Shown here one piece after another: positions 1 to 64,000 of a DNA stretch of 64,000 nucleotides. The stretch comes from Alphaproteobacteria bacterium. Its GTDB lineage: Bacteria > Pseudomonadota > Alphaproteobacteria > TMED109. Location: NCBI GenBank assembly GCA_022825705.1, contig JAJDWH010000009.1, forward strand, positions 1 to 64,000, read 5' to 3'. The translations under genes and the position numbers were made by a program. The first letter of the stretch is position 1. Each line of letters opens with the position of its first letter. The notes under the pieces are model-generated. The model made no database searches. It saw only the letters and a list, made by a program, of their open reading frames with translations, and was not told where the DNA came from.

Positions 1-247
1 GCGCGAACGGCAGCTCCTGCAGCCAAGGCGTGACCCTCCGGAGCTGGGTGTACGCCTGCCCGAGGGTGAAGAACGACACCGACGGCGGCTCCGCGCCCGC
101 CGCCCGCGCCGACAGGTACAAACCCTGCTGATCGGCCAGCATGGTGTTCCACACGTACCGGCAGGCTCCGGCCGTGCTGGCCAGCTTGCGGGCCCGGACG
201 GCGGTGCCGGGTACCAGGCGGTAGGTGATGTTCCGATGCGTGCGCAC
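1..247 (-). CDS. TnpB/IS605 OrfB-like protein, N-terminal part (runs off the window)
   Basis: About 82 codons are visible, read leftwards from a GTG at 247, and the gene continues beyond base 1. The translation has the look of the N-terminal helix-turn-helix part of IS605 OrfB/TnpB proteins: an early YRLVP segment, then GACRYVWNTML, then LRRVTPWLQELP, which matches the family's pattern of Y-R-[LI]-x-P, ACR-x-V-[WY]N and PWL-x-[ED][VL]P. TnpB is the RNA-guided nuclease of IS200/IS605-type elements. The catalytic RuvC-like part and any guide RNA at the 3' end would lie to the left of the window, so intactness cannot be judged. The 60 bases in front of it are much more AT-rich than the surroundings. 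No TnpA transposase is seen upstream. The start is uncertain; no ATG lies in frame. Confidence 0.65.
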   Translation of the reverse strand, partial: MRTHRNITYRLVPGTAVRARKLASTAGACRYVWNTMLADQQGLYLSARAAGAEPPSVSFFTLGQAYTQLRRVTPWLQELPFA

Positions 248-378
248 AGGATCATGAATAGAACATAAAGGGACTATACGCAATATCTTCGGCACTTTCG
301 TATATAATCCCCCTCTGATTCCGCTGCGGCTTTCCCAACCCCGGAAGGACTCTGGATCCGGCAATCGCACGCCGAGCG
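248..378. other. AT-rich spacer between the TnpB-like gene and the crotonase gene
   Basis: Bases 248-310 are clearly richer in A and T (including a TATATAAT-like stretch near 300-308) than the genes on either side. This fits the promoter or left end of the TnpB-bearing element, but no defined terminal hairpin or target site could be recognised. No gene is seen. Confidence 0.35.
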
Positions 379-1170
379 CTACCGGCCGCTGAACACAGGC
401 TTCCGCTTCTCGACAAAGGCCTTGGAGGCCTCCAGGTGATCTTCGGTAAAGCCCGAACGCGTGTGGTTGCGGGCTTCCATGTCCAGCGTCTCGGACAGGG
501 AAGCCGTCCAGGCGCCGTTGAGATTTTGCTTCATGTAGCCCAGCGCGACGCGGGGCCCCGAGGCCAGCCCTTCCGCCAGCGCCCGGGTTTCGGCTTCGAG
601 GGCGTCACTGGCCACCACGCGATTGAGGATCCCCAGCGCAAGAGCGTCGGATGCCGTGAGCCGGGCGGCCGTGAGATAGAGTTCCTTGGCCTTGCCGGCA
701 CCAACCAGTCGGGACAAGAACCAGGATCCACCGAAGTCACCCGACAGCCCGACCTGTGCGAACGCAGTTGTCATCAGCGCGGTCTCGTCGGCAATTCGGA
801 GGTCGCAGGCCAGGGCCACCGAGAGCCCGGCCCCGGCAGCGGGACCGCGAACCATGGCCACCACCGGCTTCGGCATCTCGTAGATCACGCGGCTGACTTC
901 CATCCTGCGCCGCAGCGCCTGCATCCGGCCCTCGAGGCTGGCTTCCCGAAGTGACCCCTGCGCCATGCCCTTGACATCACCGCCGGCGCAGAATCCGCGT
1001 CCCGCTCCGGTCAGCACGACACAGCCGACTTCCTCATCCGCAGCCAATCGAAGCATGGAGGCAAGGAGACCATCCAGCATCTCGTTGCTCATCGCGTTCA
1101 GGCGGTCCGGGCGGTTCAGGGTGAGCCATGCCACGCCGTTGTCGCGTGATTCCAAAAGATGATCAGACAT
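379..1170 (-). CDS. enoyl-CoA hydratase/isomerase family protein (PaaG-like)
   Basis: 263 residues, normal length for a single-domain crotonase. The two oxyanion-hole segments are present: GRGFCAGGD around residues 57-65 and GPAAGAG around 109-115. The segment GLSGDFGGSW (141-150) puts an Asp at 145 where hydratases usually have Glu. This is the arrangement of PaaG-type isomerases (GLxxDxGG[ST]W), so a double-bond isomerase acting on an acyl-CoA is at least as likely as a plain hydratase. A GGAGG ribosome-binding site precedes the ATG. The next minus-strand genes encode a VOC protein and a class IV aminotransferase; gaps of 93 and 145 bases allow but do not prove co-transcription. The substrate is unknown. 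Confidence 0.85.
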   Translation of the reverse strand: MSDHLLESRDNGVAWLTLNRPDRLNAMSNEMLDGLLASMLRLAADEEVGCVVLTGAGRGFCAGGDVKGMAQGSLREASLEGRMQALRRRMEVSRVIYEMPKPVVAMVRGPAAGAGLSVALACDLRIADETALMTTAFAQVGLSGDFGGSWFLSRLVGAGKAKELYLTAARLTASDALALGILNRVVASDALEAETRALAEGLASGPRVALGYMKQNLNGAWTASLSETLDMEARNHTRSGFTEDHLEASKAFVEKRKPVFSGR

Positions 1171-1263
1171 TGCCTATAGCCTCCGGAGCCTTTGGTCTGA
1201 ATTAGCGGGACCCATCAGGAATGCAGTCAGTGGGCATCGTGGCGCGCCACCTTCGCCAATGCC

Positions 1264-2028
1264 TCACACGAGTGCAAATCGCATTCCAGCGACCCGAATC
1301 ACGTTCCCCTCTTGAGGGAATCCTTGGCTGCGTGCGCTGGCGATCGCCGCGTCGGCATCCGCGGCGGTCAGATCCAGTCCCGCCAGTCCCTCGCCCCGCC
1401 CGTCGGACGCGACGACAAAGCGAAGATCCGCATTGGCAAGGGGCAGGGTCACCACCTCCGCTGCGTCCCGGATCAGCGGGATTTGCGCGATCTCACTCCA
1501 GCGCGCCGCCAAGGCGTCAGGATCAGGGCTTTGAATCTCTGCCGCCGCGATCGCCGACACCACACCCGTGCGGACGTACGGTTGCCAATCAGGGCCCGCC
1601 GGATGCCACGCGCCGTCCCCGGAATCACCGTCCGCCTGGCGATCGATCTCGAAGAACGTGCCGCCCGTGTCCTTGGGATGAAGCTGCATGCCCTGAAACT
1701 GGCCGTAGGAAAGGCGGTTGGCGACACGGACACCGAGTTCATCGACCCGGCTCCGGCGGCGATCCAGATCGTCGCACTGGGTAATGACCATGTAGCCGCC
1801 ATCCCCGCCGCGCCGCTCCAGGTAGCGGCCCGCCGCGGTTCCCGGCCGGGTCGGCGCCACTACTTCCAGGAACTGGCTGCCGACCGGCATCAGGGCGTTC
1901 ACGAGCCCGTACTCGGCAACGGCGTCGTCGACGTGGCAGACCGCGAGCCCAAAGACCCGGCACAACGCGTCCACGACGGGATCGAGATTGCCGGCGACGA
2001 GGCAGATCTGCCGAAGTCTCAACTGCAT
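1264..2028 (-). CDS. VOC (glyoxalase-like) family protein
   Basis: 254 residues. The N-terminus (LRQICLVAGNLDPVVDALCRVFGL) has the start of a vicinal-oxygen-chelate module, and a second module seems to follow after about residue 150 (WSEIAQIPL, LRFVVASDGRGEGLAGLDL). The protein therefore resembles the two-module glyoxalase_3-like proteins often annotated only as VOC family. Candidate metal ligands are His32 (in AVCHVD) and Glu55 (in FLEVV) in the first half; the second half has few. The reaction cannot be named from sequence. It is probably cytosolic since no signal peptide is present. Confidence 0.75.
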   Translation of the reverse strand: MQLRLRQICLVAGNLDPVVDALCRVFGLAVCHVDDAVAEYGLVNALMPVGSQFLEVVAPTRPGTAAGRYLERRGGDGGYMVITQCDDLDRRRSRVDELGVRVANRLSYGQFQGMQLHPKDTGGTFFEIDRQADGDSGDGAWHPAGPDWQPYVRTGVVSAIAAAEIQSPDPDALAARWSEIAQIPLIRDAAEVVTLPLANADLRFVVASDGRGEGLAGLDLTAADADAAIASARSQGFPQEGNVIRVAGMRFALV

Positions 2029-2173
2029 GGCGACATCCCCTTGAAGCTCCGCATTCTGGCGTGCCGGTGCCGGCCCGCAAGTTCACCTATCTGTCCCTGG
2101 CGAACGGCGCCGGGCCAAGGGCGCCATGACCTTCCGGAGGCCCGCACTGCCAGGACCGCCGAGGTGCCTGGTC

Positions 2174-3019
2174 CTACAGCGGCTCCGTCTCGGCAAACGC
2201 CCAGTAGGCCTCTCTGGCCGCACGATACAGTGGGCCCACGGCAAACTCGTGATCGTCGACGCGGGTAATCGGCAGCACCTTGCCCCAGTTCCCGGTGCTG
2301 AACACCTCATCTGCCCCCATCACGTCGTCCAGCGAAACCGTCTGCTCAACGACATCGATTCCGCGCTCGCTCAGGAGAGCAGATACCCGCAACTTGGTGA
2401 TTCCGTTGAGAAACGTCCGGTTCCAGACCGGCGTGATCGCGACTCCGTTGCGGCCCAGCCAGATGTTGGCCGACGCAAGCTCCGCCACATTGCCGTCGCC
2501 ATCCAGCATCAGCGCGTTGTCGAAGCCCCGCCGCTCGGCGTCCTGCAGGGCCCGCGATCCGTTGGGGTAGAGACACGAAGCCTTGGCTTCGGTCGGGGCC
2601 ATGTCCGGTCCGGGGCGACGAAACGGGCTCACGGTGATCGATCGCCCGTGCGCAGCCGGCATCGCCATCCGCATCAGCGACAGCAGGAAACGGGTGCTCC
2701 CCGGCTCCGGCGTGAGGAATCCGCGGGCCGCATACAGGGACGGACGAATGTAGAGTTCAGCACCCGTCTCGAATCGGCGGGCGCCCTCGCGCGCGAGGCT
2801 CTCGACCGTCGATGCGTCGACGGGCTGGTCCAATCCCATCACCGCGGCTGACCGAAGCAGACGCTCGCAATGGCGGCCGAGATCGGGAACACAGTCGTTG
2901 AACAGCCGCGCGCCGTCGAAGACAGCCGTGCCGTGCATATAGCTCTGGCTGAGTGCGCCGATGAGCGGCGGATCACCCTCGTGCCAGGTTCCGTCCGCAT
3001 AGACGAGACTGTCCATCAT
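2174..3019 (-). CDS. class IV PLP-dependent aminotransferase (branched-chain aminotransferase-like)
   Basis: 281 residues from the ATG at 3019. That start was chosen because a GGAGGGA site sits directly upstream and an ATGATG pair marks the family's usual N-terminus; an in-frame extension to 3103 has no family resemblance. Fold type IV features: the catalytic Lys in [10 protein letters not shown] (about residue 146), then [21 protein letters not shown], then [25 protein letters not shown]. This matches branched-chain amino acid or D-amino acid aminotransferases. The GNVAE-x-SxxN-[IL] pattern favours the BCAT branch. It is a soluble enzyme; its amino-acid preference is not certain. Confidence 0.85.
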
Positions 3020-3219
3020 TCCCTCCAGGCGCGACCTCACGCACCGCCGCTTTGGAGCCGCGACCGTGCCAATTGCCCCGATTTGGACTTGCGCGCCTTG
3101 CAAAGTACCATGGGGAAGCTGTCGACGTAGCGGCGGCTCCCAGTTGGAGGGGTTGCTACGCCGACCACCAGTTCCGGGTTCGCGGCCGCGGGTCCGGATA
3201 CAACGAGGAGGAAGTTGAC

Positions 3220-3669
3220 ATGAATTTGACTGTCAACGGTAATCCGCAGGAATTCGGCGGCGACCCGAACATGCCCCTGCTTTGGTACGTCCGAGATGTG
3301 CTCGGCCTTACCGGGAGCAAGTTCGCGTGCGGCACCGGTCTCTGCGGGTCTTGCACCGTCCATGTAGGCGGTGAAGCGGTGCGGGCGTGTATCACGCCTG
3401 TGTCGGCCGCTGAGGGCATGGAAGTGACCACGATCGAAGGGCTGGACGCGGAGGGCAACCACCCCGTGCAGCGGGCCTGGCGTGCTCACAACGTTCCCCA
3501 GTGCGGCTACTGTCAGTCTGGACAGATCATGCAAGCGGCGGCCCTGCTTTCCCAGAACCCGGATCCGTCGGATCAGGAGATTCTGGACGGCATGAGCGGC
3601 AACATCTGCCGCTGCGGCACGTACCAGCGCATTTTCGCTGCCGTGAAAACGGCCGCGAAGGAGGTCTGA
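3220..3669 (+). CDS. (2Fe-2S)-binding small subunit of a molybdenum hydroxylase (IorA-like)
   Basis: 149 residues from ATG 3220, which has a strong GAGGAGGAA site 6 bases upstream. Two [2Fe-2S] domains are complete: the plant-ferredoxin type with Cys37, Cys42, Cys45 and Cys57 (CGTGLCGSC), and the helical type with Cys95, Cys98, Cys130 and Cys132 ([19 protein letters not shown]). This is the electron-transfer subunit of xanthine-oxidase-family enzymes; the two-subunit form without an FAD subunit is that of isoquinoline 1-oxidoreductase and membrane-linked aldehyde dehydrogenases. The large subunit follows after 2 bases. No FAD subunit, XdhC-type maturation factor or cytochrome partner lies in the window, so the physiological electron acceptor is unknown. 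Confidence 0.93.
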
Positions 3670-3671
3670 CC

Positions 3672-5960
3672 ATGACCATGCTTACTAATCTGAGCCGACG
3701 CACGGTTCTGAAGGGCATCGCCGGTACCACTGGATTCGTTCTGGGTGCCCGGCTTGGTTCCGATCAGTTGCTGGGCCTTCCCGCAAACGCGGCGGAAGGG
3801 AAACTCGAAGCCAACCTCTTCGTTGCGGTTGACGGTGACGGGTCCGTAACGATCACCTGCGCCCGGTCCGAAATGGGTCAGGGTGTCCGCACCTCGCTGC
3901 CGATGATCATCGCCGACGAGATGGAAGCCGACTGGGCTCGCTGCTCGGTCGTCCAGGCGGACGCCGAACAGAAGTGGAACGACTTCGGCCAGGAGCTCGA
4001 CACGGACGGCTCCCGTTCGGTCCGTCGGGACATCAATCACCTGCGGGCCGCCGGTGCGGGCGCGCGCAAGATGCTTGAGATGGCTGCCGCCGAAATGTGG
4101 GGCGTGCCAGCTGAAGAGTGCGTTGCGCAGAACCACCGCGTGAGCCACGCTACAAGCGGCCGTTCCGCCGACTTCGGCGAGCTCGTCGCCACGGCTGCCG
4201 GCCTCGAGGCTCCGGACCCGGCTACGGTCCAGGTCAAGGACCGCAGCGACTGGAAGTACATCGCCAACGAATCCGCCTTCACGCCGGACGCGTACGTCGA
4301 TCTGGTCGACATGACCACCGGCAAGGGCATGTTCGGTGCGGACACGATGCTGGACGGCATGAAGACCGCTGTGATTGCGCGTTCGCCGGTGTACCGCGGC
4401 AAGGTCGAGAGCTACGACGACTCCGCCGCCATGGCGATCACGGGCGTCCGCGGTACGGTTGAACTGCCGATGCCGGACCTCCCGATCGCGTTCAAGCAGC
4501 TGGGCGGTGTCGCCGTTATCGCCGACAACACGTGGGCTGCCCTGGAAGGCCGCAAGGCGCTCAGCGTCCAATGGTCCGAATCGGAGAACAGTGCCCTCGA
4601 CAGCTCGTCGTACGATGACGCGCTCCGCAAGGCGGCAGCCGAACCGGGTACCACGATCCGTGAACGCGGCAGCTACGAGCTGGCCCGTGACAAGGCGTCG
4701 GCGAAGGAGTTCACGCGCGAATACTTCGTGCCGTACTTCATCCACATGCCAATGGAGCCGCCGGCAGCGGTCGCCAACTACCAGGACGGCAAGGTCGAGA
4801 TCTGGGCAGCCTCCCAGCATCCGATGGCGGTTCGGGACACGATCGCCGAGGTACTCGGCATCGAGAAGGAAAATGTGCTGGTGCACATCACCCTGCTCGG
4901 TGGCGGGTTCGGCCGGAAATCCAAGGCGGACTACGCCGTGGAAGCGGCTTACCTCTCACGCGAGGTAGGCGCCCCGGTGCGCTTGGTCTGGACCCGTGAA
5001 GACGAAATCCAGAACGGCTACTACCACGCCGCGAGTGCCCAGAGCGTCAGCGCGGTCATCGACGCCGGCCGGGTGTCCGGATGGCGGCACGGTGTGGCGT
5101 TCCCGTCCATCCTGGGTCTGTGGGTCCCGGAACAGAAGATCGGGTTCAACATTGAGCACGGTCTTGGCCTGATCGACATGCCCTACAACTCGATCGAGAA
5201 CATTCGGATCGAGAACGGGGATGCGAACCTGCACACCCGGATCGGCTGGTACCGCTCCGTGAACAACATCCAGCACGCCTTCGCGATCAACAGCTTCGCG
5301 AACGAGTTGGCGCACGAGATCGGCCGCGACCCGGTCGAGTTCCAGCTTGAGCTCATCGGTGAGCCGGCAATCATCGACCTGACGAAAGAGAAGGTCGAGG
5401 ATTACTGGAACTACGGTGACCCGATCGAGGACTACCCGATCGACACTGGCCGTCTGGCCGGCGTGCTGCGGAAAGCCCGTGACGTCTCCGGATACGGGAA
5501 ACCGCTTCCGAAGGGGCACGGTCTTGGTCTCGCGGTGCACCGCTCGTTCCTGTCGTACATCGCCCAGGCGGTGCGCGTGCAGGTCGCGGACGATGGAAAC
5601 TACTCCATCACGCGGGTCGACACGGTGCTGGATTGCGGTCTGGGCGCGAACCCGGAACGGATCCGGGCCCAGTGTGAAGGCGCTGCCGTTTACGGCAACA
5701 CCATCGCACGCCAGGGCATCATCAGCTATGCCCAGGGTGCTGTGGAGCAGAGCAACTTCCACGACTACCCGGTGACGCGGATCGACGACGCTCCGCTCAA
5801 CGTCCACCTCCACCGGATCGAGAACGATCACATTCCGAGTGGTGTTGGCGAGCCGATGGTCCCGCCGTTTGCCCCGGCGCTGGCCAACGCGATCTTCGAT
5901 GCGACCGGCAAGCGGATTCGCAACCTGCCGATCCGTCCGGAGGACATCACGGCAGCCTGA
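3672..5960 (+). CDS. molybdopterin-binding large subunit, Tat-exported (IorB-like)
   Basis: 762 residues from ATG 3672, the family's usual size. The N-terminus carries a twin-arginine signal (SRRTVLKG at residues 8-15, followed by a hydrophobic stretch ending near ANAAEG), so the holoenzyme should be folded with its cofactor in the cytoplasm and moved to the periplasm together with the small subunit. Family motifs are seen: EMGQGVRTSLPM, DGSRSVR, LLGGGFGRKSKADY, GVGEPMVPPFAPALANA with the terminal Glu region that forms the active site. It belongs to the isoquinoline 1-oxidoreductase beta/aldehyde oxidase type; substrate (N-heterocycle or aldehyde) cannot be read from sequence. An operon with the small subunit is near certain and ends at the strong hairpin 60 bases downstream. 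Confidence 0.92.
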   Translation: MTMLTNLSRRTVLKGIAGTTGFVLGARLGSDQLLGLPANAAEGKLEANLFVAVDGDGSVTITCARSEMGQGVRTSLPMIIADEMEADWARCSVVQADAEQKWNDFGQELDTDGSRSVRRDINHLRAAGAGARKMLEMAAAEMWGVPAEECVAQNHRVSHATSGRSADFGELVATAAGLEAPDPATVQVKDRSDWKYIANESAFTPDAYVDLVDMTTGKGMFGADTMLDGMKTAVIARSPVYRGKVESYDDSAAMAITGVRGTVELPMPDLPIAFKQLGGVAVIADNTWAALEGRKALSVQWSESENSALDSSSYDDALRKAAAEPGTTIRERGSYELARDKASAKEFTREYFVPYFIHMPMEPPAAVANYQDGKVEIWAASQHPMAVRDTIAEVLGIEKENVLVHITLLGGGFGRKSKADYAVEAAYLSREVGAPVRLVWTREDEIQNGYYHAASAQSVSAVIDAGRVSGWRHGVAFPSILGLWVPEQKIGFNIEHGLGLIDMPYNSIENIRIENGDANLHTRIGWYRSVNNIQHAFAINSFANELAHEIGRDPVEFQLELIGEPAIIDLTKEKVEDYWNYGDPIEDYPIDTGRLAGVLRKARDVSGYGKPLPKGHGLGLAVHRSFLSYIAQAVRVQVADDGNYSITRVDTVLDCGLGANPERIRAQCEGAAVYGNTIARQGIISYAQGAVEQSNFHDYPVTRIDDAPLNVHLHRIENDHIPSGVGEPMVPPFAPALANAIFDATGKRIRNLPIRPEDITAA

Positions 5961-6020
5961 CCTGGAACCGGAACCTGGGCGCGGTCCATCCGCGTCCAGG
6001 CATTCCAGTCAGCTATTCGA

Positions 6021-6054
6021 GGCCGGACGGGCGATGCCCGTCCGGCCTTTTTTT
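6021..6054 (+). terminator. rho-independent terminator of the iorAB-like operon
   Basis: Perfect 12-bp stem GGCCGGACGGGC / GCCCGTCCGGCC with a 3-base GAT loop, followed by seven T residues. It lies 61 bases after the large-subunit stop codon. Confidence 0.95.
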
Positions 6055-6265
6055 CGTGTGCGCAGCTTGAACGGGGGCTGCCCGCGTTCATCGGCGCCGC
6101 GCCGAACTGACGGTGGTGTTCGCCAGTTCCTTTCGAGCCTCGGTCAAAGGCGGAACGCCCAGATGCGCCGCAGCCGGTCCCCGATGACTGCACGCGGAGC
6201 GGCGGTTGTCGCCAGCGCGGCCACAGGCACTTGGCAAGTTAGGCGCTTCGATGCACCATGTGCCC

Positions 6266-6580
6266 ATGCAGACCGCATTTCGAATCGCAGTTGCCTGGAT
6301 CGCATTCGGCTGGCTGGCCGGAATCGCCCACGCGGGTGAAGAGGTCCCCGTAGACGGCTTCGAGATGCTTCGGGTCTGCGCGTGCGACTGCGTCAACCAG
6401 TACGAGGTGCGGGTGCACCGGCCCGAGGATGCGGACCTGGCGTGCCGTGGACTTCGGGATGACGGCCAGTGGACCGACGTCAAGCAATCGCCTTACACGC
6501 CGGTCGAGACGTCCACGTTGCTGTTCCACAGCCGGGACCGTTTCAGTCAATTCCTCTGCGAGCGCCGCCCCAGCCTCTGA
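6266..6580 (+). CDS. small exported protein of unknown function
   Basis: 104 residues. The start at ATG 6266 gives a clean signal peptide (about residues 1-23, ending GIAHA before GEEVP); an ATG at 6251 would add five residues. The mature part is about 80 residues with five Cys, three of them in CACDC, and ends in SQFLCERR. I do not recognise a family. A CxCxC cluster plus single downstream Cys residues could hold disulfides or a metal. Codon use is ordinary for the neighbourhood. It is transcribed in the same direction as the molybdenum hydroxylase but lies beyond its terminator, so it is probably independent. It faces the convergent hydratase gene 5 bases downstream. Confidence 0.55.
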   Translation: MQTAFRIAVAWIAFGWLAGIAHAGEEVPVDGFEMLRVCACDCVNQYEVRVHRPEDADLACRGLRDDGQWTDVKQSPYTPVETSTLLFHSRDRFSQFLCERRPSL

Positions 6581-6585
6581 ACGGG

Positions 6586-7410
6586 TCAAGCGGCTCCAGG
6601 CTGAGCCTCAAGGGCCAACTCCGCAACGCCAAGGGCATCGTTGGCGACCGCGATGCGATCGCCAGGGCCAAGTGGAAACGGCTCACCCGGGGATCCCAGC
6701 AGCACGACATCGCCCGGCTCAAGTTGTCGACGGCGGACATTGAGATGAGTCGCGACCCAGGACACGATTTCGTACGGATGGGCAAGATAGGTCGACGTGC
6801 TGGCCACGCCCACATCACGCCCGTCCAGGGTGGTGTGGAGTTCGAGGCCATCGAGTTCCAGCGCGTCGAGGTCAGCAGTTTCCGGGCCGAGAATGCCCAC
6901 GGCTGAGCCGGCCAGGTCCGCGATACCCAGACCGATCGTGTACGCAGCCAGGCCGGAAATGTTGCGGTCGTCGTAAATCACAACGGCCAACGCCGCCGCG
7001 TCGATGGCGGCGGCGGCCGATTCACGGTTCCAGGGACCATCCCCAGCCGCCATCGGCTGCTTGATTCGCAGTGCAAGTTCGGCGCCCGCCAGCGGGTTAT
7101 GCGTGTCGCCAACAGGCAATCCGAACGGGGAAGCGTGCAGGTCCCGACCCCAGACAGGCCCGACCACCGGATGCACGACGCCGTGTTGCTTCTGCTGGGC
7201 ATCCGTGGTCAGCGCGATCCGCCAGCCGCCGGGTTCGGTCCCCCGATGGCGCATGCGCCGGACAATCGTATCCTGAACGCGATAGGCCTCCGCCATCGTT
7301 TGCGGCGTCAGGCTGTCGTCCCATGTCCCGTCAAACGCGGTGCCGTCGGCGCGACCAGCCAGGAAATGTTCCACGAGTCGGTGGACCCGGACCTCTTCCA
7401 CCATTCCCAT
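6586..7410 (-). CDS. 2-keto-4-pentenoate hydratase family protein (copy 1)
   Basis: 274 residues of the FAH/2-oxopent-4-enoate hydratase fold. Recognisable segments are EAYRVQDTIVRRM at the start, GGWRIALTTDAQQKQHGV, AELALRI, VIYDDRN and LEPGDVVLLGSPGEPFPLGPGD. This family hydrates or decarboxylates 2-oxo-alkenoates late in aromatic ring meta-cleavage or similar pathways. The stop codon of the upstream paralogue lies 2 bases away, so the pair is translated from one message. The usual metal-binding pattern E-x-E in family members is represented by AELAL, in which the second acid is absent, suggesting this copy differs in activity from its neighbour. Confidence 0.85.
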   Translation of the reverse strand: MGMVEEVRVHRLVEHFLAGRADGTAFDGTWDDSLTPQTMAEAYRVQDTIVRRMRHRGTEPGGWRIALTTDAQQKQHGVVHPVVGPVWGRDLHASPFGLPVGDTHNPLAGAELALRIKQPMAAGDGPWNRESAAAAIDAAALAVVIYDDRNISGLAAYTIGLGIADLAGSAVGILGPETADLDALELDGLELHTTLDGRDVGVASTSTYLAHPYEIVSWVATHLNVRRRQLEPGDVVLLGSPGEPFPLGPGDRIAVANDALGVAELALEAQPGAA

Positions 7411-7412
7411 GG

Positions 7413-8219
7413 TTACGTCGTCCCGTCGGGGGCAAGCGAGAATTCAACGGGATCAAGCCCATCAACCTCCCACCGAATCGTCTCACCCGGTTGCGGCCAG
7501 ACGGTCACCGCCAGGCTTCCCGTCATGACGATGTCACCCGCCTGCAGGCTCCGGCCGCGTCTCGCCAGCGAGTTCCCCAGCAACGCCAAGACGTGCAGCG
7601 GACCACCCAGCACGTTCTCGCCGACGCCCTCCCCCGCCGGCTGACCGTCGATCGTCAACCGCCCGGAAACACGCGCGAGATCGATCGTCGGTGTGTACGC
7701 CGATTCGCGCCCGAGCGCGCAACCGTAGTTCATCGCGTTGTCGGCCACGAGGAGCCCGATGGTCGCGTCCGCACCCGCATCCCGATCATCGACGATCTCG
7801 ATTCCGGCCATGTACCCGCCAACGGCTTCGGACACCGATTCTGCGGTAAACGGGGCCTGGTCCGGCGTGAGCGAAGCGCGCATCCGCAGGACGATTTCGC
7901 CCTCCGCACCCAGATGACGGTACTTCCCGGGTTCCAGTCGTTTCCCCGATGCATGCACGAGGGGCTCGAAGATGGCACCTTCGGCGGGCTCGTCCACACC
8001 AAACATTGCCTGCATGGCCGGATTGGTGAGCGCGACCTTCCACCCCGCCACCGGGCCGTCGCCCGCATCAAGGTGAAGCTGGATCAGTGCATCTTGCACG
8101 CGGTACGCCGCATCCCGGTCCGCAGGTACCGCTCCCGATGGGAGTTCGTGCTGGGGTCGAAGCTTGCGCCGGTGTTCCAGCAGCACCGTCGCCGATTGCT
8201 CAGTCGTCCACATGGTCAA
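7413..8219 (-). CDS. 2-keto-4-pentenoate hydratase family protein (copy 2)
   Basis: 268 residues, same fold as the next gene and clearly paralogous (AAYRVQDALIQ, AGWKVALTNPAMQAMFGV, GEIVLRM, IEIVDDRDAG, LQAGDIVMTGSL). It ends 2 bases before copy 1 and its ATG at 8219 overlaps the TGA of the CDGSH gene (ATGA); ATG 8213 is an alternative start. In the meta-cleavage pathway the hydratase and the 4-oxalocrotonate decarboxylase are homologous and work as a complex, so a hydratase/decarboxylase pair is one reading of this tandem. No ring-cleavage dioxygenase is nearby to confirm a pathway. Confidence 0.86.
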   Translation of the reverse strand: MTMWTTEQSATVLLEHRRKLRPQHELPSGAVPADRDAAYRVQDALIQLHLDAGDGPVAGWKVALTNPAMQAMFGVDEPAEGAIFEPLVHASGKRLEPGKYRHLGAEGEIVLRMRASLTPDQAPFTAESVSEAVGGYMAGIEIVDDRDAGADATIGLLVADNAMNYGCALGRESAYTPTIDLARVSGRLTIDGQPAGEGVGENVLGGPLHVLALLGNSLARRGRSLQAGDIVMTGSLAVTVWPQPGETIRWEVDGLDPVEFSLAPDGTT

Positions 8220-8455
8220 AGCATGTTGTGGGTGCCATCACAGTACGGCTTGTCGCCGGTCGACTTGCACCCGCACAGGAACACCGTTTCTGATTTCTCT
8301 GCCTTCCATACGACCGGCGAGAACTCCGTGTCCCGGTGTGAGCCGTCACACCAGGGCTGTTTCTCGCTTCTGCCGCAGGCACACCAGGCGTAGTTTTTCC
8401 CAGCCTCAACTTCGACGCAGAAGGGCTCCTGTTGGGCAATGATTGGGGAACTCAT
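8216..8455 (-). CDS. CDGSH iron-sulfur domain protein
   Basis: 79 residues from ATG 8455, which has a GGAGGA site. It contains two complete CDGSH [2Fe-2S] motifs: Cys25, Cys27, Cys36 and His40 (CAC...WCDGSH), and Cys61, Cys63, Cys72 and His76 (CGC...YCDGTH). Double-CDGSH proteins of this size are common in bacteria and take part in redox or iron-sulfur chemistry; no precise partner is known. Translation is coupled to the following hydratase through a 4-base overlap, so the two are expressed together. The function of that association is not known. Confidence 0.93.
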   Translation of the reverse strand: MSSPIIAQQEPFCVEVEAGKNYAWCACGRSEKQPWCDGSHRDTEFSPVVWKAEKSETVFLCGCKSTGDKPYCDGTHNML

Positions 8456-8461
8456 TCGCAA

Positions 8462-8774
8462 TCCTCCTCATCAAGCAAGTGTACCTGCCCGACCACCGTC
8501 CGCAACGCTGGAACTCCGCCATCCGCCGATCGCAGGCACGATTGAAATCACGGAATCCATGTGGCTTCCGGCTGTCGTGGATCCGAACCTACGGGTGCGC
8601 AGGGCGTACACGCCGCATCGGTAAACCGGGCATCGGGCGGGTCGGAACACGAGCCGCCGCCGACCAAGGCAACTGGCGCTCGCGCCAATCGTGAAAGCCG
8701 TGCATGTGCCTCCTGTGCGAATGATTCCGCGAGGCCCGCACCGGCCACCTTCCGGTACTCGCGGCAGGGAAGCG
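8462..8774. other. intergenic stretch without a convincing gene
   Basis: About 310 bases between the divergent CDGSH gene and the zinc locus. Open frames exist on both strands but none has a ribosome-binding site or family resemblance. Promoters for both directions must lie here and in the next 140 bases. Confidence 0.4.
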
Positions 8775-8805
8775 GTTGTTACTAAGTTACAACTGTTATA
8801 AAGTT
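8775..8805 (+). promoter_or_regulatory. candidate operator (Zur-like) of the zinc uptake locus
   Basis: GTTGTTACTAAGTTACAAC at 8775-8793 is an inverted repeat with 16 of 18 paired positions matching apart from the centre, and it is followed at once by AACTGTTATAAAGTT (8791-8805), whose arms AACT and AGTT are also inverted and whose centre resembles the TGTTATAA core of Zur sites. The segment is AT-rich in a GC-rich area and lies about 110 bases upstream of the first zinc-locus start codon. Binding by a Fur/Zur-family repressor is an inference from position and symmetry. Confidence 0.45.
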
Positions 8806-8913
8806 TCGTCCGCTCCGGGAGTCTGCCCGGAAACCGTCTAAACGGCACATCTGTTGTGCGGGACGGGGCAACCAAATCCCGCCTCTCGCTCGGAACAGGA
8901 AAAGGCTTTCGAC

Positions 8914-10533
8914 ATGCGCACCATCGTCCAGGCTCTGTGGGGAGCGGGATTCTCAATCATCATGGCGTGCGTCGCGCTACAGGCGCACGCGCAGGATGCG
9001 GCCCCGACGGCAGAGGAACTCGCGGCCGAGATCCAAGCCATCAAGCAGGAATACGAGGCCCGCATCCAGGCCCTGGAAGGGCAGCTTGAGGCCATGACGA
9101 CTGCCCCGGCCCAGGCCGCACAGCCAGCGGTCTCCCCGATGGGGCGCAAGACCTCCACCACGGACAATGTCTTCAATCCCGCGATCGGTCTGGTCCTGGA
9201 TGCCCGGTACTCAAACCATTCTGCCGAGCATGACTTCAACCCTGCCGGGTTCCAGGTGGGCCACGGGTCCGAACGCCCGCTCGAAGGTCTCGCACTGGGC
9301 CACCCCGAATTAACGTTTAGCGGGAATGTGGACGACAAGTTCTTTGGCGCCGCGACGATCGCGATCGACGCCCACCCGGGCGAATCGGTCGAACTGGAAT
9401 TGGAAGAGCTCTACGTCCAGACGCTGCCGGGCGCCGGCCTGCCGGACGGCTCACGTATCAAGGCCGGGCGGGCCCTGTGGACCTTCGGGTACCTGAACGA
9501 GATCCATTTGCATGCCGACGATTTCTCCGACCGTCCCCTCCCCTACCGCGCGTTCCTTCACGAGGCGTTCAACGACGACGGCCTCGAGCTCTCGTACGTC
9601 CTGCCGACGGACATCTACGCCGAGGTCGGCGGCGGGTTGTACCGTGGCGGAGACTTCCCCTTCGGAAACTCTGAGAGCGGCACCAGTACCTTGTCTGCCT
9701 TTGGGCGGATCGGCGGTGACTTCGGCCGCAACGGCGCTTGGCGCATTGGCGCCTACATGATGGCAGGCGAAGCCCACCACCGCAGCGGCGGCGCGCACGC
9801 CCACGGGCATGGTGGGGAGGAAGAGGAACACGCGCACGAAGACGAGCACGCACACGACGACCACGACGATGACATGCATGACGATGACCACAATGGCGAC
9901 ATGCATGACGACGACCACGCCGACGATATGCATGACGACGACCACGACGACGAACATCTCCACGCCGAAGACGAAGGTCCCTTCGCGTGGGCAAACATCG
10001 ACGCGTTCGTCGACGGTGAATTCACTGGCGACGTGACCATGTATGCCGTCGATGCCCGTCTGACCTGGGCCCCCACGGGCAATCCCCGCGAACAGGAGCT
10101 AATCCTTCAGGGAGAGGTGATCTGGCGGGTAGAGGATGGCATGTACAGCCTTCCTGGTGAGTACGACACCCCGGCATTCAGCGATTCGACCTCTATGGGG
10201 CTCTACGTGCAGGGCATCTACAAACTCAATCCCAACTTCAGGGTTGGCGCCCGCTACGCGCAGCTGAGCCCGCCGGACATTCCTGTGTGCGTGCTGCACG
10301 ACGGCCATTGCGATCCTGACACTCCTGCACTTGACGACTCCGTCGCCTACGCGGTCATGGCGGACTGGACCAACAGCGAGTTCAGCCGTATTCGGCTGCA
10401 GTACAACCGCGAGGAAGTCCATAAATTCGTCCACGGCCCCGACCCCGACGCCGTGTTATTCGTCGAGCAGGATGACCAGATCCTGCTGCAGTACATCATG
10501 AGCCTCGGCGCCCACGCGGCCCACACGTTCTGA
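8914..10533 (+). CDS. outer-membrane porin-like protein with His/Asp-rich loop, zinc uptake locus
   Basis: 539 residues from ATG 8914 (AGGAAAAGG upstream; signal peptide about 1-27 ending LQAHA). A short coiled-coil (AAEIQAIKQEYEARIQALEGQLEAM) precedes a probable beta-barrel with many alternating amphipathic strands and a C-terminal Phe (AAHTF), typical of outer-membrane proteins. Between about residues 288 and 353 lies a loop made mostly of His, Asp and Glu, including three exact-length 9-residue repeats. Such loops bind zinc or other divalent metals. Its stop is 11 bases before znuA1, so this is very probably the outer-membrane entry point for zinc feeding the periplasmic ZnuA. It is not a TonB-dependent receptor: there is no plug domain or TonB box that I can see. 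Confidence 0.8.
   Translation: MRTIVQALWGAGFSIIMACVALQAHAQDAAPTAEELAAEIQAIKQEYEARIQALEGQLEAMTTAPAQAAQPAVSPMGRKTSTTDNVFNPAIGLVLDARYSNHSAEHDFNPAGFQVGHGSERPLEGLALGHPELTFSGNVDDKFFGAATIAIDAHPGESVELELEELYVQTLPGAGLPDGSRIKAGRALWTFGYLNEIHLHADDFSDRPLPYRAFLHEAFNDDGLELSYVLPTDIYAEVGGGLYRGGDFPFGNSESGTSTLSAFGRIGGDFGRNGAWRIGAYMMAGEAHHRSGGAHAHGHGGEEEEHAHEDEHAHDDHDDDMHDDDHNGDMHDDDHADDMHDDDHDDEHLHAEDEGPFAWANIDAFVDGEFTGDVTMYAVDARLTWAPTGNPREQELILQGEVIWRVEDGMYSLPGEYDTPAFSDSTSMGLYVQGIYKLNPNFRVGARYAQLSPPDIPVCVLHDGHCDPDTPALDDSVAYAVMADWTNSEFSRIRLQYNREEVHKFVHGPDPDAVLFVEQDDQILLQYIMSLGAHAAHTF
9871..9951 (+). repeat. three 27-bp tandem repeats coding the metal-binding loop
   Basis: Units 9871-9897, 9898-9924 and 9925-9951 encode DMHDDDHNG, DMHDDDHAD and DMHDDDHDD. 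They differ by few bases, mostly silent or in the last two codons. They lie inside a longer His/Asp/Glu-rich stretch (about 9775-9970). Confidence 0.92.
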
Positions 10534-10544
10534 CGGAGGGCGCG

Positions 10545-11465
10545 ATGTATCGTTTCCTGACACGCACCCTGGCGACGGGCTGCCTGGCATCGGCCGCAGC
10601 CCTGTCCGCGCTGCCGGCCTCGGCGGAGGTGCGGGTATTCGCCTGCGAACCCGAGTGGGCTTCCCTTGCCGAGGAAGTGGGCGGCAGTGACGTGAACGTG
10701 TACTCCGCGACGCACGGTGCGCAGGACCCCCATCACCTCCGCGCCCGGCCGAGCCTGATCGCCCAGATCCGCCGTGCGGACCTCCTGTTCTGCTCCGGGG
10801 CCGAGCTTGAGATCGGCTGGCTCCCGGTTCTGATGCAACGGGGGGCGCGACTCGGCGTCCAGCCGGGACAACCGGGCCACCTGATGGCGGCCGAACACGT
10901 GGAGATCCTGGAACGTCCCGCGGTCATCGACCGCAGCCACGGCGACGTCCATGCAAGCGGTAATCCGCACGTCCACACTGATCCCCGCAACATCAGGCTG
11001 CTGGCCAGCGAGCTCGCCGCCCGCCTGGGTGCAGTCGATCCGGATCGCGCCGATGCCTACCAGTCCCGGCTGGCGGACTTCCATGCCCGCTGGGACAGCG
11101 CAATGGCTGAATGGGAGGCCCGTTCGGAAGCGCTCAGTGGCACCCCGCTGATCGTTCAGCACGCCTACTGGGCCTATCTCTTCAACTGGTTGGGCCTGGA
11201 AAAGGTTACCTCCATGGAGCGCGTGCCCGGCATTCCGCCGTCCGCTCCATACCTTCAGGAAGTGCTCGAACATTCCCGGTCGACGGACGTCAAGGCCATC
11301 GTTCGTGCCAACTACGAGCCCACGGACGCCGCGGAATGGTTGTCGGAGCGGAGTGGCCTCCCGGTCGTCGAACTGCCCTCCACAGTGGGTTCCTACCCCG
11401 AGATCACGGACCTCTTTTCGTACTTCTCCGAGATCCTGACCCGGCTGGAGGCCATTCCCGACTAA
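10545..11465 (+). CDS. znuA: zinc ABC transporter substrate-binding protein ZnuA-like (copy 1)
   Basis: 306 residues with a signal peptide (about 1-27, ending LPASA before EVRVFACEPEW). GGAGGG precedes the ATG. It has the layout of cluster A-I metal-binding proteins: THGAQDPHHLR (first metal His), GNPHVHTDPRNI (second), VQHAYWAYLF (third), then VELPSTVG near the C-terminus. The typical long His-rich loop of ZnuA is absent, which may be balanced by the loop in the upstream porin. Role: periplasmic capture of zinc for the ZnuB permease downstream. It is probably in one operon with the porin. A paralogue follows after the decayed segment. Confidence 0.88.
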   Translation: MYRFLTRTLATGCLASAAALSALPASAEVRVFACEPEWASLAEEVGGSDVNVYSATHGAQDPHHLRARPSLIAQIRRADLLFCSGAELEIGWLPVLMQRGARLGVQPGQPGHLMAAEHVEILERPAVIDRSHGDVHASGNPHVHTDPRNIRLLASELAARLGAVDPDRADAYQSRLADFHARWDSAMAEWEARSEALSGTPLIVQHAYWAYLFNWLGLEKVTSMERVPGIPPSAPYLQEVLEHSRSTDVKAIVRANYEPTDAAEWLSERSGLPVVELPSTVGSYPEITDLFSYFSEILTRLEAIPD

Positions 11466-11499
11466 TCCGCCTCCGTTCCGGGGCTTCGGCGACCAACCG

Positions 11500-12244
11500 G
11501 ATAGCGACAATGGAATCGAGTTCGCGCACGCGTTGCCGACCGATGCGTACGCGAAAGGCAGGGCAGGGCTCTACCGGGACGACGACAATCCCTTCGGCGC
11601 TTCTGGCAACGGAGCTCGCGGACCCTCGGCAACGCCCGCTTCGAGGGTGAATTCGACCGCGACCCGTCCGTCCGGTTCAGTGCGCATGTGCCGAGCGGAT
11701 CACTGCCATGCGCAGGAGTGGTGACGACCGCGGGATGACCGTGCCGATGACGACGAGCATGAGCATCATGATCGGCTCGCAGCAAGCCCGACCCCCGGAG
11801 GCACGGCTCCCCACGGCGTTGACGTCCGTTGCGCATTTGCGCCCACCGGCAATCTCCGTGAACAGGAACCCACCCTGCAGAGTGACGTTTTCTGACGAAT
11901 CGGAGACGGCTACCGCGCGGTCACAGAAGAGCTGGACATGCACGCAGTCGACGGCGCAGGGACCGGCTGATACGTTGCACCACGCCTACGCGTTCGACCG
12001 CGCTCGGACGATCGGTACCCGTCGCACGCCCCCTAGTCCGGTCAGTTCGACCGCCGACGCGATGAGCGACGAGTACAAGGTCGAGCACTATCCCTCCACC
12101 ATCACGCTGAAGGCCGAGTGGACCAACAGTGGCTTCGGACGGACGCCATTGCAGCTCAGCCGGGAATCCCTGACGCACGTTGAGACTGATGCCCACGTGT
12201 ACATGCAGCCCATCATGAGTTTGGGTACGCATGCAGCCAAGCGT
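11500..12244 (+). pseudogene. decayed second copy of the His/Asp-loop porin gene
   Basis: Fragments in several frames match the intact porin in order. DNGIEFAHALPTDAYAKG with GLYRDDDNPFG (from about 11510) matches DDGLELSYVLPTDIYAEV with GLYRGGDFPFG. DDRADDDEHEHHDR (about 11737-11778) recalls the acidic His loop. APTGNLREQEPTLQSDVF followed by TGA (about 11841-11897) matches APTGNPREQELILQGEVI. AEWTNSGFGRTPLQLSRE and PIMSLGTHAA (about 12112-12240) match ADWTNSEFSRIRLQYNRE and YIMSLGAHAA at the C-terminus. The start and most of the first half are missing, frames shift repeatedly, and the original stop codon is lost so the frame runs on into the next gene. This is what remains of a tandem duplication of porin plus znuA. 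Confidence 0.82.
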
Positions 12245-12265
12245 ACCCATCGGGGCCGAGCAACG

Positions 12266-13192
12266 TTGCCGAAACAACTTGCGTGGGCGATCTGGGGCGC
12301 CCCGTTGGCCGTGCTGGTGATGGTCGAAGCGTCCCCGGCCTTCGCCGAGGTGCGGATTTTTGCCTGCGAACCGGAGTGGGCGGCCCTGGCCTCGGAAGTC
12401 GGGGGCGATGCGGTCAGCGTCTACGCGGGAACGCACGGCCGTCAAGACCCGCACTACATCCGGATGCGCCCCAGTCTCATCGAACACATGCGCCGGGCGG
12501 ATGTGCTGTTCTGCACCGGGGCAGGCCTGGAAGACGGTTGGCTCCCGGTTCTCCTGCAGCTTGGAGCGGGCGAGTCCCTCCAGCATGGCCAGCCCGGTCA
12601 CCTGATAGCCAGCGAGCATGTCCGATTGCTGGATCCTCCGACCGTCGTCGACCGCAGACCCAGGCACGTGCACGCAGAGGGAAATCCGCATGTGCAACTC
12701 CTGCCGGAGAACATCGGCTACATGGCCACGGAGTTGGCCCGCCGGCTTGTGGTGATCGATCCGGAGAACACCGAGACCTATCGCCAGCAGCTGTCGGCAT
12801 TCCAGGAGCGTTGGCGGAGCGCCACGGCAGGATGGATGGAACGGTCGTCCCGCCTGGCAGGCATGCCCGTTGTCGCCTACCACGAAGCGTGGGCCTACCT
12901 GTATGAGTGGACCGGTGTCAGGCAGGCCGCAGCGATCGAACGCTTCCCTGGTGTCCCGCCGACAATCAGCCATCTGCAAGAGGTCCTGGAACTGGCCCGG
13001 AGTGCCGGAGCCCGGGCTATTCTCCGTGCCCCGTATGAACCGACCAAGGGGATGGAGTGGCTTTCCGACAGGGCGGGAATCCCAATTGTCGAGCTACCCT
13101 TCACCGTCGGCGGTTCGGAGGGTGTCGATACCCTGTTTGACCTTTTTGATGTCACGCTCGCGCGGTTGGAAGAAGTACATGATCAATACTGA
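12266..13192 (+). CDS. znuA: zinc ABC transporter substrate-binding protein ZnuA-like (copy 2)
   Basis: 308 residues if started at TTG 12266, which gives a signal peptide (ending SPAFA before EVRIFACEPEW) of the same length as in copy 1 and sits at the position equivalent to its ATG. There is no ATG in frame nearby; the open frame itself extends upstream through the porin remnant. Same motifs as copy 1: THGRQDPHYIR, GNPHVQLLPENI, AYHEAWAYLYEW, VELPFTVGG. In the second motif the HVH of copy 1 is HVQ. The paralogues are clearly diverged rather than identical, so the duplication is old. The stop overlaps the znuB start by 14 bases. The unusual start suggests weak or coupled translation, or that expression has been damaged. 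Confidence 0.8.
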   Translation: MPKQLAWAIWGAPLAVLVMVEASPAFAEVRIFACEPEWAALASEVGGDAVSVYAGTHGRQDPHYIRMRPSLIEHMRRADVLFCTGAGLEDGWLPVLLQLGAGESLQHGQPGHLIASEHVRLLDPPTVVDRRPRHVHAEGNPHVQLLPENIGYMATELARRLVVIDPENTETYRQQLSAFQERWRSATAGWMERSSRLAGMPVVAYHEAWAYLYEWTGVRQAAAIERFPGVPPTISHLQEVLELARSAGARAILRAPYEPTKGMEWLSDRAGIPIVELPFTVGGSEGVDTLFDLFDVTLARLEEVHDQY

Positions 13193-13967
13193 GATCCTTG
13201 AGATCATCATGCCGGCGTTCGTGACCGGCCTCCTGTGTACGGCGCTGCATGTCCCGCTTGGCATTGAGGTCCTGAAGCGGGGAATCGTCTTTATTGACCT
13301 TGCCACGGCACAGGTGGCCGGCGTCGCAATTGTCGCGCTGAACGTCTGGGTGATGGAGCCGTCCTGGGCCGGAATCCAGGTCGCGGCATTCGGAGCGGCG
13401 GCGGCGTTTGCGTTTTTTTTCCGGTGGGTGGAGCAGATCATGCCCGCCGAGCAAGAGGCGGTCATCGGCAGCTGCTTCATCGTTGCGGCGTCGGTGACAC
13501 TGCTGCTGCTCGCCAACAGCCCGCATGGAGGGGAAGAGCTCGAGCACGTGCTCTCAGGCCAGATCCTGTTCACGTCATGGTCAGATTTGGCCGCATTCCT
13601 GCCGATATACCTGCTGGTCGCGGGACTGTGGCTCGGGTATCCGAATCTCCGGTCCGGACAAGGGTTCTTTCTTCTGTTTGCACTTGCGATCACCGCATCC
13701 GTTCAGTTGTTGGGCGTGTACGTCGTCTTCGCAAGCTTGATCCTGCCGGCGCTGGCCGGGCGACGGGCGGATGGTTCGTACAATTTGTTGCGTGCCCTGT
13801 TGAGCGGCGGCGTGGCGGTCATTGTAGGAATCCTGGCATCGGCTGCCGCCGATCTTCCGGCTGGGCCGTTCCTCGTACTCTGTTTTGCCGTGTCCGCCAT
13901 CGTGGTCCGCGTCGTGACCTACTGGATGTCCCGCTCGACTTCACAGCCAGACCCACGCCAGGCCTGA
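13179..13967 (+). CDS. znuB: metal ABC transporter permease ZnuB-like
   Basis: 262 residues from ATG 13179, overlapping the 3' end of znuA copy 2 by 14 bases. The protein is hydrophobic throughout with about eight membrane segments and the ABC-3 family patterns (LGIEVLKRGIVFIDLATAQVAG near the start, EQEAVIGSCFIVAAS, LLGVYVVFASLILPALAGRRA near the end). It should form the inner-membrane channel that accepts zinc from ZnuA. The ATP-hydrolysing ZnuC subunit, normally next to it, is absent from the whole window. The C-terminus ends in a polar tail. The coupling to znuA2 suggests that copy 2 is still translated. Confidence 0.88.
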   Translation: MINTEILEIIMPAFVTGLLCTALHVPLGIEVLKRGIVFIDLATAQVAGVAIVALNVWVMEPSWAGIQVAAFGAAAAFAFFFRWVEQIMPAEQEAVIGSCFIVAASVTLLLLANSPHGGEELEHVLSGQILFTSWSDLAAFLPIYLLVAGLWLGYPNLRSGQGFFLLFALAITASVQLLGVYVVFASLILPALAGRRADGSYNLLRALLSGGVAVIVGILASAAADLPAGPFLVLCFAVSAIVVRVVTYWMSRSTSQPDPRQA

Positions 13968-14067
13968 CGCGGAAGCAGCCTGAAAGGTCAGCTAGTCGTA
14001 AGCGGTTAACGGCGCCCGCGTGAGTGAGGCCGTGGTCGCGTTGTGCACCATTTATGGGGACGGACGA

Positions 14068-14667
14068 TTAACGAAGCCCCGTCGGCGTCGCGTCGCGGCG
14101 TAGCGCGGGCTGGCGGGGGGATACGCCCCCCCTGGCCAGTACGGCTTTCAAGACCTCCCGGACCTCGGCCAAGCGGTTCGATTCCGGGAATAGCGCTGCA
14201 TGCACCTCGATCGCCGGACCGGGTGTCCGGATCTCGAGGACACCGAGCAGCGTCCGGATGTCGTCGATGTCGCCCGACCGGGCGGCTTCCAGCTTCATTG
14301 CGAGCAGGTGCTCGGCTGAGGCACCGGTGATGACCAGCCACGGGCTGTCGAAGACGACCGGCGCCCGCCGGTCCGGCGCGGCAGGGAAGTAGGCCGTCGC
14401 CTGCTCGTTGAGCCACGTCGAGGGCAGTCCGTGCCGCTTTGCCACGGCCCGCACGGAAGCGGTCATGGCGTCATGGGCGCTGTCGATCCGTGCATCCACG
14501 TCTTGCGTGGTGCGCTTCCGCCCCCAGGCCATGGCCATCGCGGCACCGCCGGCGATGTAGACGTGGGCGCGCGCATCACGCCGGCGGAGTTCCTCCGCGA
14601 GTTCGCTGAAGAGCGCCTGCAGGTGTTCGCGGTCGAATGGCTGCCCGGGATCAGGGTGTCCAGGCAT
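14068..14667 (-). CDS. DUF6036-like nucleotidyltransferase
   Basis: 199 residues from ATG 14667. The core GGAAMAMAWG followed by TTQDVDARI (Gly40-Gly41 and Asp56-x-Asp58) is the G-G-...-D-x-D signature of the minimal nucleotidyltransferase fold; downstream comes LNEQATAYFP and HLLAMKLEAARSGDIDDIRTLL, typical of the DUF6036/AbiEii-type group. Proteins of this group are often toxins that modify tRNA or proteins, but some are not. The gene overlaps the end of the upstream small gene by 17 bases in another frame, as in toxin-antitoxin pairs. The open frame extends upstream to 15267 but that extension runs antisense-frame through the partner and is not expected to be coding. Confidence 0.72.
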   Translation of the reverse strand: MPGHPDPGQPFDREHLQALFSELAEELRRRDARAHVYIAGGAAMAMAWGRKRTTQDVDARIDSAHDAMTASVRAVAKRHGLPSTWLNEQATAYFPAAPDRRAPVVFDSPWLVITGASAEHLLAMKLEAARSGDIDDIRTLLGVLEIRTPGPAIEVHAALFPESNRLAEVREVLKAVLARGGVSPRQPALRRDATPTGLR

Positions 14668-15109
14668 GGCGTTCTCCCCCGCGTGCGTCCAGTTCGCGCG
14701 GGTCCGCCAGGGCCCCGTGCCGGATAAACGCTGCGGGCGCATAAAGGATGGCGTTCCTGCGCATGAACGGAACCTCCGGGACGACCCACGGGCGCGCGAG
14801 GAAGCGGGCAGGCTCCTCGATCCAGGCGGGCACGTCGTGACCGTGCAGGCGGGCAACGTGTTCCACGGTCGCCGCGAGCAGCGCATCCCAGCGGGGCTCA
14901 GCGAGCGGCGGGGCGAGCGCGAGCACCGCCGCCTGCCGGTCGTGCGGCAGTGCGTGAAAGCGCCTCGGCAGGTCGCGGAGGATGAACCGCGCGAGGTCGC
15001 CCTTCGGCCAGCCTGCCGCCACCGCGTCAGCGTACCTCGCGAGGCCGAAGTGGACGTCGGCAATTGGGCTGGCAAGGTCCTCGATATCGGTGCGGTCGTC
15101 CGGGTGCAT
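14651..15109 (-). CDS. partner of the nucleotidyltransferase, unknown function (possible antitoxin)
   Basis: 152 residues, no recognised family. It is rich in Ala, Leu, Arg and Pro with a largely helical look (LARFILRDLPRRFHALPHDRQAAVLALAPPL; VEHVARLHGHDVPAWIEEP; FMRRNAILYAPAAFIRHG). No DNA-binding motif is obvious. Its 3' end overlaps the nucleotidyltransferase start by 17 bases, so translation is coupled. The small-gene-first order and overlap suggest an antitoxin, but this is by analogy only. The N-terminus is taken from the first ATG; nothing downstream is better. Confidence 0.6.
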   Translation of the reverse strand: MHPDDRTDIEDLASPIADVHFGLARYADAVAAGWPKGDLARFILRDLPRRFHALPHDRQAAVLALAPPLAEPRWDALLAATVEHVARLHGHDVPAWIEEPARFLARPWVVPEVPFMRRNAILYAPAAFIRHGALADPRELDARGGERHAWTP

Positions 15110-15378
15110 GGTTGCTGTTCCAACTGGCTAGGCAGTATATCCGGCAGGCGGCAGGCTCTGTCGGCGGTCGGCGGCCGACAGGCGGGGGAACGTCGACCGG
15201 CGACCGCTGCGGAGCGGGGGCTTGGTTGGCGTTTTGCCGCGGTAATCACATAGGTTTTCGTCCACACGAAGGTTCCGCAATCCGTGCAGTTTTACTCGGT
15301 ACGCTCCATCGACAACCCATGAAAATGGCCCGTGGTGTCGACGGGAGGAACACGAATGATAGTACCCTGATCCGGCTC
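15110..15378. other. intergenic stretch between the putative TA pair and the SOS promoter
   Basis: About 270 bases. No gene is seen. The promoter of the divergent nucleotidyltransferase pair should be here, but no clear -35/-10 could be picked out. Confidence 0.4.
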
Positions 15379-15406
15379 TTGACACATCATTAAGAGAACA
15401 TATAAA
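15379..15406 (+). promoter_or_regulatory. sigma70-type promoter of the imuA-imuB-dnaE2 cassette
   Basis: TTGACA at 15379-15384 and TATAAA at 15401-15406 with a 16-base spacer. The -10 element lies inside the LexA site. It sits about 45 bases upstream of the imuA ATG and is one of the clearest promoters in the window. Confidence 0.85.
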
Positions 15407-15410
15407 GAAC
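15396..15410 (+). promoter_or_regulatory. LexA (SOS) box, alphaproteobacterial type
   Basis: GAACATATAAAGAAC is a perfect GAAC-N7-GAAC direct repeat, the reverse of the GTTC-N7-GTTC site bound by LexA in alphaproteobacteria. It covers the -10 element of the cassette promoter, so LexA would block RNA polymerase directly. Confidence 0.9.
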
Positions 15411-15448
15411 ATTCAGATTAAGGCGGACGGACCAAGTGTAGGTACGTC

Positions 15449-16249
15449 ATGGACAAAAACTCCCGTTTCATCGCACTGGCAACCTTACGGCAACGGATTA
15501 CGGCGCTGGAAGGATCGCCGAAGAAGCACACATCTGTCGAGCCGGATTCCGCCTGGCTTCCAGGAATCAAGACGCTGGATGACGCCCTCCCCCCTAACGG
15601 GCTGACGCTGGGCGCCTTGCACGAAGCATCCGGCGCCACCGGCACCGACGCACCGTCGGCTGCAGCCTTCCTCGTTGCCCTTCTGCATCGACTGTCGCAC
15701 CGAACCGGACGCGACGCCATCCTGGTCTGTGAAAGCGATGCAAGTCGATCCGGCCGTCTACATGGCTGGGGATGGCGGGACCTCGGGGGAGATCCAGACG
15801 CACTGCTGATCGTCCGAGCCCGGCATGACAAGGAGGTCCTATGGGCCATGGAGGAAGGATTGCGCTCCGGCGCCCTGGCTGCGGTGTTCGCCGAAATCAG
15901 GAGCATTGGTTTCACCATGACCCGACGGCTGTCACTGGCCGCTCAGGAAAGCATGACGCCCGCCTTGCTGCTGCGCGACGATGGGCTCGTTCCAACCAGC
16001 ACAGCGGCCACGCGATGGCTGGTCAGGGCTCTCCCCTCCGCTCACGACTCGCTCGACATCCGCGCTCCCGGAGCACCCCGGTGGCGCCTCGGACTCGTCC
16101 GCTGCCGAGGCGGCCGCCCAGTCCGGTGCAACGTGGAGTGGCACCATGAAGCGGGTGCTTTCCGTGTGGCTGCCGCGCTGGGCCATCGACCGGCGACGGC
16201 TACCCACCAGCGGAACACAGTCCGCCCCGCAGTCCTTCGAGCGAGTTGA
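15449..16249 (+). CDS. imuA: ImuA, RecA-like accessory protein of SOS mutagenesis
   Basis: 266 residues. It is a RecA/SulA-like protein that works with ImuB and DnaE2 in translesion synthesis. Visible features: LPGIKTLDDALPPNGLTLGALHEASG (RecA-like core start, with the P-loop region degenerate), TGRDAILVCESDA, GLRSGALAAVFAEI (Walker B-like strand region), TRRLSLAAQESMTPALLLR. First gene after the LexA-controlled promoter. Its 3' end overlaps imuB by 104 bases in a different frame, a longer overlap than usual for such cassettes; the extra C-terminus after about residue 232 may be poorly conserved. It is induced by DNA damage, as inferred from the box. Confidence 0.9.
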   Translation: MDKNSRFIALATLRQRITALEGSPKKHTSVEPDSAWLPGIKTLDDALPPNGLTLGALHEASGATGTDAPSAAAFLVALLHRLSHRTGRDAILVCESDASRSGRLHGWGWRDLGGDPDALLIVRARHDKEVLWAMEEGLRSGALAAVFAEIRSIGFTMTRRLSLAAQESMTPALLLRDDGLVPTSTAATRWLVRALPSAHDSLDIRAPGAPRWRLGLVRCRGGRPVRCNVEWHHEAGAFRVAAALGHRPATATHQRNTVRPAVLRAS

Positions 16250-17687
16250 CCCCCCTCCGCTGGTACTGGCAGCCCCCGGTCGACGCGGAATGGTGCTGAC
16301 GGCCGTCGATGAGCGGGCCGAACACACCGGCCTGATGCCGGGCATGCGTCTGGTCGACGCCCGTGCCCTGGTGGCCGGGATCACCGTCGAAAAGGCGGAT
16401 CCCGTCGCTGACCAGCAAGCCCTCATGCAGTTGGGGCTGTGGTGCGGCCGTTTCACGCCCCGCGTCGCATGCGACGGCGCCGACGGTCTCTTGCTCGATG
16501 TCACGGGTTGCTCCCATCTGTTCGGTGGCGAGCAGGCAATGATGCAAGCGGTTTCAAAACAGCTGACAAGGCTCGGGCTGGAGACGCGCCTGGGGCTCGC
16601 CGATACCCCCGGCGCCGCCGGGGCCTTGGCTCGCTTTGCCCCTGAGCACCAACGCCTCGTCAAACCCGGCAAGGTCCGGGCAGCCTTGAAGACCCTGCCC
16701 GTTGAGGCCCTCGGAGTGACGCGCAGCGACACCCTGACACTGCGTCACTTGGGGCTGAACACCATCGGCGCGATCACTCGATTGCCACGCATAGCCTTGG
16801 AGCGCAGATTCCCATCCTGCATGGCCGACAACGGGCTGCTTCAGCGCCTTGACCAGGTTCTCGGCAACCGGAACGAACATCTCTCCCCCCTGGTCCCGCC
16901 ACCGATTTATCGGTGGCGTCTGGACTTCGCGGAACCGGTCATGCACCGGGAGGGATTGGAAACAGCGCTGGCCAACATGATGGCCCGGCTCACGGTTGCG
17001 CTGAAACGCGGCCAGCATGGCGCAAGAAGGCTTGCGCTCTGGTGTTTCGGGATCGACGGAAGCATGGCCGAACGCACCGTGGCGGTCGCCCGGCCGACAC
17101 GGGACACGGAGCATCTCCAGCGCCTGTTCGCAGGCGAACTCGAAACCGTGGATCCCGGGTTCGGGATCGATGCCATCGTGCTTCACGCGACCTTGGTCGA
17201 ACCGCTGGAAACCAAGCAGCCTTTGCTCGACGGCAGCCAGCAGGACAACCTTGACCCGCTGATCGACCGACTCGTGGCGCGCCTGGGAGCCGGCGCCGTC
17301 CTCCGTCCGGTTTTCACTGAACGCCGTTTCCCGGAACAAGCCGAACGTTTTGCCGGACCCGGAGAAGACGAGACACCCCCATTTCCGTACCCGGGCCTCC
17401 CCCCACGCCCGTTCCGTCTGTTTGAACGGCCGGAGCCCTTGCAGGTCATAGCCTTGGTTCCGGATGGCCCGCCGCGCTTGTTCATCTGGCGACGGGTGCG
17501 CCGTCGTATCACCCGAGCCGCTGGTCCCGAACGCATCGCTCCGGAATGGTGGATACCGGACACCGACCAGGCGACACGCGACTATTGGCGTGTCGAAGAC
17601 ACGGACGGGCATCGCTACTGGCTCTATCGCACCGCCCTCCGCGGTAACGGTGTCCCCCGCTGGTTTCTCCACGGCCTGTACGGCTGA
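16146..17687 (+). CDS. imuB: ImuB, inactive Y-family polymerase-like protein
   Basis: 513 residues from ATG 16146, where the protein begins with the family's usual MKRVLSVWLPRWAIDR. It is a DinB/UmuC relative that lacks polymerase activity and acts as a hub joining ImuA, DnaE2 and the beta clamp. Segments: GMRLVDARALV, LGLWCGRFTPRVACDGADGLLLDVTGCSHLFGG, ETRLGLADTPGAAGALARF, DTLTLRHLGLNTIGAITRLPRIAL (helix-hairpin-helix part), then a long C-terminal region with FERPEPLQVIALVPDGPP, which includes a plausible clamp-binding stretch. The stop is 7 bases before the dnaE2 start. Confidence 0.92.
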   Translation: MKRVLSVWLPRWAIDRRRLPTSGTQSAPQSFERVDPPPLVLAAPGRRGMVLTAVDERAEHTGLMPGMRLVDARALVAGITVEKADPVADQQALMQLGLWCGRFTPRVACDGADGLLLDVTGCSHLFGGEQAMMQAVSKQLTRLGLETRLGLADTPGAAGALARFAPEHQRLVKPGKVRAALKTLPVEALGVTRSDTLTLRHLGLNTIGAITRLPRIALERRFPSCMADNGLLQRLDQVLGNRNEHLSPLVPPPIYRWRLDFAEPVMHREGLETALANMMARLTVALKRGQHGARRLALWCFGIDGSMAERTVAVARPTRDTEHLQRLFAGELETVDPGFGIDAIVLHATLVEPLETKQPLLDGSQQDNLDPLIDRLVARLGAGAVLRPVFTERRFPEQAERFAGPGEDETPPFPYPGLPPRPFRLFERPEPLQVIALVPDGPPRLFIWRRVRRRITRAAGPERIAPEWWIPDTDQATRDYWRVEDTDGHRYWLYRTALRGNGVPRWFLHGLYG

Positions 17688-17694
17688 GGCGCCC

Positions 17695-20600
17695 TTGTAC
17701 GCCGAACTGCAGACCACCACCAACTTCAGCTTCCTCCGGGGCGGTTCTCATCCCGAGGAGCTGGTGGAACGGGCGGCAGCGCTGGGACTGACGGCAATCG
17801 GAATCACCGACCGAAACTCGCTAGCGGGCATCGTGCGGGCGCATGTGGCCGCCAAGGATGCAGGGATCCGCCTGCTGGTCGGCGCCCGTCTTGATCTTGA
17901 AGACGGCCTCTCTCTGCTGTGCTACCCGCGCAACCGTGAAGCCTATGGCCGTCTTTGTCGCTTGCTGACGTTGGGGCAGCGGCGTGCGAGCAAGGGCAAC
18001 TGCCAACTCCATCCGGGGGATCTCTGTGTCCATGCCGAGGGCCAGGTCCTGATTGTCGTGCCCCCTCCGAGCCCGGACATGGGAACCTTCGCAACAAGGC
18101 TCGCAGCGTTACGCAGTCGTCTCCCGGGACCGCTCTATCTGGCGACTCACATGCTCTACCGGGGTGATGACCGCGCCCGTGTCGCCCAGCTGGCCAAGCT
18201 CGCTGACCGTCATGAAATGTCGCTGGTCGCCACCAACGACGTTCTCTACCACCTCCCCGAACGTCGCCCGCTGCAGGACGTCCTCACTGCCATTCGTGAA
18301 CATACGACCGTTCAGAACGCCGGCTACCAGCTGAATGCCAACGCAGAACGCCACCTGAAGAGCCCGGCCGAGATGATGCGTCTCTTTGCCGGATACGAAG
18401 CGCTGACCGCCCGTACCATCGAAATTGTCGAGTCGATCAATTTCCGTCTCGACGAGCTGACGTACGAATATCCCGATGAACCCGTGCCTGCAGGCAAAAC
18501 CGCGCAGCAGCATCTGGAAGATCTGACCTGGGAAGGAGCTGCCCAACACTTTCCCGACGGGCTTCCCGAGATGCTCCGCAGCACGTTGGAACACGAACTC
18601 GGACTCATCGCACAGCTCGGCTATGCCTGTTATTTCCTCACGGTTTACGACATCGTCCAGTTCGCCAGGCAGCAGGACATCCTGTGCCAGGGGCGTGGTT
18701 CGGCAGCCAATTCGGCAGTCTGCTACTACCTGGGCATTACTGCCGTCAATCCAGCCGAGATCGACCTGCTGTTCGAGCGCTTCATCTCTCCTGAGCGCAG
18801 GGAGCCGCCCGACATCGACATCGACTTCGAGCACGAACGGCGTGAGGAGGTCATCCAGCACATCTACGAGCGGTACGGTCGAGACCGGGCGGCGTTGGCC
18901 GCAACCGTAATTACCTACCGCGCCCGTAGCGCTGCCCGTGAGGTCGGCAAGGCCATGGGCCTGTCCGAAGATACGGCGGCGGCCCTTGCCGATTCCCTCA
19001 GGACCGAGGGAGGATTCTCCGAGGAACGTGTCCGTGATGCCGGGTTTGACCCTGCCGATCCGGCTCTTCGGATGACCCTTGCCCTGGCTTCCCAGCTGAT
19101 GGGGTTTCCCCGCCACCTTTCCCAGCATGTCGGCGGGTTTGTGCTGAGCCGCAGCCCCTTGTGCGACATGGTCCCGATCGGCAATGCGGCCATGAAGGAA
19201 CGTACGTTCGTCGAATGGGACAAGGACGATCTGGAGGCTCTCGGATTCATGAAGGTCGATGTGCTCGCTCTCGGCATGTTGACATGCATTCGTAAGGCAT
19301 TCGCATTGCTGAAACGCCACCGGGGCATCGACCTGGAACTCTCCGACGTGCCGCGCGAGGACCAAGCGGTTTACGACATGCTTTGCCGCGCTGACTCCAT
19401 CGGCGTGTTCCAGATCGAAAGCCGTGCGCAAATGAACATGCTGCCGCGCCTCAAGCCGCGCTGCTTCTACGATCTGGTGATCGAAGTTGCGATCGTGCGC
19501 CCCGGTCCGATCCAGGGCGACATGGTGCATCCCTATCTGCGGCGGCGCGACGGCCTGGAACTGGTGATTTACCCGAAACCCAGTCTGGACCACGGTCCGC
19601 CAGACGAGTTGCAAAGAGTGCTGAAGAAAACCCTGGGCGTGCCGTTGTTCCAAGAGCAGGCAATGCGCATCGCCATCACGGCGGCCAGGTTCAGTCCCGA
19701 CGAAGCCAATGCCCTGCGTCATTCGATGGCCACCTTCCGGAAGCGCGGAACCTTGCATCTGCTCCGCGAGAAGATGGTCGGCCGCATGATCAGGCGCGGT
19801 TACGACTCCGAACTCGCGGCGCGCTGCTTTCGCCAGATTGAAGGCTTCGGCGAGTACGGGTTCCCGGAGTCCCATGCCGCCAGCTTCGCGCATCTGGCCT
19901 ACGTGTCGTCGTGGCTCAAGTGCCACCATCCCGAAGTGTTCGCCTGCGCCTTGCTGAACGCGCAGCCCATGGGCTTCTATGCGCCGGCGCAAATCGTGCG
20001 CGACGCACGCGAGCACGGTGTCGAGGTACGATCCGTCGACGTCAACATGAGCCATTGGGATAATTCGCTGGAACCGACGTCCGGCGAGCATGGGGCACTC
20101 AGGCTCGGCATGCGCCAGATCGGAGGGCTGCGCGAAGACGACGCCAATCTCGTGGTAGAGAAACGTGACCAGGGGTACGCCAGTGTCGCCGATGTACGCC
20201 GGCGCACCGGCATTCCGGACGCCACTCTCAAGTGCCTCGCCGAGGCGGACGCCTTCCGTTCCATCGGTTTCGACCGACGTGAAGCGCTATGGAAGGCCCT
20301 TGAGGACACGCCCGAGATGCCCCTGTTTGACACCCATTCCGAATCGAACAGCACCACAAGAATCCCGCTTCCGCCGTTACGGCTGAGTGAGCATGTCCTC
20401 GCCGATTACCGGTCTCTGCGCCTGTCCCTGAAGGCACACCCCGTCGCGTTCATGCGCAAGAGACTCGCGCTCTCAGGAACTTTGCCGGCCGAAAGAATCA
20501 ACCAGGATGCGCGTGACGGTCAGGCAGCTGTCGCCGCCGGCGTGGTCCTGGCGAGACAACGCCCCGGCAGCGCCAAAGGAGTCATCTTCATGACCCTGGA

Positions 20601-20889
20601 AGACGAAACCGGTGTCGTGAACGTGGTGGTTTGGCCCAGAACAACTGAAGCGTTCCGCCGGGTCGTGATGACCAGCCGACTGGCCTGGGTCAAGGGACGG
20701 ATTCAGCGCACCGGAAAAATCGTCCATCTGGTCGCCGATCGCCTCGAGGACATCACGGGCTGGCTTTCCCAGCTGTCCGAAAACGGCGATGCCGGCAACC
20801 AGAAGCACGGGCCCTACGCCGCCGCGCCGCCACTTGCGCGTCATCCGAGGAACCAGCGTGTCATCCCGCGGTCGAGAGACTTCCATTGA
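17695..20889 (+). CDS. dnaE2: error-prone DNA polymerase DnaE2 (ImuC)
   Basis: 1064 residues from TTG 17695, which gives the usual N-terminus (YAELQTTTNFSFLRGGSHPEEL, the PHP domain start); GTG 17650 is an alternative that would overlap imuB. It is a second alpha subunit of DNA polymerase III used for damage-induced mutagenesis. Seen in order: PHP domain, the catalytic-acid motif DIDIDFEHERREEV, LGFMKVDVLALGML, PGPIQGDMVHPYLRRR, FGEYGFPESHAASFAHL, and an OB-fold near the C-terminus (GVVLARQRPGSAKGVIFMTLEDETG). It lacks the tail needed for the replicative holoenzyme, as expected of DnaE2. It is co-transcribed with imuA and imuB under the LexA box. Confidence 0.93.
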   Translation: MYAELQTTTNFSFLRGGSHPEELVERAAALGLTAIGITDRNSLAGIVRAHVAAKDAGIRLLVGARLDLEDGLSLLCYPRNREAYGRLCRLLTLGQRRASKGNCQLHPGDLCVHAEGQVLIVVPPPSPDMGTFATRLAALRSRLPGPLYLATHMLYRGDDRARVAQLAKLADRHEMSLVATNDVLYHLPERRPLQDVLTAIREHTTVQNAGYQLNANAERHLKSPAEMMRLFAGYEALTARTIEIVESINFRLDELTYEYPDEPVPAGKTAQQHLEDLTWEGAAQHFPDGLPEMLRSTLEHELGLIAQLGYACYFLTVYDIVQFARQQDILCQGRGSAANSAVCYYLGITAVNPAEIDLLFERFISPERREPPDIDIDFEHERREEVIQHIYERYGRDRAALAATVITYRARSAAREVGKAMGLSEDTAAALADSLRTEGGFSEERVRDAGFDPADPALRMTLALASQLMGFPRHLSQHVGGFVLSRSPLCDMVPIGNAAMKERTFVEWDKDDLEALGFMKVDVLALGMLTCIRKAFALLKRHRGIDLELSDVPREDQAVYDMLCRADSIGVFQIESRAQMNMLPRLKPRCFYDLVIEVAIVRPGPIQGDMVHPYLRRRDGLELVIYPKPSLDHGPPDELQRVLKKTLGVPLFQEQAMRIAITAARFSPDEANALRHSMATFRKRGTLHLLREKMVGRMIRRGYDSELAARCFRQIEGFGEYGFPESHAASFAHLAYVSSWLKCHHPEVFACALLNAQPMGFYAPAQIVRDAREHGVEVRSVDVNMSHWDNSLEPTSGEHGALRLGMRQIGGLREDDANLVVEKRDQGYASVADVRRRTGIPDATLKCLAEADAFRSIGFDRREALWKALEDTPEMPLFDTHSESNSTTRIPLPPLRLSEHVLADYRSLRLSLKAHPVAFMRKRLALSGTLPAERINQDARDGQAAVAAGVVLARQRPGSAKGVIFMTLEDETGVVNVVVWPRTTEAFRRVVMTSRLAWVKGRIQRTGKIVHLVADRLEDITGWLSQLSENGDAGNQKHGPYAAAPPLARHPRNQRVIPRSRDFH

Positions 20890-20978
20890 GCGCCAGCACA
20901 GCCGAAGCAGGCCAACCCTGCTTCAACTGTCAGTTCCAGTCTCGCAGACGGAGTCCTCTTGCCCCCGGGGCAAGGACC

Positions 20979-21902
20979 TCAACCGCTGACCAGGACCAGT
21001 ATCCCGGCGGTAACGAGGAAGATGCCCGTGACCTCCAGGCGGGAGCTGCGTTCCTTGAAGATGAGGACGCCGGCGGCGAAGGTGAACAGGAGCTCGATCT
21101 GACCGAGCGCCCGGACATAGGCAGCGTTCTGAATCGTCATGGCCGTGAACCAGCCGACGGACGACACCGCGCCAGCCAGCCCCGCGATGCTCGCCCAGCG
21201 CCACGACCCCAGCACGGCACGAAGCTGTCCGGGCTCCCGCCAGCCCATCCAGATTGCCATGGCGCTCGTCTGAGCCGAAATGGCACAGACGAGCGTGAAG
21301 CCCGCCCGCATCAGGAAGTCCGGCTCCTCCCCGTTTGGGCCGCCATCAAGCGAGAGCGACGCCGCCCGAAACGTGACCGCCGCAACCCCGAAGAGCGTGC
21401 CTGACAACACACCGATCAGCGCCGTCCGCTCGGTCCAGCTGAGCAGCAGCTTCCGCCATTCGAGCCCGGACTTCGCGGTCGAGAGCAGCATCACCCCGAT
21501 CAGGCTGACGAAGATTCCGACAATTCCGGCAAGGCCCACTCCGTCGCCGAGGATGACCAGCCCGAACAGCGCCGCCTGAACGGTCTCGGTCTTGGAATAG
21601 GTCGTGCCGACCGCAAAGTCGCGGAAAGAGAACAGCCAGACGAGGAGGAACGTCGCGGCAATCTGCGCCGCGCCGCCGATGAGGACGTAGATGACAAAAT
21701 GCAGGTTGGGCTCCGGCCACGCCATGCCGGCGGCATAGTGCAACGCCAGCACGTAGGCGAACACGACGGGCACCCCGTACCCAAACCGGGAGAAGGTCGC
21801 GCCCGTGTTCGAAAGCACGCCCTTGAGATGCTTCTGGACGGCGCTTCGGAGGTTTTGGCAAAAGGCAGCGAAGATCGTGATCGGAATCCACAGTTCGATC
21901 AC
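20979..21902 (-). CDS. EamA/DMT-superfamily permease
   Basis: 307 residues from GTG 21902. The start overlaps the TGA of the upstream isomerase gene (GTGA), which supports it. The protein has about ten hydrophobic segments in two similar halves (e.g. GGAAQIAATFLLVWLF, GIFVSLIGVMLLSTA, GVLSGTLFGVAAVTF, LEVTGIFLVTAGILVLVSG), the layout of drug/metabolite transporters. Substrate is unknown. It is translated from the same message as the HCCA-isomerase-like gene. Confidence 0.88.
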   Translation of the reverse strand: MIELWIPITIFAAFCQNLRSAVQKHLKGVLSNTGATFSRFGYGVPVVFAYVLALHYAAGMAWPEPNLHFVIYVLIGGAAQIAATFLLVWLFSFRDFAVGTTYSKTETVQAALFGLVILGDGVGLAGIVGIFVSLIGVMLLSTAKSGLEWRKLLLSWTERTALIGVLSGTLFGVAAVTFRAASLSLDGGPNGEEPDFLMRAGFTLVCAISAQTSAMAIWMGWREPGQLRAVLGSWRWASIAGLAGAVSSVGWFTAMTIQNAAYVRALGQIELLFTFAAGVLIFKERSSRLEVTGIFLVTAGILVLVSG

Positions 21903-22501
21903 CGGGCGAGCGTCTCCTCGATGCGCTCGCGCAACATCCCCAAGCGGTCGCCGCCCCAGAACAACTCTTCCCGGTAGAGGTAGCTCGGGACGCCGAACAC
22001 GCCGAGGTCCTCGGCCTCGCGCTGAAGCGCGTCGTGGCGCCAGCGTCCCTCGTCTTCCGCCCATCCCGCGAAGTCCGCAGCCGGCACGCCCGCCTCCTCC
22101 AGCACCGCGGCGATCACGGCCGGATCCTCGATCTCGAGCTCGCGCTTCCAGAAGCGTTCGAACACGCGGTCGATGTAAGCCTCGAACCGGCCCTGCTCCT
22201 GGGCCCGAAGCATGCCGATATGGGCGATCGAACTGTCGAATATCTTTTGCGGACCGCGGACCGTCAGCCCGACCTGGTTCGCGAGGCGCCGGGCATCCAT
22301 GTAGCTGTAGCGCACTCTGCGCCACTGGTGCTCGTTGCGGGTCTCCACCGCGCCGAGGAAATCCGGGATCTCCAGCGTATAGGGCTTCCAGACCGGTGCG
22401 ATGGCAAACTCGGCCGCCAGCGCCCGCGTGGGGGCAATGGCCAGATAGGCGTAGGGACTCTTGACGTCGATATAGACGGTGAGGTCGGATGGGGAAGTCA
22501 T
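21899..22501 (-). CDS. DsbA-fold protein, 2-hydroxychromene-2-carboxylate isomerase-like
   Basis: 200 residues from ATG 22501 (the frame continues upstream but the family N-terminus is here). It belongs to the thioredoxin-like DsbA/kappa-class GST group: LTVYIDVKSPYAYLAIAPTRALA at the start, where the Ser of SPYAY replaces the redox Cys, then FEAYIDRVFERFWKRELEIED and EDLGVFGVPSYLYREELFWGGDRL with the conserved GVP[ST] cis-Pro loop. Enzymes of this type isomerise 2-hydroxychromene-2-carboxylate in naphthalene degradation or act as glutathione-dependent isomerases; no aromatic-degradation genes are next to it, so the substrate is open. It overlaps the DMT permease by 4 bases. Confidence 0.85.
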   Translation of the reverse strand: MTSPSDLTVYIDVKSPYAYLAIAPTRALAAEFAIAPVWKPYTLEIPDFLGAVETRNEHQWRRVRYSYMDARRLANQVGLTVRGPQKIFDSSIAHIGMLRAQEQGRFEAYIDRVFERFWKRELEIEDPAVIAAVLEEAGVPAADFAGWAEDEGRWRHDALQREAEDLGVFGVPSYLYREELFWGGDRLGMLRERIEETLAR

Positions 22502-23040
22502 AGGGCCGCGTGATTCCTGAACAACACGTGCGGAATTGATCTCTCCCCCCACACTAGATTCCGTGGACGGACTTGAGCAAGTTGGAACCCCGGCAGCTCG
22601 TTCCGTTTGCGTGACCCCGCTCATGGCAGCGATGTGATCGAACGTGGGCCGCAGCGGCTGGGTGGGCGCGCCACCCTGAACGCAGCCCGACAAGTTCGAG
22701 CGATTCCCAGGGTCGGGCTGGCGGCAAGCTCTCACTGTCATCCAAATGCCTGCGGTTGAAGAACTCGTCGCGTGCTTCCGGCGGGAAGTCGCGAGCCAGG
22801 ATCAGATGGCAGACTTGGTGTGTACCGTAATGGCAATCTCGCCGGCGCGTCGGTCGGGAACTCCGCTCGGCCAAACTGCAACGCCCCACGAAATCCGGCC
22901 GGTGGAATTGCTAATCGCCGCAACGGAGGCGGATTCCCTTTACGGCCTCGATGGGCACCGGTTCCGGGACGGTTTGATCGGTCCGGCAGTGAAACTATTT
23001 CCATCTGTGAAGGGGATGATTCACAGAACGAGGACTATTC
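22502..23040. other. intergenic stretch, no gene seen
   Basis: 539 bases between divergently transcribed genes. Short open frames on both strands show no ribosome-binding site, no family resemblance and overlap each other. The putA promoter should lie towards the right end; no clear -35/-10 could be assigned. Confidence 0.4.
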
Positions 23041-26000
23041 GTGCTTGATCAGCCCGGCCGTCTGCCGGAACTGCGAGCGTCCGTACGCGCTGCACTCTTC
23101 ATGGACGAGGCCGAGGCAGTGCGCGACTGCATGCGCGAGGCCGGCCTCACAAAGACCGATCGGGAAACGATCGTCGCACATGCGGTCGAACTGGTTCACG
23201 CCGTACGGGCAGCCGGCAGAACTCCGGTCATGCAAGCCTTTCTCGTTGAGTATGGACTGTCCAGCCACGAGGGCGTCGCACTGATGTGCCTGGCCGAAGC
23301 GCTGCCGCGGATTCCGGATACTGAAACAATCGATGACCTGATCCAGGACAAGATCGTCGGGTCGGATTGGGCGTCGCATCTGGGAAGCTCGACATCCTCA
23401 GCGGTAAACACCTCGACCCGGGCTCTGCACCTGACCGGCAAGGTGCTTGGCGACGGTGGAGAGGGGCTTGCCGGGGCGCTTCACCATGCCGTCAGGCGTC
23501 TCGGCAAACCGGTCATCCGCGCTGCGATTGCCCATGCGATGCGGCAACTCGGCCATCGCTTCGTGCTGGGGCGCGACATGAGAGAGGCGAGGGCCCGGGC
23601 GGCGCCAAGGGAGGCAGGCGGCTACACGTATTCGTACGACATGCTGGGGGAGGCGGCCCGCACCGCGGAGGATGCTCGGCGCTATCACGCTGCCTACTCC
23701 GATTCGATAGCCGCCCTCGAAGGCCATGACGGAACGACGGGGATCGGCGCCCGCCCGGGCGTGTCGGTGAAGCTCTCCGCCTTGCACGCGCGCTACGAGT
23801 TCAGCCAGCGGGACCGCGTGCTGTCCGAGCTGGTCGGGCGCCTGAGTTCACTCGCCCTGCTCGCCAAGTCGGCCGGAATTGGCCTGAACGTGGATGCCGA
23901 GGAGGCCGAACGCCTGGAGCTTTCACTAGACGTGATCGAGGCTGTACTGGCGGATCCCGCGCTCGCCGGCTGGGATGGTTTCGGGGTCGTGGTGCAGGCC
24001 TATGGCAAACGAGCGCCGTACATCATCGACTGGCTCTACGAGCTGGCCGGGCAACTGGAACGCCGTGTCATGGTCCGGCTCGTCAAGGGTGCGTACTGGG
24101 ACAGCGAGATCAAACGTGCGCAGACGCTTGGTCTCGACGGCTTCCCGGTCTTCACCCGCAAGGCATGCACTGACGTCTCGTATCTCGCCTGCACGCGCAA
24201 ACTTCTCTGCATGACAGACCGCATCTATCCGCAGTTCGCGACTCACAACGCACACACGATCGCGGCGGTGCTGCACATGGCCGACGACACGTCAGCGTTC
24301 GAATTCCAGCGGCTGCACGGGATGGGTGCTGCCCTGCACGAGACCGTGCGGCAGGCACGTGGCGTCCGGTGCCGGATTTACGCACCGGTTGGCGCCCACC
24401 GCGATCTGGTCGCCTACCTCGTGCGCCGCCTCCTCGAAAATGGCGCCAACAGCTCGTTTGTGAACCAGATTGTCGACGCAAGCGTGACGCCGGAAGAGAT
24501 CGCCCAGGACCCGCTGGGAGCGGTCGAGGACCTCGGCGGCACGATCGCCAACCCGCGCATTGCTGCGCCGGCGGACATGTTCCTGCCCGAACGCCGAAAC
24601 TCGAAAGGATGGGATCTTGCCGATCCCGTGCAGCTCGCGGCGTTGGAGCGCGAACGTCAATGCTTCCGGTCCGCCCGATGGGAAGCGTCCCCCCCGGTTG
24701 CGGGGCCGGAGGGCGGGGCAATGCGCCGGGAAGTGCGGAACCCGGCACGGCACGAAGATGTCGTGGGCTACGTAACGGAGTCGGCGCCAGCGGACGTTGC
24801 CACGGTGATGGCAGCTGCCCGCAAGGGCGCCGCCGTCTGGGCTTCGATGGAGGTCCGGGAACGAGCGAACCGCGTGCGTCGCGTGGCGGACCTCTACGAA
24901 GCCCACGCGCCGGAACTCTTCGCCCTCGCGGCCCGGGAAGCGGGCAAGACCGTGTCCGACAGCGTTGCAGAAGTGCGCGAGGCGTGTGACTTCGCCCGCT
25001 TCTACGCGAATGAGGCAATCAGGGAATGTGGGACCGGTGAGCGCATCCCGCTCGGAGTCGTTGCCTGCATTTCCCCGTGGAATTTCCCGCTCGCAATTTT
25101 CTCCGGGCAGATACTCGCCGCGCTGGCCGCCGGCAACGCGGTCATCGGCAAACCGGCCGAGCAAACGCCGCTGATGGCGGCCCGTGCCGTCGCTCTGATG
25201 CACGAGGCCGGCATTCCTCGGGATGTATTGCAGTTGTTGCCGGGCGACGGGGAGCGGGTGGGATCGGCCCTGGTGTCCAACTCGCAAATCGATGGAGTCT
25301 GCTTCACCGGTTCGACCGAAACCGCACGGCAGATCAATCGTGCGATGGCGGAGTGCCTTGCGCCGGACGCTCCACTGATCGCCGAGACCGGCGGCTTGAA
25401 CGCAATGATCGTCGATTCCACGGCACTGCCCGAGCAAGCGGTACGCGACATCGTCGTGTCCGCGTTCCAGAGCGCCGGCCAGCGCTGCTCCGCGCTCCGC
25501 ATCCTCTACATCCAGCAAGAGGTCGAGGAGCGGGTCCTCGCGATGCTGGACGGCGCGATCGACGAACTGCGCATCGGCGATCCCTGGGATCTCGCCACCG
25601 ACGTCGGACCGATCATCGATCACCAGGCGCGGGACCGCATCGAAGACTATTGCAGGGACGCCGAGCGTGACGGGCGCCTACGGAAACACGCCGCGGCTCC
25701 GGGCACAGGCCAGTTCGTGCCGCCCAGCGTGGTGCAGGTGGACGGTATCGAGTCGCTGAGTGAGGAGATTTTCGGGCCGGTCCTGCACGTCGCGACATAC
25801 GCTGCCCAAGACATCGACGCCGTCCTTCATGCCATCAACGCCGCCGGCTACGGCCTCACGTTCGGACTGCACACCCGCATCGACGGTCGCGTACAGCATG
25901 CGGTCGACCACGTCCGCGCAGGGAACATTTATGTAAACCGGAACCAAATCGGTGCGGTTGTGGGGTCCCAGCCGTTCGGCGGCGAGGGCGAGAGCGGGAC

Positions 26001-26745
26001 CGGGCCCAAGGCGGGCGGTCCCCACTACCTGCGGCGACTGACCCGCGGTGTCACCGAGACCGGCGGTGTTTCGGCGGGCGCATTGGTCGACCGGAGACGG
26101 CTTCAGCAGGCAGTTCAGAATGCGGCGCGAGGTCTCGAATCCTGTTTGCACGACCACGATCCGCAAGCAGGTGCACCGACGGCCTGGGCCGACGGGGCCG
26201 CGCGTCTCTACAACCCGCAACGAGACCAACAGGCAGATGCCGATCAGTTTCGATCCAATGCCAAGGAACGAGTCGGGCGCTTCCAACTCGCTCCTTTGGA
26301 CCTTCCGGGACCAACCGGTGAATCAAACCGGCTTTATCTCGTGTCGCGTGGGGTGGTCCTCTGCCTGGGTCCAGGCGCGGACACAGCGGGCGCACAACTG
26401 GCGACGGCCCTTGGCGCCGGCAATGCTGCTGTCGTGATCGCCGACGGAGCCGAGGCTGCACTTGCCCGTTGGAGCGATGATCCCCGAGTGTCGGTCCTGG
26501 ACGGACAGCTTGCTCTGGAAACGCTCGCGACGCTCGATGGTATTGCCGCCGTTGCCAGCTGCGCCGACGACGGTGTCCTGACGATGCTGCGCGTAGCTCT
26601 CGCTCGGCGTCCAGGTCCGATTCTGCCGCTCATCAGCGAACCCGCAGCGATCGAACGCTATGTGATCGAACGGCACGTATGCATCGATACAACCGCTGCC
26701 GGCGGCAATGCCACCCTGCTGGTCGAGGCCGAAACCTCCTGCTAG
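23041..26745 (+). CDS. putA: bifunctional proline dehydrogenase/P5C dehydrogenase PutA
   Basis: 1234 residues from GTG 23041 (GAGG upstream). It oxidises proline to glutamate. The FAD-binding proline dehydrogenase barrel (about 130-450) shows VSVKLSALHARYEF, EEAERLELSLDVIE, VRLVKGAYWDSEIKRAQ, FATHNAHTI and EFQRLHGMG. The aldehyde dehydrogenase part shows ISPWNFPLAIF, the general base Glu782 (IAETGG) and the catalytic Cys816 (GQRCSALR). A third, degenerate aldehyde-dehydrogenase-like domain fills the last 150-200 residues. The ribbon-helix-helix DNA-binding domain of the enterobacterial type is absent, so this copy cannot repress its own gene. A weak hairpin (GGCAAGG/CCTTGCC, 26810-26831) follows. 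Confidence 0.95.
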   Translation: MLDQPGRLPELRASVRAALFMDEAEAVRDCMREAGLTKTDRETIVAHAVELVHAVRAAGRTPVMQAFLVEYGLSSHEGVALMCLAEALPRIPDTETIDDLIQDKIVGSDWASHLGSSTSSAVNTSTRALHLTGKVLGDGGEGLAGALHHAVRRLGKPVIRAAIAHAMRQLGHRFVLGRDMREARARAAPREAGGYTYSYDMLGEAARTAEDARRYHAAYSDSIAALEGHDGTTGIGARPGVSVKLSALHARYEFSQRDRVLSELVGRLSSLALLAKSAGIGLNVDAEEAERLELSLDVIEAVLADPALAGWDGFGVVVQAYGKRAPYIIDWLYELAGQLERRVMVRLVKGAYWDSEIKRAQTLGLDGFPVFTRKACTDVSYLACTRKLLCMTDRIYPQFATHNAHTIAAVLHMADDTSAFEFQRLHGMGAALHETVRQARGVRCRIYAPVGAHRDLVAYLVRRLLENGANSSFVNQIVDASVTPEEIAQDPLGAVEDLGGTIANPRIAAPADMFLPERRNSKGWDLADPVQLAALERERQCFRSARWEASPPVAGPEGGAMRREVRNPARHEDVVGYVTESAPADVATVMAAARKGAAVWASMEVRERANRVRRVADLYEAHAPELFALAAREAGKTVSDSVAEVREACDFARFYANEAIRECGTGERIPLGVVACISPWNFPLAIFSGQILAALAAGNAVIGKPAEQTPLMAARAVALMHEAGIPRDVLQLLPGDGERVGSALVSNSQIDGVCFTGSTETARQINRAMAECLAPDAPLIAETGGLNAMIVDSTALPEQAVRDIVVSAFQSAGQRCSALRILYIQQEVEERVLAMLDGAIDELRIGDPWDLATDVGPIIDHQARDRIEDYCRDAERDGRLRKHAAAPGTGQFVPPSVVQVDGIESLSEEIFGPVLHVATYAAQDIDAVLHAINAAGYGLTFGLHTRIDGRVQHAVDHVRAGNIYVNRNQIGAVVGSQPFGGEGESGTGPKAGGPHYLRRLTRGVTETGGVSAGALVDRRRLQQAVQNAARGLESCLHDHDPQAGAPTAWADGAARLYNPQRDQQADADQFRSNAKERVGRFQLAPLDLPGPTGESNRLYLVSRGVVLCLGPGADTAGAQLATALGAGNAAVVIADGAEAALARWSDDPRVSVLDGQLALETLATLDGIAAVASCADDGVLTMLRVALARRPGPILPLISEPAAIERYVIERHVCIDTTAAGGNATLLVEAETSC

Positions 26746-27019
26746 CTGGGTCGGTCCGGCCAGGCAACAGGTGAGCAGGTTGGCGAAGCTGGATTCGCGA
26801 AGGTTGATCGGCAAGGCACCTGCTCCTTGCCTCCACTCCCACCGTCCCGTGTCCCCGGGGTTTCCTCGCCGCGAACCAGGCCAAGCCGAGGCATCCGAAG
26901 GCGACCATGCGAGGCTGCGTCCGGACCCGGGCAGAACCTGCCGATTGATCAATGTCCAGCTACAGTCTGCCAGTGTAAGCTCCGCGGCCAGATGAAGTCG
27001 TCCATGGGAAGGAACCGCC

Positions 27020-27892
27020 ATGGCCACCATCGTCCCGCTTCGCGCCGCATTCGGGGTTGAAGTCTGCGGTGTCGATTTGCGCGCCGGGATGGACGAGGCA
27101 CTGACGCGTCTTCTGACCGACGCGCTCTACGAACACCGCGTCATTGTCATCCGGAACCAGAACCTCGACAGGCAGACCTATCTCCGCTTTGGCCGGCAAT
27201 TGGGCACGCCAATCCCGCATGTGCTCGACCACATGCGAATGCCCGGCTATCCCGATTTAATGACCGTCGGCAACACAGAGAAACGCGACGAGGATAACAA
27301 GATCCGCAACGGAGCGGCGCTCTGGCATACCGATCAGTCCTACGAGAAGGTCCCCGCCAGCGCGACGATGCTGTATTCGATCATCGCTCCTGAGCACGGT
27401 GGCGAAACGCAGTTCTGTGACATGGCCGCCGCCTACGACAACCTCGGCGACGCAATGCGGCGGCGCATTGAGGGCATCGTGGTCGCCCACAAGTACGGGC
27501 GCGGCAGGCGGCGGGAGGGCGAGCCGCCGGCGAACCCGATCATCAGCGAGGTCCAGGATCGACGTGTACCGGCCGTCTACCACCCCCTGGTCATGCGCCA
27601 CCCGGTGACCGGCCGCAAGGCGCTCTACGCGCTAGGCCATGGCGCCTATGCCATCAAGGGCATGGCCGACGACCAGGCTGAAGCGCTGCTCGACGAGCTA
27701 AAGACCCATGCACTGGACGAGCGGCATATCTACCGCCACAAGTATTTGGTGGGCGACCTAGTGGTCTGGGACACGCTGCAGACCATGCATGCGGCCACCC
27801 CCATCGGCGTGGCCACCGCCAAAGCGGATTCACGGCTGCTCTGGCGCATCAGCGTGCGGGGTCACCCCTCGCTCCATGCAGCGGCAGCCTAG
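27020..27892 (+). CDS. TauD/TfdA-family Fe(II)/2-oxoglutarate dioxygenase
   Basis: 290 residues, ATG with GGAAGGAA upstream. The metal-binding facial triad is His103 and Asp105 (LWHTDQSYEK) and His257 (TMHAATP), and the 2-oxoglutarate-binding Arg is Arg276 (LLWRIS). The N-terminal part (FGVEVCGVDL, ALYEHRVIVIRNQNL, LGTPIPH) is that of TauD/TfdA proteins such as taurine, 2,4-D or alkylsulfatase dioxygenases. Substrate unknown; no sulfonate transport genes are nearby. It stands alone, 274 bases after putA and convergent with the methyltransferase. Confidence 0.9.
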   Translation: MATIVPLRAAFGVEVCGVDLRAGMDEALTRLLTDALYEHRVIVIRNQNLDRQTYLRFGRQLGTPIPHVLDHMRMPGYPDLMTVGNTEKRDEDNKIRNGAALWHTDQSYEKVPASATMLYSIIAPEHGGETQFCDMAAAYDNLGDAMRRRIEGIVVAHKYGRGRRREGEPPANPIISEVQDRRVPAVYHPLVMRHPVTGRKALYALGHGAYAIKGMADDQAEALLDELKTHALDERHIYRHKYLVGDLVVWDTLQTMHAATPIGVATAKADSRLLWRISVRGHPSLHAAAA

Positions 27893-27976
27893 GCAAACGT
27901 TCCCGAATGACTGACTGGAGCGAGTGCGGCGGCGTGGTGGATGGTCGTGGTGGGCCTCCGCTCCACTAACGTTTCG

Positions 27977-28603
27977 TCAGCGCCGATACACGAAGAATGT
28001 CGCGTCGTGGCGGATCTCGGCGCGGGGCAGTGCCGTGACCGGTCCCGCCGTGTCGATCAGGGTCCAGAGGCCGGCGTCGACTAACGCACGAATCTTGTCC
28101 ATGAAACCGCCTTCGGAGAGTGCCGCGTCCGTGCAGCAGAAGATCAGCACCCCACCTTTCGCGGTGATCCGTACCAGCTCGTCCAGCGCCTCCGGCGGCG
28201 CGTGGCCCGGCGTGAACACGCCGGTACTGATGATTGCCTGGAATGTGCCGTCTTCGAAATCCAGCGGCTCACCCAACGTCCTGCGACGCAGGTCCCGATA
28301 CACTCCCTTGCGGGCAGCTGCCCGCAGCATGCCGGCCGACAGATCGATTCCGGTGAGGTTGGCGTAATTGAGCTCCGCCAACGCGGCACCGATAAAGCCG
28401 CTGCCGCAGCCCGCATCCAACACCGGCGTATCTCCCGGTGCGACATGGCGCCCGAACAAGCCAGCCGCCATCGGCGCGTAGCTATAACCTCCAGATGCCA
28501 CGTCCTCGTCGTAGCTGTCGGCCCAATCATCGTAAATCCGCTGGCTCTCCGCGGTAGACTGGGCCTCATAGACGCGGCTCAGCCACTGGTCGAGATCGCT
28601 CAC
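27977..28603 (-). CDS. class I SAM-dependent methyltransferase
   Basis: 208 residues from GTG 28603, preferred because of the GAGGGGG site just upstream; the frame could start at 28669. SAM-binding motif I is VLDAGCGSGFIGAAL; motif II/III follow in LTGIDLSAGML and FQAIISTGVFTPGHAPPEAL. The N-terminus (YDDWADSYDEDVAS) resembles the Williams-Beuren-type and TAM-type small-molecule methyltransferases. Substrate is unknown. The gene is convergent with the dioxygenase gene and has no other minus-strand neighbour. Confidence 0.85.
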   Translation of the reverse strand: MSDLDQWLSRVYEAQSTAESQRIYDDWADSYDEDVASGGYSYAPMAAGLFGRHVAPGDTPVLDAGCGSGFIGAALAELNYANLTGIDLSAGMLRAAARKGVYRDLRRRTLGEPLDFEDGTFQAIISTGVFTPGHAPPEALDELVRITAKGGVLIFCCTDAALSEGGFMDKIRALVDAGLWTLIDTAGPVTALPRAEIRHDATFFVYRR

Positions 28604-28979
28604 GTGGTCCCCCTCGCCGGCACCGCTGGCGGCAGCCACGCCACGGATGATGGCCGAAGGGTACAACACCTGGCCAGAGCCGACAGGCGACGCCCACAGC
28701 CGGAAACATCACGCGCGCGACGCCCATTGCGCGGACGACGCACCGGCATGAACACGGCGCTGCTGCCGCTATTGGGCTGGAAAGGTTCCAGACGGAATGC
28801 CCGTCGAACTAGTCGTCAGAGGTGGCGAGGGCCCGACGCAGTGAGTACGGGTACCACCGGCGTCAGCTACGGTTGCGATCGGTACAGCTGAAGGGTCCCC
28901 TTCTCGAACCGTCCCGCCAACGCGTCGAACGCTCGGTCTGTGACCAGCTCCCCACGACCCGACAAGGACACATCCCGTC
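28604..28979. other. intergenic stretch, no gene seen
   Basis: 376 bases between divergent genes. No family-like frame or clear promoter could be recognised on either strand. Confidence 0.4.
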
Positions 28980-29780
28980 ATGGCACACGAATTTGTCACC
29001 GTCGTACGCGAAGGCCACGTCGCGACCGTCACTTTCGACCGGGGCAACCGGCTGAACTCGCTGTCGCTGCAGGCAATCGAGGAGTTGACCGAGGTGGCAC
29101 TGAGCTTCACGGATGATCTGGAAACCTCGGCCATCGTGTTGCGCACGCCCGACGGAAGTGGATTTTCTGCCGGGCGCGACCTCTCGGACCCCGCCTTGGA
29201 CCAGCGTCAGGACAAGCCGATGCTGGCTCGGCGACACGCAGCGGGAGCAGGCAAACGCCTGTGTGCGGCCTGGGAAGACCTTGAGCAGTTTACGGTCGCC
29301 GCCGTGGAACGCTTTGCGATCGGCGGCGGGCTCGCGCTGGCCGTCGCCTTTGACCTACGCGTGATGGGTAGCAGCGCGCATTTCCGTACCCCTGAAGTGG
29401 CACTGGGCCTGTCAATGAGCTGGGGAACGATCCCGCGTCTTGTCGGTCTGGTCGGTCCGGCGCGCGCAAAGCAGATTCTGTGCCTTGGGAATGACCGCAT
29501 CGAGGCATCGGATGCCCTGGCCTGGGGTCTGGTCCAGGAAGTCGTGGAAGACGGGAATGCGGCGAGGCGCTCGTTGGAAATCGCCGCACGCGCCGCATCG
29601 ATGCCTCCGGTACCACTGCGCATGACGAAGACGACCGTCAACGCCGTCGCCGGCGCGCTTTCGGGCGCGTCCATTCACATGGATACGGAAGAGGTCATGC
29701 TGACCGAACTGACAGAGGACTTCATCGAAGGTGTGTCTGCTTTCCGAGAGTCCCGCCCGGCACGCTTCCGGGGTGCCTGA
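28980..29780 (+). CDS. enoyl-CoA hydratase/isomerase family protein
   Basis: 266 residues. Crotonase fold with both oxyanion-hole segments, GSGFSAGRDL (about residues 58-67) and FAIGGGLALAVAFDLRV. The catalytic Glu pair of true enoyl-CoA hydratases is not obvious: the region that should hold one reads GLSMSWGTIPRLVG. It may therefore be an isomerase, a dehalogenase-like or another crotonase variant. The gene stands alone on the plus strand in front of a tRNA gene. It is cytosolic; the substrate acyl-CoA is unknown. Confidence 0.85.
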   Translation: MAHEFVTVVREGHVATVTFDRGNRLNSLSLQAIEELTEVALSFTDDLETSAIVLRTPDGSGFSAGRDLSDPALDQRQDKPMLARRHAAGAGKRLCAAWEDLEQFTVAAVERFAIGGGLALAVAFDLRVMGSSAHFRTPEVALGLSMSWGTIPRLVGLVGPARAKQILCLGNDRIEASDALAWGLVQEVVEDGNAARRSLEIAARAASMPPVPLRMTKTTVNAVAGALSGASIHMDTEEVMLTELTEDFIEGVSAFRESRPARFRGA

Positions 29781-29991
29781 ACAGCCAGCAGAGCTCGATC
29801 ACGACAGGCCCCCGACGGGCACGCCGGGCTGCTTGGGGGCAGACGGCATCAGGCGGGCAGTCTTGGAGGCGGCGGTTCGGGGCAGCTCAGTCCAACGAAA
29901 TCAGAAATGCCATCGCGGTCAGCGCACGTCAGATCGACGCAGGTCAAGGTCGTTCAATCCGAAGGGCCATCCGACCCGCGCGAAACCTGTG

Positions 29992-30068
29992 TGGCAGGAG
30001 TGGAGGGACTCGAACCCCCAACCCCCGGTTTTGGAGACCGGTGCTCTAGCCAATTGAGCTACACTCCT
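29992..30068 (-). tRNA. trnW: tRNA-Trp (anticodon CCA)
   Basis: Full cloverleaf on the minus strand: acceptor stem AGGAGTG/CACTCCT, D arm TAGCTCAATTGGCTAGAGC, anticodon arm CCGGTCTCCAAAACCGG with CCA as anticodon, T arm GGGGGTTCGAGTCCCTC, discriminator G and an encoded 3' CCA (29992-29994). Confidence 0.96.
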
Positions 30069-30260
30069 GCAGAGGAGGCCACCCCCCCAACATTAGATTC
30101 TCAGTCAGCATCGTGCCAGCCGGTAATTGCGAATCCAACCGGCTGTCAGCCAGCGGTCTCTGCCCGATACTGTAATCGCACTCCGAGATTCCTGCTTCGC
30201 CCTGCCCGGACCACGTCATCCTTCACGGAACGGAACGCCGCCACAAGTATTCGAGGCCGT

Positions 30261-30932
30261 TCACTTCGTTCGTGACAGGGTATCCAAGCGCTTTGTGATA
30301 TCAGCGAGCTGCTGCCGGAGGCCCTCAATTTCGGCCTCCTTGCGTTGCCCTTGATCTTCAGTTCTTGCCACCGGGGAATCGTCTGCAGCGCCTTTCCGAG
30401 CTTCGGCGGACGGCGTGAACAACTCCATGGAACGTTGAAACATCTCCAAGTTTTGACGGCCCATTTCCGCAAACTGTTTCATTGCATTGTCGGAGGATTC
30501 GATTGCGAACAGGTTCTGCATCTGTTCGGCAATCTGTTTCTGATTCGCGCTAAAGGCCTCCATGCTTCGCTCGACGTATAGACGGAACTGCGGGCCAAGT
30601 CCGGCGTCGTAGGCCTGCAATACCTGCCGAAGGTAATTCAGCGGCAGCATGTTATGACCTTTTGTCTCTTCCTCCGAGATGATCTGGGCAAGAACGGAGC
30701 AGGTTATGTCCCTGCCCGTCCTGGCGTCTTCCACGACGAATGCCTCCCCACGCTTGACCATGTCGTGGAGGTCCTGGAGCGTCACGAACTTCGCCGTATC
30801 CGTGTTGTAGAGACGGCGGTTCGCGTATTTTCTGATGACGGTCTCCCGCCCTCGGGTGGACTCGTGGCCGGCCGTCGTGTTCGCTTCGCTGGTGTCTCGG
30901 TCCACACGTGCCTCCGAAGCCAACAGTGTCAC
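30261..30932 (-). CDS. phaR: PhaR, polyhydroxyalkanoate synthesis repressor
   Basis: 223 residues from GTG 30932; GTG 30905, behind a GGAGG, is an equally good start and would give 214. The conserved core begins VIRKYANRRLYNTDTAKFVTLQDL (the DNA/PHB-binding domain), then MLPLNYLRQVLQAYDAGLGPQFRLYVERSMEAF, followed by a C-terminal coiled-coil (EAEIEGLRQQLADITKRLDTL). PhaR binds DNA at phasin and its own promoter and lets go when it binds PHB granules. The gene is divergent from the phasin-phaB-phaC genes, with TGC-N3-GCA sites at both promoters. Confidence 0.93.
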   Translation of the reverse strand: MTLLASEARVDRDTSEANTTAGHESTRGRETVIRKYANRRLYNTDTAKFVTLQDLHDMVKRGEAFVVEDARTGRDITCSVLAQIISEEETKGHNMLPLNYLRQVLQAYDAGLGPQFRLYVERSMEAFSANQKQIAEQMQNLFAIESSDNAMKQFAEMGRQNLEMFQRSMELFTPSAEARKGAADDSPVARTEDQGQRKEAEIEGLRQQLADITKRLDTLSRTK

Positions 30933-30950
30933 ACCGCCGTGTCGGGATTA

Positions 30951-30959
30951 TGCACTGCA
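30951..30959. promoter_or_regulatory. candidate PhaR site at the phaR promoter
   Basis: TGCACTGCA (TGC-N3-GCA), within 20 bases upstream of the phaR start. Paracoccus-type PhaR recognises TGC-rich sites such as CTGC-N3/4-GCAG; the bases here read TGCACTGCAG. Autoregulation is inferred. Confidence 0.4.
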
Positions 30960-31239
30960 GAAAAGACGAGCCGCAAGCTGAGGAGTGGTTGCAGGCATTG
31001 GTGGCCGCATTTGCATGGAAAGGGAATTATGCATTTGCGCACGGACACACGGCGGTCGCAGAAATGTCGAATCGCGAAGCCGGACCGAACAACAATCTCT
31101 TGCCCCGTCATGGCGCATGCCACAACGCCACCGGGCGGGATGACTGGCGAGGCGGATTCCAGCAAAGGCAAAGTACGGGCCTGACCGCGCCCATGCCGTG
31201 ACGAGTGGTGCTGCCTGCTTCTTCTCAAGAATTATGGTG

Positions 31240-31250
31240 TTGCAATGCAG
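31240..31250. promoter_or_regulatory. candidate PhaR site upstream of the phasin promoter
   Basis: TTGCAATGCAG (TGC-N3-GCA core at 31241-31249), 11 bases upstream of the -35 element. Confidence 0.45.
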
Positions 31251-31260
31251 AAACTTCTGC

Positions 31261-31289
31261 TTGACATAGGCCCGTCGCAAGCCTACATT
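31261..31289 (+). promoter_or_regulatory. sigma70-type promoter of the phasin-phaB-phaC genes
   Basis: TTGACA (31261-31266), 17-base spacer, TACATT (31284-31289). It lies 84 bases upstream of the phasin start and between two candidate PhaR sites. Confidence 0.75.
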
Positions 31290-31290
31290 G

Positions 31291-31307
31291 TTTTTGCGAC
31301 GCAAAAA
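31291..31307. promoter_or_regulatory. candidate PhaR operator just after the phasin -10 element
   Basis: TTTTTGCGACGCAAAAA is a 17-base palindrome, perfect apart from the central base, with the TGC-N3-GCA core. Its place over the expected transcription start suits repression by PhaR. Confidence 0.6.
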
Positions 31308-31372
31308 TCTGTTTGGTTGCCTGCGTCGACCAAGGACACAGATCCGGCGAGACTCGCCGAATGGAGAACGCA

Positions 31373-31894
31373 ATGACCGCCACCGATGCCAACCCCAAGA
31401 ACGCTGCGACGGAGACAGCCGAACAGATTGCTGCCGCCGGCAAGGAGACCCTCGAGACCGTCATGAAGATGGGGACCGAAGCGACTTCCGAGGGGTACAA
31501 GAACGCTGCGGCCTTCGGCAAAGAGCAGCTGCAGATGGCCAAGGACAGTTACGGCAAGGCGACGGTGTACGGCAAGGACAACCTGGACGCGATGTCCGAA
31601 TCCGCCGCCGCCGTGGTGGCCGGCTGGGAAGCCTACTACGAGGGCGTGGTCGACTACACGAAGGTCGCCATGGACGAGAACATGGACATGATGCAGCGCT
31701 TCTTCAGCGTGAAGACGCCCCAGGAATTCATGGACCTGCAGGTTGAAGCAACCAACAAGGCGGTCAACCGGGTAGTCTCGCAGTCGACGAAGATGAACAA
31801 GATCACTGCCGACACGGTGACCAAGGCGTTCGAGCCCATCAAGGGCCGCATCGACAGTGCCGTCGACGTGCTCGTCAAGCCTTACGCAGCCTGA
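31373..31894 (+). CDS. phaP: phasin (PHA granule-associated protein)
   Basis: 173 residues from ATG 31373 (GGAG upstream). It is helical, rich in Ala, Lys and Glu, and has the Phasin_2 family pattern: GKETLETVMKMGTEAT, NAAAFGKEQLQMAKDSYGKA, AVVAGWEAYYEGVVDYTK, MMQRFFSVKTPQEFMDLQVEATNKAVNRVV, KAFEPIKGRIDSAV. Phasins coat PHB granules and control their size. It is the first gene after a strong promoter with PhaR-type sites and is separated from phaB by a strong hairpin, which fits the usual excess of phasin over biosynthetic enzymes. Confidence 0.93.
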   Translation: MTATDANPKNAATETAEQIAAAGKETLETVMKMGTEATSEGYKNAAAFGKEQLQMAKDSYGKATVYGKDNLDAMSESAAAVVAGWEAYYEGVVDYTKVAMDENMDMMQRFFSVKTPQEFMDLQVEATNKAVNRVVSQSTKMNKITADTVTKAFEPIKGRIDSAVDVLVKPYAA

Positions 31895-31930
31895 CCCGGA
31901 GCCTCGTCGAGCTTCCAATCCGAGACCTGG

Positions 31931-31958
31931 GCGGGCATGGCACGTGCGCCATGCCCGC
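31931..31958 (+). other. strong stem-loop between phasin and phaB
   Basis: GCGGGCATGGC / GCCATGCCCGC, a perfect 11-bp stem with a 6-base loop, 36 bases after the phasin stop. No T-run follows, so it is more likely an mRNA-stabilising or partial-termination element than a full terminator. Confidence 0.7.
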
Positions 31959-32050
31959 GCTACGGGTCATCTCCTTGCCGGATTTCCACCTAGGCGCTCA
32001 GTGCAAAGAATGACCCGGTCATACGAGCTCCTAACGAATAGAGGCGCATT

Positions 32051-32773
32051 ATGAGCAGAGTTGCCCTCGTTACCGGCGGAACCCGCGGAATCGGCGCCGC
32101 CACCGCCCTTGCCCTAAAGGCAGAAGGTTACGCAGTTGCAGCTGTCTACGGCCGAGACGACAAGAAGGCTGCGGATTTCAACGCAAACACCGGCATCCCG
32201 GTCTACAGGTGGGACGTGTCCGATTTCGACGCCTGCCAGAAGGGCGTGGCCAAGGTTACCGGAGAACTGGGCCCGGTCGACATTCTCGTCAACAACGCCG
32301 GGATCACTCGTGACGGTACCATGCACCGCATGGGTCACGAGCAGTGGCGGGAAGTCATTGACACCAATATCGGCTCGTGCTTCAACATGTCCCGCGCCGT
32401 GATCGTCAGCATGCGGAAGCGCAAGTTCGGCCGCATCGTCAACGTCGGCTCGATCAACGGACAGGCCGGGCAATACGGTCAGGTGAACTACGCAGCCGCC
32501 AAGTCCGGGATTCACGGGTTTACGAAGGCGCTAGCGCAAGAGGGCGCCGCCCACGGCATTACGGTAAACGCAATTGCCCCGGGATACATCGACACCGAAA
32601 TGGTGGCGGCAGTCCCTGACGATATTCTCGACAAGATCGTGCAACGCATTCCGGTCAAGCGTCTTGGCAGGGCCGACGAGATTGCGCGAGCGATCACGTT
32701 TCTCGCTGCCGACGAAGCCGGCTTCATCACCGGCTCGACCCTGTCGGTCAACGGTGGCCAACACATGTATTGA
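32051..32773 (+). CDS. phaB: acetoacetyl-CoA reductase PhaB
   Basis: 240 residues, classical short-chain dehydrogenase with NADPH-binding TGGTRGIGAATA, the NNAGITRDGTMHRM segment, and the Ser-Tyr-Lys triad region (NVGSINGQAGQYGQVNYAAAK). The length and the GTMHRM and KRLGRADEIARAI segments match PhaB. It reduces acetoacetyl-CoA to (R)-3-hydroxybutyryl-CoA for PHB. The placement between phasin and phaC, with only 8 bases to phaC, supports this rather than fatty-acid FabG. No phaA thiolase is in the window. Confidence 0.92.
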   Translation: MSRVALVTGGTRGIGAATALALKAEGYAVAAVYGRDDKKAADFNANTGIPVYRWDVSDFDACQKGVAKVTGELGPVDILVNNAGITRDGTMHRMGHEQWREVIDTNIGSCFNMSRAVIVSMRKRKFGRIVNVGSINGQAGQYGQVNYAAAKSGIHGFTKALAQEGAAHGITVNAIAPGYIDTEMVAAVPDDILDKIVQRIPVKRLGRADEIARAITFLAADEAGFITGSTLSVNGGQHMY

Positions 32774-32781
32774 GGGCGGCA

Positions 32782-34575
32782 ATGGCAAACGGTGGCACTA
32801 ACGGATCGACTCCGGAGTTTACGGAGATCGCGGAAACCCTTGGTAAGGCGGCAGCCCAGTTGCAGACGAACTGGATGGATTGGATGTCTTCCCTGGCCAA
32901 GCAACAGGGTGAAGGTTCGCAGCCGACCGGCAGCTTTCGATCGGTCACCGAAGGGCTCTCCGACCTGCAGTTTGATCCGTCCAGGATCATGACACGCCAG
33001 TTGGAACTCTGGCGTGACTATCAGGCCCTGTGGCTCAGCACGACCACGCGAATGATGGGGCAGGACGCATCACCGGTAATTGAGCCGGAACAAGGCGATC
33101 AGCGCTTCAGGGATGCCGAATGGAGAGACAACCCGGTCTTCGACTTCATCAAGCAGTCATACTTGCTCAATGCCCGCTGGCTCCGTGAGACGGTCGCCGA
33201 AGTAGACGGACTCGACCCGGATTCCGCCCGGAAGCTGGAGTTCTTCGGCCGGATGCTCGTGGACGCCCTCGCGCCTACCAATTTCGCCCTCACGAATCCC
33301 CAAGTGCTTCGTGAGACAGCTGATTCCAAAGGCGAAAACCTTCTACGCGGGATGCAGAATCTCAGCGGCGATCTCCGGGCAGGTCGAGACGGGCTGCGGC
33401 CGCAGCAAACCGACATGTCTGCATTCGAGGTCGGCAAGGATATTGCCACGACGGCCGGCAGCGTGATTCATCAGACCTCGCTGATGCAGCTGATCCAGTA
33501 CGAACCCAGCACGGAAACGGTCTACCGAAAGCCGTTGCTGATTGTGCCCCCGTGGATCAACAAGTACTACATTCTTGACCTCAAGCCGGAAAATTCATTT
33601 GTCCGCTGGGCGACAGCGCAAGGTTACACGGTCTTCATGATCTCCTGGGTGAATCCGGACGAGAGCCTGTCTGACAAGAGCTTCGACGACTACGTCCAGG
33701 ACGGGATCTTCGCCGCGCTCGATGCTGTCGAACATGCTACAGGCGAGCGCCAGGTGACCGCGATCGGCTACTGCATTGGTGGCACGCTGCTGTCGGCAGC
33801 GCTCGCCCAAATGGCTGCCACTGGTGACGACCGCATCTCCGCCGCGACCTTCTTTGCCGCCCAAGCCGATTTCGAGAACGCCGGAGACCTCAAGGTCTTC
33901 ACTGACAAGGCGCAGGTCGACACGCTGGAGCAGCAGGTTCGTGCCAAGGGCTATCTGGATGGCGCGCAAATGGCCGGCACATTCAACGCGCTCAGGGCGA
34001 ACGACTTGATCTGGTACTTCGTTATCAACAACTACCTGTTGGGGAAGGAGCCACCGGTCTTTGATCTGCTGTTCTGGAACGCGGATTCCACCCGGTTTCC
34101 TGCGCGGCTGTTACTGGACTATCTCCGCGGCATGTACCAGGAGAATGCCCTGGCGCAAAAGGGGCAATTCAAGCTCCTCGGGACTCCGCTTGACCTGAGC
34201 GCCGTGACGATTCCCGTCTACATCCAGGCCAGCGTGGAAGACCACATTGCTCCAGCCGAATCCGTGTTCAAGCTGAACCACCTGTTCAGTGGGCCGAAGC
34301 GGTTTGTTCTCGCCGGGGCCGGCCATATTGCCGGCGTGGTTAATCCGCCGGAAAAACGGAAGTACCAGCACTGGCTGAACACCAGGCGCAAGGCTTACGC
34401 TACTTATGACGCGTGGCTGGACGATGCGGTCGAGCACCCTGGTTCCTGGTGGCCAGACTGGCACAAATGGCTGTCGCGCCGGTCGGGCCCGAAGGTCCCC
34501 TCGCGCGTTGTTGGCGAGGGTGCCGCGAAGATCATCGAACCCGCGCCAGGTAGCTACGTGCTGGTACGTAGCTGA
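32782..34575 (+). CDS. phaC: class I poly(R)-hydroxyalkanoic acid synthase PhaC
   Basis: 597 residues from ATG 32782 (GAGGG 5 bases upstream), a normal class I length. The lipase-like box is GYCIGG with catalytic Cys331; the other triad members lie in SVEDHIAP (Asp) and AGAGHIAGVVNPP (His). The N-terminal domain (WMDWMSSLAKQQ, FDPSRIMTRQLELWRDYQALW, FDFIKQSYLLNARWL) is typical, as is PPWINKYYILDLKPENSFVRW. It polymerises 3-hydroxybutyryl-CoA on the granule surface. It is coupled to phaB and followed by a DUF6489-like gene. Confidence 0.96.
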   Translation: MANGGTNGSTPEFTEIAETLGKAAAQLQTNWMDWMSSLAKQQGEGSQPTGSFRSVTEGLSDLQFDPSRIMTRQLELWRDYQALWLSTTTRMMGQDASPVIEPEQGDQRFRDAEWRDNPVFDFIKQSYLLNARWLRETVAEVDGLDPDSARKLEFFGRMLVDALAPTNFALTNPQVLRETADSKGENLLRGMQNLSGDLRAGRDGLRPQQTDMSAFEVGKDIATTAGSVIHQTSLMQLIQYEPSTETVYRKPLLIVPPWINKYYILDLKPENSFVRWATAQGYTVFMISWVNPDESLSDKSFDDYVQDGIFAALDAVEHATGERQVTAIGYCIGGTLLSAALAQMAATGDDRISAATFFAAQADFENAGDLKVFTDKAQVDTLEQQVRAKGYLDGAQMAGTFNALRANDLIWYFVINNYLLGKEPPVFDLLFWNADSTRFPARLLLDYLRGMYQENALAQKGQFKLLGTPLDLSAVTIPVYIQASVEDHIAPAESVFKLNHLFSGPKRFVLAGAGHIAGVVNPPEKRKYQHWLNTRRKAYATYDAWLDDAVEHPGSWWPDWHKWLSRRSGPKVPSRVVGEGAAKIIEPAPGSYVLVRS

Positions 34576-34615
34576 GGAGGGCAGCCGGGCCCGTGACGTC
34601 AGGGGAGCAACCCGC

Positions 34616-34870
34616 ATGAAATTCAGGATTGATATTGACTGCAGCCCCGAAGAGGCCAGGCGGTTCTTTGGCCTTCCCGATGTACGGGACGTACAGGAAT
34701 CGATGATGGCTGCCCTGCAGGAACGCGTGGCAGAACAGGTCAAGTCGATGGACCTGGAGACGTTGACGAAGGCTTGGCTGCCGACCGGAACTCAGGGGTG
34801 GGACGCAATGCAGAAGGCCTTCATGAAAGGCTTCGCCGATGCAGGGAAAAAGCGCGACGACCAGTCGTAG
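34616..34870 (+). CDS. DUF6489-like small protein
   Basis: 84 residues from ATG 34616 (AGGGGAG upstream). The start MKFRIDIDCSPEEARRFFGLPDV, followed by a helical region (MMAALQERVAEQVKSMDLETLTKAWLP) matches what I know of DUF6489. The function is unknown; its position directly after phaC suggests a link to PHA granules or their regulation. It is soluble and has no Cys beyond one in the N-terminal strand. Confidence 0.75.
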   Translation: MKFRIDIDCSPEEARRFFGLPDVRDVQESMMAALQERVAEQVKSMDLETLTKAWLPTGTQGWDAMQKAFMKGFADAGKKRDDQS

Positions 34871-35050
34871 GCCAGGCGCCCTTCCGGCAGTCGGCGCCGC
34901 CATGCCTGCCTCCCGCTGACCGTCTCCGTGCATGGAAGCCAGGTCGTGAAAGGGTCAAGGCGAATCGATTTACGCGTTGTTGCGGCAGCACCACTTTGCT
35001 AGGTTTTCTGCACCACTGGCTAGACAGCGCCGGAGTTGGGGTCGTGCACT

Positions 35051-35179
35051 ATGGCTCAAGAGAGCGACGCGAATTTCGAAGCACACAGAAAGACTTGGCA
35101 CAGTTTCGTGCGACTCACGATTTACACCACGGTCGGGGTGCTTGCGCTTCTGGTGTTGCTGGCACTCTTCCTGCTCTAA
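35051..35179 (+). CDS. aa3-type cytochrome c oxidase subunit IV
   Basis: 42 residues: MAQESDANFEAHRKTWHSF, then a single membrane helix to the C-terminus. This size and layout (short acidic N-terminus, H-x-x-TW-x-x-F, one transmembrane segment) are those of the bacterial aa3-type oxidase subunit IV family of alphaproteobacteria. It is not next to the catalytic oxidase subunits, which is common for this family. The ribosome-binding site is not strong. It is very short and so easily missed by gene callers. Confidence 0.82.
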   Translation: MAQESDANFEAHRKTWHSFVRLTIYTTVGVLALLVLLALFLL

Positions 35180-35184
35180 GTCGT

Positions 35185-35367
35185 TTGATCAGCAAATTCA
35201 CCTTGGCCGTCGCCATGATGACCGTGGCGACGGTTGTCGGCGGCTGCGCTAGCTATCCTGCGCCAGGTGGCTTCAACCCGGTCAAGTTGCTTTGCACCGG
35301 CGACTACGACGTGGAGCAGGCACGATGCACCGTCCCCGTGGACCTGGGGATTGGACCGCCGCATTGA
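35185..35367 (+). CDS. small lipoprotein of unknown function
   Basis: 60 residues from TTG 35185. A hydrophobic N-terminus leads to a lipobox (VVGGC) with Cys at about residue 17, followed by a 40-residue mature part with two further Cys (LLCTGDY, QARCTVP). Start 6 bases after the oxidase subunit IV stop; stop overlaps the likely start of the RraA-like gene (TTGA). No family recognised. The non-ATG start makes the call tentative; internal ATGs lie within the signal sequence. Confidence 0.5.
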   Translation: MISKFTLAVAMMTVATVVGGCASYPAPGGFNPVKLLCTGDYDVEQARCTVPVDLGIGPPH

Positions 35368-36011
35368 CCAATCTCGCTGAGCGCCTGGAAAAACTTTACT
35401 CGGCGGTCGTCTACGACACGATGACTTCTGCCGGCCTTACCGACCGCGCATTGCCACCCGAAATCACCAGCCTGTACCAGGGCAGGAAAGTGGCAGGTCC
35501 TGTCTGGACTCTTTCCGGATCCATGCGCAGCGGTGTCTCGATCGACGATGCGCTGTTGTCGTGGACGGGATTTCTCTCGGCCGCGCCGCCCGGGCAGGTG
35601 ATCGTGTGTCAGCCCAATGACCACACGATCGCGCATATGGGCGAACTCTCTGCCGAAACCCTGCAGTTGCGGGGCGTTCGGGGGTTTGTCGTGGACGGCG
35701 GTTGCCGGGATGTCGAGATGGTCAACGCACTCGGATTTCCCGTCTTCTGCCGCTATGCGACGCCGGCAGACGTCAGCGCTGGCTGGATGGTCGATTCGAT
35801 GGGGGAACCCGTTGAAATCGGTGGCCTAGCCATCAGCTCGGGAGACTACGTGCTGGGAGACGCCGACGGGGTGGTCGTCATCCCTGCCGCCCAGGCCGAG
35901 GCCATCGTCGCCGAAGCCGAGCAGGTGGCCAATACCGAAGATGCCCTTCGCGAGGCAATTCGCCATGGCGAAGATCCGCAGGAAGCCTACAAGCGCTATC
36001 GGGTGTTCTGA
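35364..36011 (+). CDS. RraA-like/HMG aldolase family protein
   Basis: 215 residues if started at TTG 35364; ATG 35325 is an alternative giving 228. Family pattern: YDTMTSAGL near the start, GQVIVCQPNDHTIAHMGELSAETLQLRGVRGFVVDGGCRDVEMV, where the GxxGxVxDGxxRD motif provides the substrate and metal site, then FPVFCRYATPADV and DYVLGDADGVVVIP. Members with the full motif are usually 4-hydroxy-4-methyl-2-oxoglutarate aldolases or oxaloacetate decarboxylases rather than RNase E regulators. A short-chain dehydrogenase follows after 3 bases, suggesting a joint catabolic role. Confidence 0.82.
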   Translation: MTNLAERLEKLYSAVVYDTMTSAGLTDRALPPEITSLYQGRKVAGPVWTLSGSMRSGVSIDDALLSWTGFLSAAPPGQVIVCQPNDHTIAHMGELSAETLQLRGVRGFVVDGGCRDVEMVNALGFPVFCRYATPADVSAGWMVDSMGEPVEIGGLAISSGDYVLGDADGVVVIPAAQAEAIVAEAEQVANTEDALREAIRHGEDPQEAYKRYRVF

Positions 36012-36014
36012 GCA

Positions 36015-36824
36015 ATGAACGACGTACCCACCCCGCCTCCCGCAGCCACGTTTTCGGCCCTCGATCTTTTTCGGGTTGACGGCCAGACTGCGATTGTCAC
36101 GGGTGGCGCAAACGGCATCGGCCGGATCGCTTGCCTGGCTCTTGCAGAGGCCGGCGCCCACGTTGCGGTAACCGATATCAATCTGGAGGCGGCGGAGCGG
36201 ACGGCAGAAGAACTTCGCAGCGTCGGACGTGCTGCATCGGCACACAAGCTCGATGTCATGGTCGAACGCGACATCGTGGACGTGTTCAAGGCGGTCCGCA
36301 GCACAACTGGCCGAATTGACATCTTGGTCAACAACGTTGGTCGCAGCCCCCGCATGGCCACCACAGAGGTCCCGCTTGCGACCTGGGAGGAAATCCTGCG
36401 CCTCAATCAGACTTCCATGTTCTTGTGTTGCCGAGAGGCTGCACAGGCCATGCTGGAGCAGAAGAGCGGCGCAATCGTCAACATATCCTCGATCATGGGC
36501 GTCACGGGCGGCGGAGCCGCTCCGAACCTGCCCTACCACGCGACGAAAGGCGCCGTCGTGAACATGACGCGCTCGCTCGCATGCGAGTGGGCCGACCAGG
36601 GCATTCGAGTCAATGCGATCGGCCCAACCTACGTGAAGACTGACCTGACACGGCCATTGCTGGAGCAGCCCGAACGGATGGCCTACATCGAATCACGCAC
36701 GCCGCTTGGTCGCTTTGCCGAGGTATCGGAAATTGCCGGCGGCATCCTGTACCTTGCCTCTCCCGCCGCCAGCATGGTGACAGGCCATCTCCTGATGATC
36801 GATGGTGGCTGGACTGCAATCTGA
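36015..36824 (+). CDS. short-chain dehydrogenase/reductase
   Basis: 269 residues. NAD(P)-binding TGGANGIGRIAC, NNVGRSPRMA, and the catalytic region SSIMGVTGGGAAPNLPYHATKGAV with Tyr-x-x-x-Lys. The C-terminal half ends with SPAASMVTGHLLMIDGGW, the standard SDR tail. The short loop ADQGIRVNAIGPTYVKTDLT is typical of gluconate 5-dehydrogenase and related sugar-acid enzymes, but the substrate cannot be told. It is 3 bases after the RraA-like gene and 35 bases before the helicase gene. Confidence 0.9.
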   Translation: MNDVPTPPPAATFSALDLFRVDGQTAIVTGGANGIGRIACLALAEAGAHVAVTDINLEAAERTAEELRSVGRAASAHKLDVMVERDIVDVFKAVRSTTGRIDILVNNVGRSPRMATTEVPLATWEEILRLNQTSMFLCCREAAQAMLEQKSGAIVNISSIMGVTGGGAAPNLPYHATKGAVVNMTRSLACEWADQGIRVNAIGPTYVKTDLTRPLLEQPERMAYIESRTPLGRFAEVSEIAGGILYLASPAASMVTGHLLMIDGGWTAI

Positions 36825-36859
36825 AGCCCGCGCTGCCGGCCGTTGGGCCCGCTAGGCCC

Positions 36860-39076
36860 ATGAATCAAAGCCTTGGTCTTCAACATCGAACCCCCGAGTC
36901 CGCCAACGGGAATCTTTCTGACGACGGCCTCAACCCGGAACAGCGTCGCGCCGTCGAAGCTGGCGACGGACCCCTGCTGGTCCTTTCCGGCGCCGGAACC
37001 GGCAAGACCCGGGTCCTCACGATGCGAGTCGCGCATCTGCTTGCCACCGGCAGGGCCCGATCCTCTGAACTGCTGGTTGTAACGTTTACCAACAAGGCCG
37101 CACGAGAAATGCGGAGTCGCGTCGAGGCCCTGACCGGCCGCGCGCTTTCCGGCTGGTGGCTTGGCACCTTTCATTCACTGGGCGCCAGGATCCTCCGGAG
37201 GCACGCCCAGCTGGTCGGACTGGGATCCGACTACGCAATCCTGGACACCGACGACCAGGAACGGGTGGTCAAGCAGGTTCTCGGAGCCGCGAACATCGAC
37301 CCCAAGCGCTGGCCACCGAAAAAACTGCTGTACTCCATCGATCGGTGGAAGAATCTGGGCCTGACGCCGGAGCGAGCTGACGTTGAAGGGAAGGCATTCG
37401 CCGGTGGGCGTGGACTAGAGCTGTACGCAGCGTACCAGCGTCGCCTGAAGGAGTTGAACGCCGCCGACTTCGGCGACCTCCTCCTCCACAACCTGACCCT
37501 TTTTGAGGACGACGAGATCCTCGGTGAATGGCAATCCCGGTTCCGTCACGTCCTTGTGGATGAATACCAAGACACAAACACTGCTCAGCATCTCTGGGTT
37601 CGGCAACTGGCGGCGGCGCGCGGCAACGTCTGCGCCGTGGGTGACGAAGACCAGTCGATCTATGGCTGGCGGGGAGCGCAGGTGGGAAACATCCTGAGCT
37701 TTCAGGCGGATTTTCCAGCTGCAGAAGTGATCCGACTCGAGCAGAACTACCGTTCAACCGGCCACATTCTCGGTGCCGCCTCATCCCTGATCGGCTGCAA
37801 CCGAATGCGCCTCGGCAAGACCTTGTGGACTCAGGGAAGCCCAGGGGAGCCCGTGCGCGTGCGCCAGGCTCACGACAGCGAGGAAGAAGCTCGCCTGATC
37901 AGCGATGAAATCGAATTGCTCCGCCGTGAAGGGACGTCGCTTGACAGCATGGCCGTCCTGGTTCGGACGACGGCGCTGATCCTCGGGTTCGAGGAACGGT
38001 TTCTGCAAATCGGGCTTCCCTATCAGGTCGTGGGCGGTTTGCGCTTCTTCGAGCGTCAGGAAATCCGCGACGCGGTGGCATACCTCCGGCTAGTGCAGCA
38101 CGAGCACGACGACTTGGCGTTCGAACGCATTATTGGTCGGCCGCGGCGCGGCGTGGGGGTCGCGACGTTCCGGAAGCTTGCCAGCGAGGCAAGACAACGA
38201 GAAACCTCCGTCGAATCCGCTGGTCGTGCTCTGCTCACGGCTGGCCAAATTCACGGAACCGCGCGGGCCGGCTTACGTGAACTCTTCCACGCCCTGGATC
38301 GATGGCGCGAACTGGCCCGTGACAAGAAGCCGCACGAACTGGCGGAGACCGTCCTCAATGACTCCGGCTACCTCCGGATGCTGCGCCAAGACACCAACGC
38401 GGACGCAGCCGGTCGGTACGAGAATTTGCAGGAACTGCTCAGTGCGCTCCGCGATTTCGAGCACCTGCAAGGCTTCCTGGAGCACGTGGCACTGGTGCAT
38501 GAGCACGACGGACCGACGACGGAACCCCGTGTCAGCCTGATGACTCTGCATGCAGCCAAGGGTCTTGAGTTCGACGTCGTGTTTCTTCCGGCATGGGAGG
38601 ATGGCCTGTTTCCACACGATCTGGCAGTGCTGGAAGGCGGCGACGAAGGGCTGGAAGAGGAACGGCGGCTGGCCTACGTCGGCCTGACGCGCGCACGTCA
38701 CGAGGCGCGAATTTCGTGGGCCAGCCGACGGCGCACGTATGGAAATTGGGAGGACCGCTTCCCCTCCCAATTTCTGCGCGAACTACCCGCCGAACACGTT
38801 TCCATCGAGACCCCTCCCGGGACGTTCGGCGGACCGGCGTACGGCGGAACACGCTTTGACACCGCAGGACCTGTCGTGGACCTAGGGGGCACTGCGGTCC
38901 TGCCCCCGGCGAATGCACCCGCTCAGCAATTCGTTGAGGGACAGAGGGTCTTCCACGACAAGTTCGGCTACGGAATTGTGATCACCAGTGACGACGGTGC
39001 CGTCGACGTCAAGTTCGACAAGAGCAGTCGAAAGACCATCATGGGCGACTACCTGCGACCGGCGGAACACGCCTGA
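36860..39076 (+). CDS. uvrD: UvrD/PcrA/Rep family superfamily I DNA helicase
   Basis: 738 residues. Helicase motifs in order: LNPEQRRAV (Q motif), GAGTGKT (Walker A, 44-50), VVTFTNKAAREMRSRV, GTFHSLGARILRR, LVDEYQDTN (Walker B), VGDEDQSIYGWRGA, LEQNYRST, LMTLHAAKGLEFDVVFLP, EERRLAYVGLTRAR. The C-terminus (EGQRVFHDKFGYGIVI) is the UvrD/PcrA tail that binds RNA polymerase. It takes part in nucleotide excision and mismatch repair. Length and tail match UvrD/PcrA more than Rep; the paralogue is not visible, so the exact name is provisional. Confidence 0.92.
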   Translation: MNQSLGLQHRTPESANGNLSDDGLNPEQRRAVEAGDGPLLVLSGAGTGKTRVLTMRVAHLLATGRARSSELLVVTFTNKAAREMRSRVEALTGRALSGWWLGTFHSLGARILRRHAQLVGLGSDYAILDTDDQERVVKQVLGAANIDPKRWPPKKLLYSIDRWKNLGLTPERADVEGKAFAGGRGLELYAAYQRRLKELNAADFGDLLLHNLTLFEDDEILGEWQSRFRHVLVDEYQDTNTAQHLWVRQLAAARGNVCAVGDEDQSIYGWRGAQVGNILSFQADFPAAEVIRLEQNYRSTGHILGAASSLIGCNRMRLGKTLWTQGSPGEPVRVRQAHDSEEEARLISDEIELLRREGTSLDSMAVLVRTTALILGFEERFLQIGLPYQVVGGLRFFERQEIRDAVAYLRLVQHEHDDLAFERIIGRPRRGVGVATFRKLASEARQRETSVESAGRALLTAGQIHGTARAGLRELFHALDRWRELARDKKPHELAETVLNDSGYLRMLRQDTNADAAGRYENLQELLSALRDFEHLQGFLEHVALVHEHDGPTTEPRVSLMTLHAAKGLEFDVVFLPAWEDGLFPHDLAVLEGGDEGLEEERRLAYVGLTRARHEARISWASRRRTYGNWEDRFPSQFLRELPAEHVSIETPPGTFGGPAYGGTRFDTAGPVVDLGGTAVLPPANAPAQQFVEGQRVFHDKFGYGIVITSDDGAVDVKFDKSSRKTIMGDYLRPAEHA

Positions 39077-39085
39077 CAGCCCGTG

Positions 39086-39931
39086 ATGTACCGGATCCGG
39101 GTGCAGGTGCCAGCCGATGCACGGATCACGGTCGAAGAGATGCTGCTGGGCATCACCGAGGCATCCAGTACCGTGGTCGAAGGCGGCGAGGCGGAGGTTC
39201 TGGGCTACTCGCACCAACCGCCCGACACGCGCGCATTTGAACAGGCGTTGGAGGGTGTCGGAATCCCGACCCGGATCTGCCTGCTTGAACAGGTGCCGGC
39301 TGTCGACTGGGTTACCCGTGGACTGGCCCGCCTGCCGCCCGTACGGGCCGGGCGGTTCGTGCTGCGGGGGCGCCACCTGCCCGCCTGCTCGTCCGCACGC
39401 AATGACATTTGCATTGACGCCGGTCCGGCATTCGGCACCGGCCATCACCCGACGACCGCGACCATGATCGAGATGTTGGCTCACCTCGCGCAACGCCGCT
39501 TTCGACCGCAATTGGCGCTGGACATGGGTACCGGCGCCGGCGCTCTTGCCATCGTCATGGCCCATTTGTGGCGCTGTCCCGTGCTGGCCGCGGACAACGA
39601 CCCGGCCGCCGTCCAGTGCGCGCGCGAAAACGTAGTCCGGAACCGGGTAGCGCGCTGGGTCGATGTCGTCGAAGTCGACGGGTACGACGCGATCGGCAGC
39701 GTTTTCGACGTCGTTGCCGCCAACCTTTTTGCCCACCCGCTTCGGGTGATGGCGCCGGCACTGGCCCGCAGCCTGTCGACGAGGGGCTACGCCGCGCTGT
39801 CCGGCCTGCTCGTGCGACAGCGACTACCGGTACTGCGAGCGCACGTGGACCAAGGTTTGACTGTACGGCGTACCGTGCGCCGCGACGACTGGCTCACGTT
39901 CCTCCTGGCTCGCTCCCACGCCCCACGCTGA
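39086..39931 (+). CDS. prmA: ribosomal protein L11 methyltransferase PrmA
   Basis: 281 residues from ATG 39086 (GTG 39083 also possible). SAM motif I is LDMGTGAGALAIVMA, motif II ADNDPAAVQCARENV, and the active-site region NLFAHPLRVMAPALARSLSTRGYAALSGLL. The segment GPAFGTGHHPTTATMIEML is diagnostic of PrmA-type enzymes. It trimethylates ribosomal protein L11. N-terminal domain is fairly divergent. It follows the helicase closely, on the same strand, as in several alphaproteobacteria. Confidence 0.9.
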   Translation: MYRIRVQVPADARITVEEMLLGITEASSTVVEGGEAEVLGYSHQPPDTRAFEQALEGVGIPTRICLLEQVPAVDWVTRGLARLPPVRAGRFVLRGRHLPACSSARNDICIDAGPAFGTGHHPTTATMIEMLAHLAQRRFRPQLALDMGTGAGALAIVMAHLWRCPVLAADNDPAAVQCARENVVRNRVARWVDVVEVDGYDAIGSVFDVVAANLFAHPLRVMAPALARSLSTRGYAALSGLLVRQRLPVLRAHVDQGLTVRRTVRRDDWLTFLLARSHAPR

Positions 39932-39953
39932 CTTCGAGGCCAGCGCCCTCGCC

Positions 39954-40613
39954 CTAGGTCTCCGCCCGCTCCGGCACCAACGACGGCGCTTCGTCTCCGA
40001 ACGCCAGCGCCAGCAACAGATTGATCTGATAACGGGGAATGAGAAGGATCCGGTTGGGGCGCCGCTCGAGCACGGTGTAGTAGGCGTATCCGGTGACCAA
40101 CAGGTCGCCGACCCGCAATATGGCCAGCGGATCGCCGTTGAGGCGATCACGAAACGTCAGCAGGATGTCAGGCGTCTCGAGGCCGTATTCCACCATTGGC
40201 CGATCCGGCTTGATCGCCCGGTCGGCCAACATTCTTGCGGTAATCTCGAACTGCTCGGCGATCTGCACTGCATCCGGCGAGTCGGACCCTGCGCCGCCAT
40301 GGTGATGCGTGTGCCCGTCGGCACCATGGGCATGGTCATGGGCATGGCTTGCCTGAATCCAGCGTCCGTCAGGGTCGCGTTCAAAGTCGACATGATGGCT
40401 CTTCCAGGCCACCGTAACGGAGCCGATTTCCGGCTCTCCGAACGCGAACACCGGGAACCTGCCCTCGGGCAGGTCGTCCAATCCCTCCGGCCCGTGATCG
40501 TGCCCTTCGTGCGGATCGGGCGGAGTTCGTTCCGTCTGCACCAGTGCCACGACCGCAACCAGCAGCAGCACCCAGACGAGAAACGTTCGACGGCTGAATG
40601 CCAGTCGGTTCAC
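39954..40613 (-). CDS. DUF4340-type protein with His-rich stretches, Gld-like ABC system
   Basis: 219 residues from GTG 40613, chosen for the GTGA overlap with the upstream gene and the GGAGG before it. One N-terminal membrane helix (FLVWVLLLVAVVALV), then an extracytoplasmic part with His clusters at about residues 35-40 (HEGHDH) and 90-105 (HAHDHAHGADGHTHHH), followed by the DUF4340 body (ILLTFRDRLNGDPLAILRVGDLLVTGYAYYTVLERRPNRILLIP). DUF4340 proteins accompany GldA/F/G-type ABC systems of unknown substrate. The His clusters point to metal binding. Confidence 0.75.
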   Translation of the reverse strand: MNRLAFSRRTFLVWVLLLVAVVALVQTERTPPDPHEGHDHGPEGLDDLPEGRFPVFAFGEPEIGSVTVAWKSHHVDFERDPDGRWIQASHAHDHAHGADGHTHHHGGAGSDSPDAVQIAEQFEITARMLADRAIKPDRPMVEYGLETPDILLTFRDRLNGDPLAILRVGDLLVTGYAYYTVLERRPNRILLIPRYQINLLLALAFGDEAPSLVPERAET

Positions 40614-42172
40614 CGCCTCCGCCACCAGATCACGGTACCGGCGAGCGCCAACAGGGCCGGCCACAGGACCACCGCGAAGAAGAACGTCCCCTTCATCTGC
40701 CGGTTGGTCATGTTGATCTCGGGAAGATCATAGGACCGGGGCTCGAGACCGATCAGATTTTCCTGTTCTGCCAGATAGTTGACAATGTTCAGAAAAAGAT
40801 TCCCGTTGCCCAGGAGATGGAAGAAGGAGTTCTGCGCGAAATCAGCGTCGCCTGCGACCACAATGCGTGATCGCAACGCGTCCGTCTCTTCGGTTACATC
40901 GCCCAGACGCCGTGACGAGATCGCAACCAGTGTGAGCGGACCGGTTTGCTCTTCCGGATCCCGCTCGGCTCTGATCTGGTCGGTCTCCGCCCAGGCGGCC
41001 GGCGAGGAATTCACCGCAGCAATGACCGCTGTTCCGGGAACCCTCTCCGGCGTCGGCGCAAACGGCCGTACCCCAGGGTAGAACGTCAGGGCCAGATCCC
41101 GCGTGATCTTGTGATGATTGTAGGACGTCACCGTCGGTGTCGAGACGTCCGCCCAAAAGTACCTGGCATCGTCGATCACGATCGCGTCCATGGCGACGAT
41201 ACCCCAGTCACGGAGCAACGGCTCCAGGCCCGTATCGACGAACGGGTCAAGCATGAAGAACGCGTTGTTTCCTTCCTCCAACCACGCGCGGATCGCTTCG
41301 ACCTCTCCTTGCAGCAACCCCGTCTTGGGACCCGCGACCACGAGAACAGAACAAGGTTCGAGGGTTTCCGTGGCGCCGGCGAGGGTTACCTTGACAACCT
41401 CGTAATTGATCGTCTCCAGCGCGTTTCGCGCTTTCGCCATCCCGTGCCGCTCGTGCAGGACGAACTTGGCCCCGAGGCCGTGCGAATGGCCCGGTGCCCC
41501 CTCCTGGTGATCGTGCGACTCGAGACTGAACGGATCCGCTTCCACATGGCCGTCCAGGAAGCAGATCTTCTGTTTGACGCCGAGCGACACTCGAAGAACG
41601 CCGTTGGCAATGTCGGTTTCCGTCGAACCGTGCACGAAGTGCCGCCGCCCCTCGCTCTCGAGCACCGCCGTGCCTGCAAACTGCACGCCTGCCAGCCGCG
41701 CTGCGGCCGGGTTGAGGTTCGGATTGTGGAACTCGACCGTGACCTGCGGCGTCGCGTCGGCGAACAGTTCGTAGAGTTCGACCGTGGTGCGCAGGGCAGA
41801 GTCGTAGAAAAACGTAATGTGCACCGGCGCGGACAGCCGTGAGAGCATGTCAGCGGTTTGTTGGGACAGCGAGTGAGATCCCTGAGTTGTGAGATCGAAA
41901 CGCAGGGGAACGCGGGACGCAAAAGCCCCTATGACCACCAGAACCGCACACGCGCCCACCGCAAACAGGGCGATTTCGCCGCGGCGTCGCGTCATTCCGG
42001 CCCGCAGCTGGATCCTGAGGAAATAGCCACCAACGACCGCGAGCGAGAGCCCTCCCAGCCCGAGCAACAGGCTCCCGGGGTTCCACTCGTTGGCAATCAG
42101 CCGGATGGCAAGGGCTCCAACGAGGGCTGCCACAGCGACCAGCAGCACCAGACCCGCGTGAAAGGCCCTCAC
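40610..42172 (-). CDS. GldG-family ABC-associated membrane protein
   Basis: 520 residues. Two N-terminal membrane segments, a third (IALFAVGACAVLVVIGAFAS), a large extracytoplasmic GldG/intraflagellar-transport-like domain (RFDLTTQGSHSLSQQTADML, ITFFYDSALRTTVELYELF, KQKICFLDGHVEADP), and a C-terminal helix (FFFAVVLWPALLALAGTVIWW). A His-rich insertion (HDHQEGAPGHSHG, about 220-231, and HERHG near 240) sits just after the family's FL-x-GH motif. Such proteins work with the ABC ATPase and permease encoded upstream; the substrate is unknown. Overlaps the next gene by 4 bases. Confidence 0.82.
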   Translation of the reverse strand: MRAFHAGLVLLVAVAALVGALAIRLIANEWNPGSLLLGLGGLSLAVVGGYFLRIQLRAGMTRRRGEIALFAVGACAVLVVIGAFASRVPLRFDLTTQGSHSLSQQTADMLSRLSAPVHITFFYDSALRTTVELYELFADATPQVTVEFHNPNLNPAAARLAGVQFAGTAVLESEGRRHFVHGSTETDIANGVLRVSLGVKQKICFLDGHVEADPFSLESHDHQEGAPGHSHGLGAKFVLHERHGMAKARNALETINYEVVKVTLAGATETLEPCSVLVVAGPKTGLLQGEVEAIRAWLEEGNNAFFMLDPFVDTGLEPLLRDWGIVAMDAIVIDDARYFWADVSTPTVTSYNHHKITRDLALTFYPGVRPFAPTPERVPGTAVIAAVNSSPAAWAETDQIRAERDPEEQTGPLTLVAISSRRLGDVTEETDALRSRIVVAGDADFAQNSFFHLLGNGNLFLNIVNYLAEQENLIGLEPRSYDLPEINMTNRQMKGTFFFAVVLWPALLALAGTVIWWRRR

Positions 42173-42173
42173 C

Positions 42174-42881
42174 TCAGCGCCTCCACTCCAGGGCGCAGAC
42201 GTTCAATATCAGCGCTCCGGCCGCGAAGAGCACGAATAGCGCCAGCGACTCGAACCTGGCCAATCCCTCGATGAATTCACCGAAGTGCCAAGCGAAGGAG
42301 ACGTAGAGAAAGAGCTCTCGCAGGAATTGCACGGTCTGGAACGACTGCAAATGCCCCACGAACCAAAAACCCAGGAGAATCGAAACCGTCACCAACGCCG
42401 CCACGATTTGATTCTCGGTCAGAGACGAGCAGAGCTGCCCGATCGCCAAGCAGGCACTGCCCAGCAACAGAAAGCCCAGATAGCCCGAGAAAATCGTGCT
42501 GGTCTCCGGCGCTCCGAACAGGTACAGCGGTACCAGGTCAAGTACCGTTCCGAACGCCATGAGGACGAGCATCGTGAGCGCCCCGAGGTACTTGCCCAGG
42601 ACAACCTGCCACGGCGCGAGCGGCAGCGTAGCCAACAGCTCGTAGGTGCCCGCGCTGTACTCGGTTGCAAACAGGCGCATCGACACGACCGGCAACAGAA
42701 TGACTGCCAGCAGGCCCATGTTCTGGAAGGTCTCCCGCATGGTTGCGAGACCGGAAACGAACAGGTTGTACGAAAAGAAATATCCCGTCCCGAGCAGGAA
42801 TACCGCCAAGACGAAATACGCGATCGGCGACCGGAAATAGAGTTTGATCTCCTTGCCGTAGACCGCAAGCACTCCGCTCAT
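42174..42881 (-). CDS. ABC-2 type permease (GldF-like)
   Basis: 235 residues with six membrane segments (SPIAYFVLAVFLLGTGYFFSYN, GLLAVILLPVVSMRLFATEYSAGTYELLATLP, ALTMLVLMAFGTVLDLVPLYLF, and others). The ATEYSAGTYELLATLPLAPWQVVLGKYLGAL segment is the ABC-2/NosY-GldF signature. Its ATG overlaps the TGA of the ATPase gene (ATGA), and the GldG-like gene begins 1 base after its stop. Channel part of the transporter. Confidence 0.88.
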   Translation of the reverse strand: MSGVLAVYGKEIKLYFRSPIAYFVLAVFLLGTGYFFSYNLFVSGLATMRETFQNMGLLAVILLPVVSMRLFATEYSAGTYELLATLPLAPWQVVLGKYLGALTMLVLMAFGTVLDLVPLYLFGAPETSTIFSGYLGFLLLGSACLAIGQLCSSLTENQIVAALVTVSILLGFWFVGHLQSFQTVQFLRELFLYVSFAWHFGEFIEGLARFESLALFVLFAAGALILNVCALEWRR

Positions 42882-43819
42882 GCTGCCCCCTCGACGTAAT
42901 GCAGGAACACGTCCTCCAGCGACGGGTCGTGCCGCCGCAGTGCCAGCAGGTCCCAGTCGCGGGCCACCGCCCTGGCAATGGCCGCCTCGACGTTGCCGCT
43001 CGAGTCGACGGCACAGTTGACCGCGTACGGGACCTGCCGATCATCCACGTCGACCCGGATCACGCCGCTGATATCGAGCAGCCGCTCCTTGAGGTCGGAC
43101 GGTTCGCCAGCCGCCACCTGCAGCTCAACCCGGTTGGCGCGTCCCACCGCCGTCGCCAACCCCGCCGGCGAATCGATGGCAAGCAGTTGACCGTGATGCA
43201 GGATCGCGATCCGGTCACAAAGTAGGGTCACCTCCGGCAGGATGTGCGTACTCAGCAGGACGGATTGGTCGTGGCCGAACGACCGGATGACTTCGCGGGT
43301 TTCCGAAATCTGTCCGGGGTCCAGTCCCGACGTCGGCTCATCGAGGAGCAGGACTTCAGGTTGTCCGAGCAGCGCTTGGGCCAAGCCGAGTCGCTGGCGA
43401 TACCCCTTCGACAACTTGTAGACCTCGCTTCGGGCAACCGCCTCGAGACGGCAGGCGGAAACGACGCGATCCAGCTGGCTGGCGGTGTCGGCACGGCGCA
43501 CCCGCTTGGCGCGGGCCACAAAGTGAAGGTAGCCCAGGACGTCGAAGCTCTCGTAGAGTGCGGGACGCTCCGGTGCGTACCCGACCGCCGCCGCGCTTGC
43601 CGTGGGCGAACTGATGACGTCGTGACCGGCGACGGTCACCTGGCCGGAGGTCGGCGCGAGGTAGCCGGCGATCATCCGGAGGGTGGTGGTCTTGCCGGCG
43701 CCATTCGGGCCCAGGAAACCCACGATCTCGCCTTGGCCCACGTGAAACGACACACGGTCGACGACCGTTCGTTCGCCATAGGTCTTGGTCAGGCTATGAA
43801 GTTCGACCGGATAGGACAC
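42878..43819 (-). CDS. ABC transporter ATP-binding protein (GldA/NosF-like)
   Basis: 313 residues. Walker A is GPNGAGKT (37-44), signature region KLSKGYRQRLGLAQALL (degenerate from LSGGQ, common in this subfamily), Walker B LLLDEPTSGLDP, and STHILPEVTLLCDRIAILHHG. It has the C-terminal domain typical of ABC-2 exporters of the GldA/NosF/NatA group. First gene of a four-gene operon (ATPase, permease, GldG-like, DUF4340). Confidence 0.92.
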   Translation of the reverse strand: MSYPVELHSLTKTYGERTVVDRVSFHVGQGEIVGFLGPNGAGKTTTLRMIAGYLAPTSGQVTVAGHDVISSPTASAAAVGYAPERPALYESFDVLGYLHFVARAKRVRRADTASQLDRVVSACRLEAVARSEVYKLSKGYRQRLGLAQALLGQPEVLLLDEPTSGLDPGQISETREVIRSFGHDQSVLLSTHILPEVTLLCDRIAILHHGQLLAIDSPAGLATAVGRANRVELQVAAGEPSDLKERLLDISGVIRVDVDDRQVPYAVNCAVDSSGNVEAAIARAVARDWDLLALRRHDPSLEDVFLHYVEGAA

Positions 43820-43887
43820 GGGGAATCAATGAGGCCGGTGGTCACGGCGCGCGGCGCGCCATGCGACCACGGGGACCAACGCTGGAA

Positions 43888-43928
43888 CAAAAAAAGAAGA
43901 GGCCCTCCCCACGGATGGGGAGAGCCTC
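43888..43928 (-). terminator. rho-independent terminator of the exported lactonase gene
   Basis: On the minus strand GAGGCTCTCCCC and GGGGAGGGCCTC form a 12-base stem with one mispair around a short loop, followed by TTCTTTTTTT. It lies 24 bases after the lactonase stop codon. Confidence 0.9.
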
Positions 43929-43951
43929 ACTCGATGGTAGATCGCTGGACG

Positions 43952-44815
43952 TCAGTCGTACCAGTTCTCGCCCATGCTGTCGTACTGTCTGATGGAGTGA
44001 CCGAACCAGAGCTTCCCGTTCTGGATGTCGGCCATCATCTTCAGCCGGTTAACCGAGTCGAAGTAGTCCAGGATGCTGTAGTTCAGGCCAGCCGGGTGCC
44101 CTTCGAGGTTCTCTTCCATCCAGATTGCGTCCTGGGAGAGAACGACCGTGCCGGTGTTGGCCAGCTCGAGGCGCACCGACTGGTGCCCCAGCGTGTGGCC
44201 CGGCGTGCTCAGGACCAGGACGGTGCCGTCGCCGAACAGATCGTAGTCACCCTCGATGGCGTGGTAGTTGAACTCGCGGGCCTCGTCATAGTCGCCAACC
44301 ACGTGGGCGCCGCTCGGGCGCTGGAACTTCTCCGGCCACCAAGCCTGGTAAAGCTCACGTTTCTGAATCACGTGAATCGCGTCCGGGAACATCTCGATGT
44401 TGCCGATGTGGTCAAGGTGCGAGTGCGAGGTGATGACGACCTTCACGTCGCTCGTACTGTACCCGAGCTTCTCAAGCTGCTGGTCGATGACATCGCCTCT
44501 GGTCTGGCTGGGCAGCAGGAAATCGCAGTTCCCCTGGGCCCAGTGCGAGGCGCAGTTGCCGTCGGAAATCGCCACGTTATTCCCGGTGTCGTAAACGACC
44601 AGCCCCTTGGGATGATCAATCACCCACATGTTGATGGGGATCAGAATGTCGCGGGCTTCCGGATACGTCGGGATCAAACCCTGAATATTGAATGGGCCGA
44701 ACTTGCCGCTAGCAGTCCAATAGACTTTCACGGTTCCGTGTGCGTCTGCGACTGCACTTCCTGCCGCAAAGCCACACACTGCCAGGACGGCCAACGCCGA
44801 AGCGATTCGTCTCAT
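43952..44815 (-). CDS. exported metallo-beta-lactamase-fold lactonase (AHL lactonase type)
   Basis: 287 residues with a signal peptide (about 1-25, ending AVADA). The binuclear zinc site is HSHLDH (His131, His133, Asp135, His136), followed by STPGHTLGHQS and a late FGHS. The N-terminal part (VYDTGNN) and the overall layout match AiiA/AttM-type N-acyl-homoserine-lactone lactonases. If so it would hydrolyse quorum-sensing lactones in the periplasm, which is unusual since many such enzymes are cytosolic. Other lactone substrates are possible. It has its own promoter and terminator and no operon partners. Confidence 0.82.
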   Translation of the reverse strand: MRRIASALAVLAVCGFAAGSAVADAHGTVKVYWTASGKFGPFNIQGLIPTYPEARDILIPINMWVIDHPKGLVVYDTGNNVAISDGNCASHWAQGNCDFLLPSQTRGDVIDQQLEKLGYSTSDVKVVITSHSHLDHIGNIEMFPDAIHVIQKRELYQAWWPEKFQRPSGAHVVGDYDEAREFNYHAIEGDYDLFGDGTVLVLSTPGHTLGHQSVRLELANTGTVVLSQDAIWMEENLEGHPAGLNYSILDYFDSVNRLKMMADIQNGKLWFGHSIRQYDSMGENWYD

Positions 44816-44921
44816 AGAAAATCTCCCTCAGTGGGCTGCCGGCATCTGCATCCACCAGACACGGCGTCGAACGCCTGCGTCTGCCGGTCGCACAATTCGA
44901 ATCCTGCGCCCGCTGTTCACA

Positions 44922-44949
44922 TCATTAAAGGCAGACGGATATCTGTCAA
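44922..44949 (-). promoter_or_regulatory. candidate promoter of the exported lactonase gene
   Basis: On the minus strand TTGACA (44949-44944), 16-base spacer, TAATGA (44927-44922), 107 bases before the start codon. The -10 match is weak; the -35 is perfect. Confidence 0.5.
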
Positions 44950-45057
44950 GCTGATCTTGGTCGGCCGCCACCGCCTGACTTGCTGCCATCCGGGTCGCCG
45001 GCATCCCGATAGGCCCCTCCCGGCATGTAAAGCCGGACGTGCCTGGCACCGAGGCCG

Positions 45058-46464
45058 TCAGACGCCCAGTGCTTCTGCGGCACTGACGCCTGCATCGATC
45101 AACAACCCTCGCACCGCGGCACACAACTCGGGGAGATCCGCCTCGCGGTAGGTCTCGCACCGGGTGACCACGGCCGCCTCCGTGTTGGAAGCGCGGAGCA
45201 ACCACCACCCTTGCTCGGTGCAGACACGCACGCCATCCAGGGTGTTCGGCGAAACCCCGCGACGTATCACCGCATCGCAGACCGAGCGTACGACCTCGAA
45301 CTTGCGACTGTCCGGGCACGGAATGCGAATCTCCGGTGTGCTGAATGTGCGCGGCAGCGCCGCACAACGTTGCGCCAAAGTCGGTCCGCTACTCAGCGCG
45401 CGCAGCAGCCGAACCGCAGCGTAGAGCGCGTCGTCATACCCGGGATGCTCGTCAGCGAAGAAGATGTGGCCGGAAAGCTCGCCGGCGAAGAGCGCTTCCC
45501 CTCTCCGCACGCGGGCCCGCATATGCGCATGGCCGGTCGGCCCGAGCCGCGGCCGCCCTCCGAGTTCCGAGATATGACGAAATACGGTTTCGCTGGTCTT
45601 GACGTCTGCCAGCAAGGCGGCTCCCGGCGAATCGGTCAGGACGTCCGCGGCGAAGACACAGAGCAAATGGTCCGGCGACACGATCTGTCCTGCGCCGTCC
45701 ACGACGCCAAGTCGGTCCCCATCCCCGTCGAAGGCAACGCCCAGGTCGAGACGGTCGGTCCGTACTGCCGCCGCGAGCTCCGACAGGTTCTCGGGTTTCG
45801 AGGGGTCCGGATGGTGCGCCGGGAACCGGCCGTCGACAGCGCCGTTCAAGATGTGATGCTCGCCGGGAAGGCGAGCCGTAAGGTGCTGGAGGAGCGCGCC
45901 GGCCGCACCGTTCCCCGCATCCCATGCAACCCGGAGCGGGCGTCCCTTGCCGGCGAGCCCATCCGCAAGGGACGCGGCGTACGCCGCCCGGACACCGAGG
46001 TCTTCCACCACGCTTGGCCCCGGGTTGCGCGGGAGCGGCGCAGGATGGGTCAACTCCTGGATCGACTCACCGAAGAACGGTGCCCTGCCGAGCGAGAGCT
46101 TGAAACCGTTGTGCTCCGGCGGATTGTGCGATCCGGTAACCATTACGGACCCGTCGGCGGCCAGACGATGGTCGGCGAAATGCACCATGGGCGTCGGGCC
46201 GACCCCGACCCGTATCACGTGAGCGCCGGCTTCACGGAGGCCCTTGACGAGTGCGCGCTCGAGCGCGGGCGAGGTCAGCCGGCCATCACGACCCACCACG
46301 ATTCGGCACGACGCGCGCTCAGCCGATACCCGGATTGCGAATGCCTGGCCGAGCGCCCGTGCGTCGGCGCACCCCAAGGTCTCGCCGACGATTCCGCGAA
46401 TGTCGTAGGCCCTCAGGATCGAAGGATCAAACCGGCGCCGCGCGCCGCTTCCCTGGCGCTTCAT
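45058..46464 (-). CDS. manB: phosphomannomutase/phosphoglucomutase
   Basis: 468 residues from ATG 46464 (an upstream extension to 46536 lacks family features). Alpha-D-phosphohexomutase: catalytic Ser112 in TGSHNPPEHNG, Mg2+ loop FDGDGDRLG, sugar-binding GELSGH, phosphate-binding RASNTEAAVVTR at the C-terminus. It interconverts hexose 1- and 6-phosphates to feed sugar-nucleotide synthesis for lipopolysaccharide or exopolysaccharide. The galU gene lies 96 bases upstream on the same strand, supporting that role. Confidence 0.9.
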   Translation of the reverse strand: MKRQGSGARRRFDPSILRAYDIRGIVGETLGCADARALGQAFAIRVSAERASCRIVVGRDGRLTSPALERALVKGLREAGAHVIRVGVGPTPMVHFADHRLAADGSVMVTGSHNPPEHNGFKLSLGRAPFFGESIQELTHPAPLPRNPGPSVVEDLGVRAAYAASLADGLAGKGRPLRVAWDAGNGAAGALLQHLTARLPGEHHILNGAVDGRFPAHHPDPSKPENLSELAAAVRTDRLDLGVAFDGDGDRLGVVDGAGQIVSPDHLLCVFAADVLTDSPGAALLADVKTSETVFRHISELGGRPRLGPTGHAHMRARVRRGEALFAGELSGHIFFADEHPGYDDALYAAVRLLRALSSGPTLAQRCAALPRTFSTPEIRIPCPDSRKFEVVRSVCDAVIRRGVSPNTLDGVRVCTEQGWWLLRASNTEAAVVTRCETYREADLPELCAAVRGLLIDAGVSAAEALGV

Positions 46465-46560
46465 GGGCCTGCGGCTCGACGGCAAGTCGATCGTCCCGTG
46501 GCACCGGGCCCGGCGATCGAGCGGGCATCGACGCAATCGCTCCCCATCAGTCGTGCCAAG

Positions 46561-47472
46561 TCACGCCTGCTCCCCGTCCATCCCTGACAGGAGCGCGCGG
46601 ACCGAAGTCGCCACGGCGGCACTGCGTGCCGCATCCGCCAGCGCCACGGCCACACCTGCTGCAACCATCCCGGTGGGATTCCCGCAGTCAAACCGCCGCC
46701 CTTCGAACCGTACCGCGTGGACCGGCGTGGTTCCGATCGTGGCGGCGATCGCGTCGGTCAGCTGCAATTCGCCACCGGCGCCGGGCGCCAACGTGGGCAG
46801 CGCTGCACACACTTCGGGAGAAAGCACGTAGCGGCCGACCACGGCCAGTTGCGACGGCTCCGATCCCGGCGCCGGTTTCTCCACGAGACCCTGCACCTCC
46901 ACCACGATGCCGTCATCGACGCCGGGTGCGACCACCCCGAAGTTCCGGAGTTCCTCCGGTGGAAGGCTGGTCACGGCCAACACAGTGCCACCCAGCCGGT
47001 CGTGGACATCCAGCAGCTGACGCAGGCACGGCGCATGACCCAGAACGAGGTCATCCGGCAGGATCACGGCATATGGACCCGGTCCGAGCGCCCGGGTGGC
47101 GCAGCCGACGGCGTGGCCGAGTCCGAGCGGCTCCGCCTGTTCGATTGCGGTCAGCCGCTCGCCAAAGGTTGCCAACATCCGGACCTCGGCCTGCGCTTGG
47201 GAACGTCCACGCGCCGCCAACGCCGCCTCAAGTTCCTGGTCGCGCGCGAAGTGCCGCAACGCCAGATCCCGTCCTGGAGCCGCTACCAGCACCACTCGCT
47301 CGATCCCGGAATCGAGCGCCTCCTGAACGGCGTACTGCACCAGTGGCCGCCCGGCCACCGGCAGCATTTCCTTGGGCACTGCCTTGGTCGCCGGAAGAAA
47401 ACGTGTACCGAGCCCTGCGACCGGAAGGATGGCGGTCCTGACGGAATCAGGCGCGCCGGCTATCCGTGACAC
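46561..47472 (-). CDS. galU: UTP--glucose-1-phosphate uridylyltransferase GalU
   Basis: 303 residues. Nucleotide-binding AGLGTRFLPATKAVPKEMLP at the start, then EQAEPLGLGHAVGCA, VILPDDLVLG, VEKPAPGSEPSQLAVVGRYVL, GELQLTDAI, RRFDCGNPTGM: a full-length GalU. It makes UDP-glucose. Its start overlaps the 3' end of recJ by 13 bases, an unusual pairing that couples the two genes in translation. Confidence 0.93.
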   Translation of the reverse strand: MSRIAGAPDSVRTAILPVAGLGTRFLPATKAVPKEMLPVAGRPLVQYAVQEALDSGIERVVLVAAPGRDLALRHFARDQELEAALAARGRSQAQAEVRMLATFGERLTAIEQAEPLGLGHAVGCATRALGPGPYAVILPDDLVLGHAPCLRQLLDVHDRLGGTVLAVTSLPPEELRNFGVVAPGVDDGIVVEVQGLVEKPAPGSEPSQLAVVGRYVLSPEVCAALPTLAPGAGGELQLTDAIAATIGTTPVHAVRFEGRRFDCGNPTGMVAAGVAVALADAARSAAVATSVRALLSGMDGEQA

Positions 47473-49223
47473 CTAGCGACATCCTGAATGTGAACTTCCG
47501 CACGCCTCTGGCCTCGCCAAGTCGAAACCTGCACTTGGCCGGCGACGTCCAGTGGCCGGCCACGCAACAAGGCGTCGCCAACCGGAGTTCCCTCGCTCCG
47601 GAACGCGATCGCCTTCACCCGGCCACGGGTCTCGTCGGCGAGAAGACAGCTCACGTGCCCGGTGCCCACGATGCGCGCCCGAATAGGAAACACCCTCGGA
47701 AAGGTGAAGCAGGGCCACGGATTGCCCACCCCGAACGGTCCGGCCCGATCCAACTCTGTCCCCAAGGCAACGTTGGCGCCCGACACCGCCAGGACGCCGT
47801 CAAGCAGCAAGGCGCTCTCATCGGAGTCCGGCCGCCGGGCCTGCGCTAGCTCGTCCCTGAGAAAGGTGACCAGCTCGCCAATGCGGCTGCAGTTACCGGT
47901 GAAGCCGGCCGCCATCGGATGGCCGCCCCCCTTCTCCAGCAAGCCCGCTCGCCGAGCTCGGATCACGGGCGTGCCAATGTTGATATCGGCGAGCGAGCGA
48001 GCCGAACCCCTTAGCTGATCCCGATCACGGACGCATACAACCGCAGGCCGCCGAAACCGATTCACCAGGCGACTTGCGACGATCCCGATAACTCCGGGAT
48101 GCCATCCCTCGCCGACGACGATCACCGCCGGACCCGCATCAGCACCACGCGCTTCGGCCTGCGTCACGGCCTCGTCATACGCCTGCGCCTCCAGCGACCG
48201 GCGCTGCCGGTTCAGGTCCTCAAGCAGGCCGGCCACGCGAACGGCCTCTTCCGGGTCGTCGGTTTCGAGAACGCGCAAGCCCAGCGCCGGATCGCCGACC
48301 CGGCCGGCAGCGTTGATCCGGGGGCCGTACACGAAACTAAAGTGCGATGCCTGCGGGGGCTCTTCCAGGCGGGCAGCGGCGGCAATGGCGCAGAGACCGG
48401 GATTGCCGCCCTGCGCGAGGACCTCGATGCCACGGCGAACCAGGTCCCGGTTCGCACCCGTCAGCGGGGCAAGATCGCAAACGGTACCGAGCGCCGCCAA
48501 GTCGAGGAACGACTCGGGCTCCGGCAGGAGGCCGTCCCGCACGCCCCGGCGACCCAGTTCCCGGTGCAGGCGGTCGATCAGCAGCCAGGTGAGGCCGCTG
48601 GACGTCAGCATCCCCAGTCCGCTCGTGTCGTCACCGCGATTAGGGTTCACAATGGCCGCCGCCGGCGGCAGCTCGCCTTCCGCGACGTGATGGTCGACCA
48701 CAATGACCGGGATCCGGTGCTCCGCCGCATGCCGCAGCGGAGCGAACGCAGTGATGCCGCAGTCAACCGTTACGACCAGCTCCGCACGGGCCACCCGGAA
48801 GCGGTCGATCGCGGCGGCGCTGGGACCGTACCCCTCCGCGACCCGATCGGGAATGTGCGTAATGGTTGTCACCCCCGCCGCCCGCAAGTAGCGGACGAGC
48901 TGGGCGGTGGATGCCGTGCCGTCGGCATCGTAGTCGCCGAGGATCCCAACGCGCCGCCGCCGCGTCACGGCGTCCGCCAGCAAGGCCGCCGCACGATCCA
49001 GATCGAGTACCGAACTCACGTCCGGCGGATGCGGCATGCCCGCCGGACGCAGCCAGCTATTCGCTTCGTCCGGCGCGATGCCGCGGCCGACTAGGAGGCG
49101 GGCCATCCCATCGGATGCCCCCGTGGCCCGGACGACCGCCGCCACCGCCTGTTCGTCGGCGGCGCGGTAGCGCCAAATCCTCCCTGAGAGGGACCGCCCG
49201 GGTGTTGCGGGCCCCGCATTCAC
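47460..49223 (-). CDS. recJ: single-stranded-DNA-specific exonuclease RecJ
   Basis: 587 residues from GTG 49223, which overlaps the glpX TGA (GTGA). DHH phosphoesterase motifs: ILGDYDADGTAST, VTVDCGI, VIVVDHHVAEGELPPAAAIVNP, and the DHHA1 part FGPRINAAGR-like (VYGPRINAAGRVGD) and KGGGHPMAAGFTG. A C-terminal OB-fold follows (AGQVQVSTWRGQRRAEVHIQDV). It degrades single-stranded DNA 5' to 3' in RecF recombination and mismatch repair. Confidence 0.93.
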   Translation of the reverse strand: MNAGPATPGRSLSGRIWRYRAADEQAVAAVVRATGASDGMARLLVGRGIAPDEANSWLRPAGMPHPPDVSSVLDLDRAAALLADAVTRRRRVGILGDYDADGTASTAQLVRYLRAAGVTTITHIPDRVAEGYGPSAAAIDRFRVARAELVVTVDCGITAFAPLRHAAEHRIPVIVVDHHVAEGELPPAAAIVNPNRGDDTSGLGMLTSSGLTWLLIDRLHRELGRRGVRDGLLPEPESFLDLAALGTVCDLAPLTGANRDLVRRGIEVLAQGGNPGLCAIAAAARLEEPPQASHFSFVYGPRINAAGRVGDPALGLRVLETDDPEEAVRVAGLLEDLNRQRRSLEAQAYDEAVTQAEARGADAGPAVIVVGEGWHPGVIGIVASRLVNRFRRPAVVCVRDRDQLRGSARSLADINIGTPVIRARRAGLLEKGGGHPMAAGFTGNCSRIGELVTFLRDELAQARRPDSDESALLLDGVLAVSGANVALGTELDRAGPFGVGNPWPCFTFPRVFPIRARIVGTGHVSCLLADETRGRVKAIAFRSEGTPVGDALLRGRPLDVAGQVQVSTWRGQRRAEVHIQDVARCHG

Positions 49224-50158
49224 GCCGGCACCGGGTATGTGGCCTGACGTCGTTCCCAGCGACCACCGGACGCGTAGACACGGCTGTCGCACGTAACGAA
49301 GTTCGCCGCCTGCCGCGGGCCCAGCACGAGTGGCCCGTCGGTGACCCCGGAGACGATCAGGACCGAATCCGCGGAGGCAAGTTCCGATCGGTCGTACACC
49401 CGATCGAAGTCGCGGATACCGGCCCGGGCCGCGCGAGCGCGCTCGTCGTCATCGCGAAACACGAGCCGGCCCAGCATCGCCCCGCCCGTGCAGGCCAACG
49501 CCGCCGCCGCCAACACCCCCTCCGGCGCGCCGCCGACCCCCATGTAGACGTCAACCGGCGAAGCGGAGTCGGCCACCTGAATGATTGCCGCCACGTCCCC
49601 ATCGCCGATCAGTCGCAAGCGGGCTCCGGTCTCCCGAACCGCGTAGACGAGATCGGCATGGCGATCCCGGCCCAAGATGCAGACGGTCACATCTTCAACT
49701 CTGCAGCCCTTGGCCTCGGCAATGCGTCCCAGATTGTCAGCCGGAGAATCGTCGAGCCGGATGAGGCCTTCCGGATAGCCGGGGCCGATCGCAAGCTTTT
49801 CCATGTACACGTCCGGCGCGTGCAGCAGACTTCCGCGTGCTCCCGCAGCGAGGACCGCCAACGCACCGGGGGCGTCGGTAGCGCAGATGGTCGTGCCTTC
49901 CAGCGGATCGACCGCGATGTCGAGCTCCGGCCCAGTCCCGGCACCGACGGCTTCACCGACATAGAGCATGGGAGCAGAATCGCGTTCTCCCTCGCCAATG
50001 ACGACGGTACCCGACATCGGCACGGACTGGAGCTGCCGCCGCATCGCGTCGACTGCGGCCTGGTCTGCCGCTTTCTCGTCGCCACGGCCTCGCCACGCCG
50101 ACGCCGCCAGCGCCGCCGCCTCGGTCGCCCGAAGAAGATCATCCAGGAGCCCGTGCAT
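49220..50158 (-). CDS. glpX: class II fructose-1,6-bisphosphatase GlpX
   Basis: 312 residues from ATG 50158; GTG 50182, which overlaps the aminotransferase stop (GTGA), would add 8. Pattern: ATEAAALAASAWRGRGDEKAADQAAVDAMR, VVIGEGERDSAPMLYVGE, DIAVDPLEGTTICA, and GVGGAPEGVLAAAALACTGG. It hydrolyses fructose 1,6-bisphosphate in gluconeogenesis, using Mn2+ or Mg2+. It sits in a tight run aminotransferase-glpX-recJ-galU. Confidence 0.93.
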   Translation of the reverse strand: MHGLLDDLLRATEAAALAASAWRGRGDEKAADQAAVDAMRRQLQSVPMSGTVVIGEGERDSAPMLYVGEAVGAGTGPELDIAVDPLEGTTICATDAPGALAVLAAGARGSLLHAPDVYMEKLAIGPGYPEGLIRLDDSPADNLGRIAEAKGCRVEDVTVCILGRDRHADLVYAVRETGARLRLIGDGDVAAIIQVADSASPVDVYMGVGGAPEGVLAAAALACTGGAMLGRLVFRDDDERARAARAGIRDFDRVYDRSELASADSVLIVSGVTDGPLVLGPRQAANFVTCDSRVYASGGRWERRQATYPVPA

Positions 50159-50178
50159 GACGCCTGGTGCCGAGCGGG

Positions 50179-51405
50179 TCACGCAGCGCCCCGCGCAGTC
50201 CGAACGCCGAGATCCGAGCGATCCAGGAATTGACGAATGTTGCGGCAGGCCTGCCGGATGCGCTGCTCGTTTTCCACCAGGCTGATCCGGACCCAACCCT
50301 CCCCGCCCGGACCAAAGCCCGCGCCCGGTGACACCGCGACCCGGGCCTCCGCCAGCAACTCCTTTGCAAAGGCGAGGCTGCCTGCGCCCTGGAAAGCCGT
50401 CGGCAGCCGCGCCCACACGAACATCGTTGCGACCGGCGGTTCGACATCCCAACCGGCGCGCTGCAGGCCGCCCACCAGCGTGTCTCGGCGGCGGCGGTAA
50501 GTTGCACGAACCGAGTCGACGTAATCCTGCGGGCCATTGAGCGCTGCGGTCGCCGCAACCTGAATCGGCGTGAAGGCGCCGTAGTCCAAGTAGGACTTGA
50601 TTCGAGTCAACGTGGCCACAAGGTGAGGGTTGCCGGCAGCGAACCCGATCCTCCAGCCAGGCATCGAATAGGTCTTGCTCAGCGAGGTGAACTCGACTGC
50701 GAGCTCCTTGGCGCCCGGCACCCGCAGGATTGACGGCGGCGGCGAATCATCGAAGTAAATCTCCGCGTAGGCGAGATCGGACAGGATCCAGACTTCATGC
50801 CGCCGGCAGAGGTCCACGATGGCCTCCATGACCTCCAGCCCCACCACCGCAGCCGTCGGATTGGCTGGAAAGTTCACCGTGACCGCCTTGACTCGGCCGG
50901 CGCCAGCCTCCAGCGCCTTCGCCAGCTCGGAAACGAAGTCGCGGCCGGGCCCGACCGGCACACCCCGGATGGCCGCACCCGCCAGTACGAAACCGTACGG
51001 GTGGATTGGGTAGCTGGGATCGGGAGCCAGCACGAGATCGCCGGGTTCGGTGATCGCCGTTGCGAGGTGGGCAAACCCTTCCTTGGATCCCAACGCCACG
51101 ATGACCTCGCGTTCGGGGTCCAGCGTGACGTCGAACCGACGCTGGTAGTAGCCTGCTAGCGCTCGACGGAGGCCGCGGATACCGCGTGAGGCGGAATACC
51201 GATGCACGCGGGGATTGCGAACCGTCTCGACGAGCTTGTCGACGACATGATCCGGGGGTGGGAGGTCGGGATTGCCCATCCCGAGATCGATGACGTCCTC
51301 GCCGGCCGCCCGCGCAGCGTCCTTCATCGCGTTCACCTCGGCGAACACGTACGGCGGCAGCGCCTGTATTCGCTCGAACTCGCGGGGGGAGGGAATTTGC
51401 TTCAT
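50179..51405 (-). CDS. class I/II aminotransferase (AlaC-like)
   Basis: 408 residues from ATG 51405. PLP-dependent fold type I: the Lys in SLSKTYSMPGWRIGF, VNFPANPTAAVV, YPIHPYGF, FVWARLP and GPGGEGWVRISLVEN. N-terminal IDLGMGNPDLPPPDHV resembles the LL-diaminopimelate/alanine (AlaC) group. Many alphaproteobacteria have this gene followed by homoserine dehydrogenase, then glpX and recJ; here glpX follows at once. Confidence 0.88.
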   Translation of the reverse strand: MKQIPSPREFERIQALPPYVFAEVNAMKDAARAAGEDVIDLGMGNPDLPPPDHVVDKLVETVRNPRVHRYSASRGIRGLRRALAGYYQRRFDVTLDPEREVIVALGSKEGFAHLATAITEPGDLVLAPDPSYPIHPYGFVLAGAAIRGVPVGPGRDFVSELAKALEAGAGRVKAVTVNFPANPTAAVVGLEVMEAIVDLCRRHEVWILSDLAYAEIYFDDSPPPSILRVPGAKELAVEFTSLSKTYSMPGWRIGFAAGNPHLVATLTRIKSYLDYGAFTPIQVAATAALNGPQDYVDSVRATYRRRRDTLVGGLQRAGWDVEPPVATMFVWARLPTAFQGAGSLAFAKELLAEARVAVSPGAGFGPGGEGWVRISLVENEQRIRQACRNIRQFLDRSDLGVRTARGAA

Positions 51406-51546
51406 CGGCCAGTCTTTCCGGTCAGGCCGTCCGATCTTCGAGCCTGTCCGAGATTGTGCACGAGGTTTCGCGCCCCGCCCAATCGATGATGGCCGACCTT
51501 GCAGCACACCATGGCACAGACAACCCAGGAACGGATCTCAGTTCGG

Positions 51547-52587
51547 TTACGGCGCCAAGGTACCAGCTAACAGACCGATGTCTTCCGGCAGGCCCAGCAT
51601 CACGTTGGCGTTCTGCATCGCCTGCCCCGCGGCCCCCTTGAGCAGGTTGTCCAGAGCGCAAATAAGCACCGCCTGTCCGCCGCGACCGTCTGCCACGCCG
51701 AGGTGCGCCTGATTGGAACCGCGTACCTCCCGGGTCGCAGGAACAACTCCCGCGGGTAGGACCTGCACGAAGGCCTCGGTGGTGTACGCGGCCTCCAGGC
51801 ACGCCTGCAGATCCGTGGCGGCCACGCCGGCGCGCGGATTGACGTAGATGGTCGTCAGAATGCCGCGATTCATCGGCACCAGGTGCGGAACGAACGTGAC
51901 CTTGATGTCGGAGCCCGCGACGCCCGACAATTCCTGCTCGATCTCCGGCGTGTGGCGGTGCCCGCCAAGTCCGTAGGCTCGAATGCCTTCGGAGACTTCG
52001 GCGAACAGCAGGTCTTCCCGCAGCGCCCGTCCGGCCCCCGAAACCCCCGACTTGGAGTCAATCACGATGGGCTCGAGTTCGATCAGCTCGGCCGACAGGA
52101 GAGGAAGCAGGGGCAGGAGTGCCGACGTCGGGTAGCAGCCCGGACAGGCCACCAGCAAGGCGGAGCCGATCGCCGCACGGGCGTGCTCGGTCAGTCCGTA
52201 AACGGCGTCGCGCTGCAGTTCCGGCGCCAGATGGGGAGTGCCGTACCACTCGGCGTAGCTCGCGAGATCGCGGAGCCTGAAGTCCGCAGAAGTATCAACC
52301 ACGCGAACCGCAGGAACGAGGCGCGCAGCGGTTTCCTGAGTCGTGCTGTGGGGGAGGCAGCAAAACACCAGCGCACACCCGGAGCCATCGAACTGGTCCA
52401 CGTCTACGAATGGCGGCAGGTCCAAGCCACTCAGCCGGGGAAATAGGGTCTCTGGAAGGACCCCGGCCTGGCGCTTTGCCCCGAGGGCCGCGATCTCCAG
52501 TCGGGGATGCCCGAGCACCAGTCGGAGCAATTCCGCGCCAACGTACCCGCTGGCTCCCAAGATCGCGACAGGGAACCGATCAGTCAT
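51547..52587 (-). CDS. argC: N-acetyl-gamma-glutamyl-phosphate reductase ArgC
   Basis: 346 residues. NADP-binding ILGASGYVGAELLRLVLGHP, active-site Cys in VACPGCYPTSALLPLLPL, and GVSGAGRALREDLLFAEV, FVPHLVPMNRGILTTIYV. It catalyses the third step of arginine synthesis. It follows rpsI on the minus strand with a 71-base gap, the usual alphaproteobacterial order. Confidence 0.94.
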   Translation of the reverse strand: MTDRFPVAILGASGYVGAELLRLVLGHPRLEIAALGAKRQAGVLPETLFPRLSGLDLPPFVDVDQFDGSGCALVFCCLPHSTTQETAARLVPAVRVVDTSADFRLRDLASYAEWYGTPHLAPELQRDAVYGLTEHARAAIGSALLVACPGCYPTSALLPLLPLLSAELIELEPIVIDSKSGVSGAGRALREDLLFAEVSEGIRAYGLGGHRHTPEIEQELSGVAGSDIKVTFVPHLVPMNRGILTTIYVNPRAGVAATDLQACLEAAYTTEAFVQVLPAGVVPATREVRGSNQAHLGVADGRGGQAVLICALDNLLKGAAGQAMQNANVMLGLPEDIGLLAGTLAP

Positions 52588-52658
52588 GTGCTAAGGCCCG
52601 GCGCGTTCGCGCCACGTGAACAGTAAGGTCAGCAGCCGGCCGCGCAAGCCGGAGCAAA

Positions 52659-53105
52659 TCAGCGCTTGGAGAACTGGAAGCTTCGGCGCGCCTTCGGACG
52701 CCCGTACTTCTTTCGTTCCACTCGACGAGCATCCCGGGTCAGCAGTCCGTGTGCACGAAGCTTGGGGCCGAGCGCCGGCTCGCGTGCGGCGAGGGCGCGG
52801 CTGATGCCGTGCCGAATTGCCCCTGCCTGCCCTGAAGTTCCGCCGCCGCGGACCGTGCAGACGACGTCGACTTCGTCCTGACGCTCGGACACCTGAAGCG
52901 GCAGTCGCAACAGCGCCAGATGCCCCGCCCGTGGAAAGTACTCCTGCTGGGGCTTGCCGTTGACCGTGATCCTCCCCTTGCCCGCCATTACCCAAACACG
53001 CGCCACGGAGCTCTTGCGGCGGCCGGTGCCATAGCTCCGCGCTTTGGAAGCAGGTGCCGCCGGACCAGAGCCGACTACCGGAACGGGAGTTAGCGTGTCA
53101 GTCAT
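52659..53105 (-). CDS. rpsI: ribosomal protein S9
   Basis: 148 residues with the S9 hallmarks [48 protein letters not shown] and the ending [17 protein letters not shown]. The start overlaps the end of rplM by 8 bases (ATGACTGA). Its N-terminus has an extra 25-residue tail ([20 protein letters not shown]) as in other alphaproteobacteria. Confidence 0.97.
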
Positions 53106-53571
53106 TGGAGGATTGCCGTAGGTTCTTCGGGTTCAGCGCCGCCAAATCGACGGGCACCGGCTGCTGGGCCGTGTGCGGATGCTCCGGGCCAGCGTACACG
53201 TGCAGCTTGCGCAGTTGTTCCCGACCCAGCGGACCCTTCGGGATCATTCGACGCACCGCGAGTTCAATCACCTGCTCGGGGCGCGCGCCTGCGAGCAGAT
53301 CCCCGTAGCGCCGCGACCGAATGCCACCCGGATACCCGGTGTGCCAGTAGTGCAGCTTGTCACGGGATTTCACGCCGGTCAGCGCCACCTTCTCCGCGTT
53401 GACAACAACGATGTTGTCGCCGCAGTCCAAGTGCGGCGTGTACATCGCCTTGTGCTTTCCGCGGAGCCGATTGGCGATGAGACTGGCCAGCCGCCCGAGG
53501 ACAACCCCTTCGGCATCGATCAGATGCCAAGCACGCTGAATCTCCGCCGGGCGGGCGGTATATGTACGCAT
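53098..53571 (-). CDS. rplM: ribosomal protein L13
   Basis: 157 residues from ATG 53571. L13 features: [89 protein letters not shown]. The frame continues upstream but only this start fits the family. It is in one operon with rpsI. Confidence 0.97.
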
Positions 53572-53720
53572 GGAAGGTCCTAGCGGAACGTACGGTGCGG
53601 TGCGACTGACTTGGCTGCACCGCCACAAGGCCGCAACCGGGCGCCTATGTCTAGCCCCGGCCAAGGCCGCTGTCAACGCGGGCCGAACAAGCGGCCCCCG
53701 TCCAGGAAACGCCACAAGAG

Positions 53721-53797
53721 TGGTAGCGGGGGAGGGACTCGAACCCCCGACACGCGGATTATGATTCCGCTGCTCTAACCAACTGAGCTACCCCGCC
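53721..53797 (-). tRNA. trnM: tRNA-Met, elongator type (anticodon CAT)
   Basis: Minus-strand cloverleaf: acceptor GGCGGGG/CCCCGCT, D arm TAGCTCAGTTGGTTAGAGC, anticodon arm GCGGAATCATAATCCGC, T arm GGGGGTTCGAGTCCCTC, encoded CCA (53721-53723). The paired first acceptor bases exclude the initiator tRNA; the arm sequence is that of elongator Met rather than Ile(CAT). Confidence 0.92.
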
Positions 53798-54068
53798 CCC
53801 GGTGGTCGGCCGCCGACCTCGGCACGTTTAGGCTACACCAACGAGCCCAGCCCATGCGTCTACGACTGACACCCAGCCTCTGTCAAGATGCCGGCCGGGG
53901 AACGCGTCATCGGCTACCGTCCGCCTTGTCGTCGCCTGCCCCGACTTGACCGTAGCATTTCCAAACTTCCTTGAACCGTTCGGAAGACCTAAATATGGTA
54001 ATCGTGAGTGAGGGGGACCACTACGGTCGCCGGGCTCGGCTGCCGAAGCGTTGCAGGAGTGCCAGGGC

Positions 54069-54818
54069 GTGAGTAAGGGTCGATGGGTCGGCCGGCTGGC
54101 GGGTGCGGCCGGATTGCTGATCGTATGTTCAGTGCTCCCCGCGGAAGCAAACGACGGGCGCCCGAGCGGGCTCGGCACACTTCACTTCGGATCGTCCGAC
54201 GTAGTGCCGTGCGCAATGCGCACGCACCGGATCGGCGGCGGCGAGGTGTCCACGACGTTCGTGCATCCCTCGCCTACCTGCGAGGAAGGCCGGGCGTCGG
54301 GTATTGGCTGGCGGGCGACGAAGCCGTTCGAGACCACTGCGGCCTGGTCGGCGGGTTACTCGAAACTCGACTTCGCCGTCGGTGTCGTCTATCGCGCACT
54401 CCCGCCGTCGTTCACCACTCGAGAACGGACAGGCAGGGAAACGGTATCCCTGGTGGGCGCACTCCAGTACGGCCGATTCGTCTTGGGTGCCGGCGTGTTC
54501 GACGCCGACGATCCTACGATCGACAACGTGCGGCGCGGCTACAACCTCGGTGCCAACTACCAATTCGGTGCATTTCGGGTCGGCACGTCTCTCATCACTA
54601 CCTGGACAGACGGCTCCTGGACGGGGCGTACGGTGAATCCCGCGACTCAACGTTCGCTTGACTCCCTTTCCGTCGATCTGGAATACGCGTTCAAGCCCGG
54701 GCTCCGGGGTTACTTCAACTACGTCGAGGTGACCAACCCGGAGCAACTGGCAAGCTGGCAGGCGCAATCCAGCCAGCGGGAGAGCACCTGGACCATCGGT
54801 GTGAGCGTCGGCTTCTGA
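54069..54818 (+). CDS. outer-membrane beta-barrel protein, unknown function
   Basis: 249 residues from GTG 54069; TTG 54051 with the AGGAG inside it is less likely. Signal peptide about 1-27 (LLIVCSVLPAEA). The mature part has alternating strands ending in Phe (WTIGVSVGF), including YNLGANYQFGAFRVGTSLI and LDSLSVDLEYAFKPGLRGYFNYVEV, like a Gram-negative porin of the gram_porin type but short. Function unknown; it stands alone between a tRNA and an acyl-CoA dehydrogenase gene. Confidence 0.7.
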   Translation: MSKGRWVGRLAGAAGLLIVCSVLPAEANDGRPSGLGTLHFGSSDVVPCAMRTHRIGGGEVSTTFVHPSPTCEEGRASGIGWRATKPFETTAAWSAGYSKLDFAVGVVYRALPPSFTTRERTGRETVSLVGALQYGRFVLGAGVFDADDPTIDNVRRGYNLGANYQFGAFRVGTSLITTWTDGSWTGRTVNPATQRSLDSLSVDLEYAFKPGLRGYFNYVEVTNPEQLASWQAQSSQRESTWTIGVSVGF

Positions 54819-54849
54819 TCTGCGCTGCCAGTCGTCGGTTCCGACCTGC

Positions 54850-56043
54850 ATGAAACCAGTTGATCTGACGCGTTCCGAGCCCTTGCTCAATGGGGGCGAT
54901 CCATGGACCGATGTCCGCGACGGCGTGCGGAAGCTCTGCGCCCGCTTCCCCGGCCCGTACTGGCGCGCACTGGACCGTGACCGTACCTATCCCGAGGAGT
55001 TTGTCGCGGCCTTGACCGAAGCGGGTTACCTGGCCTGCCTGATCCCGGAACAGTACGGCGGTGCCGGCCTCCCGGTGTCCGCCGCCGTCGCCGTGCTCGA
55101 AGAGATTCACCGCAGCGGCGGCAACGGCGCTGCCTGTCATGCCCAGATGTACATGATGGGCGCTCTACTGAGGCATGGTTCCGAAGCGCAAAAGCAGCGT
55201 TATCTACCAGATGTGGCTTCCGGGAAGCTCCGGCTGCAGGCGTTCGGCGTTACGGAGCCCAACGCGGGAAGCGATACCCTCGGACTGCAGACCCGGGCTG
55301 ACCGTGACGGCGACTCCTATGTCATCAACGGCCAGAAGATCTGGACCAGCCGAGCTGAACATTCCGACCTGATGCTCCTGCTAGCCCGGACCGAGTCGGC
55401 GGAAACCGTCGCCAAGCGCACGGACGGCCTGTCACTGTTTCTCGTGGAAATGGCCGAGGCATTGCAGTCCGGCCTTAGCATCCGCCCGATCCGGACCATG
55501 TTGAACCATGCGACCACGGAGGTCTTCTTCAAGGATCTCCGCGTGCCGGACACGGCCCGAATCGGCGAGGAAGGCAAGGGATTCCGCTATATCCTGGACG
55601 GTATGAACGCGGAGCGGATCCTGGTCGCTGCCGAATGCATCGGCGACGCCCGCTTCTTTGTCGACCGTGCCGTCGCCTACGCCGGCGAACGAGTGGTCTT
55701 CGATCGTCCCATTGGCCAAAATCAGGGCGTGCAGTTCCCGATTGCACGGGCATACGCAGAGACGGAGGCAGCCAACCTGATGGTGCAGAAAGCCGCGCTC
55801 CGCTTCGACTCGGGCCTGCCATGTGGGCCGGAATCCAACATGGCCAAGCTGCTCGCAGCAGACGCTTCCTGGCACGCGGCGGAGAGCTGCCTGCAGACGC
55901 ATGGCGGCTTCGGCTTCGCGGAAGAGTACGATATCGAGCGGAAATTCCGTGAGACGCGGCTGTACCAAGTGGCTCCGGTTTCCACCAACCTTATTCTCGG
56001 CTACATCGGCCAGCATGTCCTGGGCCTACCCCGCTCCTACTAA
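54850..56043 (+). CDS. acyl-CoA dehydrogenase (CaiA-like)
   Basis: 397 residues. FAD- and substrate-binding segments FGVTEPNAGSDT (signature 1), GQKIWTSRAEHSDLMLLLART, HGGFGFAEEYDIERKFRETRLYQVAPVSTNLILGYIGQHVLGL at the C-terminus. The YEGT motif, which holds the catalytic Glu in many acyl-CoA dehydrogenases, is YQVA here, as in several CaiA-type members. Substrate unknown. Start ATG has no strong ribosome-binding site. Confidence 0.88.
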   Translation: MKPVDLTRSEPLLNGGDPWTDVRDGVRKLCARFPGPYWRALDRDRTYPEEFVAALTEAGYLACLIPEQYGGAGLPVSAAVAVLEEIHRSGGNGAACHAQMYMMGALLRHGSEAQKQRYLPDVASGKLRLQAFGVTEPNAGSDTLGLQTRADRDGDSYVINGQKIWTSRAEHSDLMLLLARTESAETVAKRTDGLSLFLVEMAEALQSGLSIRPIRTMLNHATTEVFFKDLRVPDTARIGEEGKGFRYILDGMNAERILVAAECIGDARFFVDRAVAYAGERVVFDRPIGQNQGVQFPIARAYAETEAANLMVQKAALRFDSGLPCGPESNMAKLLAADASWHAAESCLQTHGGFGFAEEYDIERKFRETRLYQVAPVSTNLILGYIGQHVLGLPRSY

Positions 56044-56114
56044 GGTCTGAACCCAGTTTTCGCGAATGGTGCGAGACCGTGGAATTGGCTTGGTTGCTGG
56101 AGGTGGAGCTGGCT

Positions 56115-56350
56115 GGCGGACGGTACGACATGACGGAGGCGGCAAGGAAGTTGCTCCGCCGGTTCCCTCCGACTGGGCGTTCGAGTTCGGCCCGGAAGCA
56201 CGACCGTCGGGTCATCGGCGGAATCTTCTTCGATCCGTGGGCGGAGCGCCCCGTGGCGTGGCCTGCCCGAGCGGTATGGCCCGTAGACGATCTGCTTTAG
56301 CCGCTACAACTGCTGGAGCAAGAAGGGGACCTGGGGAACCCGGTCCCCTA
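56115..56350 (+). pseudogene. IS5-type transposase remnant, 5' part (left)
   Basis: GGRYDMTEAARKLLRR, then KHDRRVIGGIFF, matches the N-terminus of IS5-family transposases (RYDMT-[DE]-xEW...HDRRVxNGIF). After a frameshift RGLPERYGP-stop-TICFSRYNCWSKKGTW (about 56256-56337) matches RDLPERYGP-Y-TTCYNRYNRWSKKGIW. Two or more frameshifts and stops; the 3' half is missing. Directly repeated at 59157. Confidence 0.8.
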
Positions 56351-56472
56351 CCGCGATTCAGGCTGACCACACGCGCCTCATTCGTCATGTAGTGGTCTCC
56401 TGGGCGACGAAGACACCAAGCCGGTGACACGCGACCCCGCCGCAGGCGGCGCCCAGAAACGCAACTACCGTA

Positions 56473-57051
56473 CTATGCCAGTTCTGACGCCGAGCCTCCC
56501 AAGAGCGCCAACACCGCTGCCTTCAATGTGACAAGAAGGGCATCCAAGTCGTCTCGGCTCTTCGCCGAATACTTCAGGCCCATCACGACCGTTACGACAA
56601 GATGCGCCAGCTGGTCGGGGGTCAGGTTGGAGACCGCCAACGCTCTTGAGTGCGGCCTCAACAACTCGGCGACCAGGGCGTGGTGCTTGTCATGGGAACG
56701 TTCAATCTCTTTGCGCCCGGCCTGATTGTGGCCACTGACCAAGTCCTCGGCGTCTCCCGATGTCTGCAGCAGTTCGAACGACTTGATTACCGTCCCCTCA
56801 AAATAAGCGTCGAGCTGTGTCGACAGTGAAGTGCGCCCCACAAGATTGTCCCTGACCGCTTGCAGGTTGTTGTCCGTGATGCGGCGAATGGAAGCGACAA
56901 TCAGCTCACTTTTACCGCCGAAGGTGTCATAGAGCGTCTGTCGCGACACGCCTGCTTCCGACGCGATGTCCGCCATCGCCGTCTTGCGCGCCCCATAACG
57001 CACAAAAGTGCGGATGGCGGCGTCGATGATTTTCTGTTTCGTCGCGGTCAT
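56473..57051 (-). CDS. TetR/AcrR-family transcriptional regulator
   Basis: 192 residues. The DNA-binding domain is clear: AAIRTFVRYGARKTAMADIASEAGVSRQTLYDTFGGKSELIVASI. The C-terminal ligand domain is helical and unspecific. It is divergent from the Tat-exported hydrolase gene, with palindromes in the shared region, and lies within the IS5-flanked cassette. It is likely a repressor of that gene and of itself. Confidence 0.88.
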   Translation of the reverse strand: MTATKQKIIDAAIRTFVRYGARKTAMADIASEAGVSRQTLYDTFGGKSELIVASIRRITDNNLQAVRDNLVGRTSLSTQLDAYFEGTVIKSFELLQTSGDAEDLVSGHNQAGRKEIERSHDKHHALVAELLRPHSRALAVSNLTPDQLAHLVVTVVMGLKYSAKSRDDLDALLVTLKAAVLALLGGSASELA

Positions 57052-57638
57052 CTCGCTCTACCAATCGCGTCTGGGGCCGCTTCCGGATCGTGCTGGTAAA
57101 TTTTTGAGTTTTCTGGAAATGTCGGTTGGGGCTCGCCCCTGTTGACGATTGGCCGACCGATCCGCTTGCCGCCGACCCAGGCACAGAGGCACTACACAGC
57201 GAGAAGAATACCTAGGTCGGTACGCACGCACGAATCCCCTTCGGACCAAATCAGTGGACGTTGGGCGATGGTCATGCCGCTCTTGTGAAGACGATGACGC
57301 GGCTGATCTTCAGGAAGGCCATGGAGTTGGAGGGTCGTGGCGGTCTCGGCTGCAAACAATAGCAAGCGCCGGGAGGCTGTGGGCGGAGACAGGGGCGAAG
57401 ACATGCGAAGGTGCGATCGGAGGTCGGCTCCGGGATTGGGGAACAGCACCGCCGAACACGGACGGGAGGTTAGGACGAGCGGCCGCGAACGTCATCGGAG
57501 CCGCGCCGTTGGAGAGGAGCTGCATCACGGATAGGGGTCCTCCTAAGGCTGGGATGCCGCGGCTCCACCTCTAGCGCCTGTCCAACCCCACTGAGCTTGC
57601 CGGGCATCCTGGCCCTAGAGAAGCTAAGAGATTACAGA
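57052..57638. other. long intergenic stretch, no gene seen
   Basis: About 590 bases between the regulator and the hydrolase promoter. The frames on either strand show no family resemblance; base use and stops suggest noncoding or decayed DNA. Confidence 0.45.
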
Positions 57639-57668
57639 TTGACACTTTCTGTCGTAATGTAGCATACT
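57639..57668 (+). promoter_or_regulatory. promoter of the Tat-exported hydrolase gene
   Basis: TTGACA (57639-57644), 18-base spacer, CATACT (57663-57668). It is directly followed by palindromes. Confidence 0.55.
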
Positions 57669-57670
57669 AT

Positions 57671-57695
57671 TGTACATGACTAGTACAGGTGTACA
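57671..57695. promoter_or_regulatory. candidate TetR-family operator
   Basis: TGTACATGACTAGTACA (57671-57687) is an inverted repeat with TGTAC/GTACA arms and a 7-base centre; TGTACA occurs again at 57690-57695. Placed just after the -10 element, it would block the promoter when bound. Confidence 0.55.
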
Positions 57696-57725
57696 GCCTT
57701 CAGTCGGTGAGCGGAGGGTCCGTCA

Positions 57726-58742
57726 ATGACGCAGACAAGACGAAACCTACTGAAAGTCGGCGCGGTTACCGCCGCCGCATCCATCGTACCATTGCGCCTG
57801 ACAGGTGCTGCTGAGAACACCCAGACGAAGGAAAGGGCCATGGACCAGACCCAGGAAGACGCATTGATCGATCGGATCGCCAAGGCGGTAAGCTATTCCT
57901 TCCGCACGCCGATCCTGCGGCGACCGTCGGACTACGAGCTGGCCTACGAAGACGTTTACTTTCCTGCCGCGGACGGCGTGATGCTGGACGGCTGGTTCGT
58001 ACCTGCGCAAGGCTCCGACAAGCTGATCATCTGCAATCACTTCATCGGCGCCAACCGCTATGGCTATCCGGGCCACTTGGCGCCATGGGACCAGCAGGGC
58101 GGGTTCGAAGTGGATTTCGTCCGAGCCTACAAGGCGTTGCACGAGGCCGGCTACAATGTGCTTGCCTATGACTTGCGGGGTCATGGCCATTCGGCGGACG
58201 GCGCTGGCAACATCACCGGCGTCGGCGCCATCGAATGGCGGGACGTGATCGGATCGATGCGCTACGCCAAGTCACGCCCCGACACGGCGCGCATGAAGAT
58301 CGGGTTGCATAGTCTGTGCATGGGCTGCAACGCAACCTTCATCGCCATGGCACGGCACCCCGAGGAATTTGAAGACATCGCCTGCATGATCGCGTTGCAG
58401 CCGCTGTCGGCCGCGCCCTTCATCGAGCGCGCCCTGATCGACCAAGGCGTGATCAACGCCTACGAACGCTTCAACGAGCGCTACTCCTACTATTCCAGTT
58501 TCCGCCATACGGATTCCAACGCCATCGCCTGGGCTCACGCGGTGAGATGCCCAACGATGGTCGTGCAGGTGAAGGATGACGTGACCACCAAGCCATCGGA
58601 TGCACAGGGCATACACGACACGCTACCGAACCCGGACAAGAAACTGCTGTGGATCGAGGGCACGCCGGTGCGCTACGAGGGCTACCGCTACTTCAGCGGC
58701 AACCCTGAAGAAATGATCGCTTGGTACAACGCACACATGTGA
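57726..58742 (+). CDS. Tat-exported alpha/beta hydrolase with Cys at the nucleophile elbow
   Basis: 338 residues. GGAGGG 8 bases before the ATG. Twin-arginine signal TRRNLLKVG (residues 4-12) and a hydrophobic stretch to about 28. Fold: the oxyanion segment CNHFIGANRYGYPGH, YNVLAYDLRGHGHS, the nucleophile region GLHSLCMGCNATF with Cys198 in S-x-C-x-G, MVVQVKDDVTT near the Asp, and a short C-terminal region. A Cys in place of Ser is known from dienelactone hydrolase. Substrate unknown; the TetR gene is divergent and likely controls it. Confidence 0.82.
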   Translation: MTQTRRNLLKVGAVTAAASIVPLRLTGAAENTQTKERAMDQTQEDALIDRIAKAVSYSFRTPILRRPSDYELAYEDVYFPAADGVMLDGWFVPAQGSDKLIICNHFIGANRYGYPGHLAPWDQQGGFEVDFVRAYKALHEAGYNVLAYDLRGHGHSADGAGNITGVGAIEWRDVIGSMRYAKSRPDTARMKIGLHSLCMGCNATFIAMARHPEEFEDIACMIALQPLSAAPFIERALIDQGVINAYERFNERYSYYSSFRHTDSNAIAWAHAVRCPTMVVQVKDDVTTKPSDAQGIHDTLPNPDKKLLWIEGTPVRYEGYRYFSGNPEEMIAWYNAHM

Positions 58743-58824
58743 GGGACGAAATTGTCAGACGACTATATCGGCCGCGCTCTCGGCCACCTAGTGAACTGGC
58801 TCGACAAACGCATGTGAAGCGCCG

Positions 58825-59037
58825 ATGTTCCGGTCCCTGGTCAAGCGGAGTCTCCACGCCTTCTGGGCTGACTCAGTTCTTGTCGCCATCGTGGCAGCGG
58901 CTTCGCTGGCCACCCACAAGACCTTTCACGTCGCAATCACGATCCCGGTCTCGACAGACGCGGTGTGAGCGGTGCCAGTCGACCCGGAGACCTATCCGCA
59001 GTGGTACCCGGTCTTTGCCCAGCGAATGCAGGTTTGA
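58825..59037 (+). pseudogene. SRPBCC-domain protein pseudogene
   Basis: From ATG 58825 the frame reads HAFWADSVLVAIVAAAS, then FHVAITIPVSTDAV, stop (58966-58968), AVPVDPETYPQWYPVF, then stop at 59035. Restoring the first stop as Trp gives DAVWAVPVDPETYPQW, the start of a polyketide-cyclase/SRPBCC fold. The rest is missing. Confidence 0.7.
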
Positions 59038-59091
59038 TGACGGGGACTTGCGCATGACCGGGCTGTCCGGCCCGATCTAGCCGTTGCCTGC

Positions 59092-59127
59092 AAAAAGCGA
59101 CAAGGCACCCGCTTTGGTGCCTTGCGC
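59092..59127 (-). terminator. hairpin with T-run on the minus strand
   Basis: CAAGGCACC / GGTGCCTTG with a 6-base loop, flanked by GCG/CGC, and five A on the plus strand (T on the minus). No minus-strand gene upstream is known to end here; it may be part of the inserted element. Confidence 0.5.
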
Positions 59128-59156
59128 AGGGGGTTGCCGGCAAGAGGGGCGTACCG

Positions 59157-59559
59157 GGCGGACGACACGACATGACCGAGTCCGAAAGGGGGTTGCTGCG
59201 CCGTCGCCGGAGGCCGGCTGCACGCGGGCACCGGAACTGCTCGCCGGCCCCGAGGCCGCAACCCCGGTGATCGCCGACAAGGCCGATGACACGGACGTCA
59301 TCCTGGCCCTCGTCGCCGAGGCCGGCGGGGTGGCCGTGATCCCCTCTAGGGCAAACCGGAAAGTGCCGCAGGAATTGGACTGGGAACTCCACGTCGCCGC
59401 AGCCAGATCGAGTGCTTCATCTGCCAATTCAAAGCGTTACTGAGAATCGCCACGAAATACGAAAAGCGGGCCAGAAACTACCTGTCCGCCGTGCTGCTGG
59501 CCGTGATACGCTACTTTCTGCGAGGTCTCGCAGGACAATCAGTTAAGTCCACAGCCTAA
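59157..59559 (+). pseudogene. IS5-type transposase remnant, internally deleted (right)
   Basis: The start (DMTESERGLLRR, about 59170-59205) matches the left remnant base for base at most positions. It then jumps to the transposase C-terminus: VIADKADDTDVILALVAEAGGVAVIPSRANRK (59268-59363), frameshift, QIECFICQFKALLRIATKYEKRARNYLSAV (59405-59494), stop at 59557. These match ADKAYDSD, IPPRANRK and IECFFNKLKQFRRIATRYEKLARNYLA of IS5 transposases. The catalytic middle part is lost. Confidence 0.85.
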
Positions 59560-59575
59560 TCCAAGGGCAACACCA

Positions 59576-60694
59576 ATGCAGGATCTCGAAGGCATTCTCG
59601 TGCTGTCGCTGGAACAGGCCGTGGCCGCGCCGCTGTGCACCGCGCGGCTGGCGGACGCCGGCGCGAGGGTGATCAAGGTCGAACGGGATGGCGGGGATTT
59701 CGCACGCCACTATGACCGGGTCGTACTCGACCAGAGCGCATATTTCGTCTGGCTGAACCGGGGCAAGGAGTCCCTAGTCGCCAATATCAAGGACCCGGAC
59801 GAACAGGCCCTGCTCCGCGCAATTGCCGCCCGGGCCGACGTGTTCATCCAGAATCTGGCGCCCGGCGCTGCCGACCGGGCGGGCCTTGGCTCCGAGGCGC
59901 TCCGGGAAGCGAACCCCCGGCTCATCACAGTCGATATCTCGGGCTACGGTGACAGCAGCTACGAGGACATGAAGGCGTATGACCTGCTCGTGCAGGCGGA
60001 AAGCGGCGTCTGCGAGCTCACGGGCACACCGGACGGCCCGGCCCGCGTCGGGGTACCCATCTGCGACCTGGGCGCCGGCGTGAACGCGCATGCCGCCATT
60101 CTCCAGGCGCTGTTCCGGCGGACCCGCACCGGTCTGGGTTGCGGCATCCGCACGTCGCTTTTCGGCGGGATCGCCGATTGGATGTCGGTCCCCTACCTCA
60201 GCCGCCGGTACGGCGCCGTGGACCTCCAGCGGCTGGGTCTCACGCATCCCTCCATCGCGCCCTACGGCGCGTTTCCCGCGCGGTGCGGACGATTCGTCCT
60301 GATATCGATCCAGAATGAGCGCGAATGGCGCTTGCTGTGCCGCGATGTCCTGGAAGACGAGGCCATCACGGACGACCCGCGGTTCCGGACGGTGGGCGAC
60401 CGGTTCCAGAACCGCGCCGACCTTGACCGGATCATCTGCGCTGCCTTCGGAAGCGAGGACCGGCCAGCCCTGCTCGAGCGCCTGCGCAAGGCAAAGATCG
60501 CCTGCGGAGCGCTCAACAACGTGGCGGACCTCGCAGGTCACCCGGCTCTGCGGCTGATCCGGTACGAGACACCCGGCGGGTGCGTGGAAACGATCGCACC
60601 GCCCAATGACGTGGACGGGGCCACGACCGCCTACCGGCCGGTGCCGAGCCTCGGCGAGCACTCGGACGCCATTCGCGCGGAGTTTTCGGCATGA
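59576..60694 (+). CDS. class III (CaiB/BaiF) CoA-transferase
   Basis: 372 residues. Features: LSLEQAVAAPLCTARLADAGARVIKVER, WLNRGKESLVANIKD, NLAPGAADRAGLG, AYDLLVQAESGVCELTGTPDGPARVGVPICDLGAG (catalytic Asp region), APYGAFPA. It moves CoA between carboxylates such as succinyl-CoA and an acceptor acid. Its stop overlaps the start of the MaoC-type hydratase gene (ATGA), so they form one unit. Confidence 0.92.
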   Translation: MQDLEGILVLSLEQAVAAPLCTARLADAGARVIKVERDGGDFARHYDRVVLDQSAYFVWLNRGKESLVANIKDPDEQALLRAIAARADVFIQNLAPGAADRAGLGSEALREANPRLITVDISGYGDSSYEDMKAYDLLVQAESGVCELTGTPDGPARVGVPICDLGAGVNAHAAILQALFRRTRTGLGCGIRTSLFGGIADWMSVPYLSRRYGAVDLQRLGLTHPSIAPYGAFPARCGRFVLISIQNEREWRLLCRDVLEDEAITDDPRFRTVGDRFQNRADLDRIICAAFGSEDRPALLERLRKAKIACGALNNVADLAGHPALRLIRYETPGGCVETIAPPNDVDGATTAYRPVPSLGEHSDAIRAEFSA

Positions 60695-61524
60695 CCAAGG
60701 ACTGGACACCGCAACCCAGGATCCAAGAGGACGTCATCACCCAATGGCCGGCGCAGGCGCTCGCCGCCACCCTGGACGCACCGGCGCCCGGTCCGGGGGA
60801 CCCGCTCCCCCCAGGCTGGCACTGGAGCTATTTCCTGGAGGCGGTCGCCCCGGATCAGATCGGCATCGACGGCCACCCCCGCCGCGGGGATTTCCTGCCG
60901 CCGATCGACCACCTCCCCCGCCGCATGTATGCCGGCGGCAAGCTGCGATGGTTCGCGCCGCTGCGAATCGGCGCGACGGCCACGCGGACTTCGGAGGTCA
61001 CGCGCGTCGACGAGAAGGAGGGACGCACCGGGCCGCTCGTCTTCGTGACGGTGCGCCATACGATCGCCTCCGGCGAGGACACCTGCATCGAGGAAACCCA
61101 GAACCTGGTCTACCGCGGCGCTCCGGAACCGGGTGCTGCCGCACCGGAACCCAAGGCCGTGCCAGCCGAAGCACAATGGTCCCGCGTGGTGCGGCCCGAC
61201 CCGGTGATGTTGTTCCGGTACTCCGCCATCACGTTCAACGGACACCGGATCCACTATGACGCCCCGTACGTGCGGGAGGTCGAGGGTTACCCGGACCTCA
61301 TCGTCCACGGGCCGCTGATGGCCACATTACTTCTGGAGACCCTGCGCCACGAGGGCCGGATGGCGTTCCCCGACACCTTCACCTTCCGGGCCCTTCGCCC
61401 CATGTTCGCCAATGCGCCGATCCGCGCGGAGGGCCACAGCACCGAGACGGGCGCGGAACTCTGGATCCGCGGACCGGACGGCGGTCTCGCGATGCACGGG
61501 GAGAGCCTGTCACCCGCGAACTGA
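60691..61524 (+). CDS. MaoC-type hydratase (mesaconyl-CoA hydratase-like)
   Basis: 277 residues. HotDog fold, double size. The C-terminal half shows FNGHRIHYDAPYVREVEGYPDLIVHGPLMATLL, the pattern of mesaconyl-C4-CoA and itaconyl-CoA hydratases (HTD2/Meh type); the N-terminal half carries the FLEAV...IGIDGHP-RRGDFLPPIDHLPRRMYAGG segment. A CoA-transferase in the same message suggests activation followed by hydration of a C5 dicarboxylic acid such as itaconate or mesaconate, or of a related substrate. No lyase is visible next to it. Confidence 0.82.
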   Translation: MTKDWTPQPRIQEDVITQWPAQALAATLDAPAPGPGDPLPPGWHWSYFLEAVAPDQIGIDGHPRRGDFLPPIDHLPRRMYAGGKLRWFAPLRIGATATRTSEVTRVDEKEGRTGPLVFVTVRHTIASGEDTCIEETQNLVYRGAPEPGAAAPEPKAVPAEAQWSRVVRPDPVMLFRYSAITFNGHRIHYDAPYVREVEGYPDLIVHGPLMATLLLETLRHEGRMAFPDTFTFRALRPMFANAPIRAEGHSTETGAELWIRGPDGGLAMHGESLSPAN

Positions 61525-61543
61525 CGAACTGGCAGCGTCGGCC

Positions 61544-63319
61544 TCAGGCCGCGACGGCGGCGTCGACCGTGTGGTGGGCTGCCTGGATCGGCCCCGTCAG
61601 GGCTGCAGCCGTCGGCAGATGCATCTCGGCGAAATACCGGGCGGTCTGGATCTTCGTCGCGAGGAACGGGTCGGTGTCACCGCCACCGATCCGCTTGGCT
61701 GCCCGCAGGGCGGCGCGCCCCATGGTCCAGCCGCCTGCCGTGAAACCGAGCAGCGTCAGGAACGGGGTCGCGCCCGCGGCGGCCGCACAGGGGTCGTCCT
61801 TGTACGTCCCCGCGAGCCACGCTCCGGCCTCGTCCGCTGCCGCGGCGGCTTGCGCTAGGTGCCGGCCGATCGCCGGCAATTCCTCGCCCGGGCTCTCGGC
61901 CAGGTCCGCGGCAGCACCCTTGATGTCGGATATCAGTTCCCGGAACGGCTGACCGTCCGCGAGCTGCAGCTTCCGGCGCAGCATATCCAGCGCCTGGATC
62001 CCGTTGGTGCCCTCGTAGATGGGGAGAATCCGGGCATCCCGGTAGTGCTGGGCCGCGCCGGTTTCCTCGATGTACCCCATGCCACCGTGCACCTGAAGGG
62101 CCGTTGAGGCGACGTCGACGCCCTGGTCCGTGCCCCAGCCCTTCATAATCGGGACCAGGATCTCGGCGCGGAGTGCCGAGCGCTCCTGCACCTCCGCGTC
62201 CGGGTGCGCACGGGCCCGATCGAGGGCTTCCGCAGTCACGATCGCCAACGCGCGCGCCGCCTCCGTCTTTGCCTTCATGTCCATGATCATGCGCCGGACA
62301 TCGGGATGACGGATGATCTCGACGGCGGCGGCGCGCGGCTCTTCGATGGGTGATCCCTGGACCCGCGCTCGCGCGTACTCGACGGCCTGCTGGTAGGCGC
62401 GCTCGGCGATCGCGACGCCCTGGATGCCGACGTTGAGGCGCGCGTGGTTCATCATCGTGAACATCGTCTTGAGGCCGCCATGCGGCTCGCCGACGAGCTC
62501 CGCGCGCGCGCCCTCATCATCGCCATACATCAGCACGCACGTGGGCGAGCCCATCTGACCCAGCTTGTGTTCCAGCGAATTGACGCGCACGTCGTTGTGG
62601 GCGCCGAGCGAACCGTCTTCCAGGATGTCTCGCTTGGACACGAGAAAGAGCGAAATTCCCCGCACCCCGGGCGGTGCGTCGGGCAGACGCCCCAGCACCA
62701 GATGCACGATGTTGTCGCACATGTCGTGGTCGCCGAAGGTGATGAAGATCTTCTGGCCGCGCAGTCGCCAGGCCCCGTTGGCCCCTTCCGCCCGGGTCTG
62801 CAGGCGCCCGAGGTCCGAACCGGCGTGAGGCTCCGTCAGGTTCATCGTCCCGGACCATTCGCCGCTGATGAGCTTGGGCAGATAGGTCCGCTTCTGCGCC
62901 TCCGTGCCGTGGTGCGACAGAAGTTCCACCGCCCCTTGGGTCAGCATCATGCAGTTCGCCAGCGACATGTTGGCGGACTGCCAAATCTCGTTGAGCGCCG
63001 TGCTCACGACCCAGGGTAGCCCCTGTCCGCCCCAGGTGGTCGGTCCGCAGACTGCATTCCACCCGCCGTCCACGAAGCGTCCATAGGCCTCGGCAAAGCC
63101 GTCGGGAACCCGTACCACGCCGTTCTCGATCCGGGCGCCGGACAGGTCGCCGGAACGGTTGAGTGGCGCCAGCACCTCGCTGGCGAACCTGCCCGCCTCA
63201 TCCAGCACCTGATCGACGAGTTCCGGCGTCGCACCGTTGCTGCCTGAAACAGCCGCGAGATCGGCGACATCGTTCAGCGCAAACTGGAGGTCGGCGAGCG
63301 GGGCCCGGTATTCGGCCAT
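61544..63319 (-). CDS. acyl-CoA dehydrogenase with extra C-terminal domain (DmdC-like)
   Basis: 591 residues from ATG 63319 (AGGAGG upstream). The central acyl-CoA dehydrogenase part shows NLTEPHAGSDLG, HGGMGYIEETGAAQHYRDARILPIYEGTNGIQALDM with the YEGT catalytic Glu, and a C-terminal extension (GWTMGRAALRAAKRIGGGDTDPFLATKIQTARYFAEMHLP). This size and the N-terminal YRAPLADLQFALNDVADL are those of the group annotated as 3-methylmercaptopropionyl-CoA dehydrogenase (DmdC) and related long acyl-CoA dehydrogenases. The exact substrate is open. It is convergent with the MaoC-type gene. Confidence 0.9.
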   Translation of the reverse strand: MAEYRAPLADLQFALNDVADLAAVSGSNGATPELVDQVLDEAGRFASEVLAPLNRSGDLSGARIENGVVRVPDGFAEAYGRFVDGGWNAVCGPTTWGGQGLPWVVSTALNEIWQSANMSLANCMMLTQGAVELLSHHGTEAQKRTYLPKLISGEWSGTMNLTEPHAGSDLGRLQTRAEGANGAWRLRGQKIFITFGDHDMCDNIVHLVLGRLPDAPPGVRGISLFLVSKRDILEDGSLGAHNDVRVNSLEHKLGQMGSPTCVLMYGDDEGARAELVGEPHGGLKTMFTMMNHARLNVGIQGVAIAERAYQQAVEYARARVQGSPIEEPRAAAVEIIRHPDVRRMIMDMKAKTEAARALAIVTAEALDRARAHPDAEVQERSALRAEILVPIMKGWGTDQGVDVASTALQVHGGMGYIEETGAAQHYRDARILPIYEGTNGIQALDMLRRKLQLADGQPFRELISDIKGAAADLAESPGEELPAIGRHLAQAAAAADEAGAWLAGTYKDDPCAAAAGATPFLTLLGFTAGGWTMGRAALRAAKRIGGGDTDPFLATKIQTARYFAEMHLPTAAALTGPIQAAHHTVDAAVAA

Positions 63320-63615
63320 GGAGGCCTCCTTCGGCACAGTTCGTCGGAAGACGGGAACAGCCATGCGACCGCGGCGCGGGCGCCCGGCAGCGCATCCAGG
63401 GGAATATATCGCGACCGGAGTTCGGTTGACACGTGGTCGCCCGCGCAGCGGACGCCACGGTCGGGACGGACACCTGTTTCCCGGCGTCGGGCCCCTGCCG
63501 ACGTTCGCGCCCGGCGCGGAAAACCTCATACTGCGTGTCCGTCCGCGGAATTACCCTACGGCCCGATGCGACGGTTCCCCAGCCGACCGCTTCACCCGAA
63601 CTCGGAACCATCCCC

Positions 63616-64000
63616 ATGCCAAGCATCCGGGCATCCATGGCCACCTACCTGGAGCGGCGCATGGGCCGCATCTTTCTCCTCGGGATCATCAGCGGCTTTC
63701 CCTGGGTGCTGATCGGCAGCTCCCTCAGCCTGTGGTTGCAGGAGGACGGCCTGAGCCGGACCGCCATCGGCTGGGCAGGCCTGATTTTCGGCGTCTACGC
63801 ATTCAACTTCCTCTGGGCGCCGTTCATCGACCGGATCCGCATACCGTGGCTGTCACCGCGTCTCGGCCACCGGCGCGCCTGGATCGTTACGCTGCAGGCG
63901 GTCATCCTGCTGTGCCTCGTGGCGTGGAGCGCCATCGAACCGTCGGCAAACCTCGCCGGCGTCGTCGCCATCGGACTCGTGATTGCCGTCGCCTCCGCAA
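63616..64000 (+). CDS. MFS transporter, AmpG-like (partial, runs off the window)
   Basis: About 128 codons from ATG 63616. Hydrophobic, with IFLLGIISGFPWVLIGSSLSLWLQEDGLSRTAIGWAGL and YAFNFLWAPFIDRIRIP, as at the start of AmpG/PAT-type permeases that carry muropeptides or acetyl-CoA-like compounds. The 3' part lies outside. Confidence 0.8.
   Translation, partial: MPSIRASMATYLERRMGRIFLLGIISGFPWVLIGSSLSLWLQEDGLSRTAIGWAGLIFGVYAFNFLWAPFIDRIRIPWLSPRLGHRRAWIVTLQAVILLCLVAWSAIEPSANLAGVVAIGLVIAVASA

Follow-up and report, generated by a model that had tools for sequence, protein, structure and literature searches.

The window analysed here is a stretch of 64,000 nucleotides (positions 1 to 64,000 of contig JAJDWH010000009.1, assembly GCA_022825705.1) from an Alphaproteobacteria bacterium, the draft genome of which amounts to 3.5 Mb in 55 contigs. 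On the minus strand of the window, at positions 39954-44815, five genes follow each other in the transcription order metallo-beta-lactamase (MBL)-fold gene, GldA-like, GldF-like, GldG-like and DUF4340-like gene (Table 1). This is the window's copy of a conserved unit, hereafter the cassette, consisting of a secreted MBL-fold (lactonase-like) protein, GldA, GldF, a GldG carrying a histidine motif, and a DUF4340 protein. The most likely start of the small last gene is the GTG at 40613, which overlaps the gldG stop and gives a protein of 219 residues, not 236. TTGAC elements similar to that of the candidate promoter were spotted by eye upstream of related cassettes. Statements on topology are based on the helices of an AlphaFold model and on reading by eye; the probable periplasmic part of the window's GldG covers about residues 90-490. 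For several relatives the start codons are known only roughly.

Table 1. Features of the cassette in the window, in order of transcription.
Feature	Position	Strand	Evidence
Sigma-70-like promoter TTGACA-17-AATGAT, 5' of the MBL gene	44921..44949	-	10/12 consensus matches
Secreted metallo-beta-lactamase-fold protein, AHL-lactonase-like	43952..44815	-	Pfam Lactamase_B 2.9e-14
Signal-like stretch, N-terminus of the MBL protein			judged by eye
Terminator-like hairpin and T run, gap between MBL gene and gldA	43899..43928	-	13-pair stem
GldA-like ABC ATPase	42878..43819	-	ABC_tran 4.1e-29
GldF-like ABC-2 permease	42174..42881	-	PF12679 1.1e-06
GldG-like membrane protein, large part probably periplasmic	40610..42172	-	ABC_transp_aux 9.3e-23
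HxHxE-x4-HxH motif HDHQEGAPGHSH, GldG residues 220-231	41480..41515	-	conservation
DUF4340-like single-pass partner	39954..40613	-	homology to DUF4340 members; listed ORF from 40664
HEGHDH in the DUF4340-like protein, close behind the likely membrane segment	40494..40511	-	direct reading
HAHDHAHGADGHTHHH in the DUF4340-like protein, 16 residues with 8 His	40299..40346	-	direct reading

The GldG-like protein passes the Pfam model PF09822 with 81.3 bits (cut-off 34.7), the adjoining ABC-2 permease passes PF12679 with 28.5 bits (cut-off 27.2) and the ATPase passes PF00005 with 102.4 bits (cut-off 25), so that by the combination of ABC_transp_aux, ABC-2 permease and ATPase the system belongs to the Gld-type ABC family, broadly defined. 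The same three subunits, here in the order A-F-G, are those of GldA-GldF-GldG in gliding Bacteroidota (TIGR03522, TIGR03518 and TIGR03521), and in Flavobacterium GldG, GldA and GldF probably make up one ABC transporter, according to the available part of PMC5682007. The window proteins nevertheless stay far below all three curated cut-offs of the gliding models (GldA 251.4 of 402.6 bits, GldF 120.6 of 288.5 and GldG 50 of 389.85), and since they score so far under them the non-gliding setting is unsurprising; GldL (TIGR03513) had no match in the window's own genome, nor in any of 14 control genomes. To our knowledge, neither the substrates of GldAFG-type transporters nor the role of DUF4340 proteins is settled. 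The fixed partners and near-invariant metal-type motif of this subfamily make the substrate question testable.

The initial annotation had singled out three His-rich stretches, HEGHDH and a 16-residue cluster in the DUF4340 protein and HDHQEGAPGHSH shortly after the FLDGH of GldG, and had read their joint presence as a sign of a metal-related function. All three are there on direct reading, the last of them ten residues behind FLDGH. The pattern H-x-H-x-E-x4-H-x-H is kept in 30 of the 31 cassette GldGs, at identities to the window protein that go down to about 33%: H220, H222, H229 and H231 are each present in 30/31, as is E218, while E224 and H209, together with the cysteines C204 and C274, are conserved in 31/31. 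The motif sits in the segment behind C-F-x-x-[GD]-H-x-E; ordinary GldG relatives mostly have G-H-G-E there, followed by a shorter, His-poor loop. The one exception is locus L119 (genome G836), where the four histidines are replaced by L, E, R and R and E224, H209 and H243 are retained. By composition alone the cluster is unremarkable, because 3516 of 20000 shuffles of the protein equal its density; what makes it remarkable is that each of the four histidines is kept in 30/31 cassette relatives. Shuffling was thus insufficient against a chance origin, which we set aside on conservation. An AlphaFold model of GldG, built with eight sequences, reached a mean pLDDT of 55.5 and places the motif inside a low-confidence stretch (216-243) between a strand (201-206) and a helix (240-254); because of its poor quality the model is unfit for fold searches. 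Searched by sequence against the PDB, the GldG alignment gave three weak IFT52-type matches and one to YtfQ.

A quick maximum-likelihood tree was made of 64 GldGs after masking of the motif. One branch (SH-aLRT 86) splits 33 ordinary from 31 cassette GldGs, and the latter fall into two deep clades, each with a support of 100: clade A holds the window genus, family f125 and loci L015 and L016, and clade B holds family f67 and a Bradyrhizobium plasmid. The tree program warned that the two clades are joined by long branches. The motif accounts for two changes on this tree, the second being its loss in L119. Because a single branch sets the His-motif GldGs apart from the ordinary ones, the linkage counts given below reflect long retention rather than many independent gains.

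The cassette is rare and patchy within the genomes searched. The closest named relatives are metagenome-assembled genomes labelled 'Alphaproteobacteria bacterium' and 'Rhodospirillales bacterium'. The GldG gene is present in all seven genomes of the window genus, its own included, at 87-100% identity, and the other 21 genomes of the family, which are small and of which only three are at least 90% complete, gave no GldG match; the order search covered the same 28 genomes. Relatives were further found in the order of f125 (3 of 9 genomes), in f67 (18 of 75 genomes), on two metagenome-assembled contigs labelled Pseudomonadota and Burkholderiales, and on a single one of 72,556 plasmid records, that of Bradyrhizobium. 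The class sample yielded any match in 28 of 385 genomes, mostly distant ones, and the phylum sample in 53 of 398. A class search centred on genome G412 returned GldG matches at 23-36% identity in 34 of 48 genomes, mostly places in the phylum sample.

The partner genes were compared between cassettes and ordinary GldAFG loci. An MBL gene lies upstream in 27/27 His-motif loci with readable upstream DNA, out of 30 motif loci in total (the contigs of L006, L015 and L097 end too early upstream and were left out of this count), and it is also present at the motif-less L119. A HupE/UreJ-2 permease is an extra member in clade B and at L015. At 30 ordinary GldAFG loci, by comparison, we found no MBL relative (0/30), no HupE relative (0/30) and no His motif (0/30). 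These controls, 20 fetched loci and ten earlier ones that include the own genome's second, weakly matching GldG locus, are from the same phylum, with Bacteroidota outside the set, and their flanks reach at least 1.5 kb beyond gldA and at least 5.8 kb beyond gldG, except for L139 (1.3 kb downstream). The Bradyrhizobium plasmid carries the six cassette genes head to tail, and its record annotates them in the order N-acyl homoserine lactonase family, ABC ATPase, permease, Gldg family, DUF4340 and HupE/UreJ. The GldG homologue of Bradyrhizobium sp. 195 is WP_247973828.1. A PQQ dehydrogenase near the cassette of genome G771 was dropped as a link, none being seen in the other neighbourhoods read by eye, which were not counted. 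Across mostly non-subscription literature, taken without supplements, we recognised no paper as describing the cassette.

The His tract of the DUF4340-like partner behaves differently from the GldG motif. The window protein scores 13.8 bits against DUF4340 (PF14238; E 0.069), below the 25-bit cut-off, and the label holds because homologues at the same place pass it: L107 (36.1), L071 (27.6), L124 (27.7) and the first of two copies at L106 (26), with L070 (16.7) and the second L106 copy (18.1) under it; the match of the window protein to that of L107 is 5e-23 by BLASTP. The density of its His cluster was matched in one of 20000 shuffles. Counting over the aligned part only, 6 of 7 rows of the window genus have 6 to 9 His in their best 20 residues, and the seventh (L014), split over two frames, has 6 in its 5' piece; the length of the tract differs between sister species of the genus. 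L107 is also dense, with 8 His in its best 20 residues; densities are intermediate for the tandem L106 copies (5 and 3), for L070 (3) and for L015, where four His fall within 13 residues (by eye). In clade B no 20-residue stretch holds more than 3 His in any of the 18 rows, among them L119 and the partial L115, yet the neighbouring GldG has the motif in 17 of the 18 cases. The DUF4340 tract is therefore the labile feature and the GldG motif the fixed one. Strict co-occurrence of the two His stretches in homologues, a point that the initial annotation had proposed to check, is ruled out by this combination in clade B, although in clade A the stretches do occur together.

The cassette enzyme is of the MBL-fold, lactonase-like type by its metal ligands (HxHxDH, H, D, H), which are invariant in 28/28 cassette copies. 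Its nearest solved structures are AHL lactonases (PDB, best E 1.1e-29), and AiiA, AttM and GcL are sequence relatives with which it shares these ligands. The protein scores under every lactonase cut-off (AttM, 156 bits against 390), and its assignment as a putative AHL lactonase is one of likeness. Unlike AiiA, AttM and GcL, the cassette protein appears to be secreted and is tied to a Gld-type ABC operon, and its activity is a prediction from sequence. The copies of the window and of Bradyrhizobium are 31% identical, and the best non-self plasmid matches of the latter reach 35-37% identity. A hairpin occupies the gap between the MBL gene and gldA at all ten clade A loci examined, with a T run that is clear in eight and weak in L070 and L106. 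Because this hairpin separates the MBL gene from gldA, it suggests that enzyme and transporter are produced in unequal amounts in clade A. Of the four clade B loci viewed, L071, L072 and L124 show an overlap, or almost one, between the two genes, and L108 has a gap of about 61 nt.

The HupE/UreJ-2 gene follows DUF4340 in 16/16 clade B motif loci with readable downstream DNA. Pfam named all four clade B copies submitted HupE_UreJ_2, and a further one, from L124, likewise; a PDB search with the Bradyrhizobium protein gave no credible match. A simple pattern places the likely signal cleavage right before a histidine in 14 of 17 HupE rows, and reading by eye adds L071. Such proteins were recently described as 'anglerases' (PMC12537917), the available part of that report making no mention of Gld genes. 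None was found in the readable cassettes of the window genus (0/6) or of f125 (0/2), so the window cassette differs from those of clade B and L015 on this point. Five of the seven window-genus genomes have a HupE/UreJ-2 match elsewhere in the genome, one of them in two frames, and a genome search found none in the other two (G022 and G023), nor in G771 and G772 (63% and 83% complete). The own genome's copy lies off the cassette, beside a ZnuA gene and a FUR-family gene. G836, which lost the four histidines, has no HupE/UreJ-2 that we could find at L119 or elsewhere in its 91% complete genome; this loss happened once among the 17 clade B loci that could be read. Two f67 genomes, G775 and G803 (67% and 60% complete), keep the motif and gave no HupE match, which may mean missing sequence, because these assemblies are incomplete and their cassette contigs are cut.

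We then searched for regulation by zinc. The pattern GTTA-5N-TAAC describes the Zur sites of many proteobacteria in the available part of PMC4176598, and G771 has a perfect TGTTATAGTATAACA that fits it about 130 nt before the MBL start. This is the sole perfect match in an assembly of 1.4 Mb (63% complete). The only one-mismatch site of G771 is flanked on one side by a ZrgA-family gene and on the other by a FUR-family gene that is followed by ZnuA and ABC-3 genes; a site with two mismatches is upstream of cobW. Since a reversed control pattern is nearly as common when up to two mismatches are allowed (6 sites against 8), just the perfect and near-perfect sites and their placement carry weight in G771. 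The window's own genome has four sites at this setting and none for the reversed control: one before a FUR-family/ZnuA cluster, distinct from the one that adjoins HupE/UreJ-2, one between cobW and its neighbour, one upstream of a TonB receptor and one elsewhere. At the cassettes themselves, 27 of the 28 examined, the window's included, have no Zur-like box, their best matches being reached by 103-300 of 300 shuffles, which leaves G771 as the one cassette in 28 with an upstream box. Metal-responsive regulation, which the initial annotation had wanted looked for, thus produced no operator at the window cassette.

We consider it about an even call that the cassette, with a Gld-type ABC transporter as its base, is a periplasmic unit that acquires a transition metal, zinc being the most likely one. 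A metal-related role is supported by the GldG motif together with the metal-ligand hydrolase, the HupE/UreJ-2 permease of clade B and L015, and the Zur-type box of G771. The metal idea is strengthened in this way, and its weight has moved from the two His-rich stretches as a joint feature to the GldG motif and the partner genes. The joint loss in G836 of the four histidines and of a detectable HupE/UreJ-2, and the position of the own genome's HupE/UreJ-2 beside ZnuA and a FUR-family gene, also count for acquisition. The nearest functional parallel, the Zrg importer of Vibrio (ZrgABCDE; ZrgA is PF10986), speaks for it as well: as far as PMC9820375 was available, Zrg is an unusual, non-classical ABC system that imports zinc, its permease being MacB-like and thus of exporter type and its periplasmic binding protein His-rich. 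The likeness drawn is functional; the cassette permease is of the ABC-2/GldF-like type, and GldG, DUF4340 and the MBL protein are added. That GldG binds a metal, that this metal is zinc, that it is taken up and not exported, and what the enzyme does are all inferred from these data. GldG, periplasmic beside the GldA/GldF ABC-2 engine, would use a glutamate and the four near-invariant histidines to hold a metal ion. The ion might be collected in clade A by the single-pass DUF4340 partner through its labile His tract, and in clade B probably by the HupE/UreJ-2 permease, the mature form of which would start with a metal-binding histidine. ATP-driven motion of GldAFG would free the metal or hand it on for uptake, and the secreted lactonase-fold enzyme may contribute at this point, perhaps by opening a lactone that binds the metal and so setting the ion free. 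This separate, histidine-marked version of a transporter known mostly from gliding bacteria, with its lactonase-like and often HupE companions, suggests handling of a metal, probably zinc, and not movement, and would give the HupE/UreJ-2 'anglerases' an ABC partner. Rather more doubtfully, the cassette could be a so far undescribed class of envelope machine for metal acquisition, in which a Gld-type ABC-2 transporter whose GldG has a four-histidine site works with a metal-freeing lactonase-fold enzyme and the ion passes to HupE/UreJ-2 or DUF4340; if it were, a GldAFG-type transporter would have a concrete non-gliding function.

Several observations argue against metal acquisition. A Zur box is missing at 27 of the 28 cassettes, including that of the window, whose genome does carry such boxes near other zinc genes. 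HupE is missing from the window cassette and gave no match in G022, G023, G771 or G772, the G836 loss is one event, and the DUF4340 proteins of clade B are His-poor. ABC-2 transporters are, moreover, usually exporters. The His-rich loop of V. cholerae ZrgA is dispensable in the available part of PMC9820375, which also counts against the acquisition reading. Zinc itself is not certain, because N-terminal-His HupE/UreJ-2 proteins bind Cu and Ni, with a slight destabilisation by Zn, in the part of PMC12537917 available to us.

An unlikely alternative, if one to be taken seriously, is that the unit is centred on a lactone: the enzyme would open a lactone (a signal, an antibiotic or a nutrient), the Gld-type transporter would move the substrate or product, and the metal site of GldG would be structural. 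The closest solved relatives of the enzyme, the AHL lactonases, are consistent with this, as is its standing as the most constant neighbour (all readable motif loci), and BxdA, a lactonase-family protein, degrades a plant compound according to the part of PMC11297187 available. A lactone would, however, leave unexplained why HupE/UreJ-2 occurs in clade B and at L015, why DUF4340 has His tracts, why G771 has a Zur-type box and why G836 lost its histidines and HupE together. Somewhat less probable still is that GldG and DUF4340 load zinc into the MBL-fold enzyme or into other periplasmic metalloenzymes. The constant pairing of an enzyme having zinc-type ligands with a His-motif GldG would fit, and so would the clade A hairpin, as it suggests unequal amounts of enzyme and loader; but the G836 enzyme has all its ligands despite a GldG without the histidines, HupE/UreJ-2 is a permease, and we know of no need for dedicated loaders among related lactonases.

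Efflux or detoxification of a metal by the ABC-2 transporter, with the His tracts as metal sinks, we regard as very unlikely. Export is common among ABC-2 permeases, and efflux systems too can have His-rich proteins in the periplasm, but the Zur-type control in G771 points to starvation, not excess. The linked HupE/UreJ-2 proteins are, in addition, proposed to be uptake permeases in the available part of PMC12537917. Least credible is that the cassette is a usual Gld-type transporter for surface or secretion purposes and that its His-rich loops are accidents, for while the DUF4340 tracts are labile and the GldG cluster is within expectation for the composition of the protein, the partner genes are unseen at ordinary loci and the four histidines are near-invariant over two deep clades.

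The cassette of genome G771 is preceded by a perfect match to the Zur-type pattern (GTTA-5N-TAAC), and this site is also the best match to the pattern in the G771 assembly. On the window's own contig, a Zur-type box with one mismatch, unassigned to any gene, was observed. Some kilobases upstream of this cassette in G771 lies a PQQ-dependent dehydrogenase gene, followed by a gene judged by eye to be cytochrome-like, and a CobW/COG0523 GTPase gene is found near the cassette of a genome of family f67 (clade B). The PrmA-like methyltransferase gene beside the window's cassette scored 189.5 bits, below the model cut-off of 244.

In the cassette L119 (G836:C75), all four histidines of the GldG HxHxE-x4-HxH motif are lost at once, and a search of the G836 genome for HupE/UreJ-2 found none. 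The window's own genome encodes a second GldG-like system, which is without His motif, MBL or HupE within the stretch read. Elsewhere in this genome, a FecCD permease, TonB receptor, ZnuA, FUR-family regulator and HupE/UreJ-2 are encoded together at what appears to be a second locus for zinc uptake. The HupE/UreJ-2 match in G027, of the window's genus, is divided between two reading frames, as a frameshift would produce.

Positions of the features discussed
Feature	Location	Strand	Remark
PrmA-like methyltransferase gene	window 39083-39931	+	convergent with DUF4340 gene
Perfect Zur-type box	L107:6517-6531 (G771:C22:16516-16530)		
One-mismatch Zur-type box	L174 (G000:C4:284781-284795)		
PQQ-dependent dehydrogenase gene	L107:2178-3953		
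CobW/COG0523 GTPase gene	L108:1136-2167		
Putative second zinc-uptake locus	L125 (G000:C32:171000-185348)		
Two-frame HupE/UreJ-2	G027:C4:21947-22278		
Second GldG-like system	L079 (G000:C52:38238-39176)		
Split DUF4340 gene	L014:4316-5139		
Tandem DUF4340-like genes	L106:9903-11223		3' of gldG

At L014, from the window's genus, the DUF4340 gene is split into two frames directly past the His tract, reflecting either a true frameshift or an assembly error within this repeat-rich stretch. Both members of the tandem DUF4340-like pair at L106, in clade A, carry His clusters.
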